A stretch of 64,000 nucleotides of DNA from Alphaproteobacteria bacterium (GTDB lineage: Bacteria > Pseudomonadota > Alphaproteobacteria > Micavibrionales > UBA2020). Positions 1 through 64,000 of this stretch are shown here, one piece after another (position 1 is the first letter of the stretch; every line of letters begins with the position of its first letter). The notes below the pieces were generated by a model. It saw nothing but the letters and a program-made list of their open reading frames with translations. It did not search any database and was not told the DNA's origin. Made by a program: the position numbers and the translations under genes. The DNA is taken from assembly GCA_016124645.1 (NCBI GenBank), contig WGNE01000010.1:1-64000 (forward strand), read 5' to 3'.

Positions 1-61
1 AATGTTTTTTTGATCAAGCGCGCAATGGTATATAACCACCTGTAAAGAAAGGACTTTATTG

Positions 62-493
62 ATGACCGTTCATCTCGTCAAACTCTCGGTGGGGCCGGAG
101 AATCTGGCGGAGCTTGCCGCGTGGCAAAAGCACCGGCTGAAAGAGCTCAAGGCGAAGGGGCGCAAGCCCGAACTTATCCACGTCACGCGCCAGACGCCCA
201 AAAGGGCGGAGGAGCTGCTGGACGGCGGCTCCATCTACTGGGTCATCAAGGGATGGATCGTCGCGCGGCAAAAGCTGGTGGAACTGCGCGCGATGAAGGT
301 GAAGGGCGTGCCGCATTGCGGCCTCGTCCTCGGCAGGAAGCTGGTGACGGTGCAGCCGCGCCAGCGGCGGCCGTTTCAGGGCTGGCGCTATCTCGACGCG
401 AAAGACGCGCCGCCCGACAGCGCCGGCCCCGCGGATGGCGACGACCTGCCCCCCGAATTGCGGCAGGAACTGGCGATGCTGGGGCTGGTGTAG
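62..493 (+). CDS. DUF1489 family protein
   Basis: ORF 59..493; ATG at 62; protein MTVHLVKLSVGPENLAELAAWQ... resembles the alphaproteobacterial DUF1489 family. Confidence 0.75.
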   Translation: MTVHLVKLSVGPENLAELAAWQKHRLKELKAKGRKPELIHVTRQTPKRAEELLDGGSIYWVIKGWIVARQKLVELRAMKVKGVPHCGLVLGRKLVTVQPRQRRPFQGWRYLDAKDAPPDSAGPADGDDLPPELRQELAMLGLV

Positions 494-496
494 GGG

Positions 497-2338
497 TTAT
501 TTTTTCTTCTTCTTTTCATCATCCGCCGTGAATGCCGCAAGGCAATTCTCCAGCTTGTCCGCATGGGCGATGCAGGATGATTTTTCGTTCCAGGCGAAGG
601 GCTTTTCCGTTACCGGGTCGGTCAGCTCCTTGCCTTGCTGCGCGATGAAATCCGCCATTTTCGCGGCGGGAATATCCTGCGCGCGCGCTTTCACCAGCAG
701 CGCGTCGGCCCTTGCCATGGCGCGCAGGGCGTATTGTCCGGTGAAAACGTCGAGGTTCTGCGCGAGGGTAAAGACGTAGCCGCGCCCCGTCGGGTTATAG
801 ATGCATTTGCCGAGCAGCGGTTCCAGCGGCAGCCCCGCCAGCTTGCAGTCGTATTTCTTTTGCAGCGCGGACAAGCCCTGCACCATGCCCCTGTCGCTTT
901 TTCCGTCAAGCTTTTCCGCGTCGCGGGAGAGGGCGAGCATTTGGCTATAGGTGTCATTCTCGTTGAACAGCGCGTTGCGGGAAAGGAAATTCAGCGCGGG
1001 TTTGGCCGTTACGAGTTCGGCCGTCATGCAATCCTTGATGTTCGAAAGGCCGCTTTCGCCGGTCTGCAAGGCGGCCAGCAGCGCATCGCGGTTTTTCGCG
1101 GCCAGCGCGGGGTTCGCTTGCAGAATGGCGGGCAGGGCGGAAAGGTTGACGCGGTAGAGCCGCTGCCAGAGATCCTGCTCCGCCAGCGTATGCAGGCCGT
1201 GCGAAAGAAAGCCGCGGGTGAAAGCGCCGTTGGCGATCCAGTCCTGCAGGGCCGCGTCGCCGTCGCCTTTTTCCGCCATCTTCGGCCAGTATTGCGCCAT
1301 GAAGTCTTGCAGGACGGGAAGGTCGCCGTAGCTTTCGGTTTCCGCCGGGTTGAAAGTACGGGTGTAATTGTCGAACGACTGGTGGTAGAGCGCCTGAAAG
1401 CGGGTGATGAGCTGGGCGTTGTCGTCATAAGTCTGTTGCAGGCTTCGCGCGGGCGGGCCCGGCTGCCAGTGAACCTCCGACTGTTCCTCCGGCGCCTGAA
1501 CGCGCGGGTCGATGCCCATGCCCTGCAGGGCGCGCAGGCCATAGCCGTATCTGTCCATGCTGACGGCGGGGGCGTGGATGCTGCGCAGTGCGGCATAGAA
1601 GTTGTCGTCGGCGTTGAAGTCCTTGATTGTCATGCGCGCCGCCAGCATCGGGTCCGGCGCGCGCGGGCGCGTGTTGAAGAAATACAGCAGCCCCAGCCAT
1701 GCCTGCGCCGCGATGAACAGCACGGCAAGAACGGAAAGCGCGGCCTTGCCCGCGCAAGCGGCCCCCGCCGTCGCGCCCTGCGGCGGCGGCTGCGGCCCGT
1801 CGTCGGGATAAACGACGGCGGTGGAGGTGATGTATTCGGGCAGCGACTTGCGCTGCGGGGAAAGCAGGGCCGGCAGGGCGAACCAGAATGCCCAGAAGAT
1901 GCCGCAAAGCAGGGTGGGCTCGAGATAGGCCGAGACGGAGGCGGTCATCGCGCCCGCGACCGAAAAATCCGTCACGCCCATGCGTCCGGCCTGTATCGCG
2001 GTCGCGGCGGCGTAGATGACGGGCGCCGCGAAGACGGCCAGCGGGGCGGCCAGCAGGATGAAGCGCAAAAGGCGGATGCGCTGCGGCGGCTTGCCGCCCG
2101 TTTTCGCATCGACGGTTTTCATGTGCGGGTATTTGCGCCGCATGCGCAGGTAGAACAGGCAGAGCGCGACGATGCCGCCGCTGACCGCCACGTTCATGCC
2201 CGGCCGCGCATCGTTCGCGACGCTGGCGTAAAGCGCGGCGCAAAAAAACACAAGACTGCCGAGGAAAATAAAGATCAGGACGCCGCCGGTCATGCGCGCC
2301 CAGAAAGGGGCGTAGGTCAGGCTGTCTTTTTCGGTCAT
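497..2338 (-). CDS. hypothetical multi-pass membrane protein with poly-Lys C-terminus
   Basis: ORF 497..2416, probable start MTEKDSLTY at 2338; several hydrophobic segments in the N-terminal third; no family recognised. Confidence 0.6.
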   Translation of the reverse strand: MTEKDSLTYAPFWARMTGGVLIFIFLGSLVFFCAALYASVANDARPGMNVAVSGGIVALCLFYLRMRRKYPHMKTVDAKTGGKPPQRIRLLRFILLAAPLAVFAAPVIYAAATAIQAGRMGVTDFSVAGAMTASVSAYLEPTLLCGIFWAFWFALPALLSPQRKSLPEYITSTAVVYPDDGPQPPPQGATAGAACAGKAALSVLAVLFIAAQAWLGLLYFFNTRPRAPDPMLAARMTIKDFNADDNFYAALRSIHAPAVSMDRYGYGLRALQGMGIDPRVQAPEEQSEVHWQPGPPARSLQQTYDDNAQLITRFQALYHQSFDNYTRTFNPAETESYGDLPVLQDFMAQYWPKMAEKGDGDAALQDWIANGAFTRGFLSHGLHTLAEQDLWQRLYRVNLSALPAILQANPALAAKNRDALLAALQTGESGLSNIKDCMTAELVTAKPALNFLSRNALFNENDTYSQMLALSRDAEKLDGKSDRGMVQGLSALQKKYDCKLAGLPLEPLLGKCIYNPTGRGYVFTLAQNLDVFTGQYALRAMARADALLVKARAQDIPAAKMADFIAQQGKELTDPVTEKPFAWNEKSSCIAHADKLENCLAAFTADDEKKKKK

Positions 2339-2412
2339 CTTGCATCCCCCGGGGCATAGCAGCCCCTTGATATTCCGGCTGTTTTCAATCAAACACCCTA
2401 TTGCGGGGCAAG

Positions 2413-3684
2413 TCAAGAATAGGGGGTTTCGGGCTCCGGCGGCAACGCGGGCGGCTCATCGGCGGGCGTGGGCTGTTCGGGTTCTCCGCCGCCCTCTTCA
2501 GGGAAGGCGGGCACGGGGCGTTCGCCCTCCAGCGCCGCGGGGGCTTCCTCTCCGCTTCGGGTTTCTTCTTCGTCTTCATCAGGCTTCTGGCCGTCCCCCT
2601 TGCGCAGCAGGATGCCGGGCAAGGCCGCGCTGACGAGGACGACGAGAAGCAGGACGCTGTAGAATTCCTCGGAGATGATGCCGGTTTCCAGTCCCACGTT
2701 GGCGGTGATGATGCCGAAGCTGAGGCGGTAGTTGAACAGGATGCCGATGTAGCGGTGGCGGGTCATCTTCATCATTTTGGCGGGCAGGGCGCTGCCCGCG
2801 AATTTCAGCATCGTCGCCAGCACGAAAAGCGCCCCCGCCACGACGAGCGAGGTGAAGTTCAGCGCGTGAAGGCTGATGCGCGTGCCCGCGCTCAAAAAGA
2901 ACAGCGGCGCGAAAAAGCTGAAGACGAGGCCCATCAGCTTGTCCTTCACGCCCTCGTTCTTCTCCAGCACCGAGGTCATGATCATCCCCAGCGTGAAGGC
3001 GACGAGCGCGGGGTGGATGCTGCCCACCGATTCAGCCATGAAGCCCATGCCGACGAGGATGACCATGAGGAACCGCAGCTCCGGCTCCGCCATCGAGTTC
3101 GGATAGCGGCGGAAGATCCAGTCGCCGAAATGCGGCAGGCCGAAGACCGAGATGAGCAGGAAGGCGGCGAAAAACGCCGTGCCCCATCCCGCGCTGCCCA
3201 GCAAAAGCGCGAGGGCGACCATGCTGAGCACATCGACGACGGAAGCGGCGGCGAAGATGACCTGCCCCTCGTCGGTGTCGAGTATCTGTTGTTCCTTCAG
3301 CACGTGATAGACGAGCGCGAGGGAGGTGGTGGACAGGCCGATGCTGACCAGCGCCGCCGGCATCGGGTCGAAGTGCAGCCCGAAGCGGGTGTAGAGATAG
3401 ACGCCGACCATCGGCACGCAGAGGGACGAGACGCCGATCGCGCTGCTGGGCCGCCACATGCGCTTGAACTTGTCGGCCTGCAGCTCGAAGCCCGCCACGA
3501 ACATCAGCGCCAGCATCCCGATATGCGCCATGTAGCGCAGCCAGTTCGCGCCCACGATGTCCGGCACCGCGGCGGCGAGGACGACGCCCGCCAGGATCTC
3601 CAGCACCGCGCTCGAGATATTGAACTCCCCGGAGATGATCGCCGCCATGATGAGGCAGAGGGAAACGGTCAGGTAGATTTCCAT
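2413..3684 (-). CDS. cation:proton antiporter (CPA2/KefB-type Na+/H+ exchanger domain)
   Basis: MEIYLTVSLCLIMAAIISGEFNISSAVLEILAGVVLAAAVPDIVG..., multiple TM helices typical of Na_H_Exchanger. Confidence 0.75.
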   Translation of the reverse strand: MEIYLTVSLCLIMAAIISGEFNISSAVLEILAGVVLAAAVPDIVGANWLRYMAHIGMLALMFVAGFELQADKFKRMWRPSSAIGVSSLCVPMVGVYLYTRFGLHFDPMPAALVSIGLSTTSLALVYHVLKEQQILDTDEGQVIFAAASVVDVLSMVALALLLGSAGWGTAFFAAFLLISVFGLPHFGDWIFRRYPNSMAEPELRFLMVILVGMGFMAESVGSIHPALVAFTLGMIMTSVLEKNEGVKDKLMGLVFSFFAPLFFLSAGTRISLHALNFTSLVVAGALFVLATMLKFAGSALPAKMMKMTRHRYIGILFNYRLSFGIITANVGLETGIISEEFYSVLLLVVLVSAALPGILLRKGDGQKPDEDEEETRSGEEAPAALEGERPVPAFPEEGGGEPEQPTPADEPPALPPEPETPYS

Positions 3685-3969
3685 TGATAAGGGAGCCTTT
3701 TCTTCTATCTGTACGTTTGCAGATGCTGCTGCGTGTGCGCCGGAATGGTTGAAGGGATAAAACAAGGGGCGGGGGAAGCCGGGGGTGGCTCCGGTGATGT
3801 TCTCATGGCCGTGGTTTTGTGGCCGTTGTCTTGTATGCCGCCGTTACTGTTGATACGTCATTTCATCACGGATATACGTAACACAAAAAGCCTTGAAAAA
3901 GCAACATGAAGTTTGTTTGACAGCGGGGCACTAACTCACTAGTATTAAAGGATAAACGGGGAATTTACA

Positions 3970-4947
3970 GTGCGCTTTCAAACTTTATCCATCATCCTGG
4001 TCGCCGCTTTTCTCGGTCTGGCGACTGCCGCCCATGCTGCGACGCGGGATTTCCAGACATGGCTGAGGGCCGTCAAGTCCGAGGCGCGCACGCAGGGCAT
4101 CTCGCAGGATGTGCTCGACAGCGCGCTGCCGGACAATATGGAACCCATCGCGCGCGTGCTGGAGCTGGACAGGAAACAGCCGGAGAATACAAAGCATTTG
4201 AGCGATTACCTCAAGGGGATCATGAGCACGGAACGCGTCGAGCGCGGCCGCACACGCATCCTGAACTACCGCACGCTGCTGGGCCGCGTGCAGAAAGATT
4301 ACGGCGTGGACAAGCAGGTCATCGTCGCGCTTTGGGGCATCGAGACGAATTACGGCGTGAACAGCGGCAAATACGACGTGCCGCAGGCGCTGGCGACGCT
4401 GGCCTACGACGGGCGGCGCGGTGATTATTTCCGCGGCGAACTTTTCAAGGCTCTCAGGATCTTGCAGGAAGGTCATATCAAGCCGGATAAAATGAAGGGC
4501 TCATGGGCGGGCGCGATGGGGCAGAGCCAGTTCATGCCCTCCAGCTTCCTGAAATTCGCGCAGGATTTCGACCGCGACGGACGCCGCGACATCTGGACTT
4601 CCGAGCCGGACGTTTTCGCCTCGGCCGCCTATTACCTCGCGGAAAGCGGCTGGAAGCAGGGCAACCCGTGGGGCCACAAGATTCGCCTGCCGAAAAACAT
4701 CGACCGCAAGCTGCTGGGGCTGGACCGGAAATACTCGCTGGATTTCTGGCGCAAGCAAGGCGTGCGGCTGCTGAACGGTAAGATCATACCGCAGGAAGGC
4801 GAGTATCAGGCCTCGGTCATCCAGCCCGACGGGCCGGGAACGCCGTCCTTTATCGTATATGACAACTACAGGGTCATCCTGCGGTGGAACCGCTCGAACT
4901 ATTTCGCCACCGCCGTCTGCATGCTGTCCGACCGGCTGAAGGGCTGA
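3970..4947 (+). CDS. lytic murein transglycosylase (MltB-like)
   Basis: GTG start, signal peptide; WGIETNYGVNSGKYDV and GSWAGAMGQSQFMPSSF motifs of the MltB family. Confidence 0.9.
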   Translation: MRFQTLSIILVAAFLGLATAAHAATRDFQTWLRAVKSEARTQGISQDVLDSALPDNMEPIARVLELDRKQPENTKHLSDYLKGIMSTERVERGRTRILNYRTLLGRVQKDYGVDKQVIVALWGIETNYGVNSGKYDVPQALATLAYDGRRGDYFRGELFKALRILQEGHIKPDKMKGSWAGAMGQSQFMPSSFLKFAQDFDRDGRRDIWTSEPDVFASAAYYLAESGWKQGNPWGHKIRLPKNIDRKLLGLDRKYSLDFWRKQGVRLLNGKIIPQEGEYQASVIQPDGPGTPSFIVYDNYRVILRWNRSNYFATAVCMLSDRLKG

Positions 4948-5081
4948 GCCGGGCAGGGGAAGAAAACCGGCGCGAAAAACATTCAAAACGGCCTTGATTT
5001 GACGGGCGTAAAACTGGATTTTGCCAAGAGACTCCGCTATTCTGCGGGTGTTCAACATTTCTGACCGGAAGGCTGCGCCGC

Positions 5082-6296
5082 ATGACCGCAAAAAAAAGTT
5101 TCCTCAACCTCGCCATCGCGCTGGTCGGCGTTATCGCGCTTTCGGCCTGTTCGGAAACCCAGCTCGTCTCCCACTGGATGAAGAAAGTCACATGGCCCGG
5201 CCAGCAGGAAAGCGCCGGCAGCTACAAGGTCGGCAGCCCCTATCGCGTGGGCGGCACGTGGTATCGGCCGGAAGAGGACTTCAATTACGTCGAGACCGGC
5301 ATCGCCTCGTGGTACGGGCCTGACTTCGACGGCCACCGCACCGCCAATGGCGAGATTTACGATCAGGACGAGCTGACCGCCGCGCACCGCACCTTGCAGA
5401 TGCCCTGCCTCGTGCGCGTCACCAACCTTGAAAACGGCCGTTCCGTCGTCGTGCGCATCAACGACCGCGGACCCTATGCGCGCGGCCGCATCATCGACGT
5501 TTCCAAGCGCGCGGCGCAGCTGCTGGGCTTCATCGGACAGGGCACGGCCCGCGTGCGCGTCGCCGTCCTGCCCAAGGAAAGCCGCGAAATCGCCGCCGCC
5601 GCCAAGCGCGGTGAGGACACCTCGCGCCTGACCATGGCGGATCTCGAACGCTATGACACCGGCAGCCCCGTGGCCGCCGCCGTTCCCGCGCCGGCCCCCG
5701 TCCGCATGGCGGCGACCCCCGCGCGTTTCGTGCGCGGCGCGACGCTGGCCGCCAACAACAAGGACGTGGCCCTGCCGGAAAGCCTGCAGACGCCGTCCAT
5801 CACCGTGGAAGAGCTTTCCCAGCCCGCACCGCCCGCGCGGTCATGGCAGTCCGCGCCGCCCAGAACGGCGACCACGCCAAGCTATGCGCCGCCCGGCCGT
5901 CAGCCGGCGCCGCAGGAAGACACGCGCACCGCCCGCAAGAATTTCGTCAAGAGCCTCGATCTTGACGACAGCGGCGCGTCGGGCGGGGGCATGGCGCCCG
6001 GCCACATGGAAAACGGCCACTTCATGCCCGATCCCGTCGTGACGCAGGAACCCGTCATCCCCACCGGCATTTACGTGCAGGCGGGGGCCTTCGGCGTGTA
6101 TAACAACGCACAGCGACTGAAGGCGAAGCTGAGCCCGATCGCGCCCGTGGTCATCGAGCCGATGACGACGTCGCAGGGCAAAACGCTCTACCGCGTCAAG
6201 CTCGGCCCGCTCGCGAGCGTCCAGCAGGCCGACAGCGTGCTCGACCGCGTCCTCGCCGCGGGCGGCGACGGCGCGCGCGTGGTGCACAAGCGCTAA
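5082..6296 (+). CDS. rlpA: septal ring lytic transglycosylase RlpA family lipoprotein with SPOR domain
   Basis: lipobox LSACS; GIASWYGPDFDGHRTANGE...RINDRGPYARGRIIDVSKRAAQLLG; C-terminal SPOR-like domain. Confidence 0.9.
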   Translation: MTAKKSFLNLAIALVGVIALSACSETQLVSHWMKKVTWPGQQESAGSYKVGSPYRVGGTWYRPEEDFNYVETGIASWYGPDFDGHRTANGEIYDQDELTAAHRTLQMPCLVRVTNLENGRSVVVRINDRGPYARGRIIDVSKRAAQLLGFIGQGTARVRVAVLPKESREIAAAAKRGEDTSRLTMADLERYDTGSPVAAAVPAPAPVRMAATPARFVRGATLAANNKDVALPESLQTPSITVEELSQPAPPARSWQSAPPRTATTPSYAPPGRQPAPQEDTRTARKNFVKSLDLDDSGASGGGMAPGHMENGHFMPDPVVTQEPVIPTGIYVQAGAFGVYNNAQRLKAKLSPIAPVVIEPMTTSQGKTLYRVKLGPLASVQQADSVLDRVLAAGGDGARVVHKR

Positions 6297-6348
6297 GGCG
6301 CCTGCACCGGAACTCAACCGCAAGACATGAAAGATATGAAGAGGTACT

Positions 6349-7482
6349 ATGAATAAACTTATGCTGTCCATCGCCGCACTGCTTGTCCTGCTCACGACGG
6401 GCGCGCCCGCCTACGCGCAGATGTCAACGACGGCCAAGCAGGCCATCGTCGTCGATACCGGCACGGGCACGGTGCTGTTCGAGAAGAACGCGAACGAACA
6501 CATGCCGACCTCGTCCATGAGCAAGGTCATGACGGCCTATATGGTCTTCGAGGCGCTCAAGAACGGCTCGCTGCACCTGAAGGATAAATTCACCGTCAGC
6601 AAGAAGGCGTGGCAGACGGGCGGGTCCAAGATGTTCATCAAGGTCGGCGACCGCGTGTCGGTCGAGGACCTCATCCGCGGGCTGCTCATCGATTCCGGCA
6701 ACGACGCCGCCGTCTGTCTTTCCGAAGGGCTGGGCGGCAGCGAGGAGGCCTTCGTCAAGGCCATGAACCTCCGCGCCAAGGAAATCGGCCTGACCAACAG
6801 CCATTTCGTGACCGCCAGCGGCCTGCCGGACCCCGACCATTATTCCACCGCGCGCGACCTTGCCGTGCTGGCCTACCGCATCATGACGGACTTCCCCGAG
6901 TATTATCACTATTTCTCGGAAAAGGATTTCACTTACAACAAGATCCACCAGCCCAACCGCGACCTGCTGCTGGGCAACGTTTCCGGCGTCGATGGCCTGA
7001 AGACCGGCCATACCGAGGTCGGCGGCTACGGGCTGATGAGCTCCGCCCAGCGCGACGGGCGCCGCGTCATCATCGTGCTGAACGGCATGGGCAGCATTCA
7101 GGAGCGCAAGGACGAAGGCATGCGCCTGATGGAATGGGCCTTCCGCAGCTTCGAGAGCAAGAAACTGCTGACCGAGGGCGAAACCGTGGACACGGCGAAA
7201 GTCTGGCTGGGCAAGAAGGAGGAGCTTCCGCTTGTCGCCGCCAAGGATTTGACCGTGGTGCTGCCCAAGGCGCAGCGCGACGACATGAAGCTGACCGTGA
7301 AATACGACTCGCCGCTGAAGGCGCCCGTGAAAAAGGGCGACAAGGTGGGCGAGCTCGACATCGCCATTCCCAACCAGGCGCCGCTGAAGATGGATTTGCT
7401 GGCCGGCATCGACGATCCGCGTCAGGGCATTTTCGGCCGCGTCAAAAGCCGGCTGGGCTACCTGATCACGAAAGATTTCTGA
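6349..7482 (+). CDS. D-alanyl-D-alanine carboxypeptidase (PBP5/6 family)
   Basis: signal peptide; SSMSKVMTAY (SxxK), SGNDAAV, KTGHTEVGGYG (KTG) motifs. Confidence 0.93.
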   Translation: MNKLMLSIAALLVLLTTGAPAYAQMSTTAKQAIVVDTGTGTVLFEKNANEHMPTSSMSKVMTAYMVFEALKNGSLHLKDKFTVSKKAWQTGGSKMFIKVGDRVSVEDLIRGLLIDSGNDAAVCLSEGLGGSEEAFVKAMNLRAKEIGLTNSHFVTASGLPDPDHYSTARDLAVLAYRIMTDFPEYYHYFSEKDFTYNKIHQPNRDLLLGNVSGVDGLKTGHTEVGGYGLMSSAQRDGRRVIIVLNGMGSIQERKDEGMRLMEWAFRSFESKKLLTEGETVDTAKVWLGKKEELPLVAAKDLTVVLPKAQRDDMKLTVKYDSPLKAPVKKGDKVGELDIAIPNQAPLKMDLLAGIDDPRQGIFGRVKSRLGYLITKDF

Positions 7483-7484
7483 CC

Positions 7485-8171
7485 ATGACGCAAAAGGGGC
7501 GCTTCATCACGCTGGAGGGCGGCGAGGGCACGGGCAAAAGCACGCAGCTCAAGCTTCTGCAGCGCGCCCTGTCCTCGGCGGGCGTCGAGGTGACGACCAC
7601 GCGCGAGCCGGGCGGCACCCCGCAGGCCGAGCGCATCCGCAACCTGCTTTTGCAGCGCGACAGCGGCAAGTTCGACCCGCTGACCGAGGTGCTGATGATG
7701 TTCGCCGCAAGGCGCGAGCATCTGGTGGACAAGATCTGGCCCGACATGGCGCGGGGCAAATGGGTCATCTCCGACCGTTTCGCGGATTCCACCCGCGCCT
7801 TTCAGGGCTACGGCATGGATATTCCGCAGGAGACCATCGAAAAGGTCTATGCGCTGGTGGCGGGCGATTTTCAGCCCGACCTGACCTTCATTTTCGACAT
7901 CGACCCCGAGGCGGGGCTGCAGCGCTCGCTCAAGCAATTGCAGGTCACGCAGGACGCCACTGAATCGACCGAGGACCGCTACGAACGCATGGGCATCGCC
8001 TTCCACACCCGGTTGCGCGAAGGCTTCCTCGAGATCGCGAAAAAGTTTCCCGACCGCTGCGTCGTCATCGACGCCGCACAGGACATCGACACGGTGCACC
8101 GCGCCATGCTGGACGCCATCACGGAACGCTTCGGCGTGACCCCGGTGGCGGAGGAGGCGCGCCATGGCTAG
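7485..8171 (+). CDS. tmk: thymidylate kinase
   Basis: MTQKGRFITLEGGEGTGKSTQLKLL P-loop, TREPGGT, DRFADSTRAFQGYG. Confidence 0.93.
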   Translation: MTQKGRFITLEGGEGTGKSTQLKLLQRALSSAGVEVTTTREPGGTPQAERIRNLLLQRDSGKFDPLTEVLMMFAARREHLVDKIWPDMARGKWVISDRFADSTRAFQGYGMDIPQETIEKVYALVAGDFQPDLTFIFDIDPEAGLQRSLKQLQVTQDATESTEDRYERMGIAFHTRLREGFLEIAKKFPDRCVVIDAAQDIDTVHRAMLDAITERFGVTPVAEEARHG

Positions 8172-9351
8172 CCTTTTCGCCGAGGAAGACGACGGACTTC
8201 CCGAAGATATCGACGATATCGACGGCGCGGTGGACGAAGCCGTCGGCGACGGCGAGGAAGAAGAGCTTACCCCGCGCAACAACCCCGACCTGCTGGGGCA
8301 CGAGGAGGTGGAAGCCGCGCTGCTGCGTGACTTCAACGCGGGCCGGTTGCCGCACGCCATCGTGCTTTTCGGGCCGGAAGGCATCGGCAAGGCGACGCTG
8401 GCCTATCGCCTCGCGCGGTTCCTTTTCACGCAGGGCGCGCAAGGCGCGGGGCTGTTCGGAGAGGACATGCAGCCCGAAAGCCTTTACGTCGCGCCGGAAA
8501 ACCCGGTGTTCCGCCGCGTGGCTTCCGGCGGCCATGCCGACATGGAGGTGGTGGAGCGCGAGTTCGACGAGAAAAAAGGCAGGCTGAAGAACGATATTTC
8601 CATCGGCGCGGTGCGCCGCATCCAGCCCCTGCTGCGCAAGACGGCGGCGGAGGGCGGCTGGCGCGTCGTCATCGTCGATAGCGCGGAGCACCTCAACCAC
8701 AGCAGCCAGAACGGGCTGCTCAAGATACTGGAAGAGCCGCCGAAACAATCGGTGCTGATATTGACGACCTCGCAGCCCGGCGCCTTTTTGCCGACCATCC
8801 GCTCGCGCTGCCGCATGATCCAGATGGAGCCGCTGTCGGACCGGAACGTCGCGACGCTGCTCGACAAAATGGCGCCCGGCCTGCCCGCGGCCGAAAAATC
8901 CGCCATCTGCCATTTCGCGGAAGGCAGCATCGGCAAGGCTTTGCAGTTCCATGCCAACGGCGGCGTGCAGCTCTACCGCGAGCTGCTGTCGCTGGTGACG
9001 GATTTGCCGGAAATGAACATCGCGGCCGTGCACGACGTGACGGACAAGATCACCCGCGGCGCGAAGTCCGACAGCGGCTATGAAACCGCGCGGGAAATCC
9101 TTTCCGGCTGGTGCCAGCGCGTGGCGCGGCAACAGGCGCGGGGGGAGGCGGTGACGGACGTGCTGCCCGGCGACGCCGATATTTTCTCCCGCATCGCGGG
9201 CGATTATCCGCCGCATCATTTCCTCGAGACGTGGGAGAAGATGTCGCAATTGTTCCACCAGACGGACCAGTACAATCTCGACAAGCGGCAGGCGCTCATC
9301 GGCGCGCTGCTGATGCTTCAAAAACCGGGCCATGCCGGGCTCAGCGTGTAA
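8164..9351 (+). CDS. holB: DNA polymerase III subunit delta'
   Basis: LPHAIVLFGPEGIGKATLAYRLARFLF, SQNGLLKILEEPPKQSVLILTT, SRCRMI; overlaps tmk by 8 nt. Confidence 0.9.
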   Translation: MASLFAEEDDGLPEDIDDIDGAVDEAVGDGEEEELTPRNNPDLLGHEEVEAALLRDFNAGRLPHAIVLFGPEGIGKATLAYRLARFLFTQGAQGAGLFGEDMQPESLYVAPENPVFRRVASGGHADMEVVEREFDEKKGRLKNDISIGAVRRIQPLLRKTAAEGGWRVVIVDSAEHLNHSSQNGLLKILEEPPKQSVLILTTSQPGAFLPTIRSRCRMIQMEPLSDRNVATLLDKMAPGLPAAEKSAICHFAEGSIGKALQFHANGGVQLYRELLSLVTDLPEMNIAAVHDVTDKITRGAKSDSGYETAREILSGWCQRVARQQARGEAVTDVLPGDADIFSRIAGDYPPHHFLETWEKMSQLFHQTDQYNLDKRQALIGALLMLQKPGHAGLSV

Positions 9352-9378
9352 ACGGCGCGAAGAAGAACAGAGGGTAAC

Positions 9379-10950
9379 ATGACCAAACCGCATTTCTACA
9401 TCACCACGGCGATTTCCTACGTCAACGGCCCGCCGCACATCGGCCATGCCTATGAAGCCATCGGCGCGGACGTCATGGCGCGCTTCAAGCGGCTGGACGG
9501 CTTCGACGTCTATTTCCTGACCGGCACGGACGAGCACGGGCAGAAGGTGCAGAAAACCGCCATCGCCAAGGGCAAGCAGCCGCAGGAATTCTGCGACGAG
9601 ATCGCCGCGCTCTTCATCAACATGTGCGAGAGCATGAACGTGAAGTTCGACCAGTTCATCCGCACCACGCAGGACAGCCACAAGGCGAGCTGTCAGGCCA
9701 TCTGGGGCAAGATGCAGGAAGCGGGGGACATCTACCTCAACAAATACGCCGGCTGGTATTCCGAACGCGACGAGGCCTTTTACGGCGAGGACGAGCTGGA
9801 AGAGCGCGACGGCAAGAAATACACCACCACCAATACCGAGGTCCACTGGATGGAGGAGGAAAGCTATTTCTTCAAGCTGTCCGCCTATACCGACAAGCTG
9901 CTGGCCTATTACGAGGAACACCCGGACTTCATCCAGCCCGCCTTCCGCAAGAACGAGGTCGTCAGCTTCGTCAAGCAGGGGCTGAAGGATCTCTCCATCT
10001 CCCGCACCAGTTTCGACTGGGGGGTGAAGGTGCCCAACAGCAAGGACCACATCATGTACGTCTGGGTCGATGCGCTGACCAACTACATCAGCGCGCTGGG
10101 CTACCCCGAGGACAAGGGCGGGAACTTCAGGAAATACTGGCCGGCCGACGTGCACCTCATCGGCAAGGACATCATGCGCTTTCACGCCATCTACTGGCCC
10201 GCGTTCCTGATGTCCGCGGGGCTGGAGCTGCCCAAGCGGGTCTTCGGCCACGGCTTCCTGCTGACCAAGGGCGAGAAAATGTCCAAGTCCCTCGGCAACG
10301 TCATTTCGCCGCAGGACCTCATCGACCGTTTCGGCGTGGACCAGACGCGCTACGGGCTGATGCGCGAGGCGACCTTCGGGCAGGACGGCGACATTTCCTA
10401 CGAGCTGCTGGGCAACCGCATCAACGCGGAGCTGGCCAACAACCTCGGCAACCTCGCCCAGCGCACGCTCTCGCAGATCGCCAAGAACTGCGACGGCAAG
10501 GTGCCGAACCCCGGCATTCTCGAGGACGCCGACCACCATCTGCTCGACAAGGCGGGACAGGCGATGCTGATCGCCGTGCGCGGCGAGTTCGAGAGGCTGC
10601 AGTTCAGCAAGGCGATCGAGGAAATCGTGCAGGTCGCCAACGCCGCCAACCTCTATATCGACGAAATGGCGCCATGGACGCTGAAAAAAACCGACACCGA
10701 ACGCATGGCCACCGTGCTTTACGTGCTGGCGGAGGTCATCCGCAACCTCGGCCTCATCATGCAGCCCTTCACCCCGGTCGCGGCGAACAAGATCCTCGAT
10801 CAGGTCGCCGTCTCGCCGGATGCGCGCGATTTCAGCTTCATCGGCGCCGCCCACGCGCTCGAAGCCGGCACGCCGCTGCCCAAGCCCGAAGGCGTCTTTC
10901 CGCGCTACGTGCATGAGGAAGCCGAGCAAGCGCAGGAGAAAACAGCCTGA
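9379..10950 (+). CDS. metG: methionine--tRNA ligase
   Basis: FYITTAISYVNGPPHIGHAYE (HIGH-like) and KMSKSLGNVISP (KMSKS). Confidence 0.95.
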   Translation: MTKPHFYITTAISYVNGPPHIGHAYEAIGADVMARFKRLDGFDVYFLTGTDEHGQKVQKTAIAKGKQPQEFCDEIAALFINMCESMNVKFDQFIRTTQDSHKASCQAIWGKMQEAGDIYLNKYAGWYSERDEAFYGEDELEERDGKKYTTTNTEVHWMEEESYFFKLSAYTDKLLAYYEEHPDFIQPAFRKNEVVSFVKQGLKDLSISRTSFDWGVKVPNSKDHIMYVWVDALTNYISALGYPEDKGGNFRKYWPADVHLIGKDIMRFHAIYWPAFLMSAGLELPKRVFGHGFLLTKGEKMSKSLGNVISPQDLIDRFGVDQTRYGLMREATFGQDGDISYELLGNRINAELANNLGNLAQRTLSQIAKNCDGKVPNPGILEDADHHLLDKAGQAMLIAVRGEFERLQFSKAIEEIVQVANAANLYIDEMAPWTLKKTDTERMATVLYVLAEVIRNLGLIMQPFTPVAANKILDQVAVSPDARDFSFIGAAHALEAGTPLPKPEGVFPRYVHEEAEQAQEKTA

Positions 10951-11732
10951 TGCTCGTCGATAGCCATTGCCATCTCGACTACCCCGATTTCGAGGAAGAG
11001 GGGGTCGCGGAAATCGTCACCCGCGCGCAATCGGCGGGGGTGGGGCATTTTCTGACCATCTGCACGGAAATCTCGAAGTTTCCGCAGGTGCTGAAAATCG
11101 CGGAAAGCTCGCCGCTCATCCACTGCACCGTCGGCACCCATCCGCACCACGCGGCGGACGCGGGGGAGGTGAATGTGACGAAGGAAGAGCTTATCGCCTT
11201 CACGCAGCACCCCAAAGTCGTCGGCATCGGCGAGACGGGGCTGGATTACTATTACGACCATTCCCCGCGCGAGGAACAGCAGCGCATTTTCTCGACCCAT
11301 ATCGAGGCCGCCTGCGAAACCGCGCTGCCGCTGGTCATCCATACCCGCGATGCGGACGACGACACGCTGCGGCTGATGCGCGACGCCGGGCAGGGCAAGG
11401 CCGCGGGCGTCATGCACTGCTTCAGCGGCGGGCCGCGGCTGGCGGAGGAATCGCTGGCGCTGGGTTTTTACATTTCTTTCTCCGGCATCCTGACCTTCAA
11501 GAAGGCGGAGGAACTGCGCGAGGTCGCGAAAATGGTGCCGATGGACAAGGTGCTGGTCGAAACCGACAGCCCCTATCTGGCCCCCGTGCCCAACCGCGGC
11601 AAGCGCAACGAGCCGTCCTATGTCGTGCATACGGCAAGGGTGCTGGCGGAGCTGAAGGGCGTATCGCCCGAGGCGCTGGCGGAACAAACCACGGAAAACT
11701 TCTTCAGACTGTTCAACAAGGCAAAAGAATAA
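10950..11732 (+). CDS. TatD family hydrolase (DNase)
   Basis: MLVDSHCHLDYPDF, GETGLDYYYDHSPREEQ, VLVETDSPYLAPVPNRGKRNEPSYV. Confidence 0.92.
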   Translation: MLVDSHCHLDYPDFEEEGVAEIVTRAQSAGVGHFLTICTEISKFPQVLKIAESSPLIHCTVGTHPHHAADAGEVNVTKEELIAFTQHPKVVGIGETGLDYYYDHSPREEQQRIFSTHIEAACETALPLVIHTRDADDDTLRLMRDAGQGKAAGVMHCFSGGPRLAEESLALGFYISFSGILTFKKAEELREVAKMVPMDKVLVETDSPYLAPVPNRGKRNEPSYVVHTARVLAELKGVSPEALAEQTTENFFRLFNKAKE

Positions 11733-12517
11733 TGAAAATAACGGTATTAGGGTGTGGCGGGTCTTTGGGAACGCCCGCGCCGGGCGGCTTCTGGGGGAAA
11801 TGCGACCCGGCCGAGCCGCGCAACCATCGCACGCGGGCCTCGCTGCTGGTGCAGTCGGGGGAGTCGAGCGTCATCGTCGATGCGACCTACGACCTGCGTA
11901 TCCACCTCAACCGTCTCGGCCTGCAACAGCTGGACGGGGTGCTGCTCAGCCACCACCACAACGACCACGTGAACGCCATCGACGATTTGCGCGTCATCGC
12001 CTATCACGCCAACAAGCTGATGGACATCTACGGCAATCAGGAGACGATGGACGAGGTGCACCGCCGCTGGCCCTATCTTTTCGAGCCGAAGTTCGAGGGG
12101 ATCTACGTGCCCTTCCTGCAAAAGCATGTCATCGGCAATTACGACAAGTTCAGGATCGGCGACATCGACATCGAAAGCTATGAGCAGGACCACACCACCT
12201 GCACCTCGCTCGGCTACCGCTTCGGCGATTTCGCCTATAGCGTGGATGTCGCGAACCTGAATGAAAAATCGCTGCAGGCGCTCGAGGGCATCGAGACATG
12301 GGTGGTCGATGGCGGCGCCTACCAGCGCGAAAGCATCTCGACCCACGCCAACCTCAAGCGCGTGATGGAATGGACGGAGCGGCTGAAGCCCAAGATGACC
12401 TATATCACCGTCATGACGACGCATATGGACTACAAGACGCTCTGCGACGAGCTGCCGCCCCACATCCGCCCCGCCTATGACGGGCTGGAGATCGAAATGG
12501 GCGGGAATATGCGCTAA
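11732..12517 (+). CDS. MBL fold metallo-hydrolase (PhnP/RNase Z-like)
   Basis: LGCGGSLGTPAPGGFWGKCDP, LLSHHHNDHVNAIDDLR; follows metG-tatD. Confidence 0.85.
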   Translation: MKITVLGCGGSLGTPAPGGFWGKCDPAEPRNHRTRASLLVQSGESSVIVDATYDLRIHLNRLGLQQLDGVLLSHHHNDHVNAIDDLRVIAYHANKLMDIYGNQETMDEVHRRWPYLFEPKFEGIYVPFLQKHVIGNYDKFRIGDIDIESYEQDHTTCTSLGYRFGDFAYSVDVANLNEKSLQALEGIETWVVDGGAYQRESISTHANLKRVMEWTERLKPKMTYITVMTTHMDYKTLCDELPPHIRPAYDGLEIEMGGNMR

Positions 12518-12519
12518 AA

Positions 12520-12554
12520 AAAGCGGCGGCGCCTTATAAGGGCGCCGCCGCTTT
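12520..12554. terminator. bidirectional hairpin terminator between convergent genes
   Basis: AAAGCGGCGGCGCC-ttataag-GGCGCCGCCGCTTT, perfect 14-bp stem between the converging stop codons at 12517 and 12573. Confidence 0.85.
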
Positions 12555-12572
12555 CCTGTATCAGGTTTTTTG

Positions 12573-15362
12573 TCAGCCGTGCTTCTTCGGCTTCGACGCG
12601 GCGCTGAATTTCTTCGCGTTGTCGTTGGAGGGCTCGGGCTCTTTCTCGACCGTGTCGAGCGCCTTGCCGATGATTTCCTTGATGCCGACGTCGAGCTGGG
12701 GCGTCTGCATGATGCGCTTCATCTCCTTGACCATCAGCGCCTGGCGTTCCTCGTCGTAACGCTTGAACTGGGTGAAGCGCTTGGCGAGGTTGGTCGCGGT
12801 CTTGGCGTTCACCTCATTCATGTGGATGACGGTGTCGGCCAGGAACTTGTAGCCCGAGCCGTCGGTGTTGTGGAACAGCGTCGGGTTGCCGCCGATGAAG
12901 CCGCCGATGAGGGCATAGACCTTGTTGGGGTTTGTCTCGTCATAGCTTTCGTGCTTCATCAGGTCTTTCACGCGCTGCAGCGGGTTGCCGTCGGGGATGG
13001 AGGCGTTGAGCGACAGCCATTTGCCCACGACGTTGTTGTTGTCCTTGAACTTTTCGTAGAAGGCGTCGAGGGCCGTCTGGCGCGTGTCGGCCGCGCCCGA
13101 GGGCGGGATGCGCGAGAGGGTGGAGAGCGCGGAAAGGCGCTCGGTCATGTTGGTGGCCTCGCTGAACTGCTTGTAGGCCTTGGCCGCCATTTCCGGCGAT
13201 TCCAGCTTGCCGAGGTAGGAAAGGCTGAGGTTGTGCAGGTCGCGGCGGCCGACCTGTTCGGGCACCACGTCGTATTTCTCGCCCGCGGGGGCCTTGGTCT
13301 CGTCGTAGATGCGGCGGAACTCGTCCTCGAAGGTCTCGGCCAGCGTCTTGCGCATGAAGCTCATCGCGTCGTTGACGTCCTCGGGGTCGAGGGTTTTGAG
13401 GTCCTGCGTCACGAGGTTGTAGGCAGGCATGGACAGCAGCATGGCATGGAAAGCCGCGTCGCCATCCGTCGCATTGGCGAGGTTGACGGCATAGGCGTCG
13501 AGGAAGTCCTGCGGCAGGGAGAGCGGCAGCTCGTCGCGCACGTCCTTGATCAGATTTTGCAGGGTCTTGATCATCAGGCGCTCGGTCGCCTCGTATTTGT
13601 TGTAGCCGTCGCTGTCATGCGCCATGCGGAAGATGAGCTCGCCGTCCGTCGGCTGGGTGGTGATTTTGACCGGCGCGGAGAAGTTGCGCAGGATGGAAGG
13701 AACGACCGGCCCGTCCACGTTCTCGAAGACGAAGGTCTGGCTGCTTTCGGTCAGGTCCAGCACGCGGGTGGTCTCGGCCGCGCCGGGGGCTTCGCCTTTC
13801 AGCGTCAGCGGCACGTCCTTGCCGCTCTGGCCGATGAGGCCGACGGCGACGGGAATGTGCAGCGCTTCCTTGGTTTTCTGGTCCGCGGTGGGCGGGGTGT
13901 TCTGGCTGAGGGTCAGGGTATAGGTCTTGCTGGCGGCGTCATAGTTGCCGGTATAGCTGATCTCCGGCGTGCCGGACTGGCTGTACCATTTGCGGAACTG
14001 GGTGAGGTCCTTGCCGGAGACTTCCTGCATCACATCGACGAAATCGTCGCAGGTCACGGCTTGCCCGTCGAAGCGGTCGAAATACTCGTCCATCGCCGCG
14101 CGCCACGTTTTCTCGCCCAGCATGGTTTTCAGCATCCCCAGCACGTGGGAGCCTTTTTCGTAGATGGTGCCGGTGTAGATGTTGTCGAATTCCTCGACCT
14201 TGTCGGGACGGATGGGGTGGGAAAGGGGGCTCGCGTCCTCCATGAACTGGCCCGCGCGCAGGGTGATCGCGTCGTCGATGCGCTTGATGGCCTGCGAGTG
14301 CATGTCCTCGGTGAAGGTGCGGTCGCGCAGCACGGTCAGGCCTTCCTTCAAGGTCAGCTCGAACCAGTCGCGCACGGTCACGCGGTCGCCGGAATAGTTG
14401 TGGAAGTATTCATGGCCGATGACGCCCTCGATGCGCATGAGCTCGTCGTCGGTCGAGGTTTCGGGCGTGCCGATGAGGTAGGAGACGTTGAAAACGTTCA
14501 GCCCCTTGTTCTCCATCGCGCCCGCGTTGAACTTATCGACCGCGGCGATGTGGAAGACGTCGAGGTCGTATTCGCGGCCGTAGGTGTCCTCGTCCCATTT
14601 CATCGCGCGCTTGATGGATTCCATCGCCCAGGCGATCTTGTCCTCGTAGCCCGGCTGCACCACGATGCGCAGGTCCACTTCCTTGCCGCTCATGGTCACG
14701 AATTTGTCGCTCATCACGTGCATGTCGCCCGCGACGACGGCGAAGAGGTAGCTCGGCTTCGGCCAGGGGTCGTCCCAGGTGATGCTGTGGCGACCGTTGC
14801 CGATATCCTTGGTCTGGCTGTAGTCGCCGTTGCCGTTGGACAGCAGCACGGGAAATTTTTCCTTGTCCGCGTCCAGCGTCACGCTGAAGGTGGCAAGGTT
14901 GTCCGGGCGGTCGAGGTAATAGGTGATGCGGCGAAAGCCCTGCGCCTCGCACTGGGAGCATAGGATGTCGCCCGCCATGTAAAGCCCGCTGAGCGAGGTG
15001 TTCTCGGCGGGGTTGACTTCGGTGGTGATGTCGAGGGAGAAGGGGCCGGCCGGCGGGTTCTTGATGATGAGGTTCTTGTCGGTGACGAAATATTCGCTGC
15101 GGTCCATCGGGCGGGTGACGCCGTTTTCGGTGATTTCGAGGGAGGTCAGCTTCAGGTCTTCGCCGTCCAGAATGAGCGCGCCGCCCGCGTCCTTGACGTC
15201 GGGGTTGCGGGTGACGTCGATGCGGCTTTTGACGACGGTCTTTTCCTCGTCAAGGCTGATGCCCAGTTTGACCTTCGGTATCTTGTAGTCCGAGGGGCGG
15301 TAGTCGTCGCGGAAAAGGGGGTTGCGTTTGGGGTCAAAAAGGGCGTCTCTCTTCGCGGACAT
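12573..15362 (-). CDS. pepN: aminopeptidase N (M1 family)
   Basis: GAMENKGLNVFN and HEYFHNYSGDRVTVRDWFELTLKEGLTV; start MSAKRDALFDPKRNPLFR at 15362. Confidence 0.95.
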   Translation of the reverse strand: MSAKRDALFDPKRNPLFRDDYRPSDYKIPKVKLGISLDEEKTVVKSRIDVTRNPDVKDAGGALILDGEDLKLTSLEITENGVTRPMDRSEYFVTDKNLIIKNPPAGPFSLDITTEVNPAENTSLSGLYMAGDILCSQCEAQGFRRITYYLDRPDNLATFSVTLDADKEKFPVLLSNGNGDYSQTKDIGNGRHSITWDDPWPKPSYLFAVVAGDMHVMSDKFVTMSGKEVDLRIVVQPGYEDKIAWAMESIKRAMKWDEDTYGREYDLDVFHIAAVDKFNAGAMENKGLNVFNVSYLIGTPETSTDDELMRIEGVIGHEYFHNYSGDRVTVRDWFELTLKEGLTVLRDRTFTEDMHSQAIKRIDDAITLRAGQFMEDASPLSHPIRPDKVEEFDNIYTGTIYEKGSHVLGMLKTMLGEKTWRAAMDEYFDRFDGQAVTCDDFVDVMQEVSGKDLTQFRKWYSQSGTPEISYTGNYDAASKTYTLTLSQNTPPTADQKTKEALHIPVAVGLIGQSGKDVPLTLKGEAPGAAETTRVLDLTESSQTFVFENVDGPVVPSILRNFSAPVKITTQPTDGELIFRMAHDSDGYNKYEATERLMIKTLQNLIKDVRDELPLSLPQDFLDAYAVNLANATDGDAAFHAMLLSMPAYNLVTQDLKTLDPEDVNDAMSFMRKTLAETFEDEFRRIYDETKAPAGEKYDVVPEQVGRRDLHNLSLSYLGKLESPEMAAKAYKQFSEATNMTERLSALSTLSRIPPSGAADTRQTALDAFYEKFKDNNNVVGKWLSLNASIPDGNPLQRVKDLMKHESYDETNPNKVYALIGGFIGGNPTLFHNTDGSGYKFLADTVIHMNEVNAKTATNLAKRFTQFKRYDEERQALMVKEMKRIMQTPQLDVGIKEIIGKALDTVEKEPEPSNDNAKKFSAASKPKKHG

Positions 15363-15477
15363 GCTGTGCGGCTCCCGTTGGTTTTGTATAAGAAATGGAA
15401 TGTTGGGCAAGCCTAGGCGACAGGATATTATATGTCAAGCCGGATTCGGATAACTATAATACATAACTATTTTCATC

Positions 15478-16545
15478 TTATATTGAGAATCTACTTTTAT
15501 TATCTTCCTTAACATGCTGAATTAAATTTTCTTTTTCGTCATAAATCAAATGCGCCAGCGTTTCGCCGAGGGCGAAGAAAATATCGCTCGGCCGGTCGAT
15601 CATCCGGTGGGAGAAAAGCCCGCGCATGGCCTCGAAGGGCGTCAGCGGTTTTCCGGCATCGGCCAGCACGGCGCGCAGCTTTTCAAGGCGGCGGTCATGA
15701 TGTTCGCGCAGCTCCTTGATGCGCTGGTGCAGCCCCGTGAAGGGCACGCCGTGGGAGGGCAGCACGACGACTTCGTCCGGTACCGTTTTCTCGATCCGGT
15801 CGAGGGAGTCGAGATAGACGCCCAGCGGGTTGTCCGACAGGTATTCATCTGGAAAATAGCTGATGTTGGGGCTGATGTCCGGCAGCACGATGTCGCCGGC
15901 GATGAAGCCCTTGTCCTGCGCGTTGTAACGGCATGCGTGCTCGGGGCTGTGGCCGTAACCCGCGATGACCTGCCAGTCGCGCCCTCCCAGCCGCACCATC
16001 TCGCCCGGCGCCGTGCGGGCATAGTCGGCGGGCGGGGGGTAGATGATGCTTTTGAAGGTGAAACGCCGCTGCAAAAGGTTTTCCGCCACGTCTTCCGGCA
16101 CGCCTGCTTCGCGGTAGTAAGGGCGGTAGATATCGACCAGCGCGTCGGCCAGCGGCTGCTCCGTCAGGGTGCGGGCCATGTCGTATTCTTTTTCCGTCAT
16201 GCGGAGGGTCACGCCCGTGCGCTCCGCCAGCCAGCCCGCAAGCCCGTAATGGTCGGGGTGGAAATGGGTGACGAAGATGTCCTCCACCGGCTTTCCGGCA
16301 AAGGTTTCCGCGAAGACCTTGTCCCAGCGGTCGCGGGTTTCGGCGGCGTTATAGCCGGTATCGACGATGCTCCAGCCGTTTTCGCTTTCCAGCAGCCAGA
16401 TGTTGATGTGATCGAGGTCGAAGGGCAGGTCGGCCCTGAACCACTGCAGCCACGGGCGCAGGGGCGCGGGCGTCGCGTCTTTCGGGATGTAGTCCAGTAC
16501 CGGCTTGTAGGTCTTGGCGCGGCGGTGGGCGGGGTCTTTTTTCAA
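15478..16545 (-). CDS. MBL fold metallo-hydrolase
   Basis: THFHPDHYGLAGWLAER, GYGHSPEHACRY, PSHGVPFTGLHQRIKELREHHDRRLEKL. Confidence 0.85.
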   Translation of the reverse strand: MKKDPAHRRAKTYKPVLDYIPKDATPAPLRPWLQWFRADLPFDLDHINIWLLESENGWSIVDTGYNAAETRDRWDKVFAETFAGKPVEDIFVTHFHPDHYGLAGWLAERTGVTLRMTEKEYDMARTLTEQPLADALVDIYRPYYREAGVPEDVAENLLQRRFTFKSIIYPPPADYARTAPGEMVRLGGRDWQVIAGYGHSPEHACRYNAQDKGFIAGDIVLPDISPNISYFPDEYLSDNPLGVYLDSLDRIEKTVPDEVVVLPSHGVPFTGLHQRIKELREHHDRRLEKLRAVLADAGKPLTPFEAMRGLFSHRMIDRPSDIFFALGETLAHLIYDEKENLIQHVKEDNKSRFSI

Positions 16546-16634
16546 TAAGAAATCCTGAAAGCGTAAGTGACGGGATATTTTAACTCTTTTTTTGCTTTTT
16601 TGTCGCCATATTCATCAGATATGCTCTTGAGGGA

Positions 16635-17111
16635 TTGTTTCAAGCATGTGGCGCGAAAGGACGTGTGACCGTGGCATTCGAGATGGACGAAAGACTGGCC
16701 GGGAGCTCGCATTTCATCGAGGACTGGGGCTTGTGCCGCGTCTCGCTGAAAAACGACAAGAACTGGCCGTGGCTCTATCTTGTGCCGATGCGCGACGGTG
16801 TTTCGGAAATACACGAACTCTCGCCGGAGGATTGCGCGCTGCTGGCCGATGAAATCGCCTTCGCGGGCGCGGCGATCAAAAAGCTGTATAACGCCGATAA
16901 AATCAACACCGCCGCCTTCGGCAACATGGTGCCGCAGCTGCATATCCACGTCTTCGGCCGCTACAAGACGGACGCGGCGTGGCCGGGCGCCGTATGGTCT
17001 GTACAGACGGCGGAAATTCCCTATACTGTTGATGAGAAGAATACGGAGATTCAAAAGCTTAAGAACTGTTTCGCTGAGATGAGAGGGGATAAAACCGCAT
17101 GTCAACAATGA
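16635..17111 (+). CDS. HIT domain-containing protein
   Basis: AAFGNMVPQLHIHVFGRYKTDAAWPGAVW (HxHxH-type motif); start uncertain (possible GTG at 16665). Confidence 0.8.
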   Translation: MFQACGAKGRVTVAFEMDERLAGSSHFIEDWGLCRVSLKNDKNWPWLYLVPMRDGVSEIHELSPEDCALLADEIAFAGAAIKKLYNADKINTAAFGNMVPQLHIHVFGRYKTDAAWPGAVWSVQTAEIPYTVDEKNTEIQKLKNCFAEMRGDKTACQQ

Positions 17112-18028
17112 CGCTTTGCAGCGGCCTTTACGAGCTGATGGACAGCTATGACGGTTTCATCATGGACCAGTGGGGGGTGCTCCACAACGGCCTGCAGGCC
17201 TATGACGGCGTGATGGAAACGCTCAACCACCTCAAGCAGCGCAAGAAGCAGGTGGTCATTCTTTCCAACTCCGCCAAGCGGTCGGAAGACAACGTCGAAC
17301 GCCTGAAAAAGCTCGGCATCAAGCCCGGTCTCTACAAGGCCGTGGTGACGGCGGGCGAGGTGACGTGGCAGGGGCTGAAACAGCAAAAAGACCCGCCCTT
17401 CAAGGACATCGGCAGCAAATGCTTCCTGATCTCCCGCCCCGACGACCGCGCCCTGCTGGCCGGGCTGGACGTGGAGGTGGTGGACGACGTGGAGCAGGCG
17501 GAATTCATCCTCATCACCGGTTTCGACTCCCCGAACAAAAAGCTGGAAGACCTCGACGCGGACTTCAAGAAAGCCGTGGTCAAGCGCCTGCCCGCATACT
17601 GCGCGAACCCTGACATGGTGACGGTCTATGGGCACGAGCGGGCCATCGGCCCTGGCGCGGTCGCCAAGCGCTACCATGAGCTGGGGGGCATGGCGCATCT
17701 CATCGGCAAGCCGCACAAGACGATTTTCCGCTACGCGCTGGGCCTGTTCGACGACATCATTCCCTCGCGCGTGCTGGTCATCGGCGACAGCCTGCAGCAT
17801 GACATCGCGGGCGCCATCGGCGTCGATCTGGACAGCGCCTTCATCACCGCGGGCATTCACGCCAACGCTTTCAAGGGCGACATGTCGCCCGAGCAAAAGC
17901 GCAAGGTGATGGAGCATCTGGCGCAGAGCTACGGCGGCATCCGTCCCAACTGGGTGCTGGACAGCCTCATCTGGCAGACGGCCGAGGCCGCGCTGCGAGA
18001 GCGCGAACGCGCGCGGATGAAGGAATAG
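17099..18028 (+). CDS. TIGR01459-type HAD-IIA family hydrolase
   Basis: DGFIMDQWGVLHNGLQAYDGVMETL, VILSNSAKR, GKPHKTIFRYAL, VLVIGDSLQHDIAGA. Confidence 0.85.
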   Translation: MSTMTLCSGLYELMDSYDGFIMDQWGVLHNGLQAYDGVMETLNHLKQRKKQVVILSNSAKRSEDNVERLKKLGIKPGLYKAVVTAGEVTWQGLKQQKDPPFKDIGSKCFLISRPDDRALLAGLDVEVVDDVEQAEFILITGFDSPNKKLEDLDADFKKAVVKRLPAYCANPDMVTVYGHERAIGPGAVAKRYHELGGMAHLIGKPHKTIFRYALGLFDDIIPSRVLVIGDSLQHDIAGAIGVDLDSAFITAGIHANAFKGDMSPEQKRKVMEHLAQSYGGIRPNWVLDSLIWQTAEAALRERERARMKE

Positions 18029-18033
18029 GCTGA

Positions 18034-18753
18034 ATGCCGCCAAAGCCAAGGGCCGTCATTTTCGACTGGGACGACACGCTGGTCGATACGTGGCAGGTCA
18101 TCCGCAACGCCCTCAACGTCACCCTGAAAGCGATGGGCCGTGAGCCCTGGACGGAGGAAGAGGCGCGCAACCGCATCGGCCCGCCGGCGAAAGTGCTGTT
18201 TTCCGGCCTGTTCGGCGAAGACCGGTGGCAGGAAGCGGACGCCATCTACATCAAGGCCTATGTCGATGGCATCACGGACCATCTGGCGACGCATCCCCAT
18301 GTGACGGAAATCCTCGACCTGCTCCACGGCAACGGGGTGCAGCTCTTCGTCGTCAGTTCCAAGCGCGGCCCGATACTGCGGCGGGAAATGGCGCATCTTT
18401 CTTTCGACCGATATTTCGAAAGCGTCGTGGGCGCGGGCGATGCGCCCGCGGACAAGCCGCATGCCGAGGCCGTGATGTTCGCCCTTGACGGAAGCGGCGT
18501 CGAACCCGGCCCGGACGTCTGGTTCATCGGCGACGGATTGACGGACATGAAAAGCGCCCACAATGCGGGCTGCCTGCCGATATTGGTCGAGACGAAATTG
18601 CCCGGCGAAGAAGGCCTCATGCAGGCGCCGCCCGCCTTTCGCCTGAAGACGCACGCGGATCTTCTGGCTTTCGTGAAGGAGCATATGAACGCCGGGCAGG
18701 GGCGCGCGCCGGAAGCGGACGCCGTAAAATCCGCATCGCCGAAAGCGCGCTAG
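18034..18753 (+). CDS. HAD family hydrolase (phosphoglycolate phosphatase-like)
   Basis: AVIFDWDDTLVDTW, VVSSKRGPILRREM, VWFIGDGLTDMKSAHNAG. Confidence 0.85.
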   Translation: MPPKPRAVIFDWDDTLVDTWQVIRNALNVTLKAMGREPWTEEEARNRIGPPAKVLFSGLFGEDRWQEADAIYIKAYVDGITDHLATHPHVTEILDLLHGNGVQLFVVSSKRGPILRREMAHLSFDRYFESVVGAGDAPADKPHAEAVMFALDGSGVEPGPDVWFIGDGLTDMKSAHNAGCLPILVETKLPGEEGLMQAPPAFRLKTHADLLAFVKEHMNAGQGRAPEADAVKSASPKAR

Positions 18754-18757
18754 TCTC

Positions 18758-20167
18758 ATGTCACGCGCCAAAACGACCCCGCCGTATCCGGCCATCGACC
18801 CCGCCATTCTGGCCGAAACGCAAAGCCTCTATGCAGAGGCCGAGGCGCTGATGCGCAACGGGCAGTCGGAAAAGGCCTTGCCGCTTTATCAGGCGGTTTT
18901 GCTGCACAATCCCTTCAACGCCCCCGCATGGTCGAACATGGGGCTCATCCTGCGCGAGTCCAAAAAGCACGAGGCGGCGCTGATCTGCGCCTGCCGCGCG
19001 CTCGAGCTCGACCCTGAAAACCCCGTTTTGCTCTCCAACCACGCCGGCGCGCTGGTCTCGCTCGACCGCAACGAGGAAGCGCTGAAATCGAGCCGCGTCG
19101 CCGTGGAAAAGGCGCCCGACCATCCGCAAATCCGCATCCAGCACGCCATCGTGCTGCGCGAGACGGGACTGGCGGCGGAAGCGCAGGCGCATTTCGACAT
19201 CGCGCTCGAGATGATGCCGGACGCGCCCAACCTGCGGTGGGAGCGCGCCATCAACCTTCTCATCCTCGGCCGTTTCGCGGAGGGCTGGCCCGCCTTCGAG
19301 GACCGCTGGAACATCGGCAAGATCACCCCGCACGTTTATGACGGCGTGCCGCGCTGGCGGGGCGAAGACGTTTCGGGCAAGACCGTCCTCGTCTATGAGG
19401 AGCAGGGCTATGGCGACACGATGCTTTGCGCGCGCTACCTGCCGCTGCTGAAAGAACGCGGGGCGCGGGTGATCTTCGAAGTGACGCCGCCGTTGCGCAG
19501 GCTGATGGAAGGTCTGCCCGGCATGGATCGCGTCATCGCGCGCGGCGCGCCCGCTGGCGAGACATGCGATTACAACGTGCCGGTCATGAGCCTGCCGGGG
19601 CTGTTCGGGACGGAGGCGTCCTCCATCCCGCCGCCGCTGGAAATCTTCACGCGGGCCTCCCCGCCGCCGGAAGCGGAACGGTTGCTGTCTTTGGGCGCCG
19701 GGCGGTTGAAGGTCGGCATCCTCTGGTCCGGCCGCGCGAATTTCGCGCAGAACCACAAGCGTTCCGTGGCCCTGAAGCGTTTCCTGCCGCTGGCGGAAAT
19801 CCCGGGCGTGCAGCTCTACAGCCTGCAAAAAGGCCCGGGGGAAGAGCAGCTGGCGGGGCGGGGGCTGCGTGGCGTCATCCACGACCTCGGCGCGCAGGTC
19901 GGCGATTTCACGGATACGGCGACGATCGTGCGCGATCTCGACCTCATCGTCATGACGGACAGCGGCCTTGCGCATCTCGCGGGCTCGATGGGGCGGCCGG
20001 TCTGGAACCTTTTGTGCCATCGCCCTTACTGGCTCTACGGGTCGGGGGGGGAGGACTGCCCGTGGTATCCCTCCATGCGCCTGTTCCGCCAGCAGACCCC
20101 CGGCGACTGGGACGGCGTCTTCGCGCGCGTGGCGGCGGCGCTTTCTAGGCTGGCTTCTTCTTCCTGA
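18758..20167 (+). CDS. TPR protein with glycosyltransferase 9-like C-terminal region
   Basis: N-terminal tetratricopeptide pattern; YEEQGYGDTMLCARYLPLLKERGARVIFEV, DLDLIVMTDSGLAHLAGSMGRPVW. Confidence 0.8.
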   Translation: MSRAKTTPPYPAIDPAILAETQSLYAEAEALMRNGQSEKALPLYQAVLLHNPFNAPAWSNMGLILRESKKHEAALICACRALELDPENPVLLSNHAGALVSLDRNEEALKSSRVAVEKAPDHPQIRIQHAIVLRETGLAAEAQAHFDIALEMMPDAPNLRWERAINLLILGRFAEGWPAFEDRWNIGKITPHVYDGVPRWRGEDVSGKTVLVYEEQGYGDTMLCARYLPLLKERGARVIFEVTPPLRRLMEGLPGMDRVIARGAPAGETCDYNVPVMSLPGLFGTEASSIPPPLEIFTRASPPPEAERLLSLGAGRLKVGILWSGRANFAQNHKRSVALKRFLPLAEIPGVQLYSLQKGPGEEQLAGRGLRGVIHDLGAQVGDFTDTATIVRDLDLIVMTDSGLAHLAGSMGRPVWNLLCHRPYWLYGSGGEDCPWYPSMRLFRQQTPGDWDGVFARVAAALSRLASSS

Positions 20168-20945
20168 ACGGATACATCATCTGCGCCCAGAACCCCGGCG
20201 GGATTTCCTCCTTATACAGGCCGAATTTTTGCGGCAGTTTTCCTTTCGGCATGTAATAGGTGCCGAAGATACGGTCGATCCACGGGAAAAGCCCGGCGAA
20301 GTTCTTGTCCAGTCCTTCCTCCTGCGAGGTATGGTGCCAGCGGTGAAAGCGCGGGCTGGCGATGATATTGCCCAGCCAGCCGAATCCCCATGTCACGTTC
20401 GCGTGCAGCAACAGGCCGTAAAAGGAAAGAAAGGGGATATAGGCGACGATGTCCGGCGGGTTGAAGCCGACGCCGAGGAGAGCCACGGCCTCTATCCAGC
20501 GCGTCAGCCATGTATTGACGGGATGCACGCGCACGGAGGACAGCCAGTCCAGTTCCTCCGACCCGTGGTGCACGGCATGGAATTTCCACAGCTTGCGGCC
20601 GTGAAAGAAGCGGTGCATCCAGTACCCCATCATATCCGCGCAGACGAGCAAAAGGATGATTTGCACCGGCGTCGAAAAATGAGTGGTGATCCACGTTTCG
20701 CGCGTCGCGAAAAGCTGCTTGAGCATTCTCGGCTTCGTGTGGAAGGCGATGGATAAAACAATCACGGTGCCCGCGAATGTCGTCGATTTGACGACCAGCG
20801 GCGTGAAAAGCCAGTAGATGAGGTCGGTTTTGAAACCCTTGCGGATGCGCTTTTGCTTTTTGTCGGCGGCGAAAAACCGCTCCAGCACCGAAAAAACCAG
20901 CGAAAGCAGCAGGAAAGCGATGATCAGGCCGGCGAGTTTGCCCAT
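20145..20945 (-). CDS. sterol desaturase / fatty acid hydroxylase family protein
   Basis: HRFFHGRKLWKFHAVHHGSEELDW, HANVTWGF, RFHRWHHTSQEEGLDKNFAGLFPWIDRIFGTYY histidine boxes. Confidence 0.9.
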   Translation of the reverse strand: MGKLAGLIIAFLLLSLVFSVLERFFAADKKQKRIRKGFKTDLIYWLFTPLVVKSTTFAGTVIVLSIAFHTKPRMLKQLFATRETWITTHFSTPVQIILLLVCADMMGYWMHRFFHGRKLWKFHAVHHGSEELDWLSSVRVHPVNTWLTRWIEAVALLGVGFNPPDIVAYIPFLSFYGLLLHANVTWGFGWLGNIIASPRFHRWHHTSQEEGLDKNFAGLFPWIDRIFGTYYMPKGKLPQKFGLYKEEIPPGFWAQMMYPFRKKKPA

Positions 20946-21038
20946 GTCGGTCCCCCTTGAAACAATCCCGTATGTTTCTTCTACCGGCCTTGCGGACCGC
21001 GCCCTGCGCGGAAAGAAATATTATTTTCTCAAGGCACG

Positions 21039-22073
21039 TCAGCCCTGATAGGGCACGTCATCCTCGCTGTACTGGGTGCAAAGGATGGTATAGGCGGCCT
21101 TGATGTCGGGCATGGCGCGCTCGACGGCGGCTTCGCCTTCGGCGATGAGCTCTTCCGCGCGGTCGAATTCCATCAGCCCGATATGGCCGATGCGCGGCAC
21201 GATGAGAACGTCCGGCGGGTCGCCCGCAAGGCGTGAGCGGGCGAGGCGGTCCTGCACGATGTTGAGCGCGGAAACCATGACGCCGAAGATGCTGGGCCCG
21301 CCCTGTTCGCGGCGGAAGACGCGCTGCATGAGGCCTTGCTTCTTCACGTCCTCGACCTGCTGCGGCGCCTCGAAGTTCAGAAGGTCGAAGCCCGCAACGG
21401 TCGGGATGGTTTCGCCCGGCCGCTTGACCTTGCCGATGATGTCGCCGCTGACGTTGACCGCGATGGTCATGCGCGCGCCGTTGGCGGTGCAGGCGGAAAC
21501 CGGCACGGGGTTGACCAGCGCGCCGTCGATGAGCCAGCGGTTGTTCATATAGACCGGCGGAAAGATGCCGGGCAGGGAGAAGGAGGCGCGCATCACGTCC
21601 ACCAGCGGGCCGCGGCGCAGCCAGACCTCGTGACCGGTCACGAGGTCGGCGGTGATGGCGATGAAGGGGCTGGGCAGGTCTTCGACCTTGACGTCGCCGA
21701 AGTTGTCGAGCATCAGCTTCACGAGACGCTCACCGCCGATAAGGCCGCTGCTCTTGACGCGAAAATCGAGATAGGAAAGCACCTTGAACTTGGTCAGGGA
21801 ATAGGCCCATTCCTCCACCGCGTCCAGCCGGTTGGCCAGATAGGCGCCGCCGATGAGCGCGCCCATGGAAGAGCCCGCGATGACCGTCGGCTCGATGCCG
21901 TGACGTTTCAGGGCGCGCACGACGCCGAGGTGGGCGAAACCGCGGGCGAGGCCGCTGCCGAGCGCCAGCCCGATTTTGGGCGGGGTGGCCATTTGCATGT
22001 CAGAGCGATCCTGAGCGCGCAAGCCAAGGCTGGCTGGCGTGACCTCAGGTCCTTTTTTATCCTTGCCGAACAT
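21039..22073 (-). CDS. patatin-like phospholipase family protein
   Basis: GLALGSGLARGFAHLGVVRAL, VIAGSSMGALIGGAY (GxSxG), WLIDGALVNPVPVSA (DGA). Confidence 0.9.
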   Translation of the reverse strand: MFGKDKKGPEVTPASLGLRAQDRSDMQMATPPKIGLALGSGLARGFAHLGVVRALKRHGIEPTVIAGSSMGALIGGAYLANRLDAVEEWAYSLTKFKVLSYLDFRVKSSGLIGGERLVKLMLDNFGDVKVEDLPSPFIAITADLVTGHEVWLRRGPLVDVMRASFSLPGIFPPVYMNNRWLIDGALVNPVPVSACTANGARMTIAVNVSGDIIGKVKRPGETIPTVAGFDLLNFEAPQQVEDVKKQGLMQRVFRREQGGPSIFGVMVSALNIVQDRLARSRLAGDPPDVLIVPRIGHIGLMEFDRAEELIAEGEAAVERAMPDIKAAYTILCTQYSEDDVPYQG

Positions 22074-22198
22074 TGAACCCCATTGATTTTTAGTATTATG
22101 TTTATTATTTACACAGGGCGGATTAAAGACTAAACTCCATCCTCACTATAGTATAGCAGGAATTTCTAAAGTATTAACAAAATGATGCAAGGCCGCCT

Positions 22199-23980
22199 GT
22201 GACCAAAGCCGCAACCGCCGACAAGACCGCCCCGGAAATCTCTGCTTCGCTGCCGCTGATGCTGCGGATGTTCAAGACCTATGTCCGCCCGCGGCTGAAA
22301 ACCATCGCTTTCGCCATGGTCCTGATGATGATTTCCGCCGCCATGACGGGCATCATGGCCAAGCTGATGGAACCGGTCATCGACAAGGTCTTTGCCGACA
22401 AGGACGCCGCCATGCTCTGGCCCGTGGCGCTGGGGGTTCTGGCGGTTTTCACTTTGCGCGGTGCAGCAAACTACGGCCAGAACGTGCTGATGAACATGCT
22501 GGGCCAGCGCATCGTCAGCGACATGCAGCAGGATCTTTTCGCGCATCTGGTCTATGCGGACCTCGCCTTTTTGCAAAAGGAATACAGCGGCCAGCTCATC
22601 TCGCGCTTTCTGTCGGACATCAACACCATCCGCATGGCGGCCGTGCAAAGCCTGACCGGCATCGGCAAGAACCTTTTCACCGTGGTCTTCCTCATCATCG
22701 TGATGTTCATGCAGGACTGGAAGCTGGCGGCGTCCTCGCTCTTCGTCTTTCCGGCGGCGGCGTGGTCGGTTTCGCTGCTCGGCAAGAAGCTGCGCAAGGT
22801 CTCGGCCAGCACGCAGGTCAGCATGGGCGATTTTTCGAGCGCGCTGGGGCAGGCCTTTCAGGGTGCGCGCCACATCAAGTCCTACGGCATGGAAGAGCAT
22901 GAGAAGCTGCGCGTGTTCAGCTACATCAACCGCGTCTGCAAGCTCATGAACCGCTCCTACCGCTTTTCCGCCATCGCCACCCCGGTGGGAGAGGTCTTGA
23001 GCGGCGTCGCCATCGTCACCATCATCGTCTATGGCGGGCACGAGGTGATTACCGGCGGCAGCACGGCGGGCAAGCTGTTTTCCTTCATCACCGCTTTCCT
23101 GCTGGCCTTCGAGCCGATGAAGCGTCTCGCCCAGCTCAACAACTCGATGCAGATGGGGCTTGCGGGCATGGAGCGCCTGTTCTCCCTGCTCGACATGAAG
23201 CCCGAAATCACCGACAAGCCGGGCGCGAAAGACCTGGCGCTGAAGGATTCCACGGTCCGTTTCGACGACGTGGTCTTCGCCTACCCGGACGGCACGCTGG
23301 CCCTCAACGGTCTTTCGTTTACCGCGCCCACCGGCAAGACGGTGGCGCTGGTGGGCGAGAGCGGGGCGGGCAAATCGACCATCCTCAACCTCATCCCGCG
23401 CTTTTACGACGTCAGCGAGGGCGCGGTGCTGGTGGACGGGCAGGACGTGCGCGACGTGACCATGAGAAGCCTGCGCGCCAACATGGCGCTGGTCAGTCAG
23501 GAGGTCGCCATCTTCACCGATACGCTGCGCGAGAACATCGCCTACGGCAGGCCCGACGCGACGGAGGAGGAGATCATCGCCGCCGCCAAGCTGGCCGCCG
23601 CGCATGACTTCATCATGGAACAGCCGCAGGGCTACGACACCCGCGTTGGCGAGCAGGGAGTGAAGCTTTCGGGCGGGCAGCGCCAGCGCATCTCCATCGC
23701 GCGCGCCATGCTGCGCAACGCGCCCATCCTGCTGCTGGACGAGGCGACCTCCGCCCTCGACGCCAATTCCGAGCGGCTGGTGCAAAGCGCCATCGACCGG
23801 CTGCAAAAGGGCCGCACGACCATCGTCGTCGCTCACCGGCTTTCGACCATCATGGACGCGGACATCATCTACGTCATGTCGCAGGGCAGGGTCGTGGAAA
23901 GCGGATCGCACGACGCATTGCTGAAAAGCGGCGGCGCCTATGCGCGGCTCTACGGCACGTTGATGCGGGAAACGGCGTGA
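22199..23980 (+). CDS. ABC transporter, ATP-binding/permease (MsbA-like)
   Basis: TM domain plus ALVGESGAGKSTILNLIPRFYD, SGGQRQRISIARAMLRNAPILLLDEATSALD. Confidence 0.93.
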   Translation: MTKAATADKTAPEISASLPLMLRMFKTYVRPRLKTIAFAMVLMMISAAMTGIMAKLMEPVIDKVFADKDAAMLWPVALGVLAVFTLRGAANYGQNVLMNMLGQRIVSDMQQDLFAHLVYADLAFLQKEYSGQLISRFLSDINTIRMAAVQSLTGIGKNLFTVVFLIIVMFMQDWKLAASSLFVFPAAAWSVSLLGKKLRKVSASTQVSMGDFSSALGQAFQGARHIKSYGMEEHEKLRVFSYINRVCKLMNRSYRFSAIATPVGEVLSGVAIVTIIVYGGHEVITGGSTAGKLFSFITAFLLAFEPMKRLAQLNNSMQMGLAGMERLFSLLDMKPEITDKPGAKDLALKDSTVRFDDVVFAYPDGTLALNGLSFTAPTGKTVALVGESGAGKSTILNLIPRFYDVSEGAVLVDGQDVRDVTMRSLRANMALVSQEVAIFTDTLRENIAYGRPDATEEEIIAAAKLAAAHDFIMEQPQGYDTRVGEQGVKLSGGQRQRISIARAMLRNAPILLLDEATSALDANSERLVQSAIDRLQKGRTTIVVAHRLSTIMDADIIYVMSQGRVVESGSHDALLKSGGAYARLYGTLMRETA

Positions 23981-23984
23981 CGTC

Positions 23985-24869
23985 ATGATCATCGTATTTC
24001 GCGTGCTGGGCATCGCCGCCGCTTTTTATCTGGTCGTGCTGGCGCTGGTCTATATATTCCAGCGGCAAATGCTCTACTTCCCCGACAAGCGCGCGCTGCC
24101 CGCACTGGCGAAGGACAACGCGCTGGGCATGGAAACGGTCGAGACGAAGACCGCCGATGGGCTGAAGCTCAAGGCATGGTTCGCCCCGCCGCGCGACAAG
24201 GACGGCGAGATCATCGTCATGTACCACGGCAACGCGGGCAATGCGGCCGACCGTGCGGGCAAGGCGAAGGTCTTCATCGACCAAGGCTATGGCGTCTATC
24301 TTTGCGAATACCGCGGCTACGGCGGCAACCCCGGCAGCCCGACGGAGCGGGGGCTCTATGCGGACGGGCGCTCGGCCCTTGCGTGGCTGGAGGACCATGG
24401 CTACAGCCCCTCGCATTTCATCATCTACGGCGAAAGCCTCGGCACGGGCGTCGCGGTGCAGATGGCGCTTGAAATGCAGCCGAAGCTGCTGGTGCTGGAA
24501 GCGCCCTTCAGCAGCGCGGTCGAGGTGGGACAGGCGCATTACCCCTTCCTGCCCGTCGATACGCTGATGAAGGACCGCTATGACAGCATCGCCAAGATCG
24601 GCAAGGTCAAATCCTCGCTGCTCATCGTCCACGGGGACGAGGACGCGGTCATTCCCATCGCCCTGTCGCACCGCCTGTTCGAGGCCGCGAACCACACCAA
24701 GGAATTTTCCTCCGTGCATGAAGGCACCCATGTGGATCTTTACGAGCGCCATGCGGGCAATATCGTCCTCGACTGGCTGAAGGCGCAGTTGAAGCTTATG
24801 AAACCGAAAGACGATGAAGCGGCGCAAGCGCAGGGCAAAAAAGCCCGGACCGGGGGAGGCGCGAAATGA
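23985..24869 (+). CDS. alpha/beta hydrolase (Bem46/ABHD13-like)
   Basis: YHGNAGNAADRAGKAKVFIDQGYGVYLCEYRGYGGNPGSPTERGLYADGRSAL, IYGESLGTGVAV, VHGDEDAVIP. Confidence 0.88.
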   Translation: MIIVFRVLGIAAAFYLVVLALVYIFQRQMLYFPDKRALPALAKDNALGMETVETKTADGLKLKAWFAPPRDKDGEIIVMYHGNAGNAADRAGKAKVFIDQGYGVYLCEYRGYGGNPGSPTERGLYADGRSALAWLEDHGYSPSHFIIYGESLGTGVAVQMALEMQPKLLVLEAPFSSAVEVGQAHYPFLPVDTLMKDRYDSIAKIGKVKSSLLIVHGDEDAVIPIALSHRLFEAANHTKEFSSVHEGTHVDLYERHAGNIVLDWLKAQLKLMKPKDDEAAQAQGKKARTGGGAK

Positions 24870-25876
24870 CGCCGCCGAACACGCAGCCGCGCACCAAAAA
24901 GGCCATGCAGAACCTGCCGCAGCAGGCGCGTGAGGCCGCCGCATGGGTGGCGTCGCAGGCGGAGCATATCGCCATCCGTCACGACCGCATAGAGGATTAT
25001 GCGGCAGACCTGCTTTCGCGCTATGACATCATCACCGCGCTCGACGCGGAAACGCATTTCATCTCCGAGGCCTCGCCCGCCGCGACCGCCGCCTTCGTCC
25101 TCGCGCTCGACAGCGTGAACTTCGGCTCGGGCTATTTCTATCTGGCGAAGCAGGAAGGGGTGGAACTGGAATATGAAACGGTGGCCGCCGGGCTGAAGAC
25201 CGCTTTCCTCGTCGGGCGCATGAACACGCCGGAAAAATGGGGCCGGGCCACGGCGGAGGAATGCCACGATATTTTCGCCATCCCCGCCGGGCTCAACCCC
25301 GCGCTTGATCGGCTGATGGCGCTTTTCGCCGAACACCTGCAGGACAGCGGGCGCATGGTCGTTTCGCAATGCGGCGGTGACGTGCTGGAACTGCTGGCCG
25401 CGTCCAAGGGTTCCGCCGCGCGGCTGGCGGGCATCGTCGCCGGCTGGACGGGGTTCGAGGACAAGGCGGTCTATAAAGGTCGCGAAATTCCCTTTTACAA
25501 GCGCGCGCAGATACTGGCGGCGGATATGCATCTCGCTTTCCACGGCAAGCCGCCCGCGGCTTTTGCTGATTTAGACGCGCTTACCAACTTCCCCGACAAC
25601 ATGGTGCCGCATGTGCTGCGCTGCGACGGCATCCTCGAATACAGCCCCGCGCTGGCGGCGGCGATCGACGCGGGGCGGATGCTGGAAGCGGGCAGCGACG
25701 AAGAAACCGAGCTGCGCGCCCACGGCATTCACGCCGTCGAGCTTTTGAAGGAAGCGGCATTGCGGCAGGGGCGGGAGGTGACGTCCATGAACATCGACCA
25801 CATCCTGTGGAACCGCGGTTACGAACCCGACATCTACGCAAGGCCCAGCCACCGCACGATGACGGACTGCTATTAA
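24866..25876 (+). CDS. queuosine salvage family protein (DUF2419 / Qng1-like)
   Basis: GREIPFYKRAQILAADMHLAFHG...DLDALTNFPDNMVPHVLRCDGILEYSPALAAAIDAGRMLEAGSDEETELRAHGIHAVELLKE matches my memory of the Q salvage family. Confidence 0.78.
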   Translation: MTPPNTQPRTKKAMQNLPQQAREAAAWVASQAEHIAIRHDRIEDYAADLLSRYDIITALDAETHFISEASPAATAAFVLALDSVNFGSGYFYLAKQEGVELEYETVAAGLKTAFLVGRMNTPEKWGRATAEECHDIFAIPAGLNPALDRLMALFAEHLQDSGRMVVSQCGGDVLELLAASKGSAARLAGIVAGWTGFEDKAVYKGREIPFYKRAQILAADMHLAFHGKPPAAFADLDALTNFPDNMVPHVLRCDGILEYSPALAAAIDAGRMLEAGSDEETELRAHGIHAVELLKEAALRQGREVTSMNIDHILWNRGYEPDIYARPSHRTMTDCY

Positions 25877-25893
25877 ATTCTCTGAAGAATCTT

Positions 25894-25969
25894 CGTCATG
25901 CCCGTTTTGCGCGGGCATCCGGTTTGCGGCGCCAATAAAACCGGACCCCCGCGCAAGGCGGGGGTCGCG
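25894..25969. repeat. Element A: paired inverted hairpin repeat (REPIN/MITE-like), empty
   Basis: CGTCATGCCCGTTTTGCGCGGGCATCCGG (25894-25922), 18-nt spacer, CCGGACCCCCGCGCAAGGCGGGGGTCGCG (25941-25969). Confidence 0.85.
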
Positions 25970-26003
25970 TTTGTATCAGGATGAATGACAGGCGAAAAGC
26001 GGC

Positions 26004-27320
26004 CTAGCGCTTGTCAACCGGCACGTAGTCGCGGGCGACGGGGCCGGTGTAGAGCTGGCGCGGGCGGCCGATTTTCTGGGTCGGCTCCTCGATCATCTCT
26101 TTCCACTGGGCGATCCAGCCGACGGTGCGCGCCACGGCGAAAAGCACCGTGAACATGGAGGTCGGGAAGCCCATGGCCTTCAGGATGATGCCGGAATAGA
26201 AATCCACGTTGGGGTAAAGCTTTTTCTCGATGAAGTAGGGGTCGCTGAGCGCGATTTTCTCCAGCTCCATCGCCACGTCCAGCAGCGGATCCTGGATGCC
26301 CAGCTCGCCCAGCACTTCGTAGCAGGTGTCGCGCATGATCTGCGCGCGCGGGTCGTAGTTTTTGTAGACGCGGTGGCCGAAGCCCATCAGGCGGAAGGGG
26401 TCGTTCTTGTCCTTCGCGCGGGCGACGAATTCGGGGATGCGGCTCTTGTCGCCGATCTCGCCCAGCATTTTCAGCACGGCCTCGTTCGCGCCGCCATGCG
26501 CCGGGCCCCAGAGCGAGGCGATGCCGGAAGCGATGCAGGCGAAGGGGTTCGCGCGCGAGGAACCCGCGAGGCGCACGGTGGAGGTGGAGGCATTCTGCTC
26601 GTGGTCCGCGTGCAGGATGAGGATGCGGTCCATCGCGCGGGCCATGACAGGGCTGATCTTGTAGGGCTCGCTCGGCACGGCGAAGGTCATGTAGAGGAAG
26701 TTCTCCGCATAGCCGAGGTCGTTGCGCGGATACATGAAGGGCTGGCCGATGGAGTATTTGTAAACCATGGCGGCGATGGTCGGCACTTTCGCGATGAGGC
26801 GGAAGGCCGCGATCTCGCGCTGCTTTTCATCGTCGATGTTCAGGGAGTCGTGGTAGAAGGCGGACAGCGCGCCGATGGTGCCGACCATGACGGCCATCGG
26901 GTGGCTGTCGCGGCGGAAACCGCGGAAGAAGAACTGCATCTGCTCATGCACCATCGTGTGGATGGTGATCATGTGGTGGAAGTCGTCGTATTCCTGTTTG
27001 TTCGGCAGCTCGCCGTTCAGCAGCAGGTAGCAGACTTCGAGGAAGCTGCTCTTCTCGGCCAGTTCCTTGATGGAATAGCCGCGGTGCAACAGCACGCCCT
27101 GATCGCCGTCGATGAAAGTCAGGCCGCTTTCGCAAGCGGCCGTCGAGGTGAAGCCGGGGTCGTAGGTGAACATGCCGGTTTCGCCGTAAAGCTTGCGGAT
27201 GTCGATGACGCGCGGCCCGGTCGAACCGTCAAGCACCGGAAACTCGTATTGCTTTCCCGTGGCGTTGTCGGTGAGGGTGACGGTTTGCTGGGCGTTTTCT
27301 TGCGGTGCTGCGTTGCTCAT
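26004..27320 (-). CDS. gltA: citrate synthase
   Basis: [64 protein letters not shown]. Confidence 0.96.
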
Positions 27321-27531
27321 TTGATGCCTCGGGATATAAAAATGTTCACAGTTCTTTTGACTGAGCCCATCATATGTGACGCGGTCAAAGATATCAATGA
27401 CTTGATGGTGCGGCGCACCATTATATAAGTGTAAATAGGCGTAATATGTTTAAAAACAAGGAAAAACGCGAAGAAATCCCATAATGGGGCATATGTGCCG
27501 CCGCCGTTTTCGCGCGCCCGGAAAGTAAGAA

Positions 27532-27557
27532 CGCCGCGGCTTTTTCAAACCGCGGCG
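27532..27557 (-). terminator. possible intrinsic terminator of the downstream acyl-CoA dehydrogenase gene
   Basis: CGCCGCGG-ctttttcaaa-CCGCGGCG 8-bp stem just past the stop at 27582; T tract weak. Confidence 0.4.
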
Positions 27558-27581
27558 CCCTGTCCTGGGTAATCAGGTTGG

Positions 27582-29867
27582 TTAAGCCGCTTTCGGCCCT
27601 TTGGGGGGCTTGGGCGGTGCGGCCGGCTCCGGCTTTTTCTCTGCGCCGGCGGGTTGCGCCTGCGGGAAGGAATCGACGGCGATGACTTCGCGGCGGATCG
27701 CGTCTGCTTTTTTCAGCGTGGCGAATTCCTCCTCGGTGATCACGCCGGCGTTCTTGGCGTTGTCCAGCACCTGGTTGCGGGTGTTGGCGCTTTCGAACTT
27801 GCCGTCGCGCTGGGCGCGGGAGAGTTTCTTCTCCAGCGGCTCGGTCGCGATGCTCTGGCGGAAGGCTTCCTCAAGCTTGGCCAGCGGGTCGTTCTGGTTG
27901 CCGGCGCCGGGCTTGTAGATGGCCTTGGTCAGGCGGTCGCGCAGCTCGCTCGGGTTGCGGACGATGTCCGCGACCTGACGGTCCAGCTTGTCGGAGGGCT
28001 TGGCGGTGTGCTTGCCCGTCGGGAAGACGATGGGACGCAGCATCATGCCGACCGATTTTTTCGGGTAGTTCTTCAGCGTGTCGTCCAGCGCGTTTTCCGC
28101 GTTGTTCAGGCAGCGCTGGCACGCCCAATGGACGAGCGGCAGGTCTTCCTTCGGACGGCCCTGCTTCTCGTAGTACCAAAGCACGGTGGAGGCGAGATAC
28201 ATGTTGCTGTACACGTCGCCCATGCGCGCGGAGGTGCGCTCCATCTTCTTCAGCCCGCCGCCGAGAACCGCGAGCGAGGTATCCGCGACGAGGTTGAAGG
28301 AGGCCGAGAGGCGGTTGATCTGACGGTAGTATTTCTTCGTCTCTTTATCGACGCCCTTCGGCACCTTGCTGAGACGGCCGCCGGAAATGCCATAGACGAT
28401 GCTTTTCGCGAAGCTCTTCACGCCGTTGAAGACGTGCGCGGCCAGCGTGCCGGTCAGCTTGCGGAAGGATTTTTTCTCGTCCGGCTCTTCCGCCGCCGCC
28501 AGCTCTTTCAGCACATAGGGGTGCGCGCGAACGGCGCCCTGGCCGAAGATGATGAGGTTGCGGGTCATGATGTTCGCGCCCTCGACGGTGATGGCGACCG
28601 GAACGCCCTTGTAAAGGGTGGAGAACAGGTTGTTCGGGCCGTTGCTGATCGCCTTGCCGCCGTGGATGTCCATGGCGTCGTTGACGATCGTGCGCATGCC
28701 TTCCGTCAGGTGGTACTTCAGGATGGCGGAGGGGATGGCCGGGCGTTCTCCGTTATCGACCATCTGCAGCGTGGCTTCGCGCGCGGCGTTCATCATGTAG
28801 GTGAGGCCGCCCATGCGCGCCAGCGGTTCCTCGATGCCCTCGAAGTTGGAAATCGCGGTGCCGAACTGGCGGCGGGTGCGCGAATAGGCGCCCGAGGCAT
28901 AGGTCGAGAGCTGCGCCGCCGCGGTGGAAAGCGCGGGCAGGGAAAGCGAGCGGCCGACGGCCAGGCTTTCCATCAGCATCCGCCAGCCCTGGCCGGCGCG
29001 CTCGGGCCCGCCGATGATGTTGTCGAGCGGGATGAAGACGTCATGGCCCTTGTTGGGGCCGTTGTGGAAGGGCAGGTCCATCGGCATGTGGCGCTCGCCG
29101 ATTTCGACGCCGGGGGTTTCGCGCGGCACGAGGGCCACGGTGATGCCCATGTCCTTCTTGTCCTTGCCCAGCAGGTTGTCGGGGTCTTCCAGCTTGAACG
29201 CGAGGCCGATGAGCGTGGCGATGGGGCCGAGCGTGATGTAGCGCTTTTCCCAGTTCAGCTTGATGCCGAGCTCGCCTTTCTCGTTCTTGCAGACGACGCC
29301 CACGTCGGGCAGGCCGCCGGCGTCCGAACCCGCGTCGGGGCCGGTGAGGGCGAAGCAGGGAATTTCCTGGCCGTTGGCGAGGCGCGGCAGGTAATAGTCT
29401 TTCTGCTGCTGCGTGCCGTATTCATGAATCAGCTCGGCGGGGCCAAGCGAGTTGGGAACCATGACCGTGACCGCGGCGGTGATGCTGCGGCTGGCCAGCT
29501 TCATGACGACGGCGGAATGCGCCTTGGACGAAAAGCCCTTGCCGCCGTATTCCTTGGGGATCTCGAGGCCGAGGAAGCCTTCGTCCTTGATGATCTTCCA
29601 CGCCGCTTCGGGCAGGTCGTTTTCTTTCTGGATTTCCCAGTTGTCGAGAATGGCGCAAAGCTTTTCGCAGGGGCCGTCGAGGAATGCCTGTTCTTCCGCG
29701 GAGAGTTCCGCCTTTTCGTATTTGAAAAGCTGGCTCCAGTCCGGGCGGCCGCTCATCAGCTCGGCGTCCCAGCCGACAGTGCCGGATTCAAGCGCCTCTT
29801 TTTCCGTATCGGAAAGTTTGGGCAGGGCTTTTTTGAAAGTATCGAGAAGTCTGGAACGGAGTGACAT
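27582..29867 (-). CDS. FadE-type acyl-CoA dehydrogenase with DUF1974 C-terminal domain
   Basis: FALTGPDAGSDAGGLPDVGVV, RRQFGTAISNFEGIEEPLARMGGLTYMMNAAR, DAMDIHGGKAISNGPNNL; extended C-terminus (761 aa). Confidence 0.9.
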   Translation of the reverse strand: MSLRSRLLDTFKKALPKLSDTEKEALESGTVGWDAELMSGRPDWSQLFKYEKAELSAEEQAFLDGPCEKLCAILDNWEIQKENDLPEAAWKIIKDEGFLGLEIPKEYGGKGFSSKAHSAVVMKLASRSITAAVTVMVPNSLGPAELIHEYGTQQQKDYYLPRLANGQEIPCFALTGPDAGSDAGGLPDVGVVCKNEKGELGIKLNWEKRYITLGPIATLIGLAFKLEDPDNLLGKDKKDMGITVALVPRETPGVEIGERHMPMDLPFHNGPNKGHDVFIPLDNIIGGPERAGQGWRMLMESLAVGRSLSLPALSTAAAQLSTYASGAYSRTRRQFGTAISNFEGIEEPLARMGGLTYMMNAAREATLQMVDNGERPAIPSAILKYHLTEGMRTIVNDAMDIHGGKAISNGPNNLFSTLYKGVPVAITVEGANIMTRNLIIFGQGAVRAHPYVLKELAAAEEPDEKKSFRKLTGTLAAHVFNGVKSFAKSIVYGISGGRLSKVPKGVDKETKKYYRQINRLSASFNLVADTSLAVLGGGLKKMERTSARMGDVYSNMYLASTVLWYYEKQGRPKEDLPLVHWACQRCLNNAENALDDTLKNYPKKSVGMMLRPIVFPTGKHTAKPSDKLDRQVADIVRNPSELRDRLTKAIYKPGAGNQNDPLAKLEEAFRQSIATEPLEKKLSRAQRDGKFESANTRNQVLDNAKNAGVITEEEFATLKKADAIRREVIAVDSFPQAQPAGAEKKPEPAAPPKPPKGPKAA

Positions 29868-30243
29868 AGCTGTGGCCTTCCTCGTTTATAAAAAGACGTT
29901 GAGTCATGCACACCCGTTATTTTTTGAGCCTGATGACCCAGAGCCGTTTTTTTTGTTTTTTGATTTTGATGGTTGCTATAATTGATTTTTGAAAACGAAA
30001 AGTCAAAGCATAATAAATACCCATAACGTCTTGCGAGAATCCTGAAATTATTTTTCGAAAATCTGCTGCGATGCATCATGGCGTCACCTGTTTTTTCGCG
30101 CAACCGCGCGGAAAGAGCGGCAACAAAGAATGGAAACGCGCGCGCGTTTATGAAATATTATCCGCATCCAGAAAAATGCGGAGGCGGCGCTGCGCGAGAC
30201 GATAGAATATTTACGGGAAAGAACCTGCGCGCTGCGCGACACG

Positions 30244-32403
30244 GTGCTCGACCAGCGCGAGCGGTGGATCTTGTGGATGCCCGTGCCCGTCGCCTTCGGC
30301 ATCGCGGCCTATTTCGCGTTGCCGCTGGAGCCGCCGTTGATGACGGGCGTGATTTTGCTTTTCATGGCGGGGCTGATCTTCGCCGCCTTCCGCGCGAACC
30401 GGGTTTTCTATCATATATGGCTCGCGGTGTTCCTGTTCCTGCTCGGCTTTACGGCGGGGCAGTGGCGCACCTACCGCATCGAGGCGCCGATCTTGAAGCG
30501 CACGGGTTTCGGCGTCACCCTGCAGGGGCGGGTGGTGGACGCGGAGACGCTGCCGAAGGTATATCGCGTCACGCTGGATAACCTGAGCTTGCTGGACGGC
30601 GAGCTGGGACGCGGCGACGTGCTGCCCGCGCGGGTGCGTATCCGCCTGAAGCCCAACGACCCGTCGGAGCCGGTGGCGGGGGACGTCGTGAAGATCCGCG
30701 GCACGCTCTTGCCGCTTTCCCCGCCGGTGATGCCGGGGGCTTTCGATTTCCAGCGGCACGCGTTTTTCAAGCAGATGGGCGCGACCGGCTATGCGCTGGG
30801 CGATCTTTCCGTCGTGAAACCCCACGTCAGCGATTTCTTCTTCGAGAACATGCGCCGCTACATCCGCCGCCATATCGAGGCGGACGTGCAAAACAAGGAG
30901 AACGCCGCCGTCATCACCGCCTTCATGGTGGGGGACAGCGCGGGGATCTCGCAGAAGATATGGGACATTTGCCGTTTTTCCGGCATCGCGCATCTCATCG
31001 CCATTTCCGGCTCTCACTTCATGCTGATCGCGGGCTTCGCCTTTTTCATCACCCGCGCGCTGCTGGCGGCGGTGCCCTATATCGCGCTGCGCTGGCCGGT
31101 GAAGAAGATCGCGGCGGGGGCGGCGATGGCGGCGGCGATTTTCTACATGATGCTCATCGGCGCGCCCATACCGGCGCAGCGCGCGGTGCTGTCCGTCTGC
31201 GTCGTCATGGCGGCGGTGATGCTGGACCGCGACCCTTTCACCTTGCGGCTCGTCGCGCTCTCGGCGCTCGCGATTTTACTGGTGGAGCCGGAAAGCCTGA
31301 TGGGGGCGAGCTTCCAGATGTCTTATGCCGCCGTGGTCGGGCTGGTGGCTTTTTATGAGTCAACGCGCGGCTGGTGGCACGCGCAGCTGCAGGGCAAGCC
31401 GCTGGTGGCGCGCTGGGGACTGTACCTGCTGGGCTGCTTCCTGACCACGGTGGTCGCGAGCCTTTCGACCGGGCCTTTCGCGCTGTACCATTTTTCGCGG
31501 ATGCCGCTGCTGGCGGGGCTGGCGGCGAACATGGTCGCGGTGCCGCTGTCGTCTTTCCTGACTTTTCCGGTCGGGCTGTTCGCCTGCCTGCTCATGCCCC
31601 TCGGGCTCGACAAATGGCCGATGCGGCTGATGGAGCAGAGCGTGGACATCATCCTGCAGGTCGCGGGCTATGTCGCGAAATGGCCGCACGCCATGCAGCA
31701 GTCGGACGCATGGCCCGCCTGGATCCTCGTCGTCATGACGCTGGGCGGCATGTGGCTTTGCGTCTGGCGCGGGCGGATGCGCTATGCGGGCGTGCTGCCC
31801 ATCGTGCTGGCCGCGCTGTTCATTCCGCACGCGCCGCGGCCCGACATTCTGGCGGTGGATACCGGCAAGCTTTTCGCCGTGCGCGACGATGCGGGCAAGC
31901 TGTGGTTTTCCAGCAAGCGGCGTGAAAAATTCGTGCGCAACGAATGGACGGATATGGCGGGCGGCAGCGGCACGGGCTTCTGGCCGACCGTGAAGAAAAA
32001 GGATGCGCAGAACGCGGATGACTTCGACGATTTCGCGACCGCGAGCTTTTCGCCGGAGCCGGACGACGCACCGTTTTTGCAATGCGACGCGCGGGGGGAT
32101 TGCCTCTACCGCGAGAAGGGCGTGACCGTCGCCTTCCTGACCACGCGCGATGCGCCGCAGGCAAGGCTGAAACGCGCCTGCCGCGCGGCGGATATCGTCT
32201 TCACCGTCGATCCGGTCAAGAACAAGACGCTGTGCAAGGGCGGTCGGGACGGGCACGGCGGCATCCGCCATACGGTGCTGGTCGATAAATGGCATATGTA
32301 CGATAACGGCGGCTATGCCGTTTACCTCAGGCCCGGCCAGCCGCCGGACATTCGCAGCGTGAAGGACGCGCGGGGCAAAAGGCCGTGGACGTCTTACCGC
32401 TGA
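30244..32403 (+). CDS. ComEC/Rec2 family competence protein
   Basis: ICRFSGIAHLIAISGSHFMLIAGFAFF; many TM helices, internalization-related domain; GTG start annotated. Confidence 0.9.
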   Translation: MLDQRERWILWMPVPVAFGIAAYFALPLEPPLMTGVILLFMAGLIFAAFRANRVFYHIWLAVFLFLLGFTAGQWRTYRIEAPILKRTGFGVTLQGRVVDAETLPKVYRVTLDNLSLLDGELGRGDVLPARVRIRLKPNDPSEPVAGDVVKIRGTLLPLSPPVMPGAFDFQRHAFFKQMGATGYALGDLSVVKPHVSDFFFENMRRYIRRHIEADVQNKENAAVITAFMVGDSAGISQKIWDICRFSGIAHLIAISGSHFMLIAGFAFFITRALLAAVPYIALRWPVKKIAAGAAMAAAIFYMMLIGAPIPAQRAVLSVCVVMAAVMLDRDPFTLRLVALSALAILLVEPESLMGASFQMSYAAVVGLVAFYESTRGWWHAQLQGKPLVARWGLYLLGCFLTTVVASLSTGPFALYHFSRMPLLAGLAANMVAVPLSSFLTFPVGLFACLLMPLGLDKWPMRLMEQSVDIILQVAGYVAKWPHAMQQSDAWPAWILVVMTLGGMWLCVWRGRMRYAGVLPIVLAALFIPHAPRPDILAVDTGKLFAVRDDAGKLWFSSKRREKFVRNEWTDMAGGSGTGFWPTVKKKDAQNADDFDDFATASFSPEPDDAPFLQCDARGDCLYREKGVTVAFLTTRDAPQARLKRACRAADIVFTVDPVKNKTLCKGGRDGHGGIRHTVLVDKWHMYDNGGYAVYLRPGQPPDIRSVKDARGKRPWTSYR

Positions 32404-32446
32404 TTGCCCCGGCTGCAAGGGAGGCTGTGTGGCAATTTTAAATACC

Positions 32447-32540
32447 CGCCATGCCCGCCTTGGGCGGGCATCCGGCAAGCCGTCAAGTGACATGACGCGC
32501 CGACGCGCTTTCCAGACTCCCGCGCAAGGCGGGGGTGGCG
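32447..32540. repeat. Element B: paired inverted hairpin repeat (REPIN/MITE-like), empty
   Basis: CGCCATGCCCGCCTTGGGCGGGCATCCGG (32447-32475), 36-nt spacer, CCAGACTCCCGCGCAAGGCGGGGGTGGCG (32512-32540). Confidence 0.85.
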
Positions 32541-32555
32541 GCTTGTTTATTAAAT

Positions 32556-33254
32556 TTAGTAGGTGCGGAACAGGCTGCGCAGCTTGCCCTGAATCCGCAC
32601 GCGGTTGGGCGGCAGGCGGATGGGTTCGTAGGCGTCGTTTTCCGGCATCAGCACGATGGAGCCGATTTCGCGGCGCAGTCGTTTCAGCGTGACTTCTTCC
32701 TCGTCCACCAGCGCGACGACGATTTCGCCGTCGTTGGCGCGGTCGCATTCTTCGATCACCACGATGTCGCCGTCCATGATGCCCGCCTTCATCATCGAGT
32801 CACCCTCGATGGTCAGGGCGTAGCAGGGCTGGGGGCCCAGCATGCTCATGGGCACGTCGATGGTGTCATGATCCTGCCGCAGCGCCTCGATGGGCGTGCC
32901 GGCCGCGATCTTGCCGTGCAGGGGCAGGGCGACGATTTCGGGCGCGGGGGCGCGGGAAGATGTCTTGAAATTGCTGACGGAAGGCTTGCGCGCGGCTTTG
33001 GGCGAAGGCTGTCCGCCGCCGCCGCCCATGGGCACCACGTTCTCGGGCAGTTTCTTGACTTCCAGCGCGCGGGCCTTGTTGGGCAGCCGTTCGAGGAAGC
33101 CGCGCTCCACCAGCGCGTTGATGAGCCGGTGAATTCCCGACTTCGACTTGAGGTCCAGCCCCTGCTTCATTTCCTCGAAAGAGGGCGAGAGGCCGGTCTT
33201 CTGCGTGTAATCATTGATGAAAATCAGCAGGTCGCGTTGTTTCTTGGTGAGCAT
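32556..33254 (-). CDS. lexA: LexA repressor
   Basis: MLTKKQRDLLIFINDYTQKTGLSPSFEEMKQGLDLKSKSGIHRLINALVERGFL; EGDSMMKAGIMDGDIVVIE. Confidence 0.96.
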   Translation of the reverse strand: MLTKKQRDLLIFINDYTQKTGLSPSFEEMKQGLDLKSKSGIHRLINALVERGFLERLPNKARALEVKKLPENVVPMGGGGGQPSPKAARKPSVSNFKTSSRAPAPEIVALPLHGKIAAGTPIEALRQDHDTIDVPMSMLGPQPCYALTIEGDSMMKAGIMDGDIVVIEECDRANDGEIVVALVDEEEVTLKRLRREIGSIVLMPENDAYEPIRLPPNRVRIQGKLRSLFRTY

Positions 33255-33288
33255 CTGAAGTTCTCCCCTTCAAAAATATTCTTCTTTT

Positions 33289-33303
33289 GTTCTAGTTTAG
33301 TTC
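33289..33303 (-). promoter_or_regulatory. alphaproteobacterial SOS (LexA) box
   Basis: GTTC-TAGTTTA-GTTC (GTTC-N7-GTTC), 35 bp upstream of the lexA start. Confidence 0.88.
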
Positions 33304-33407
33304 AGGTTGTGTGTCAACAGGTTTTTGTCATTCGGCTCTGGTCTTGGGGCGGCAAAATTGTCATGATGTGGCCTGTAAACGCCTCTCGAACCGGAATTTT
33401 TGCCGCC

Positions 33408-34472
33408 ATGACCTTCAGGAAACTCTCCATCGCCCTTTGCTTCGTCATCGCCGTTACGGCCGCGGGCGGGGCGAAGGCCGCGAAATTCTTCTACCCGGAC
33501 GAGACGGGCATCGCCTGGTTCTCCAGCCCCGAAAGCGCCGCCACGCCGCAGCCGCAACAGCAGGCCACCGCCGCGCCCGCGAAGGAGGGCGGGGGCATCG
33601 TGTCCGATTCAGGCAAGTACCAGTACGAGGAAACCCCCGAGGCCGAGGATTCCGAAAGCGCGGCCATCGCCGCCGCCAGTCCGCACGCCATCCCCGCCGA
33701 CCATAAACCGATGATCGCCATCGTCATCGACGACATGGGCGTGGACCGCAAGCGCTCCGCCCGGGCGATGGACGATTTGCCCGCGGCGGTCACGTTCTCC
33801 TTCCTGCCCTACAGCACGGATATCGAGATTCAGGCGGAAAAATCCATCGCCAAGGGGCACGAGATCATCGTCCACATGCCCATGCAGCCCGAGCGCGCGA
33901 CGGCGGACCCGGGGCCGAACTACCTCGGCGTCGATATGCCCGCATCCGAAATCCGCGCCCATGTGCTGAAGAACCTTTCGCTTTTCAAGGGCTATGACGG
34001 CGTGAACAACCACATGGGCAGCAAGTTCACCTGCGACCGCGCGGGGCTTGAAACCGTGATGAAGATTTTGCGCAAGCGCGACCTTTATTTCCTCGATTCA
34101 AAAACCATCGCCCAGAGCGTGGCGGAGGACGTGGCGCGGGAGAACGGCTTGCCGACCTCGCACCGCGACGTGTTCATCGACAACACGGAATCCGTCGCCG
34201 CCGTCGCGCAGTCCCTGCGGCGCATCGAATACGTGGCGAAACACGCGGGCACCGCCATCGCCATCGGCCACCCGAAGGACGTGACGCTGGACGGGCTTGA
34301 AAAATGGCTGCCGACGCTGAAAGACAAGGGCTTCGACCTCGTGCCGTTGCGCACCGTCATCTCCCTTCGCACCGCCCACCACCGCGCCGCGGCCGCCGCC
34401 GGGCATGTCGCCAAGGCCGACGTGAAGAAGGAGGATGCGGTGAAGTCGGCGCCCGTATCCGCCGCGCATTGA
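33408..34472 (+). CDS. divergent polysaccharide deacetylase family protein (YibQ-like)
   Basis: MIAIVIDDMGVDRKRSARAMDDLPAAVTFSFLPYSTD, HEIIVHMPMQPE, NNHMGSKFTCDRAGLETVMKIL; alternative start at 33363. Confidence 0.88.
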   Translation: MTFRKLSIALCFVIAVTAAGGAKAAKFFYPDETGIAWFSSPESAATPQPQQQATAAPAKEGGGIVSDSGKYQYEETPEAEDSESAAIAAASPHAIPADHKPMIAIVIDDMGVDRKRSARAMDDLPAAVTFSFLPYSTDIEIQAEKSIAKGHEIIVHMPMQPERATADPGPNYLGVDMPASEIRAHVLKNLSLFKGYDGVNNHMGSKFTCDRAGLETVMKILRKRDLYFLDSKTIAQSVAEDVARENGLPTSHRDVFIDNTESVAAVAQSLRRIEYVAKHAGTAIAIGHPKDVTLDGLEKWLPTLKDKGFDLVPLRTVISLRTAHHRAAAAAGHVAKADVKKEDAVKSAPVSAAH

Positions 34473-34489
34473 AGGAAAGGTTCATCACC

Positions 34490-34843
34490 ATGAAAAAGAC
34501 TGCCGTCATCATGCCTGTCATCGCCATCGCCCTGATGTGCCGGGCGGGGGCGGCGCTGGCGGCGGATAATCCGCCCATGCTGAAGAACGACCCGAAGCGG
34601 CCGGTGGCGGCCATCGCGCATGACCTCGGCGTCACGCCCGGGCAGTTCGTCGCCTGTTTCGACATGGTGAACCCCACGCCCGGCGGCAACCGCCCGGAAT
34701 CCGAAACGCGGGTCAAAAGCAACAAGGCGGCCCTGCTGCCCTGCCTGCAAAAAGCCAACCCCGACATCACCAACGAAAAGCTCGACGAAGTCATGGACCG
34801 CTACCGCCCCGGCGGGCACGAGGCGCAGGTGCCAAGGCAGTGA
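34490..34843 (+). CDS. small secreted hypothetical protein
   Basis: MKKTAVIMPVIAIALMCRAGAALAADNPP signal peptide; 117 aa; RBS-like gaaagg upstream. Confidence 0.65.
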   Translation: MKKTAVIMPVIAIALMCRAGAALAADNPPMLKNDPKRPVAAIAHDLGVTPGQFVACFDMVNPTPGGNRPESETRVKSNKAALLPCLQKANPDITNEKLDEVMDRYRPGGHEAQVPRQ

Positions 34844-36540
34844 AACGAGGCTTTCACTTTATTCTGAACCGATGGGTTCTGTTTTGTTTATATGCTTTGA
34901 TGGTCCTATTGCCATCTTTAAGTCATGCAATGGTGCCGGGTGAGGTTAGTCGATCTGAAAGGGATTTCAAAACTATTGAGCGTGCCGCAGAAGACGGCAA
35001 TATGGTCTGGCAAAGAACGCTCGGCTTTATATATGTCAGTGGTGCCAAGCTGACGAAGGCTGTCAAGTTCGTTCCCAGTAAAAACATTGGCCTCTCTCCA
35101 GTAACTAACGAGTTCGGAGAGATGTATCAGTGGTCTCGCAATATTGGCAAGAATCCGGCTTTGGCCGCTAAATGGCTGGGTGCTTCCGCTGCTCAAGGCG
35201 ACGAGGCCTCTTTGATATATTTGGGCAAGATGTATCAGCAGGGTGAGGGCGTTCAAAAAGATACTACAAAGGCTGCAGGGTTATTCAAGACGGCGGCTAC
35301 CCAAGGAGATCCGCTAGCAGCGCTTTTTCTGGCTAGGCTATATCGTGATGGAAAGGGAGTTAAACAGGATTGCAAACAAGCTTCCTTATGGTTTCGTCAG
35401 TCGGCACTGAGACTTGAAAATTACGGCTCTGTAGGCCTTTTCATGTTATATGCAGGAGGCTGTAAAGATTTTCCCGCCGACTATCGCAAGGCTTATTTCT
35501 GGTTTCGTCTTCTTCAGAGTCGATATTGGAAAAAAAGTGGCAGCGTTATGCAGAAGGCAGATGATCCTTTTATCGCGGGTAGATATTCGGACAAGGAAAT
35601 TCACAAGGCGCAAAAGATAGTTGAAGAACACCTTGCCGTAACGCAAAGAAATCATATTGAGAGCGTTGCGAGTAGTATGAAGCCGATGCATTTGCAATAT
35701 TCTCGGCATCGGCCCCTAGTGGCGTCTGCATACTATCGTGACGGATATTGCACGAAAGCGGGCTATGCTATCCCGGATACTGTACGGCTTGATAAAAATA
35801 TTCGTAAGGCGCTTCCCTGCAGAGACATAAGAACCGAACCTGAGCCTAGTTATAATGAAGCCTTGGACGAAGTGCGTAAAGGCAATGTACAGGCGCAAGT
35901 TTTTCTCGGGTGGCTGTATTACTTGGGAAAGGGGTGCCATGAGGATAAAGAAAAGGCGTTTGCCCTCATCAAAAAAGCAGCCGAGGAAGGATCGCCAGAA
36001 GGTCAGCTTTCATTGAGCTTGTTCTATGGCGATGTAAAGAATCCCCATCATGATAATGTGCAAGCCTACTTTTGGCGCAAGCTTTCAGAAAAGGCGTATA
36101 TAGGCGGAACGGCCGATGAAGATGCGGCAAAATTGAGCACAAAACAAAAAAGTGAAGTTGGCAAAGAATTGCGTGCATGGCAGCCGAAGATCGACTTGAA
36201 AAAGGCTGAAACGGGAAATCTGGAACTGCAGTACTGGGTGGGAATGCTTTTCAACAACGGTTGGGGATATGCGCAGGATAGCCTTACGGCTGCCAAGTGG
36301 TTCAAAAAATCCGCGCTGAAAGGCAATCCCTATGCGCAGTATATGCTGAGTGCTGCCTATTCCCGTGGAGATGGGATAGAGAAGAGTTTTCAAGACGCAT
36401 TTTTTTGGGACATGGTTCGGTTAAAAGGTAACCGTGAAAAGGTTGTCGATATTGAAAATGAGTTGGAGGGCTCGAGATATTTGAATCACGTTGAAATCGT
36501 GAAGCTACGTCAAAAAGCATTTTCTTGGCGTCCCGAATGA
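34840..36540 (+). CDS. Sel1-repeat (SEL1-like TPR) secreted protein
   Basis: repeats such as GDEASLIYLGKMYQQGEGVQKDTTKAAGLFKTAATQGDPLAALFLARLYRDGKGVKQDCKQASLWFRQSA and GNPYAQYMLSAAYSRGDGIEKSFQDAFFW; N-terminal signal; AT-rich. Confidence 0.85.
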   Translation: MKRGFHFILNRWVLFCLYALMVLLPSLSHAMVPGEVSRSERDFKTIERAAEDGNMVWQRTLGFIYVSGAKLTKAVKFVPSKNIGLSPVTNEFGEMYQWSRNIGKNPALAAKWLGASAAQGDEASLIYLGKMYQQGEGVQKDTTKAAGLFKTAATQGDPLAALFLARLYRDGKGVKQDCKQASLWFRQSALRLENYGSVGLFMLYAGGCKDFPADYRKAYFWFRLLQSRYWKKSGSVMQKADDPFIAGRYSDKEIHKAQKIVEEHLAVTQRNHIESVASSMKPMHLQYSRHRPLVASAYYRDGYCTKAGYAIPDTVRLDKNIRKALPCRDIRTEPEPSYNEALDEVRKGNVQAQVFLGWLYYLGKGCHEDKEKAFALIKKAAEEGSPEGQLSLSLFYGDVKNPHHDNVQAYFWRKLSEKAYIGGTADEDAAKLSTKQKSEVGKELRAWQPKIDLKKAETGNLELQYWVGMLFNNGWGYAQDSLTAAKWFKKSALKGNPYAQYMLSAAYSRGDGIEKSFQDAFFWDMVRLKGNREKVVDIENELEGSRYLNHVEIVKLRQKAFSWRPE

Positions 36541-36562
36541 AATTGTTATTCAGCTACACCCC

Positions 36563-36604
36563 AAAACAAAACGCCCCTCCAACCGGAAGGGCGTTTTGTT
36601 TTTT
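36563..36604. terminator. bidirectional terminator
   Basis: AAAACAAAACGCCCCTCC-aacc-GGAAGGGCGTTTTGTTTTTT between convergent stops at 36540 and 36623. Confidence 0.85.
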
Positions 36605-36622
36605 GCTTGGAAGCGGGGCCCG

Positions 36623-38551
36623 TCACTCGCCCGCGTCGTCGTTGTTTTTGTACATCGAAGCCAGCACTTCGGGGTAGGTTTCGACGTCGTATTTGTTCCA
36701 CAGGTGGTGGCGGTATTCCATCAGCAGGTCGGACTGGATGGACTGGCCGAGCAGGGCGCGCAGCGCGTCCATGTCCTCGCGCTTGGTGTCCTTGGGCAGG
36801 TCGATCTTGCGGCCCGCGAGGCGCATGATGGTGACGCTGTCCGCGCCGTTGACGGTCGTGACCTCGCCCACCTTGTCGATGGAGAAGAGGGCGGGGACCA
36901 TGCCGCGGTCGAGCTTGGGCGCCTTCTTGTCGGCGGGGTCTTCCCGTCGCTGGACGAAATCCGTCATCTGCGGCTTCTTGCCGAGGCTTTGCGCGACCTT
37001 GTCGAAAGAATCGCCGAGCTTGATGCGCTCCATCACCTTCGAGACTTTTTCGTCCAGCGCGGCGATGTCCTTTTCATGATGCCAGTCCTTCAGCACCTCG
37101 GCGCGCACCTTGTCGAAAGCGCGTTCCTGCGCGGGGGTGACGCCCGTCACCTCGACCAGCAGGAAGCCGCCGTTCGGCGTGTCGATGCGCTCGCTCGGGA
37201 CGTTCTTTTGCCCGGTGAAGGCGGCGGCGAGAACCTTGTCGAAGACGGGCACGCCGTCGGTATCGGCCTTCTTGCCGTCCTCGGTCATGCCTTTTTCGTC
37301 GAGGCCGGCGAAGCTGTGCAGCTTCAGCCCGTAATGCTTGGCGATCTCGGCGAGGTTCTGCCCGCCGCCGACCATGTCATCGACGTCGTCCGCCAGCTTG
37401 TACATCGCCTCGCCGTCGTCGTGCTCGGATTCATAGGCTTTCGCGACGTCCTTCTTGACGCTGTCGAAAGGCTTGGGCGCGGCGGGGGTGATTTTTTCGA
37501 TATCCAGCACGTGCCAGCCCAGCGGGCTTTTCACCGGCTCCAGCAGCCCGCCCGCGTCCTGCTTGAAGGCGCCGGACAGTTCCTGCGGCAGGTCGTTGGC
37601 GGTATAGGTGTTCTCGACGTAACTGGCCTTCTTGGGCTTGCCCTTGACGGCGTCCTTGTCCAGCGCGTCGGCCAGCTCTTTCAGGCTCTTGCCCGCCTTG
37701 GCGTCGGCGTAGATCTTTTTGGCCGTCGCCTCGTCGTCCACGACGACCTGCGCGATTTGGCGTTTTTCGGGCTCGGTGTAGCTGTCGGCATGGGCGTCGT
37801 AATAGGCCTTCAGGTCCGCGTCGTCCGGCTCCGCCTTGCCGCCGATGGCGGTGCGGTCGAGCATCAGCACGGAGAAGCTGCGGAATTCCGGCAGCATGAA
37901 GCGCGAGGAAATCGTCTTGTAATATTCCTTCAGCTTGTCGTCGGAAGGGTCGGGCGTCTTGGGCAGGTCGGCGGCGGTGATCTTGACATACTCGCCGCGC
38001 CGCCATTCATAGCGGTACTTCATCGCGTCGTCCAGCATCTGGCCCGGCGCTTTCGCGCCCTCGGTGATGATGCGGCCGAGGGTTTCGTTGGCGGTCTGGC
38101 GGCGGAGGAGCGCGACCAGTTCGTCTTCGTTCATGCCATAGCCGTACAGAAGCTGGCTCAGCGCCTTTTTCTCGTCCAGCCCCTGTCCCGTGAAGGGCTT
38201 GAGCAGTTCGAGGATTTTCTTGCGCACGATCTCGTCGTTGACGAGGATCCCCATATCGTTCGCCTTCAGCGAAAAGAGGCGGCGGGTGATTTCCTGGTCC
38301 AGCTCTTTCTGCGGCAAGCCGGAAAGGACGGCCTGCTGCGGGCTCATGCGCTGCATGCGCATGGTGGATTGCATCATGCGGTCGAATTCCCCGCGGGAAA
38401 TCTTCTGCCCGCCCACGCGCGCCACGTTCAGGCCGCGGCTGCCGCCCATAAAGGTACCTTGGTTGACCAGCGCCAGCCCGCCCATCGCAAGGAAGATGAT
38501 GGAAACGAGGATGTATTTGAGCTTCGACGACGAGCGCATGACGTTCAGCAT
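36623..38551 (-). CDS. SurA N-terminal domain / peptidylprolyl isomerase (PpiD-like)
   Basis: N-terminal TM anchor, RVGGQKISRGEFDRMM, parvulin-like ASYVENTYTANDLPQELSGAFKQDAGGLLEPVKSPLGWHVLDIEKITP. Confidence 0.88.
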   Translation of the reverse strand: MLNVMRSSSKLKYILVSIIFLAMGGLALVNQGTFMGGSRGLNVARVGGQKISRGEFDRMMQSTMRMQRMSPQQAVLSGLPQKELDQEITRRLFSLKANDMGILVNDEIVRKKILELLKPFTGQGLDEKKALSQLLYGYGMNEDELVALLRRQTANETLGRIITEGAKAPGQMLDDAMKYRYEWRRGEYVKITAADLPKTPDPSDDKLKEYYKTISSRFMLPEFRSFSVLMLDRTAIGGKAEPDDADLKAYYDAHADSYTEPEKRQIAQVVVDDEATAKKIYADAKAGKSLKELADALDKDAVKGKPKKASYVENTYTANDLPQELSGAFKQDAGGLLEPVKSPLGWHVLDIEKITPAAPKPFDSVKKDVAKAYESEHDDGEAMYKLADDVDDMVGGGQNLAEIAKHYGLKLHSFAGLDEKGMTEDGKKADTDGVPVFDKVLAAAFTGQKNVPSERIDTPNGGFLLVEVTGVTPAQERAFDKVRAEVLKDWHHEKDIAALDEKVSKVMERIKLGDSFDKVAQSLGKKPQMTDFVQRREDPADKKAPKLDRGMVPALFSIDKVGEVTTVNGADSVTIMRLAGRKIDLPKDTKREDMDALRALLGQSIQSDLLMEYRHHLWNKYDVETYPEVLASMYKNNDDAGE

Positions 38552-38652
38552 GGGCGGTATTCTCCTGTATAAATGCCTTGATAATCCACAGCTTTTTATT
38601 CAAGATGTCAAGGCTTTAAAAACGGCAACTCTTGCAGGGAAGGAATGACGCC

Positions 38653-39426
38653 ATGTCCGTCGCCAAGCTTATCGTGGGGAACTGGAAAATGAACGGGTTG
38701 CTGGATGACAGCCGCACCCGCGCGCAGGAACTGGCCGATGCCGCCAGAAACCATAAATCCGCGGATTTCGAGATGGTTCTCTGCCCGCCCGCGCCGCTCA
38801 TCGCCATGGTCGGGGACATCGTGAAGGATACGGACATAAAATGGGGCGCGCAGGACTGCCACGAACAGGTCTCCGGCGCCCATACCGGCGATATATCGGC
38901 CCAGATGCTCAAAGACCTCGGCTGCAGCTACGTCATCCTCGGCCATTCCGAGCGTCGCCAGAACCACGGCGAAACCAGCGCGCAGGTCAACGCCAAGGCG
39001 CAGGCCGCGCAGGCCGCGGGGCTGATCGCCATCATCTGCATCGGCGAGACGGACGCGCAGCGCAGCGCGGGTAAGGCGGATGAAGTCGTGACGGAACAGC
39101 TGCGCGCCTCCGTCCCCGAGACGGCGACGCCGGAAAACACCGTCATCGCCTATGAGCCCATCTGGGCCATCGGCACGGGCAAGACCGCCTCGGCCGACGA
39201 TATCCGTCACATGCACGCGCTCATCCGCGCCAAGGCCAGCGAAAAGGTCAAGAACGGTGCGTGGCTCAAGCTTTTGTACGGCGGCTCGGTCAAGCAGGGC
39301 AACGCGGGCGAGATTCTCCATATTGCCAACGTCGATGGCGTTCTGGTCGGCGGCGCGAGCCTGAAGTCCGGCGAATTCTGGGGCATCGCGCAGGCCAGCG
39401 CCGAAGGAAAGGCGTTAAGCGCCTGA
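38653..39426 (+). CDS. tpiA: triose-phosphate isomerase
   Basis: LIVGNWKMNG, VILGHSERR, YEPIWAIGTGKTAS, YGGSVKQGNAGEIL. Confidence 0.95.
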   Translation: MSVAKLIVGNWKMNGLLDDSRTRAQELADAARNHKSADFEMVLCPPAPLIAMVGDIVKDTDIKWGAQDCHEQVSGAHTGDISAQMLKDLGCSYVILGHSERRQNHGETSAQVNAKAQAAQAAGLIAIICIGETDAQRSAGKADEVVTEQLRASVPETATPENTVIAYEPIWAIGTGKTASADDIRHMHALIRAKASEKVKNGAWLKLLYGGSVKQGNAGEILHIANVDGVLVGGASLKSGEFWGIAQASAEGKALSA

Positions 39427-39613
39427 TACAAAAGCGTTTCCTTCCTTCAGCTGCGCTTCACTTGCGCGGGATAAACTTGCATTAACACAGTGAGGCCATA
39501 TACTGTTTTCATCGGCGGCATGGTTTCATGGCTGTCAATATTACAAAAAAAGAATATCTTTTAAAAAATCGGCGGGCGAATATTTCAATTTTATAGACGG
39601 ACGGGTGGGCGAT

Positions 39614-40375
39614 ATGCGTATGAGATGGATAGCGGCGGCTTTTGTTCTTTGCGGCCTTTTCCTGCTGCCTGCGGCCGGGCGCGCGGCGGATGACGCGCAT
39701 ATGTCGCCGCTCTATCAGTCGCTGAGCTTCAACGCGGCCAAGAAAGGCGTCGATGCCGCCGTTTCCCTGATCGACCGGACCATCAGCGACAGCAAGACGG
39801 ATATCGCGACCCTCGGCGTCATGTCTTCATGGCTGATCGACAATACCTACGGGCAGGTGGACGACAGCAAGATCAACGCGGTCTATTTCCTGAAGCTCTA
39901 CGACGTCGAATACGCCCGCGCGCAGATGGTCAAGCAGATGCGGGGCGGGGGAGGACAGGCCACGCAGTACCGGCAGGCCACGCTGGACGCGTTCAAGGCG
40001 TTGCTGACCTATGAGCTGATGGCCATGGCGGATGCAAGGCGCTGCAGCGACGATTCCGTCGTCGGCGTCGTCGCGCAGAACCTGCTGCCGCGCTACAAGG
40101 ACATCGACTATGCCTATACCTACCTGAACAGGAACGAGGTCAAGCTGGCATGGTATTCGGCCATGCAGGTGGAGGCCCAGAAAAGCGACCGCCCGTTCAA
40201 CCTGCAGCTTTGCCTGCAGGGGGAGAGGGCGCTGAGCGACCCGTCCCGATACAACCCGCGGGACGTCACCACCTCGCAATGGACGGATATCCGCAGCGAA
40301 TTGCGCTCGAAATACACGGATTACTGGAAGGGGCGCTATGCCGAGGCTCTGCGCAACAAGCACAACCATCACTAA
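39614..40375 (+). CDS. secreted protein of unknown function (paralog family member 1)
   Basis: signal peptide MRMRWIAAAFVLCGLFLLPAAGRA; shares DARRCSD ... RPFNLQLCLQGE ... WTDIRSELRSKYTDYWKGRY with 42686 and 43747 products. Confidence 0.65.
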   Translation: MRMRWIAAAFVLCGLFLLPAAGRAADDAHMSPLYQSLSFNAAKKGVDAAVSLIDRTISDSKTDIATLGVMSSWLIDNTYGQVDDSKINAVYFLKLYDVEYARAQMVKQMRGGGGQATQYRQATLDAFKALLTYELMAMADARRCSDDSVVGVVAQNLLPRYKDIDYAYTYLNRNEVKLAWYSAMQVEAQKSDRPFNLQLCLQGERALSDPSRYNPRDVTTSQWTDIRSELRSKYTDYWKGRYAEALRNKHNHH

Positions 40376-40545
40376 TTCCGGCCCCCCGTTCCGGTCGAGC
40401 AGCGGCACGGGGCTTTATATAAAAACTTCTGGATTTTTCCCCCAAAGGGCACTAAACATTCAGCAGAATATATAACGCCGCAAGTTCACATAATAATATG
40501 GACGGGCCGCCGGAAGGCTGCCCGCGGGAATACGCCGAGGGAACC

Positions 40546-41001
40546 ATGGAATCAGTACTGCTCGTCATTCACCTTATCGTCGCCGTTTCGATCATCGCGC
40601 TCGTGCTTGTGCAGCCGGCGGAAAGCGGCGGCTTCATGGGCAGCTCGGGTACGATGTCGAACCTGATGATGCCGCGCCGTTCCGGCGACGTGCTGACCCG
40701 CGCCACGACCCTGCTGGCGGCCGTCTTTTTCACGACCAGCATGTTCCTGGCCATCGCGGCCAGCCACCGTCCCGCGCAGAAAAGCATTCTGGACGGCGTG
40801 AACGACGGCGCCGCCAAGAAACCCGCGCTTGTCATCAAGACCGGCGAAGCCAAGCCGGACGACAAGAAGAAAGAAGTTTCCGTTCCCGCCGCGCCCGCAG
40901 ACAAGGACGCAACGGCGGTAAAGAAACCCGCAGAGACGAAAACAGAGACCAAAGCGACCACGAAAACGGAGAAGACGCCCACGGCGCCCGTCGCGAAATA
41001 A
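40546..41001 (+). CDS. secG: preprotein translocase subunit SecG
   Basis: MESVLLVIHLIVAVSIIALVLVQPAESGGFMGSSGTMSNLMMPRRSGDVLTRATTLLAAVFFTTSM. Confidence 0.9.
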   Translation: MESVLLVIHLIVAVSIIALVLVQPAESGGFMGSSGTMSNLMMPRRSGDVLTRATTLLAAVFFTTSMFLAIAASHRPAQKSILDGVNDGAAKKPALVIKTGEAKPDDKKKEVSVPAAPADKDATAVKKPAETKTETKATTKTEKTPTAPVAK

Positions 41002-41016
41002 GGACAGGATCAGTAA

Positions 41017-42675
<1,659 letters not shown>

Positions 42676-42685
42676 GGAACGATCC

Positions 42686-43636
42686 TTATTTTTTCCCGCC
42701 GCTCGTCGCGGCACTGCCCGACTGCCCGCTGAATCCGCCGGCGCCGGCCGCCTTGCGGTAGATTTTGTAGCGGTTCGGCCAGTCGGTCCTCAGGTAGTTG
42801 CGGATATCTTCCCGCCATGCAAGCCATTGGCCGTCCGGCACTGTTTTGGGCTGGAACTTGTAGCCTTCCGGCAGGGTCATGCGTACTTTCTTTCCGCCGG
42901 GGGCGGAAGGATCCTTGACGACTTCCTTCTTCATGTTTTTCTGGCTCATCATGTCGTTCATGGCATCCGCGCCCAGCATGCACAGGTCGATGTTGGGGGG
43001 GCGCTTACCGTGCTGTTCCTCTTCCTGCAGGGCGGCGCGGCTCATGTCTTCATAAGCTTTTTCCGGGATGAGCCCATAGGCGTCCTTCAGCGAGTCGAAA
43101 CGCGGCGCCATCATGCGCCCGCGCAGTACGCTCATGACCGAGCGGTCTTCGCATCGCTTGGCGTCTGCCATCAGCACTGCCTCCGCCGACATGAGCGCCA
43201 GCAGGGAGTTTTTGAGCATGATGTCCGCGTTCTTCTTGTTGCCGGACTTCATCAGGCTGTCGCCGAGACTGTGCAGATAGTCTGAATACAGGATGAGGTA
43301 ATTGCCGTCGTAATCCGCCCGGTCGGGCCAGTGCATCCCGCGCATTTCCAGCCAGTGCAGCGCGATGGAAAGGAGCTTTTCGTTTGCTTGCACGCGCTTG
43401 TTGATGTAGCCGGAAACCTCCGGCGCGTTGTGGTCTGCGGCCATCGTGTCCAGTTCTTTGAAGAAAGGGTCGTTTTCCATCTTTGCGACGCCGGCCCGGA
43501 CCTGTGCGTCCAGATTTTTCTGCGCGCCCGCAGCGCTCGTTGCGGAAAAGGCGGGCGTGGCGGCCATGGAAAGCCCGATGCAGGCGCAGCAGGCCATCGC
43601 CAGCAGCGCGCGGGAGAAAACGGATGATGATGCCAT
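42686..43636 (-). CDS. secreted protein of unknown function (paralog family member 2)
   Basis: signal peptide MASSSVFSRALLAMACCACIGLSMAATPAFSA; LMADAKRCEDRSV...RPPNIDLCMLGADAM...WLAWREDIRNYLRTDWPNRYKIYRKAA. Confidence 0.65.
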   Translation of the reverse strand: MASSSVFSRALLAMACCACIGLSMAATPAFSATSAAGAQKNLDAQVRAGVAKMENDPFFKELDTMAADHNAPEVSGYINKRVQANEKLLSIALHWLEMRGMHWPDRADYDGNYLILYSDYLHSLGDSLMKSGNKKNADIMLKNSLLALMSAEAVLMADAKRCEDRSVMSVLRGRMMAPRFDSLKDAYGLIPEKAYEDMSRAALQEEEQHGKRPPNIDLCMLGADAMNDMMSQKNMKKEVVKDPSAPGGKKVRMTLPEGYKFQPKTVPDGQWLAWREDIRNYLRTDWPNRYKIYRKAAGAGGFSGQSGSAATSGGKK

Positions 43637-43746
43637 GGAGAAAGCCCTTTCCTGAAAAATGCCTTGCGCCCACAAGCATAGAATAAATGCGCCGGGCTTG
43701 CGCGGGTTATTTTTCCGCATTTGCCGTAACGGTCAAGGCGCGGGGA

Positions 43747-44778
43747 TTATTTTTGGCGCGCCGCGGCGGTTTCGCCGATGTCATCCTCGTCTTGCGCGCC
43801 CTGCGCTGCCTGCTGCTTTTCCGCCGCGTCTTTCAGCACCACGTAGCGGCGCAGCCAGTCGCTCTGCAGGAAGGCGTCCAGCTCGTCGCGCTTTTTGTTC
43901 CACGCCTTAACGGGAATGAGCCTGGAGTGATAGACATAGCCGGGCGGCGGCACCAGCCGGGCGCGCAAATGGCCGCTGGCGTAAGGATCGTCCACGAATT
44001 TCTTTTTCGTGCCGGGCTGTTTTGAAATATCGAGGATGCGCCCCGCGCCCATGCCGCAGATGTCGTGGTTGGGCGGTCTTGCGGCGAAGCGCTTTTCGAG
44101 CAGGACCGCGATCTTGCCCATGGCGGTGAATGTTTCCTCGGGGAACATCAGGTAGGCGGGCAGCACGCGGTCGAAGCGGTTCAGCAGCATGTTGTTGCGC
44201 ACGGACTGCAGCGCGGTGGCGTCTTCGCAGCGCTGCGCGTCGGCGCTGGCCAGCGCTTCGAAGGCGTAGAGGCTTTGCAGCGATTCCTTCAGGAAGGCAT
44301 GGTAGGAAACCTTGTCGCCCTTCGCCTTGAATTCATCCGCGCGCCAGAACAGCACGTCCGCATAGGCCATGAAGTAGAGGGAATTGACCTTGGCGGCGTC
44401 CTTTTCAAGGAAGGAATGGTCGCGCAGCCAATAGGCGATGACCTCCATCCGCTGGCTGTCCTGCTGTATCGCCATGTCGATGAAGTCCACCATATCCCGG
44501 CCCCGCAGCGTTTTCGCCGCCGCCATGATCTGGGAGTAGAAGGGGTTCGAGAAGATGCGCTTCCGGTAGGCCTGTTCTTCCGGCGAGATTTCGGGCGGCG
44601 CGTTATCCTGCGGCGCGGCGGCGGATTCCAGAGTGGATTTCGGGACGGTTTTGGGCGCGGCTTTCGTTTCCGTTTTCGTCTTTTCCTTCGCGGCGACGGC
44701 GGGCGCGGCAGCCAGCCCCGTGCCGGCCGCAATCAGCAGCGACAGCATCAGGGCGGGCAGCGGCATACCGCGTTTCAT
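43747..44778 (-). CDS. secreted protein of unknown function (paralog family member 3)
   Basis: signal peptide; LASADAQRCEDATALQSVRNNMLLNRFDRVLPAYLMFPEE...RPPNHDICGMGAGRIL...WNKKRDELDAFLQSDWLRRYVVLKDAA. Confidence 0.65.
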   Translation of the reverse strand: MKRGMPLPALMLSLLIAAGTGLAAAPAVAAKEKTKTETKAAPKTVPKSTLESAAAPQDNAPPEISPEEQAYRKRIFSNPFYSQIMAAAKTLRGRDMVDFIDMAIQQDSQRMEVIAYWLRDHSFLEKDAAKVNSLYFMAYADVLFWRADEFKAKGDKVSYHAFLKESLQSLYAFEALASADAQRCEDATALQSVRNNMLLNRFDRVLPAYLMFPEETFTAMGKIAVLLEKRFAARPPNHDICGMGAGRILDISKQPGTKKKFVDDPYASGHLRARLVPPPGYVYHSRLIPVKAWNKKRDELDAFLQSDWLRRYVVLKDAAEKQQAAQGAQDEDDIGETAAARQK

Positions 44779-44810
44779 CGGCCGTGTTTCCGTTGTGGCG
44801 CGCGGCGCGA

Positions 44811-46178
<1,368 letters not shown>

Positions 46179-46335
46179 TTAAAAAACTGCCCTGAGAATA
46201 GCCCTTGCGGGGGGCTGTTGCAAATCATTGTTCGCCGTCTTTCCCTGCTGCTGCATTTGCCGGATTTTCGTTTTTATGTTAAGATATTCAGGTGGATTAA
46301 CTTCCTGTTAACCTTCCGAACGGCGGGTCTTTTCA

Positions 46336-47136
46336 ATGTCGCAAAACGGGCAGAGCGCTGGCGCCGATACGGTGAACGTCGATGGCTATTACGTCATCCG
46401 CGGCTATACCGAGGGGCATGATTTCAGCTCCACGCTCGACCTGCCGAAAGAGGACGCCATCAAGGTCATGGAGGAAAGGCATCCTTTCCGCGGCAAGGGG
46501 CCGGCCGATGAAAACGGCAACCGCGACCAGCGCGTCTATTACGAAGACCGCAAGGCGACCGACGAGTGGCTGCGCGAGCAGGGCGGCATCAAGGGCGACC
46601 GCGAGAACCCGGTTTTCTTCACCCTGACGAAGGACCCCGAAAACCTGCTGAAGCTGATGGCGGGCCACGGCAGCTCCTATTCGCATTTCATGGTCGTGCC
46701 GGTCGCGAGTCTGGATGCGAATAAATGGACCTTCACCGTCGATGACAGCATGGGCAATTTCTTTTCCCGCCACGGCGACGACGTGAACGAGAATACCGCC
46801 AACTTCCTGCACGACAGCAACCCGGAACACGGCAAGGTGAAAAACCTCCGGCAGATCGTGGAGGCGATGGAGAAATACCCGAATACCCCGAACGGCATGC
46901 CGCGCGAGTTCGAGGCGCAGTTCTGGGGCCCGAAATTCGACGCCGAGGAACTGGGCGGCAAAATCGTCGAGACCCCGGCCATCCGCGCGCAGGTGCTGCG
47001 GGAGGAAAAAACCGCCGCGGCCGGCGGCAGCAAGTTCATGGGCACGAAACCCGCGGCGCTCGATGCCGGGCAGGCCAATCCCCCCGCCAAAGCCCCGCCT
47101 AAAAACGCCAGCCAGATCAAGCCGGGCGCGGGGTGA
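46336..47136 (+). CDS. hypothetical protein
   Basis: 267-aa-scale ORF with coding-like composition; no family recognised. Confidence 0.6.
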   Translation: MSQNGQSAGADTVNVDGYYVIRGYTEGHDFSSTLDLPKEDAIKVMEERHPFRGKGPADENGNRDQRVYYEDRKATDEWLREQGGIKGDRENPVFFTLTKDPENLLKLMAGHGSSYSHFMVVPVASLDANKWTFTVDDSMGNFFSRHGDDVNENTANFLHDSNPEHGKVKNLRQIVEAMEKYPNTPNGMPREFEAQFWGPKFDAEELGGKIVETPAIRAQVLREEKTAAAGGSKFMGTKPAALDAGQANPPAKAPPKNASQIKPGAG

Positions 47137-47181
47137 GATTTTCATTCATCGTGAATTTGAAGCCGCCGCTGCCCGCGCCGT

Positions 47182-48099
47182 TCAGGCCGTCAGCTCCAGC
47201 GCGGTTTCCCAAAGGCGTTCGGCGTTTTCCGGGTCGAGGGCGTAGGGGGCATAGCCGCCCGTGAAGTCGGTCGGTCGCTTCGCGACTTGCCGGGCCTCGT
47301 TGCAATCCTCGAAATACAATCCGCCGATGCCGTCGAGAAGCGGCGAGGCGGCGAGAAGGACCGACGTCGCCGCGCCCTGCGGCACGGTTTTGCGCAGGGG
47401 CGGCGGCGTTTTCAACCCGCCGGTGTATTTTTGCAGCCCCGTCGCAATGGCGCCGGGATGCAGCGCGTTCGCGCAAATGCCGTCGTCCGCCCACCGGCGC
47501 GTGACGGCGACGGCCAGCAATGCGCTGGCGGTCTTGGACTGCCCGTAGGCGCCGAAGGGCGTATAAGGAATGAAGTCGAAGTTCAGATCGTCGAAGATGA
47601 CCGGCGAGAAAAGATGGCCGCTGGAACTGACGGAAACCACGCGCGCGCCCTGCGCGGCCGCCAGCGCCTTGTGCAGGCCGGCGGTCAGGGCGAAGTGCCC
47701 GAGGAAGTTGGTGCCGAACTGAAGCTCGAAGCCCTGTGGCGTTTTCTGCAGCTCGGGCACGGCCATGATTCCGGCGTTGTTGACGAGGATGTGCACGGGG
47801 CCGCTCCATTCCCCGGTGAAGGCCTTCACGGAATTCAGGTCCGCCAGATCGAGATGCCGAACGCTGACGGACGGATTTCCCGTCGCGCGGCTGATGTCGG
47901 CGGCGACAGGTTCCGACGCTTGCACGCGCCTGACGGCAAGTGTGACGGCCGCGCCTGCCGATGCAAGGGCGCGCGCGGTTTCCGTGCCGATTCCGCCGCC
48001 ACCGCCGGTGACGATGGCAGTCTTTCCGCGCAGGTCGATCTTCTGGATGATTTCGTCCGCCGTCGTTTCAAATCCGAAGGGGGTCGTAAAGCGGGACAT
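47182..48099 (-). CDS. SDR family NAD(P)-dependent oxidoreductase
   Basis: KTAIVTGGGGGIGTETARALASAGA, VHILVNNAGIMAVPE, YGQSKTASALLA. Confidence 0.9.
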   Translation of the reverse strand: MSRFTTPFGFETTADEIIQKIDLRGKTAIVTGGGGGIGTETARALASAGAAVTLAVRRVQASEPVAADISRATGNPSVSVRHLDLADLNSVKAFTGEWSGPVHILVNNAGIMAVPELQKTPQGFELQFGTNFLGHFALTAGLHKALAAAQGARVVSVSSSGHLFSPVIFDDLNFDFIPYTPFGAYGQSKTASALLAVAVTRRWADDGICANALHPGAIATGLQKYTGGLKTPPPLRKTVPQGAATSVLLAASPLLDGIGGLYFEDCNEARQVAKRPTDFTGGYAPYALDPENAERLWETALELTA

Positions 48100-48105
48100 G
48101 TGGCG

Positions 48106-48657
48106 TCAAGCCTCCCTTTGTTTGGTCGCCCTCAAATAAATATTTGCGCAGCCGTGCGCGTCGGAGGCCGCGTCGTGGTGGTCGAGGGGGATGTCGAGGT
48201 GGCGGCAGACGGTGGAAAGCTTGTGGTTTTCAAGCCCCGGCCATGTCACGCGCGAAACATCGACGGTGCAGACCCAGTCGAAGCTGGGCAGGTTGATGCC
48301 GTAGTGGTCGGCGGTGGCGTATAAAACATTCCGGTCGAAGCGCGCGTTATGCGCGAGCAGGGTGCGGCTCTGTTCGAGGTAGGGCATGATCTCCGGCCAG
48401 ACGCCGGAAAAATCGGGCTTGCCCTCGAGGTCTTCGGGGCGGATGCCGTGGATGGCGATGAAATCGGGCCGGATATAGGCGGGCCGGCCGCGCGAACCCG
48501 GCGGACGGAACAGCCACGACCGCGTCTCCGTCACCACGCCGCCGCGGATGACCGAAAGCCCGAGGGCGATGGCGCTGTGCGGCTGGTACCACGCGGTTTC
48601 GAAATCTATCGCGGTGATGACCTTGTCATCCAAGATGTCCGGCGCGGGCAGGCTCAT
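48106..48657 (-). CDS. 3'-5' exonuclease (DnaQ-like)
   Basis: ITAIDFETAW, LLAHNARFDRNVL, LDHHDAASDAHGCA exonuclease motifs. Confidence 0.85.
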   Translation of the reverse strand: MSLPAPDILDDKVITAIDFETAWYQPHSAIALGLSVIRGGVVTETRSWLFRPPGSRGRPAYIRPDFIAIHGIRPEDLEGKPDFSGVWPEIMPYLEQSRTLLAHNARFDRNVLYATADHYGINLPSFDWVCTVDVSRVTWPGLENHKLSTVCRHLDIPLDHHDAASDAHGCANIYLRATKQREA

Positions 48658-48663
48658 GCCTTG

Positions 48664-49533
48664 TCAGGCCGCCTTGGTCTTGGCCGCCGCATAGGCCTGC
48701 GGCTTGATGAGGCGGTCGATGTCCAGAAGCTGCTCGAGGATAGCGGGCATGTCCTTCAGGTTGACCATGTTGGGGCCGTCCGAAGGCGCGCTGTCCGGGT
48801 TCTGGTGCGTTTCCATGAAGACGGCGGCGCAGCCGACGGCGATGGCCGCGCGGGCGAGGGGCGGCACCATCCGGCGGTCGCCGCTGGTGGCCGTGCCCGC
48901 GCCGCCCGGCTGCTGGACGGAGTGGGTGGCATCAAACACCACGGGGTGGCCCGTTTCCGCCATGATGGGCAGGGCGCGCATGTCGTTGACCAGCGTGTTG
49001 TAGCCGAAGGTTACGCCGCGCTCGCACAGCATCACGTTGGCGTTGCCGCTTTCGGTGACCTTGGCGGCGACGTTCTTCATGTCCCAGGGGGCGAGGAACT
49101 GGCCCTTCTTGACGTTGATGATCTTTTGGGTCTTCGCGGCCGCGACCAGCAGGTCCGTCTGGCGGCAGAGGAAGGCGGGGATCTGCAGCACGTCCACCGC
49201 TTCGGCCACTTCGGCGCATTGCTCGGGCGCGTGAACGTCGGTCACGACCGGCAGGCCCAGTTCCTTGCGGATGTCGGCGAAGATGGGCAGGCCTTTTTCG
49301 ATGCCCATGCCGCGCCCGGCTTTGAGCGAGGTGCGGTTGGCTTTGTCAAACGAGGATTTGTAGATGAGCGGAATGCCCAGCTTTTGCGTCATCTCCTTCA
49401 GCGCGCCCGACATGTCGAAGGCGTGGTCGCGGCTTTCAAGGGCGCAGGGCCCCGCGATGAGGACGAAGGGCATGTCGTTGCCGATCTTGAAATCCTGCAG
49501 GGAAATGTGGTGCTGGGCGGGGTTGGCGGTCAT
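48664..49533 (-). CDS. kdsA: 3-deoxy-8-phosphooctulonate synthase
   Basis: [68 protein letters not shown]. Confidence 0.95.
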
Positions 49534-49702
49534 GGCGCGCGTGTCCTTTAAAATTGCGGTTTTCGGCTGCCGCTATAATTAGCTTTCGCGGCGCGGGAGT
49601 CAACATTTTACCCATTTTCTGGAATATCGTCTTTTTGCGTGTATCTCATTGAATCAAAGCAATTTTTGTTGACGTTATGACTCATGTATGATTCGATAGG
49701 GT

Positions 49703-50029
49703 ATGAGAGTTCCAGAGTCCCGCCGCAACGCCTCCATATCGCAATTCCTCGCAACCTTCATCAGTTTCGGGCTCTTCTTCTATTTCGCCTACCACCTCAT
49801 GCACGGGGAGCGCGGCTATTTCGCCTACAAGGGGCTGGAGCGCAAGAAGGCGGCGAGCCAGAAGCTCTATGACGAAAAGCTGGCCGAGCGGCAGGCGCTT
49901 GAAAACCGCGTCAAGCTGCTGCGCCCCTCCAGCCTCGACCTCGACATGCTGGACGAGCGCGCGCGCATCGTGCTGGGCTACGTCCAGCCGGACGAAAAAG
50001 TCATCGTGACGGACAAGCAAGAACGATAA
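49703..50029 (+). CDS. FtsB/DivIC septum formation initiator family protein
   Basis: short TM plus coiled-coil protein; YHLMHGERGYFAYKGLERKKAASQKLYDEKLAERQALENRVKLL; located before pdhA. Confidence 0.8.
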   Translation: MRVPESRRNASISQFLATFISFGLFFYFAYHLMHGERGYFAYKGLERKKAASQKLYDEKLAERQALENRVKLLRPSSLDLDMLDERARIVLGYVQPDEKVIVTDKQER

Positions 50030-50049
50030 TAAAAACGGGTTTCAGGGGT

Positions 50050-51150
50050 ATGAAAAGTTTTCTTCCGCGCTTCTTGGTCATGGCGCTTTTCGCGCTGCTC
50101 GTTCCCCTTTCCGCCGCGCTGGCGCATGAGGGGGAGGGGCTGCCCGTCGGCGACGGCAAGGTCTCCACGTCACCGCGCGCGGGCTATATCTATTCCTGCC
50201 AGCAGCATTTCTTCGGCAACGGCGCGCGCCATTCGGGCGACTGGCTGGACGGCGATACATGGTATCCCGATGAAAAACCGCATGTGGGCGGCGCGCAGGA
50301 ATGGCCGTCTTCGCAAGTCTCCGTCAGCGTGGAGGACGGCATGCGCGTCATCCGCGCCAACAACCTGCCCGAACATGCGACGGGAAATTTTCCCATCCGC
50401 CGGTCCGACCCGGCCTATCGCTATGACACCAACCCCAACGCCATTTCGGCGCAGAACATCCTGTTGAAACTGCCGTTGATGCCGCAAGAGGCCGCACAGC
50501 CTTCCTGCGTGCCGATGGGCATGATCGGCTTCACCCTCGACGGCGTGGCGCTGTTCAACGGGCTGGACGCCGCGGGCCGCGACGCCGCCGCGCACGAGGT
50601 GCAGGACAAATGCGACGGCCACCCCGAGCGCAGCGGGCAATATCATTACCACAGCAACAGCCCCTGCCTGCGCGACGACGACGGCGCGGCGGGCAGGCCC
50701 AGCGACCTTGTCGGCTATGCGCTCGACGGTTTCGGTATTTACGGCATGCACGGCGATGACGGAAAAATTTTGCACGACAAGGACCTCGACGCCTGCCACG
50801 GCCATGTCAGCAAGGTGATGTGGAACGGCAAGATGCAGGAGATTTACCACTACAACATCACGCCCGAATATCCCTATATCATCGGCTGCTTCAAGGGCAC
50901 GCCGGTCTCGCGCGGGCAGCGGGGCGGCATGGGCCGGAACGACGACATGCGCGGTGGCGGCAATGGCGACCCGCACCGACAGATCATGGAAGAAGCCGCG
51001 CGCACGCTGGGCGTCGATTTCCACCGGTTGCAAAAAGCCGTCGGCCCGCCGCCGCCCGATTTCGGCCGCGCCGCGCGGGAACTGGGTATCTCCGAAGAGG
51101 ACGTGCGCAACGCCTTCGAGAACGCCCGCCGCAACGCGGGCATGCGCTGA
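50050..51150 (+). CDS. YHYH domain-containing secreted protein
   Basis: signal peptide; HPERSGQYHYHSNSPCL, LVGYALDGFGIYGMHGDDG, DACHGHVSKVMWNGKMQEIYHYNITPEYPYIIGCFKGTP. Confidence 0.85.
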   Translation: MKSFLPRFLVMALFALLVPLSAALAHEGEGLPVGDGKVSTSPRAGYIYSCQQHFFGNGARHSGDWLDGDTWYPDEKPHVGGAQEWPSSQVSVSVEDGMRVIRANNLPEHATGNFPIRRSDPAYRYDTNPNAISAQNILLKLPLMPQEAAQPSCVPMGMIGFTLDGVALFNGLDAAGRDAAAHEVQDKCDGHPERSGQYHYHSNSPCLRDDDGAAGRPSDLVGYALDGFGIYGMHGDDGKILHDKDLDACHGHVSKVMWNGKMQEIYHYNITPEYPYIIGCFKGTPVSRGQRGGMGRNDDMRGGGNGDPHRQIMEEAARTLGVDFHRLQKAVGPPPPDFGRAARELGISEEDVRNAFENARRNAGMR

Positions 51151-52427
51151 TGCCGGGCGGGGAGGGGACGGAGAAATCTTCGCGCTGCCGCATGGGTTTC
51201 CTGCGCGAGGCCAAATGGCTGAACGCCCGCCGCGTGCGCGACTATCCGCGCATCTTCCTCGTTATTTACGCCATCGCCATCATCATTGTGCTGGCGGCCA
51301 GCCGCCACGGGATCGATCAGGGGCGCCGCCCGCTGGGTACGGATTTCATGGACGTCTGGGCGGCGGGAAGGCTTTCCCTGCGGGGCCATCCGGCGGATGC
51401 CTATGACTATAAAAAGCACTATGCCGTACAAAAAGCGGCGCTGCCCTACAAGCAAGACGTGAAGCCGCCGTTCTTCGGCTGGCATTACCCGCCCATCTTC
51501 CTGTTGCTGGCGACCGCGCTCGCCATGCTGCCTTACGTCTGGGCGCTTTTCGTCTGGATGGCGGCGACGCTGCCGATGTATCTGGCCGCCATCCGCGCCA
51601 TCATCCCCGGGCGCGTCGCGATGACGGCGGCGCTGGCCTTTCCGGGCGCCTTCATGACGCTGGGCCACGGGCAGAACAGCTTTTTGACCACCGCGCTGCT
51701 GGGCGGCGGGCTGGTGCTGCTAAAGAAACGTCCGTGGATAGCGGGCGTTTTATTCGGGCTTTTGTGCTACAAGCCGCAGTTCGGGATGATATTGCCGCTG
51801 GCCTTGCTGGCGGGCGGGCACTGGCGGGCGATTTTCTCGGCGGGTTTCACCGTCGTCGCCGTCTGCGCCCTGTCATGGCTGGCCTTCGGCACGGAGACGT
51901 GGATCGCCTTTTTCCACAGCCTCGGCCTCACGCGCCATTACGTGCTGGAGCAGGGGCCGACCGGCTGGGAGAAGATCGAGAGCATATTCTCCGCCGTGCG
52001 GATGCTGGGCGGCGGCATCCAGCTCGCCTATGCCGCGCAGATGTTCGAAAGCGTCTTTTGCACCCTTTGCGTCATCGCCGTCTGGCGCAGCCCGGCGGTG
52101 GAAGACGGGCTGAAATACGCCATGCTGGTCACCGCGGCCATGATGTCCACGCCCTATATACTGGATTACGACCTGACCGCCATGGCCCTGCCGATGGCGT
52201 GGCTGGCGGTGACGGGGCTGCGCGACGGCTTCCTGCCGTGGGAGAAGATCACGCTGGTGGTGATGTTCGTCCTGCCCGTCATCGCGCGGCTGCTGGGCAA
52301 GCTGACGACCACGCCGGTCGGGCCGGTCATGATGATCTATTTCCTCGCCATGCTGCTGCACCGTATCGTGCACCAGATAAATGCGGGAAAAACCCAGCAG
52401 GAACAATCCACCAGCGGAAGTTTTTGA
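51150..52427 (+). CDS. glycosyltransferase 87 / DUF2029 family membrane protein
   Basis: DFMDVWAAGRLSLRGHPADAYD, multi-TM, GLLCYKPQFGMILPLALLAGGHWRA. Confidence 0.82.
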   Translation: MPGGEGTEKSSRCRMGFLREAKWLNARRVRDYPRIFLVIYAIAIIIVLAASRHGIDQGRRPLGTDFMDVWAAGRLSLRGHPADAYDYKKHYAVQKAALPYKQDVKPPFFGWHYPPIFLLLATALAMLPYVWALFVWMAATLPMYLAAIRAIIPGRVAMTAALAFPGAFMTLGHGQNSFLTTALLGGGLVLLKKRPWIAGVLFGLLCYKPQFGMILPLALLAGGHWRAIFSAGFTVVAVCALSWLAFGTETWIAFFHSLGLTRHYVLEQGPTGWEKIESIFSAVRMLGGGIQLAYAAQMFESVFCTLCVIAVWRSPAVEDGLKYAMLVTAAMMSTPYILDYDLTAMALPMAWLAVTGLRDGFLPWEKITLVVMFVLPVIARLLGKLTTTPVGPVMMIYFLAMLLHRIVHQINAGKTQQEQSTSGSF

Positions 52428-52582
52428 TGTAGCGCGCCGACAGGCTGCCTTTGCTCCAAAGCTTTACGTAAATTATCTAATCAGCGTTATGTTTCCAGCC
52501 TTGCAAAAACCCCTTCATTTGCTTAATTAGGGGAGGTCAGTTTTATCGTTTTACCGTTATTTTACCGAGAAAAGAGGCTCCA

Positions 52583-53599
52583 TTGGCATCATCAGGTTCA
52601 TCGGGAAAGGCAAAGCTCCAGAGCGTGAAATCGCCTTCCAACATCGCGTCGCCGGAGCAGATGCTCCAGTACTATAAAGACATGCTCTTGATCCGCCGTT
52701 TCGAGGAGAAGGCGGGCCAGCTTTACGGCATGGGGCTCATCGGCGGTTTCTGCCACCTTTACATCGGTCAGGAAGCGGTCGTCGTGGGCGTGCAATCGAC
52801 GCTGCAGGAAAAAGACACCGTCATCACCGCGTACCGCGACCACGGCCACATGCTGGCCTGCGGCATGGACGCCAAGGGCGTCATGGCCGAGCTGACCGGG
52901 AGCAAGGGCGGCTACTCCAAGGGCAAGGGCGGCTCCATGCACATGTTCAGCCGCGAAAAGGGCTTCTACGGCGGCCACGGCATCGTCGGCGTGACGGGCC
53001 CGCTGGGCGCGGGGCTCGCCTTCGCGCATAAATACCGCGGCGACGGCGGCATCAGCGTTGCCTATTACGGCGACGGCGCGGCCAACCAGGGCCAGATCTA
53101 CGAGGCATACAACATCGCCGCCCTGTGGAAGCTTCCGGTGTTGTTCATCATCGAGAACAACAAATACGGCATGGGCACCAGCCAGAAACGCCACGCGGCG
53201 GGCGAGCTTTACAAGCGCGGCGAGGCCTACGGCATCCCCGGCGAGAAGGTCGATGGCATGAACGTGCTCTCCGTGCGCGAGGCCGCGCTGAAGGCGGAGG
53301 AATACATCCGCGGCGGCAACGGCCCGATGATTTTGGAATTTTCGACCTACCGCTACCGCGGCCACTCGATGTCCGACCCCGGCAAATACCGGAGCAAGGA
53401 AGAGGTCACGGAAATGCGCGAGCATCACGACCCCATCGACACCATCAAGAAAGTCATCCTCGAAGCCGGCAAGGTGAGCGAGGACGAGTTCAAGGCCATC
53501 GAAAAAGAAACCAAGGCCGTCGTCAACGAGGCCGCGGAATTCGCACAGCAGAGCCCGGAGCCGGACCCGTCCGAGCTTTGGACCGACGTATTGCTTTAA
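52583..53599 (+). CDS. pdhA: pyruvate dehydrogenase E1 component subunit alpha
   Basis: MLLIRRFEEKAGQLYGMGLIGGFCHLYIGQEAVVVG; GDGAANQGQIYEAYNIAALWKLP; TYRYRGHSMSDP. Confidence 0.95.
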   Translation: MASSGSSGKAKLQSVKSPSNIASPEQMLQYYKDMLLIRRFEEKAGQLYGMGLIGGFCHLYIGQEAVVVGVQSTLQEKDTVITAYRDHGHMLACGMDAKGVMAELTGSKGGYSKGKGGSMHMFSREKGFYGGHGIVGVTGPLGAGLAFAHKYRGDGGISVAYYGDGAANQGQIYEAYNIAALWKLPVLFIIENNKYGMGTSQKRHAAGELYKRGEAYGIPGEKVDGMNVLSVREAALKAEEYIRGGNGPMILEFSTYRYRGHSMSDPGKYRSKEEVTEMREHHDPIDTIKKVILEAGKVSEDEFKAIEKETKAVVNEAAEFAQQSPEPDPSELWTDVLL

Positions 53600-53614
53600 G
53601 GAGAGGGAACAGAC

Positions 53615-54991
53615 ATGTCCATTCAGATACTCATGCCCGCCCTTTCGCCCACGATGACAGAAGGCAAGCTTGCCAAGTGGGTCAAGAAGGAAGGCGACGA
53701 AATCAAGGCCGGCACCGTCATCGCCGAGATCGAGACCGACAAGGCGACGATGGAGGTCGAGGCCGTGGATGAAGGCATTCTCGGCAAGATCCTCGTGCCC
53801 GAGGGGACCGAGGGCGTCGCCGTCAACACGCCCATCGCCGTGCTGCTCGAAGACGGCGAAAGCGCCGCCGACGTGAAGTCCGAAGCTGCGGCACCCGCTG
53901 CCGCGCCCGCCGCCGCCGAAGCGCCCGTCGCAGAGCCGTCGTGCCATCCGCAATCGGCTCCGCCCGCCGCCGCGCCCGTGGCGCAGGAAAAGGACTGGAC
54001 CGGCCCCACCGTCACACTGACCGTGCGCGAAGCTTTGCGCGACGCGATGGCGGAAGAAATGCGCAACGACCCTGACGTGTTTGTCATGGGCGAGGAAGTC
54101 GCGGAATACCAAGGCGCCTATAAAGTCACACAAGGGTTGCTGCAGGAATTCGGCGACAAGCGCGTCATCGACACGCCGATCACCGAATACGGTTTCGCCG
54201 GCATCGCCGTCGGGGCCGCCTTCTCGGGCCTCAAGCCCGTCACGGAATTCATGACGTGGAATTTCGCCATGCAGGCCATCGACCATATCATCAACTCCGC
54301 CGCCAAGACGCTTTACATGGCGGGCGGGCAGCTGGGCTGCCCCATCGTGTTCCGCGGCCCGAACGGGGCGGCGTCGCGCGTGGGCGCGCAGCACTCGCAG
54401 TGCTACGCCAGCTGGTACGCGCATGTGCCGGGGCTGAAGGTCATCGCGCCCTGGTCATCGGCGGATGCGAAGGGGCTTTTGAAAGCCGCCATCCGCGACC
54501 CCAACCCGGTCGTCTGCCTCGAGAACGAGATCATGTACGGCCAGTCCTTCGAGGTGCCGACGGACCCGGACTTCATCCTGCCCATCGGCCGCGCCAAGAT
54601 CGAGCGGGCGGGGACGGACGTGACCATCACCGCTTTCTCGCGCATGGTCGGCGTCGCCCTTCAGGCGGCGGAGGAACTGGCCGCGCAGGGCATCAGCGCG
54701 GAGGTCATCAACCTTCGCACCCTGCGCCCGCTGGATACCGAAACCATCGTCGAGAGCGTGAAGAAGACCAACCGCCTCGTCTCCGTGGAGGAAGGCTGGC
54801 ACGTCGCGGGCATCGGTTCGGAAATGGCCGCGATCATGATGGAACAGTGCTTCGATTACCTCGATGCGCCCGTCACCCGCGTCTATGGCGCGGACGTTCC
54901 CATGCCCTACGCCGCCAACCTCGAAAAACTGGCGCTGCCGCAGGTCGAACATATCGTCGATGCAGCGAAGAAGGTGTCCTATGCCGCATAA
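53615..54991 (+). CDS. pdhB: pyruvate dehydrogenase E1 component subunit beta with N-terminal lipoyl domain
   Basis: N-terminal [44 protein letters not shown], then [37 protein letters not shown]. Confidence 0.95.
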
Positions 54992-56273
54992 TGTCCTCAT
55001 GCCCGCCCTGTCGCCCACGATGACCGAGGGCAAGCTCGCCAAATGGCTGAAAAAGGAAGGCGACGAGATCAAGGCCGGCACCGTCATCGCCGAGATCGAG
55101 ACCGACAAGGCGACGATGGAAGTCGAAGCCGTGGAGGAAGGCACGCTCGCCAAGATCCTCGTGCCCGCGGGCACGGAAGGCGTGGCCGTGAATACCCTCA
55201 TCGCCGTGCTGCTGGAAGAGGGGGAGGACGCCTCCGCCCTGAAAAACATCGGTGCGGGCGGCGCGCCCAAGACGGTGACGCCCGCCAACCAGCCCTCGGC
55301 CGAGCCCTCGAAGCCCGCACCCAGCATGGCGGTGGCGCAAAAAGCCGCGCCCGCGCCGGTATCGGCCACGGGTGGACGCATCTTCGCGAGCCCGCTGGCC
55401 AAACGGATTGCAAAAGAGCGCGGCATCGACCTTTCGACCGTCAAGGGTTCCGGCCCGCACGGGCGCATCGTCGTGACGGATCTGGACAAGGCCAAAGCAG
55501 GGGCGGCTCCCGTCGCGGGCGCACCCGCAACGCGCGCACCTGTCGCGCCCTCCGGCCCCGGCGCGCAGGCGCTGGCGGATGCTTACGGCATTCCTTACAG
55601 CCTCGTGCCGAACTCCGGCGTGCGCAAGGTCATCGCCCGCCGCCTTGGCGAGGCGAAGCAGACCGTGCCGCATTTCTACTTAAGCGTGGACATCGACCTC
55701 GACGCGCTTTTGAAGCTGCGCAAGGAGCTGAACGATTCCGCCGAGGGGTTCAAGATATCGGTCAACGATTTCGTCATCAAGGCCACCGCCGTCGCGCTCG
55801 AGAAATACCCGGCCGCGAACGTTTCGTGGACGGATGAAAACATCGTGCAGTACGAGCGCGCGGATGTTTCCGTGGCGGTCGCGACCGAAAACGGGCTCAT
55901 CACCCCCATCATCAAGGACGCGGCGAACAAGAGCCTGAAGGTCATCTCCAACGAGATGAAGGTTCTGGCCGCCAAGGCCCGCGACGGCAAGCTGAAGCCC
56001 GAGGAATTCCAGGGCGGGACGATTTCCGTCTCCAACCTCGGCATGTTCGGCATCCGCGAATTCGCCGCCATCGTCAACCCGCCGCAGGGGGCCATCCTTG
56101 CCGTCGGCGCGGGCGAGCAGCGCGCGGTGGTGAAGGACGGCCATCTCGCCGTCGCCACGCAGATGACCGTGACCATGTCCACCGACCACCGCTGCATCGA
56201 CGGCGCGGTCGGCGCGGAATACCTGCAGGTCTTCAAGAAGCTGCTTGAAAGCCCGATGAGTTTGATCCTTTAA
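54981..56273 (+). CDS. pdhC: pyruvate dehydrogenase E2, dihydrolipoamide acetyltransferase
   Basis: [27 protein letters not shown] lipoyl domain; [31 protein letters not shown]3-binding; [17 protein letters not shown] catalytic. Confidence 0.95.
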
Positions 56274-56277
56274 ATCG

Positions 56278-56356
56278 CGCCATCCCCGCGAAGGCGGGGA
56301 TCCGGCCCGATGATTAAAATAAAAAAGTCCAGACCCGCGCCTGCGCGGGGGTGGCG
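56278..56356. repeat. Element C: paired inverted hairpin repeat (REPIN/MITE-like), empty, between pdhC and lpd
   Basis: CGCCATCCCCGCGAAGGCGGGGATCCGG (56278-56305), 23-nt spacer, CCAGACCCGCGCCTGCGCGGGGGTGGCG (56329-56356). Confidence 0.85.
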
Positions 56357-56367
56357 GAGGAGGGAAA

Positions 56368-57771
56368 ATGTCCGAACAAACTTTTGACATCGTCGTCATC
56401 GGCGCCGGTCCCGGCGGGTACGTCGCTGCCATCCGCGCGGCGCAGCTGGGGATGAAGGTCGCCATCGTGGAGCGCGAGCATCTGGGCGGCATCTGCCTGA
56501 ACTGGGGCTGCATCCCGACCAAGGCGCTGCTGCGCTGCTCGGAGATCAACCACCTTTTGCACAACCTCGACGCCTTCGGCTTCAAGGCTGAAAAAGTCAG
56601 CTTCGACTTCAAGAAAATCGTCGAGCGTTCGCGCAAGGTCGCGGCGCAGCTGTCGGGCGGCATCAAGCACCTGATGAAGAAGAACAAGGTCACCGTGTTC
56701 GACGGTTCCGGCAAGCTGCTGGGCAAGGGCAAAATCGCCGTCACGGACAAGGACGGCAAGCCGGTCGCGGACCTGAAATCGCCGCATATCATCATCGCCA
56801 CCGGCGCGCGCGCCCGCGTCCTGCCGGGGCTGGAGCCGGACGGCAAGCTGGTCTGGACCTACAAGGAAGCGATGACGCCGGAGGCCATGCCGAAATCACT
56901 GCTGGTCGTCGGCTCCGGCGCCATCGGCATCGAGTTCGCCAGCTTCTACCGCAACATGGGCGCGGAGGTCACGGTCGTGGAGGTCATGGACCGCGTGCTG
57001 CCCGTGGAAGACGCGGATATTTCCGCCTTCGCGCGCAAGGCCTTCGAGAAGCAGGGCATGAAGATCATGACCTCCGCCAAGGTCGTCAAGCTGGACAAAT
57101 CCGCAGACAGCGTGACCGCGCATGTCGAGGTGGGGGGCAAGACGGAGAAGATCACCGTCGATCGCGTCATCTCCGCCGTCGGCATCGCCGCCAATACCGA
57201 AAACCTCGGCCTTGAAAACACCAAGGTCAAGCTGGACCGCGGGCATATCGTGGTGAACCAGTGGCTGGAAACGGGCGAGCCCGGCGTCTATGCCATCGGC
57301 GACGTCGTCGCGGGCCCGTGGCTGGCGCACAAGGCGAGCCACGAGGGAGTCATCTGCGTCGAGAAGATCAAGGGCGTGAACGACGTCCACCCGATGAAGA
57401 CCGAGAACATTCCCGGCTGCACCTATTGCATGCCGCAGGTCGCCTCCGTTGGCCTGACCGAAGCGAAGGCGAAGGAGAAGGGCTATCAGGTCAAGGTCGG
57501 CAAGTTCCCCTTCATCGGCAACGGCAAGGCCAGCGCGCTGGGCGAACCGGAAGGTTTGGTCAAGACCGTCTTCGACGCCAAGACCGGCGAATTGCTGGGC
57601 GCACATATGGTCGGCGCGGAAGTGACGGAAATGATTCAGGGCTACGGCATCGCCAAGACGCTGGAGACGACCGAGGTCGAGCTGATGCACGCCATCTTCC
57701 CGCACCCCACGCTCTCGGAAATGATGCATGAATCCGTGCTGGACGCCTACGGCAAGGTCATCCATATGTGA
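56368..57771 (+). CDS. lpdA: dihydrolipoyl dehydrogenase
   Basis: VIGAGPGGYVAAIRAAQLGMKVAIVE, GGICLNWGCIPTKALL, HPTLSEMMHESVLDAYG. Confidence 0.96.
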   Translation: MSEQTFDIVVIGAGPGGYVAAIRAAQLGMKVAIVEREHLGGICLNWGCIPTKALLRCSEINHLLHNLDAFGFKAEKVSFDFKKIVERSRKVAAQLSGGIKHLMKKNKVTVFDGSGKLLGKGKIAVTDKDGKPVADLKSPHIIIATGARARVLPGLEPDGKLVWTYKEAMTPEAMPKSLLVVGSGAIGIEFASFYRNMGAEVTVVEVMDRVLPVEDADISAFARKAFEKQGMKIMTSAKVVKLDKSADSVTAHVEVGGKTEKITVDRVISAVGIAANTENLGLENTKVKLDRGHIVVNQWLETGEPGVYAIGDVVAGPWLAHKASHEGVICVEKIKGVNDVHPMKTENIPGCTYCMPQVASVGLTEAKAKEKGYQVKVGKFPFIGNGKASALGEPEGLVKTVFDAKTGELLGAHMVGAEVTEMIQGYGIAKTLETTEVELMHAIFPHPTLSEMMHESVLDAYGKVIHM

Positions 57772-57778
57772 TGACCCC

Positions 57779-58140
57779 CGTCATTCCGGCGAAAGCCGGA
57801 ATCCAGAAGGCCTAACTGCATGGAAAAACAGTATTTTGTGTATATTCTGGCCAGCAAACGGAACGGTACCCTTTACGTGGGCGTGACGCGCGACCTTGTA
57901 AAAAGGGTCTATGAGCATAAAAATGGGCTGGTCGAAGGCTTCACAAAGAAATATGGTGTAAAGCAACTGGTGCATTATGAAACATTCGGAGAGGCCGCGA
58001 ACGCCATTCACCGCGAAAATGCCTCAAGGAATGGAAGCGCCGCTGGAAAACGGATTTGATCGAAAAAGGGAAACCGGACTGGAAAGATTTGTACAGCGGC
58101 ATAGCTATGTAACTGGATCCCGGCTTTCGCCGGGATGACG
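57779..58140. mobile_element. Element D: inverted hairpin-repeat pair enclosing a GIY-YIG nuclease gene
   Basis: left CGTCATTCCGGCGAAAGCCGGAATCCAG (57779-57806), right CTGGATCCCGGCTTTCGCCGGGATGACG (58113-58140) inverted; same terminal architecture as elements A-C; interior filled by a GIY-YIG ORF. Mobility is inferred, not shown. Confidence 0.7.
57820..58112 (+). pseudogene. small GIY-YIG nuclease (UPF0213/COG2827-like), apparently frameshifted
   Basis: MEKQYFVYILASKRNGTLYVGVTRDLVKRVYEHKNGLVEGFTKKYGVKQLVHYETFGEAANAIHRE then frame shift; the -1 frame gives CLKEWKRRWKTDLIEKGKPDWKDLYSGIAM* ending at 58112. The intact annotated frame stops at 58059. Confidence 0.85.
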
Positions 58141-58181
58141 CTGAAAAGACTTTCCAGCGCAGAACCGGAAGACAGGACGAA

Positions 58182-59153
58182 ATGGAAGACATCAAACAAC
58201 AACCCGCCGAAAAGAAAAAATCCGAGCACCGCCACCCGGAAAAACGCAACCGGCCCGATACGCCGATTTTGCGCAAGCCGGAATGGATCCGCGTGAAGGC
58301 GCCGGTTTCGCCGGAGTACCATGAAACGACCAAGCTGATGCGTCAGCTCAACCTCGCCACCGTATGCGAGGAGGCGGCCTGCCCGAACATCGGCGAATGC
58401 TGGAAGCAGCAGCACGCGACCTTCATGATTCTGGGCGCGACCTGCACGCGCGCCTGCTCGTTCTGCAACGTGGCGACGGGCATCCCCGACAAGCTGGACC
58501 CCTTCGAGGCCGCGCGCGTCGCCATCGGCGTGCAGAAACTGGGCCTGAAGCACGTCGTCATCACCTCCGTCGATCGCGACGACCTCGACGACGGCGGGGC
58601 GCAGCAGTTCGTGAAGGTCATCAACGAAATCCGCCGCCTGTCGCCCGGCACGACCATCGAGATCCTGACGCCCGACTTCAAGGACAAGCAGGGCGCGATC
58701 GAGGCGATCGTGGAAGCGAAGCCCGACGTCTTCAACCACAACATGGAGACGATTCCGCGGCTCTATCCCACCATTCGCCCCGGCTCGCGCTATTTCACTT
58801 CGCTCGAGCTGCTGAGCCGCGTCAAGCGCCTCGACCCCACCATCTTCACCAAGTCGGGCCTGATGGTCGGCCTTGGCGAGAGCAAGACAGAGGTCATGCA
58901 GGTCATGGACGACTTGCGCGCCGCCGACGTCGATTTCCTGACCATGGGCCAGTACCTGCAGCCCACGACCAAGCACGCCGCGGTCGAGAAGTTCGTGACG
59001 CCGGAAGAATTCAAGACCTATGAAACCATCGCGCGCGGCAAGGGTTTCCTGATGGTCTCGGCCACGCCGCTGACCCGTTCCTCCTACCACGCCGACGCGG
59101 ATTTCGAGAAGCTGCGCGCCGCGCGCGAAGCGAAACTGGCCGCCGCGCAATAA
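58182..59153 (+). CDS. lipA: lipoyl synthase
   Basis: [28 protein letters not shown] (radical SAM CxxxCxxC), [12 protein letters not shown]. Confidence 0.96.
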
Positions 59154-59178
59154 CCAGAGGGGAAGGGCGGCGCGCCAC

Positions 59179-59622
59179 ATGCCCACGCATCAGGAAAAAC
59201 GCATCGTCCCCTATTCGCCGGAACAGCTTTTCGGCCTCGTCATGGATATCGAGAAATACCCGGAATTCCTGCCGTGGTGCATCGGCGCGCGCGTGAACGA
59301 GCGCAAGGACAACAACGTCAGCGCCGAGGTCATCGTGGGCTACAAGGTGCTGCGGGAAAAATTCGTCTCCCGCGTGCATTTCGAGCCGAACAAGGAGATA
59401 GAGGTCGAATACCTGAAGGGACCCATGCGTCACCTGCACAACAAATGGGTCTTCCGCGCGCTGCGCGGCGGCCAGTGCGAGGTGGATTTCTACGTCGATT
59501 TTTCCCTGAACACGAAACTGCTGGAAAAGCTGGTCGATCAGTTCTTCCAGCGCGCGCTGGTCAAGATGATCAACGCCTTCGAGGCGCGCGCGCTCGCGCT
59601 TTACGGCGGCAACCGTCATTAA
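59179..59622 (+). CDS. type II toxin-antitoxin RatA / coenzyme Q-binding COQ10-like protein (START fold)
   Basis: YSPEQLFGLVMDIEKYPEFLPWCIGARV...VDFYVDFSLNTKLLEKLVDQFFQRALVKMINAFEARA; adjacent to lipA. Confidence 0.88.
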   Translation: MPTHQEKRIVPYSPEQLFGLVMDIEKYPEFLPWCIGARVNERKDNNVSAEVIVGYKVLREKFVSRVHFEPNKEIEVEYLKGPMRHLHNKWVFRALRGGQCEVDFYVDFSLNTKLLEKLVDQFFQRALVKMINAFEARALALYGGNRH

Positions 59623-59628
59623 AGAAAT

Positions 59629-60384
59629 CTAGAGCTTGAAGCCTTTATGGTCCGGCGTATCCGGTTTCCCTGGCGTTTTGCGCTCGGGCGGCGTGTGGCG
59701 GGGCTTGGGCGTGACGCCTTTTTGCCGCGCTTCCAGTTCTTCCGCCTCGCGCAGCAGTCTTGCGGCTTCCTCGCGCTTTTGCTTGGCGGCGGCGGCCAGT
59801 TCTTCTGCTTCCTTTGCGGCGCGGCGCGCCTGCAGGGGCTTCAGCCTGTCCTCGATCGCCTGCGCGACGTCTTCCATGCCTTTCTCGCGGGCGAGGGCCA
59901 GCGGCTTTTTGACGAGGGCGTAAAGGCCGTCTTCGGGCGGCAGGTTGCGCAGGCTGCCCGGCTGCAAAATCTCGCCCGGACGTTCGACGTCGATCAGCGC
60001 GTGCTTCGCCAGCAGGATTGCGATGGCGGGCTTATCCTCCTCGATCGCGGCATAAAGGTAGGAGGGCAGGAAATAGGCCTGCTTGCCGGGGTCGGCGGGG
60101 TTGTTCAGCCGGCGGAAGTCCGTGTGCCAGAAATGGGCGGTCATGCCGCCTTCCTCGGTATTCAGCAGGGCTTCGAAGATACGGGCGTCGCCCGCTTTCA
60201 GCGCCTGGCAGAGCGGCTTTTTCTTGTGACTGGAGCCGGGCATGTAGCCGGGGTCCGCGCCCGCATCCAGCGCCGCCTTGACGCCGCCGAGGTCGCGCGA
60301 CTTGATGGCCCGCGCCAGCGCATTGTATTTTTTGCGGGCTTCTCGTTTTTGGGCGATCTTGTTGAATATCGACTTGATGTTCAT
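59629..60384 (-). CDS. ankyrin-repeat-like protein with C-terminal charged tail
   Basis: LARAIKSRDLGGVKAALDAGADPGYMPGSSHKKKPLCQALKAGDARIFEALLNTE ankyrin-like helices; Ala/Glu/Lys coiled-coil then Pro/Lys tail. Confidence 0.65.
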   Translation of the reverse strand: MNIKSIFNKIAQKREARKKYNALARAIKSRDLGGVKAALDAGADPGYMPGSSHKKKPLCQALKAGDARIFEALLNTEEGGMTAHFWHTDFRRLNNPADPGKQAYFLPSYLYAAIEEDKPAIAILLAKHALIDVERPGEILQPGSLRNLPPEDGLYALVKKPLALAREKGMEDVAQAIEDRLKPLQARRAAKEAEELAAAAKQKREEAARLLREAEELEARQKGVTPKPRHTPPERKTPGKPDTPDHKGFKL

Positions 60385-60448
60385 GGGGCAGTTCTAGCAT
60401 ATTTATTAACCATAATCAAACAGCAAATAAATATTCTAAAACAGGTGG

Positions 60449-60952
60449 TTAGCCGCCTCGCGCTTCCTTCAGCAAGATGTCCAGCGCGGTTTCGACCGTC
60501 TCCAGCCGCACGGTGGAACGGTCGCCGCCGAAGATGTTTTTCAGCGCGTAGCTCTGCCCCGTCTTCGCGTTGGCGACGCCGAGATAGACGAGGCCGACCG
60601 GCTTGTTTTCCGTCGCGCCGCCCGGACCCGCGATGCCCGTGGCCGCCACGACGATATCCGCGCCCGAGGCTTTCAGCGCGCCCTGCGCCATTTGCAACGC
60701 GATCTCGCTGCTGACCGCGCCGGATTTTTCCAGCAGGTCGCGGTCCACGCCCAGCAGGGCGGTTTTGGAATCGTAGGAATAGGTGATGAAGCCGCGGTCC
60801 AGCACGTCGGAGGAACCGGGAATTTCCGTCAGGCAGCCCATGATGAGCCCGCCCGTGCAGGATTCCGCGGTGGCGATGCGCAGGTTGTTCTTGCGCGCGG
60901 CGTCAAGGACGGCGGTGGCGAGCTCGGTGAGCGCCGGCGGATAAAGAGACAT
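60449..60952 (-). CDS. CinA family protein (nicotinamide-nucleotide amidohydrolase PncC domain)
   Basis: LRIATAESCTGGLIMGCLTEIPGSSDVLDRGFITYSYDSKTALLGV, ATGIAGPGGATENKPVGLVYLG. Confidence 0.92.
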   Translation of the reverse strand: MSLYPPALTELATAVLDAARKNNLRIATAESCTGGLIMGCLTEIPGSSDVLDRGFITYSYDSKTALLGVDRDLLEKSGAVSSEIALQMAQGALKASGADIVVAATGIAGPGGATENKPVGLVYLGVANAKTGQSYALKNIFGGDRSTVRLETVETALDILLKEARGG

Positions 60953-60976
60953 CGGGATCATCCTTGCTGCTTGATC

Positions 60977-61492
60977 TTAGTTGAAATGCGCCAGCGCCAT
61001 GGTCGCCACGCCGGGAAAAGCGTAGATGCCGGCGACGACGTCGTCCATCATCACGTCGAAGCCGCCGCGCGACTTCTTGTCGAAGTAGGAGGCGGGCCAC
61101 GGCTTGTAAATGTCGAAGATGCGGAACAGGATGAAGGCCAGCAACCAGAGCTGCAGGTCCGTCCCCGCGGGAATGGCCGCGATCCAGACGCCGACCACCT
61201 CGTCCACGACGATGGACTGGTCGTCCTTCAGCCCCGAGTGCCTGCCGTAGTAGCTGGCCGCCACGGTGCCGATGAGCAGCATGACGACGGAGGCGATGAA
61301 GAGCCCCAGCGGGCCCGAAGCGGCGGCGATGGCGTAGCCGAAGGGCAGGGCGGCGATGGTGCCCATGGTGCCGGGCGCGGGCCGCAGCCGGCCGGAGCCG
61401 AACCATGTCGCGATGAGCGAGAGCGGGTGGGCGATTGTGGTGCCGTCCGGCAGGGGCTTGATGCCCGGCTTGCATTTATCCTTGAAGCTCAT
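60977..61492 (-). CDS. pgpA: phosphatidylglycerophosphatase A
   Basis: WFGSGRLRPAPGTMGTIAALP, IVVDEVVGVWIA, FRIFDIYKPWPASYFDKKSRGGFDVMMDDVVAGIYA. Confidence 0.93.
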   Translation of the reverse strand: MSFKDKCKPGIKPLPDGTTIAHPLSLIATWFGSGRLRPAPGTMGTIAALPFGYAIAAASGPLGLFIASVVMLLIGTVAASYYGRHSGLKDDQSIVVDEVVGVWIAAIPAGTDLQLWLLAFILFRIFDIYKPWPASYFDKKSRGGFDVMMDDVVAGIYAFPGVATMALAHFN

Positions 61493-61496
61493 TTTT

Positions 61497-62744
61497 TCAA
61501 GTCCCCCATTTTCTGGTGTCGTCGTCCTCGGTCGCCGCAGCCATTTGAATAGCGGGCGTGAAGGGCAGGCGCACGGTGGCCACGGCCTGCGCCGCGATGC
61601 CCTCGCCCCTGCCGGTGAAGCCCAGCCCCTCGGTCGTCGTCGCTTTCAGGCTGATGCGGCTTTCGGGCAGGCAGAGGATTTCTGCCATGCGCGCGCGCAT
61701 CTTGTCGCGATGCGGTCCGATCTTCGGCGCCTCGCAGATGAGCGTCAGGTCCACATGGGTGACGACGCCGCCCCGCGCGGCGATAAGGTCCGCCGCGTGG
61801 CGCAGGAAGGCGGCGCTGTCCGCGTTTTTCCAGCGCGCGTCCTTCGGGCTGAAGTGCATGCCGATGTCGCCGTCGCAAATCGTGCCCAGCAGCGCGTCGG
61901 TCACCGCGTGCAGCCCGACGTCCGCATCCGAATGGCCTTCCAGCACCTTGTCGTGCGGGATGGCGATGCCGCAGATCATCAGCCTGCGCAGGTCGTCCGG
62001 CGGCGGGATGAGACGGTGGACGTCATAGCCCGTGCCGGTGCGGATGTCGCCACAGCGGTTGGCCAGCGCCTGTTCCATGCGGGCAAGATCGTCCGCCTCG
62101 GTGATCTTGAAATTGTCCTTTTCGCCCGCCACCAGCGTGACGGCATGGCCGGCTAGCTCGCAGAGCGCGGCGTCGTCCGTCACCACGGTATCGGCATGGC
62201 TTTGGTGCAGGCCGTGGATAAGCTCGAAACGGAAGCCCTGCGGCGTTTGCACGCTGTAAAGCTTCTCGCGGCTTTCGGTCTGCGTCCTGCCGTCCGGCTG
62301 CAGGCGGCGCAGCGTATCGGCGACGGGCAGGGCGGGGATGGCGGCATCCGATTCCGCCAGCGCGTCGCAGATACGGCGGATAAGATCGACGCTCAGGCCC
62401 GGCCGGGCGGCGTCGTGGATGAGCACGTAATCGGGTTTTGCAGCGTCGCTGGCGGCAATCGCCTCCAGCCCGCGGCGCACGGTTTCCTGCCGCGTTGCGC
62501 CGCCGGTGACGGGCGGCGGCAAATCCATGCCTTGCGTCGCATGAATGAAAAGCAGTTCGTGAAGCGGATTTATAACGACATAAATATTATTTATATCAAT
62601 AATTTGAGACAGTTTGTTAATGTTATACTTTAATACAGGAATCCCCAGCAAGGGCTGGTATTGCTTGGGCAGCGAAGCGCCAAAACGTTCTCCCGCACCG
62701 GCGGCGACGATCAAGGCTGCAATGACCGGCTTTTTGTTAGACAT
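61497..62744 (-). CDS. ispDF: bifunctional IspD/IspF (2-C-methyl-D-erythritol 4-phosphate cytidylyltransferase / 2,4-cyclodiphosphate synthase)
   Basis: IspD: ALIVAAGAGERFGASLPKQYQPLLG; IspF: RTGTGYDVHRLIPP, GHSDADVGLHAVTDALLGTICDGDIGMHFSP. Confidence 0.95.
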   Translation of the reverse strand: MSNKKPVIAALIVAAGAGERFGASLPKQYQPLLGIPVLKYNINKLSQIIDINNIYVVINPLHELLFIHATQGMDLPPPVTGGATRQETVRRGLEAIAASDAAKPDYVLIHDAARPGLSVDLIRRICDALAESDAAIPALPVADTLRRLQPDGRTQTESREKLYSVQTPQGFRFELIHGLHQSHADTVVTDDAALCELAGHAVTLVAGEKDNFKITEADDLARMEQALANRCGDIRTGTGYDVHRLIPPPDDLRRLMICGIAIPHDKVLEGHSDADVGLHAVTDALLGTICDGDIGMHFSPKDARWKNADSAAFLRHAADLIAARGGVVTHVDLTLICEAPKIGPHRDKMRARMAEILCLPESRISLKATTTEGLGFTGRGEGIAAQAVATVRLPFTPAIQMAAATEDDDTRKWGT

Positions 62745-62940
62745 AATGCCCGTAACTGTCCTGATGGGTTGATGGGGCGGCGGCTTTCGCACTTTCCTGA
62801 AAAATACTTTAGGGCGCGGGTTTCACGCGGTCAACGCTTGTTATTTGCCTAAAAATGGGGCAGATATATGCCGTGCACAAAAAATAGGCGGTAACCTTGC
62901 GTGCACAAATAACAGGCAACAACAAGAAACCAAATCGTTC

Positions 62941-64000
62941 ATGCGCCCTCTGAAACAAAACAGGCAAGCCGGTCCCTCCGGCGAAGTGCAGGATATGGCG
63001 CAGGATATGGCATCACCGGAAACGATGATGCCGGCCGTGCTGCACGCGCTGCCCGACGCCGTTTTCGTGACGGATGCGGCGGGGGCGGTTTTGTTCGCCA
63101 ACCACAATGCGCAGGCCTTCGCGGGTCTGGGCGGCGCGCGGCTGATGGGGCGCGACATCCGCGCCGTGCTGGGTGTGGACAATGCGGCGACCAATACGCT
63201 GAAAACACCGCAGGACGGCAAAAGCGTCACCCTGCGCGACCTGACGCTGCAGGGCAGGGCGGTGGAAAGCCTTTGCGTGGTGCCGATGGAAGAACAGGGG
63301 CTGTTCCTCTGGTCGCTGCGCTGCGCGCCCGTGCCGGTCAAGAGCGCCTGGATGGCGAACGCAAGGCGCGCGCTGAAGCCCGCGCAGCACCTCGCGCGGA
63401 TGCTGGCGCATGAAATCAAGAACCCCCTTTCGGGCATTCGCGGCGCGGCGCAGCTTTTGATGCGCGCGCCCTTGTCGGAGGACGACAAGGAGCTGGCCGC
63501 GCTCATCGACAGCGAGACGCAGCGCATCTTCCGCCTTATCGACAAGGTCAATATTTTCGACGACGCGCCGCAGGGCAGCTTCGCGCCCGTCAACCTGCAT
63601 AGCGTGCTGGGGCATGTGATGCGGCTGGCGTCGTCCGGTTTCGCGGCGCATGCAAATATTTCCACGCAATACGACCCCTCGCTGCCCGACATCTGGGGGA
63701 ACGAGGACCGGCTGGTGCAGGCGCTGCTCAACATGGTCAAGAACGCGGCGGAGGCCGTGGGTCCGGCAGGCGGCAAGATCACCCTGCGCAGCTATTACGA
63801 CACGGCGCCGGGCTTCCACCCCGAAAGCCACGCGCGCCTGCCGATTTGCATCAACATCGAGGACAATGGCGCGGGTCTTTCGGCGGAGGCGCAACGGCAT
63901 CTCTTCGACCCCTATTACACCACCAAGGCTGCGGGCGAGGGGCTGGGGCTTTCCATCGTCTCCAAGATCATCGACGACCACGGCGGGGCGATCGACGTTT
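62941..64000 (+). CDS. two-component sensor histidine kinase NtrB-like (partial, runs off the window)
   Basis: PAS-like ALPDAVFVTDAAGAVLFANHNAQAF; LARMLAHEIKNPLSGIRGAAQLL H-box; NMVKNAAEA, IEDNGAGLSAEAQRHLFDPYYTTKAAGEGLGLSIVSKII. Confidence 0.88.
   Translation, partial: MRPLKQNRQAGPSGEVQDMAQDMASPETMMPAVLHALPDAVFVTDAAGAVLFANHNAQAFAGLGGARLMGRDIRAVLGVDNAATNTLKTPQDGKSVTLRDLTLQGRAVESLCVVPMEEQGLFLWSLRCAPVPVKSAWMANARRALKPAQHLARMLAHEIKNPLSGIRGAAQLLMRAPLSEDDKELAALIDSETQRIFRLIDKVNIFDDAPQGSFAPVNLHSVLGHVMRLASSGFAAHANISTQYDPSLPDIWGNEDRLVQALLNMVKNAAEAVGPAGGKITLRSYYDTAPGFHPESHARLPICINIEDNGAGLSAEAQRHLFDPYYTTKAAGEGLGLSIVSKIIDDHGGAIDV

Follow-up and report, generated by a model that had tools for sequence, protein, structure and literature searches.

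A repeat dimer between pdhC and lpd

In the 64,000-nt stretch of alphaproteobacterial DNA analyzed here (the window), pdhC (dihydrolipoamide acetyltransferase, E2; 54864–56273, + strand), which has orthologues in related genomes, is followed by lpd (dihydrolipoamide dehydrogenase, E3; 56368–57771, + strand). The original prediction had placed an empty palindromic element, here called element C, in the gap between the two genes, and both its position and its extent proved to be correct to the base. The pdhC stop codon TAA (56271–56273) is followed by ATCG and then by the left arm of the element (CGCCATCCCCGCGAAGGCGGGGATCCGG, 56278–56305, + strand), while the right arm (unit CGCCACCCCCGCGCAGGCGCGGGTCTGG, 56329–56356, – strand) ends in GTGGCG at 56356, directly before the lpd ribosome-binding site GAGGAGGG (56357–56364, + strand). 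The whole gap is thus filled, from 4 nt after the pdhC stop codon up to the ribosome-binding site that precedes the ATG of lpd at 56368. The arms are 28 nt each, are 82% complementary and enclose a 23-nt, A+T-rich spacer devoid of an ORF (56306–56328). The left arm has an 8-bp stem with all eight positions paired, a GAAG loop and a CCGG tail; in the right arm seven of eight positions pair (one mismatch) and the loop and tail are GCAG and CTGG. Each arm is itself a hairpin, which makes element C a dimer of REPs and no plain inverted repeat. As a head-to-head pair of CGTC-type REP hairpins it belongs to an already known kind of repeat. In 100 shuffles no match to either arm with up to three mismatches was obtained. 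The predicted RNA fold of the element has an energy of -47.5 kcal/mol (z = -3.7 versus shuffles) and the DNA fold a z of -5.1. A search of the 64,000-nt window against Rfam gave no match.

Element C is one of many such units. A generic arm pattern matched 59 times in the 2.85-Mb draft genome as opposed to once for the reversed control pattern, and 12 further places resembling element C were found at E ≤ 1e-3. Most pattern matches form facing pairs of about 80 nt, and 16 distinct dimers were read. The window contains three empty dimers, namely element C and two others of its subfamily, A (25894–25969, tail CCGG) and B (32447–32540, tails CCGG/CTGG), in addition to one filled unit, element D. 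The stems covary: 22 arms gave 27 double-change cells compared with 6.6 after shuffling, and stem positions were paired in 97.7% of cases versus 82.6% in shuffles. The tags of 50 sister arms, element D included, are mostly CGTC or TGTC; element C carries the variant CGCC at both outer sides.

These arms are the CGTC-tagged REPs surveyed by Di Nocera et al. (2013; PMC3733652), albeit with subfamily differences. Like the surveyed repeats, whose unpaired tag is CGTC, TGTC or CCTC, they mostly have a CGTC/TGTC tag, together with an 8–9-bp stem starting with A-T, a 4–5-nt loop and a short unpaired tail. They are scattered in large numbers between genes, mainly as head-to-head dimers and close after stop codons as was noted in the survey, and mostly in alphaproteobacteria. 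The stem and the loops of element C agree with this description. It departs from typical units in its CGCC tags and in its CCGG/CTGG tails in place of CCA, which other arms of the genome possess; since the CCA tail was described for "most" units only (PMC3733652), the deviating tail is a subfamily trait and no ground for exclusion. The likeness to enterobacterial REP sequences proposed originally is right in kind, but the superfamily here is the CGTC one: the tags are CGCC, CGTC or TGTC and not the GTAG of REPs served by RAYT transposases. The outer flanks of the arms, in this genome and in the phylum-wide set described below, are poor in G with a pyrimidine at position -1 (86% in the phylum set), possibly a target preference. 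Seen from the far side, a G-poor flank becomes purine-rich, as would suit insertion directly ahead of a ribosome-binding site.

It had also been suggested that the hairpins serve the pyruvate dehydrogenase operon as a signal for mRNA stability or attenuation. Strong hairpins indeed lie exactly between pdhC and lpd and adjoin the ribosome-binding site, and the junction harbors REP dimers in some other genomes as well: the relatives G014 and G004 have similar dimers with clearly different arms, and in two Bradyrhizobium loci (L129, L135) the CGTC-type dimer comes from a further arm family (GTCATTGCGAG...). Such recurrence is, however, also predicted by a shared target preference, and most orthologous junctions have no element. 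The gap is plain and short in G005 and G008, the genes overlap in six genomes of genus g4, and the element is likewise absent from G001, so that a conserved leader is not what we see. The VOC-type ORF in the G001 gap is not followed by a REP. Attenuation found no backing either: neither a terminator nor a promoter was detected on the sense strand at element C, where a G+C-rich hairpin followed by a T run is lacking; the only terminator-like site there is on the opposite strand, and such sites are no more numerous in the region than in shuffles. The absence of the element from the junction in many relatives together with the lack of a sense-strand terminator leaves an operon function unsupported. 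As the same units moreover occupy dozens of unrelated places, we regard it as very improbable that element C is kept for regulation of this operon, although a local effect on the operon could be compatible with an origin from a mobile element.

GIY-YIG genes between inverted arms

The designation of element C as empty was justified, because a cargo-bearing relative lies immediately downstream of lpd. Element D (57779–58140) is a filled version of the dimer. Its left arm (CGTCATTCCGGCGAAAGCCGGAATCCAG, 57779–57806, + strand) starts 7 nt after the lpd stop codon, its right arm (CTGGATCCCGGCTTTCGCCGGGATGACG, 58113–58140, – strand) faces it, and both enclose a reading frame for a GIY-YIG nuclease (PF01541; 57820–58112, + strand) that is frameshifted near its 3' part, with matches in two frames (57820–58029 and 58014–58106). 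At the same junction in G001 and G011 (L233, L235) we found an empty CGTC dimer 2 nt after the lpd stop codon. A Pfam search of the genome revealed four GIY-YIG genes, in element D and on contigs C52, C11 and C65, and inverted CGTC-type arms are present around or beside all four. The gene on C52 is framed by CGTCATTCCCGCGAAAGCGGGAATCCA arms with 96% complementarity, that on C11 resides between sufB and sufC within divergent arms (L024, 1440–1847), and the left arm of the C65 gene is damaged. A GIY-YIG element at sufB–sufC was also seen on a plasmid of Azospirillum lipoferum (L245), in the order sufB-dimer-GIY-YIG-dimer-sufC; the shared location reflects either an old common residence or a repeated target.

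The encoded proteins are single-domain proteins of 95–98 aa, and intact ones are those of contig C52 and of the Azospirillum lipoferum plasmid (WP_014249537.1), among others. Family members matched PF01541 with 55.9–61 bits (cut-off 22.6), and Y8, Y19, G21, R29, H33, E66 and N85, comprising the catalytic Tyr, Tyr, Arg, His, Glu and Asn residues, are invariant in 28 proteins. An AlphaFold2 model (pLDDT 92) has UPF0213 proteins and Slx1 as nearest solved folds, and the family resembles UPF0213/COG2827-type single-domain GIY-YIG proteins (1zg2) and Slx1 in its fold and in having all catalytic residues. Slx1 is a nuclease that cuts branched DNA. Given this relationship, cutting of a cruciform or of the hairpin arms is a natural proposal for what the enzyme might do.

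For the wider distribution, 35 related genomes were searched with a profile built from the three intact proteins, which yielded 46 strong and 19 weak genes. The 160 nt upstream of each gene were then compared with the reverse complement of the 160 nt downstream, and a score of at least 12 was taken as a match (99% of shuffles stay below about 11). Matching inverted flanks were present at 32 of 45 strong family genes and at none of the 19 weak ones, i.e. GIY-YIG proteins of the same genomes outside the subfamily (Fisher p = 8e-8). In eight of the 13 failures the upstream arm is reduced to a truncated tail and a complete REP dimer follows the gene, and most of the others possess GTCATTGCGAG- or GTCATCCTGAG-type arms that were missed by the score. 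The flanks are hence not always one simple facing pair, as about eight genes with truncated tail and downstream dimer make clear. When one-sided dimers are counted, no family member in the set of relatives lies far from arms.

The association extends across Pseudomonadota, where 240 of 398 genomes gave a match. Inverted flanks matched at 70 of 88 sampled loci; among the controls, 11 of 172 windows taken within these loci and 74 of 600 pairs of mismatched flanks did so (6–12%). That a gene's own flanks match while mismatched pairs rarely do indicates that arms are alike within an element and different between elements. A strict detector for tagged hairpins on both sides recognized 19 of 45 loci in the relatives and 36 of 88 in the phylum sample, with 0/19, 0/300 and 0/84 in the controls. 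In a plasmid collection, 12 of 14 inspected loci had inverted CGTC-type arms, among them loci from Azospirillum, Planktothrix, Spirosoma and Neisseria, the latter with dRS3-type arms.

Filled, empty and passenger-bearing units

The relation of filled to empty units is clearest in G014. This genome has two GIY-YIG units of about 472 nt that are 81% identical and sit in unrelated surroundings, their homology stopping at CTGTCA on one side and at TGACATT on the other. Their ends of about 47 nt (TGTCATTCCCGCGAANGCGGGAATCCAGTACCGTGGTTATAA...) are also found on six empty units of 119–120 nt and on four units (L356, L357, L361, L362) that enclose other DNA without GIY-YIG, three of them with ORFs of 158, 220 and 375 aa. 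GIY-YIG is accordingly not the only cargo. Judged from these sequences, the set has the appearance of an autonomous element with its MITEs and passengers: as in MITEs and their parent insertion sequences, terminal inverted repeats, here the extended ends, are common to filled, empty and passenger-bearing units. Unlike in such systems, there is no DDE transposase and no target duplication was found. In the flanks read, neither a recognizable target-site duplication nor a clean pre-insertion site was present, and no precise insertion paired with its pre-insertion target was seen.

Orthologous sites gave a mixed picture. Shinella orthologues have no element, in a gap too diverged to place a boundary, while Sinorhizobium and Rhizobium orthologues retain the GIY-YIG gene. 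The sole well-aligned orthologous site is that on Sphingobium plasmids, where four strain types have a filled element, TYG64 and TYG74 have one palindrome instead (L263, TomTYG64; L261, TomTYG74; tag at both ends) and TYG72 has neither. The TYG64 palindrome CGTCACCCCGGGTCAAGCCCGGGGTGACG consists of the two outer arm halves and is possibly a deletion product or a target form. As the stem halves are direct repeats, the short state can be explained by deletion; insertion into a palindrome would explain it equally well, and the site does not decide between the two.

The number of arms per genome follows that of the nuclease genes. In correlations uncorrected for phylogeny, arms and family genes gave a rho of 0.63 across the 35 genomes and of 0.80 within the family (p = 7e-5; 0.77 allowing for genome size), compared with 0.10 for arms and Y1 transposases. 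Arm type and nuclease type are also linked. Arms with a GG-type tail accompany only nucleases of one clade (SH-aLRT 97) that includes the C65 gene; on the nuclease tree the tail type changes twice versus 6.0 times when shuffled (0/500), and a single member of the clade, L169, has a mixed tail. Having GG tails, element C is best seen as a dependant of the C65 type.

A candidate enzyme for CGTC REPs

Few repeats are as common in bacterial genomes as CGTC REPs. For these repeats, with Neisseria dRS3 and Rickettsia RPE-4/RPE-6 among them, the 2013 survey stated that they "apparently lack a dedicated transposase" (PMC3733652). The full copies described here do contain an enzyme gene, also beside dRS3-type arms of Neisseria (L244), and in our search of open-access texts none was found that links GIY-YIG with REP, dRS3 or CGTC repeats. 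Element C is probably a non-autonomous representative of palindromic mobile elements that end in head-to-head CGTC REPs and carry GIY-YIG in their full copies. The best-supported reading makes this nuclease a strong candidate for the mobilizer, mobility itself being inferred.

A full copy consists of ends of the element C type around a single gene for a one-domain GIY-YIG nuclease of about 97 aa. The nuclease would recognize hairpins or a cruciform formed by its own arms and nick at the CGTC tags, from where copying of the arm-to-arm unit would start. New copies would land at sites that are G-poor/pyrimidine on one side and purine-rich on the other, in many cases after a stop codon and ahead of the ribosome-binding site of the following gene, and empty units would be moved in trans. 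GIY-YIG enzymes are not known to join strands, so a host step would be needed. Several observations speak against this explanation: neither a precise insertion nor a target duplication was seen; G001 and G015 have 36–38 arms and no detected family gene, G001 being 99% complete; the units of G014 have other cargo besides; and the nuclease frame of element D is broken by a frameshift.

The units work like REPIN/RAYT systems, i.e. GTAG REPs with TnpA_REP, in that both combine hairpin dimers with an excess of non-autonomous copies and with a nuclease gene of low copy number that the same hairpins flank; the enzyme here is, however, GIY-YIG and not of the HUH/Y1 type, and the tag is CGTC instead of GTAG. 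A RAYT-type tyrosine transposase might nevertheless mobilize the CGTC repeats in trans with GIY-YIG as a passenger, as the genome encodes one REP-associated tyrosine transposase (NF047646, 81.6 bits; contig C28, L022, 1132–1869). This gene, the only RAYT of the genome, is without arms around it, a Y1 transposase occurs in just eight of the 35 relatives and is missing from G004, G016 and G002 despite 235, 135 and 70 arms, respectively, and Y1 numbers do not follow arm numbers. The survey of 2013 likewise encountered no RAYT flanked by CGTC units (PMC3733652). The idea is disfavored, and we give it hardly any credence.

More weight, though still clearly the lesser share, goes to the view of the nuclease as a homing-type parasite of REP dimers that spread by other means: it would cut empty dimers and be copied into them, and element C would count as a homing site still vacant. 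GIY-YIG is a classical fold of homing endonucleases (PMC1564403), with which the present family shares the nuclease domain and selfish spread, the bare palindrome at the Sphingobium site where relatives have the filled element would suit an unoccupied site, and arms without the gene in G001 and G015 would be expected. Yet whole arm-to-arm units occur in unrelated surroundings, the homology between them stopping at the tags, arm type tracks the nuclease clade, arm number tracks gene number, and in the relatives no member was found far from arms once one-sided dimers are counted. Neither intron nor intein nor NUMOD domains are involved, in contrast to GIY-YIG homing endonucleases, and the flanks are hairpin inverted repeats. 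We therefore consider homing unlikely and prefer the nuclease as mobilizer of the units.

It is probable, if slightly less so than the placement of element C itself, that these units form a new class of bacterial transposable element with CGTC REP hairpin ends, moved by a structure-selective GIY-YIG nuclease of about 97 aa and distributed across Pseudomonadota, with cases also in Cyanobacteria and Bacteroidota. The CGTC REP superfamily, to which dRS3 and RPE-4/6 belong, would thereby gain the enzyme it has lacked, and its dimers without cargo, element C among them, would be a MITE population. The association offers a candidate answer to the gap stated in the literature on these repeats (PMC3733652), and with a small, conserved and intact nuclease inside full-length copies the open transposase question becomes a simple bench test. 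If the reading is true, GIY-YIG would be added to the few enzyme folds behind bacterial DNA mobility, and a function would be assigned to many small genes that currently bear the annotation "GIY-YIG nuclease family protein".
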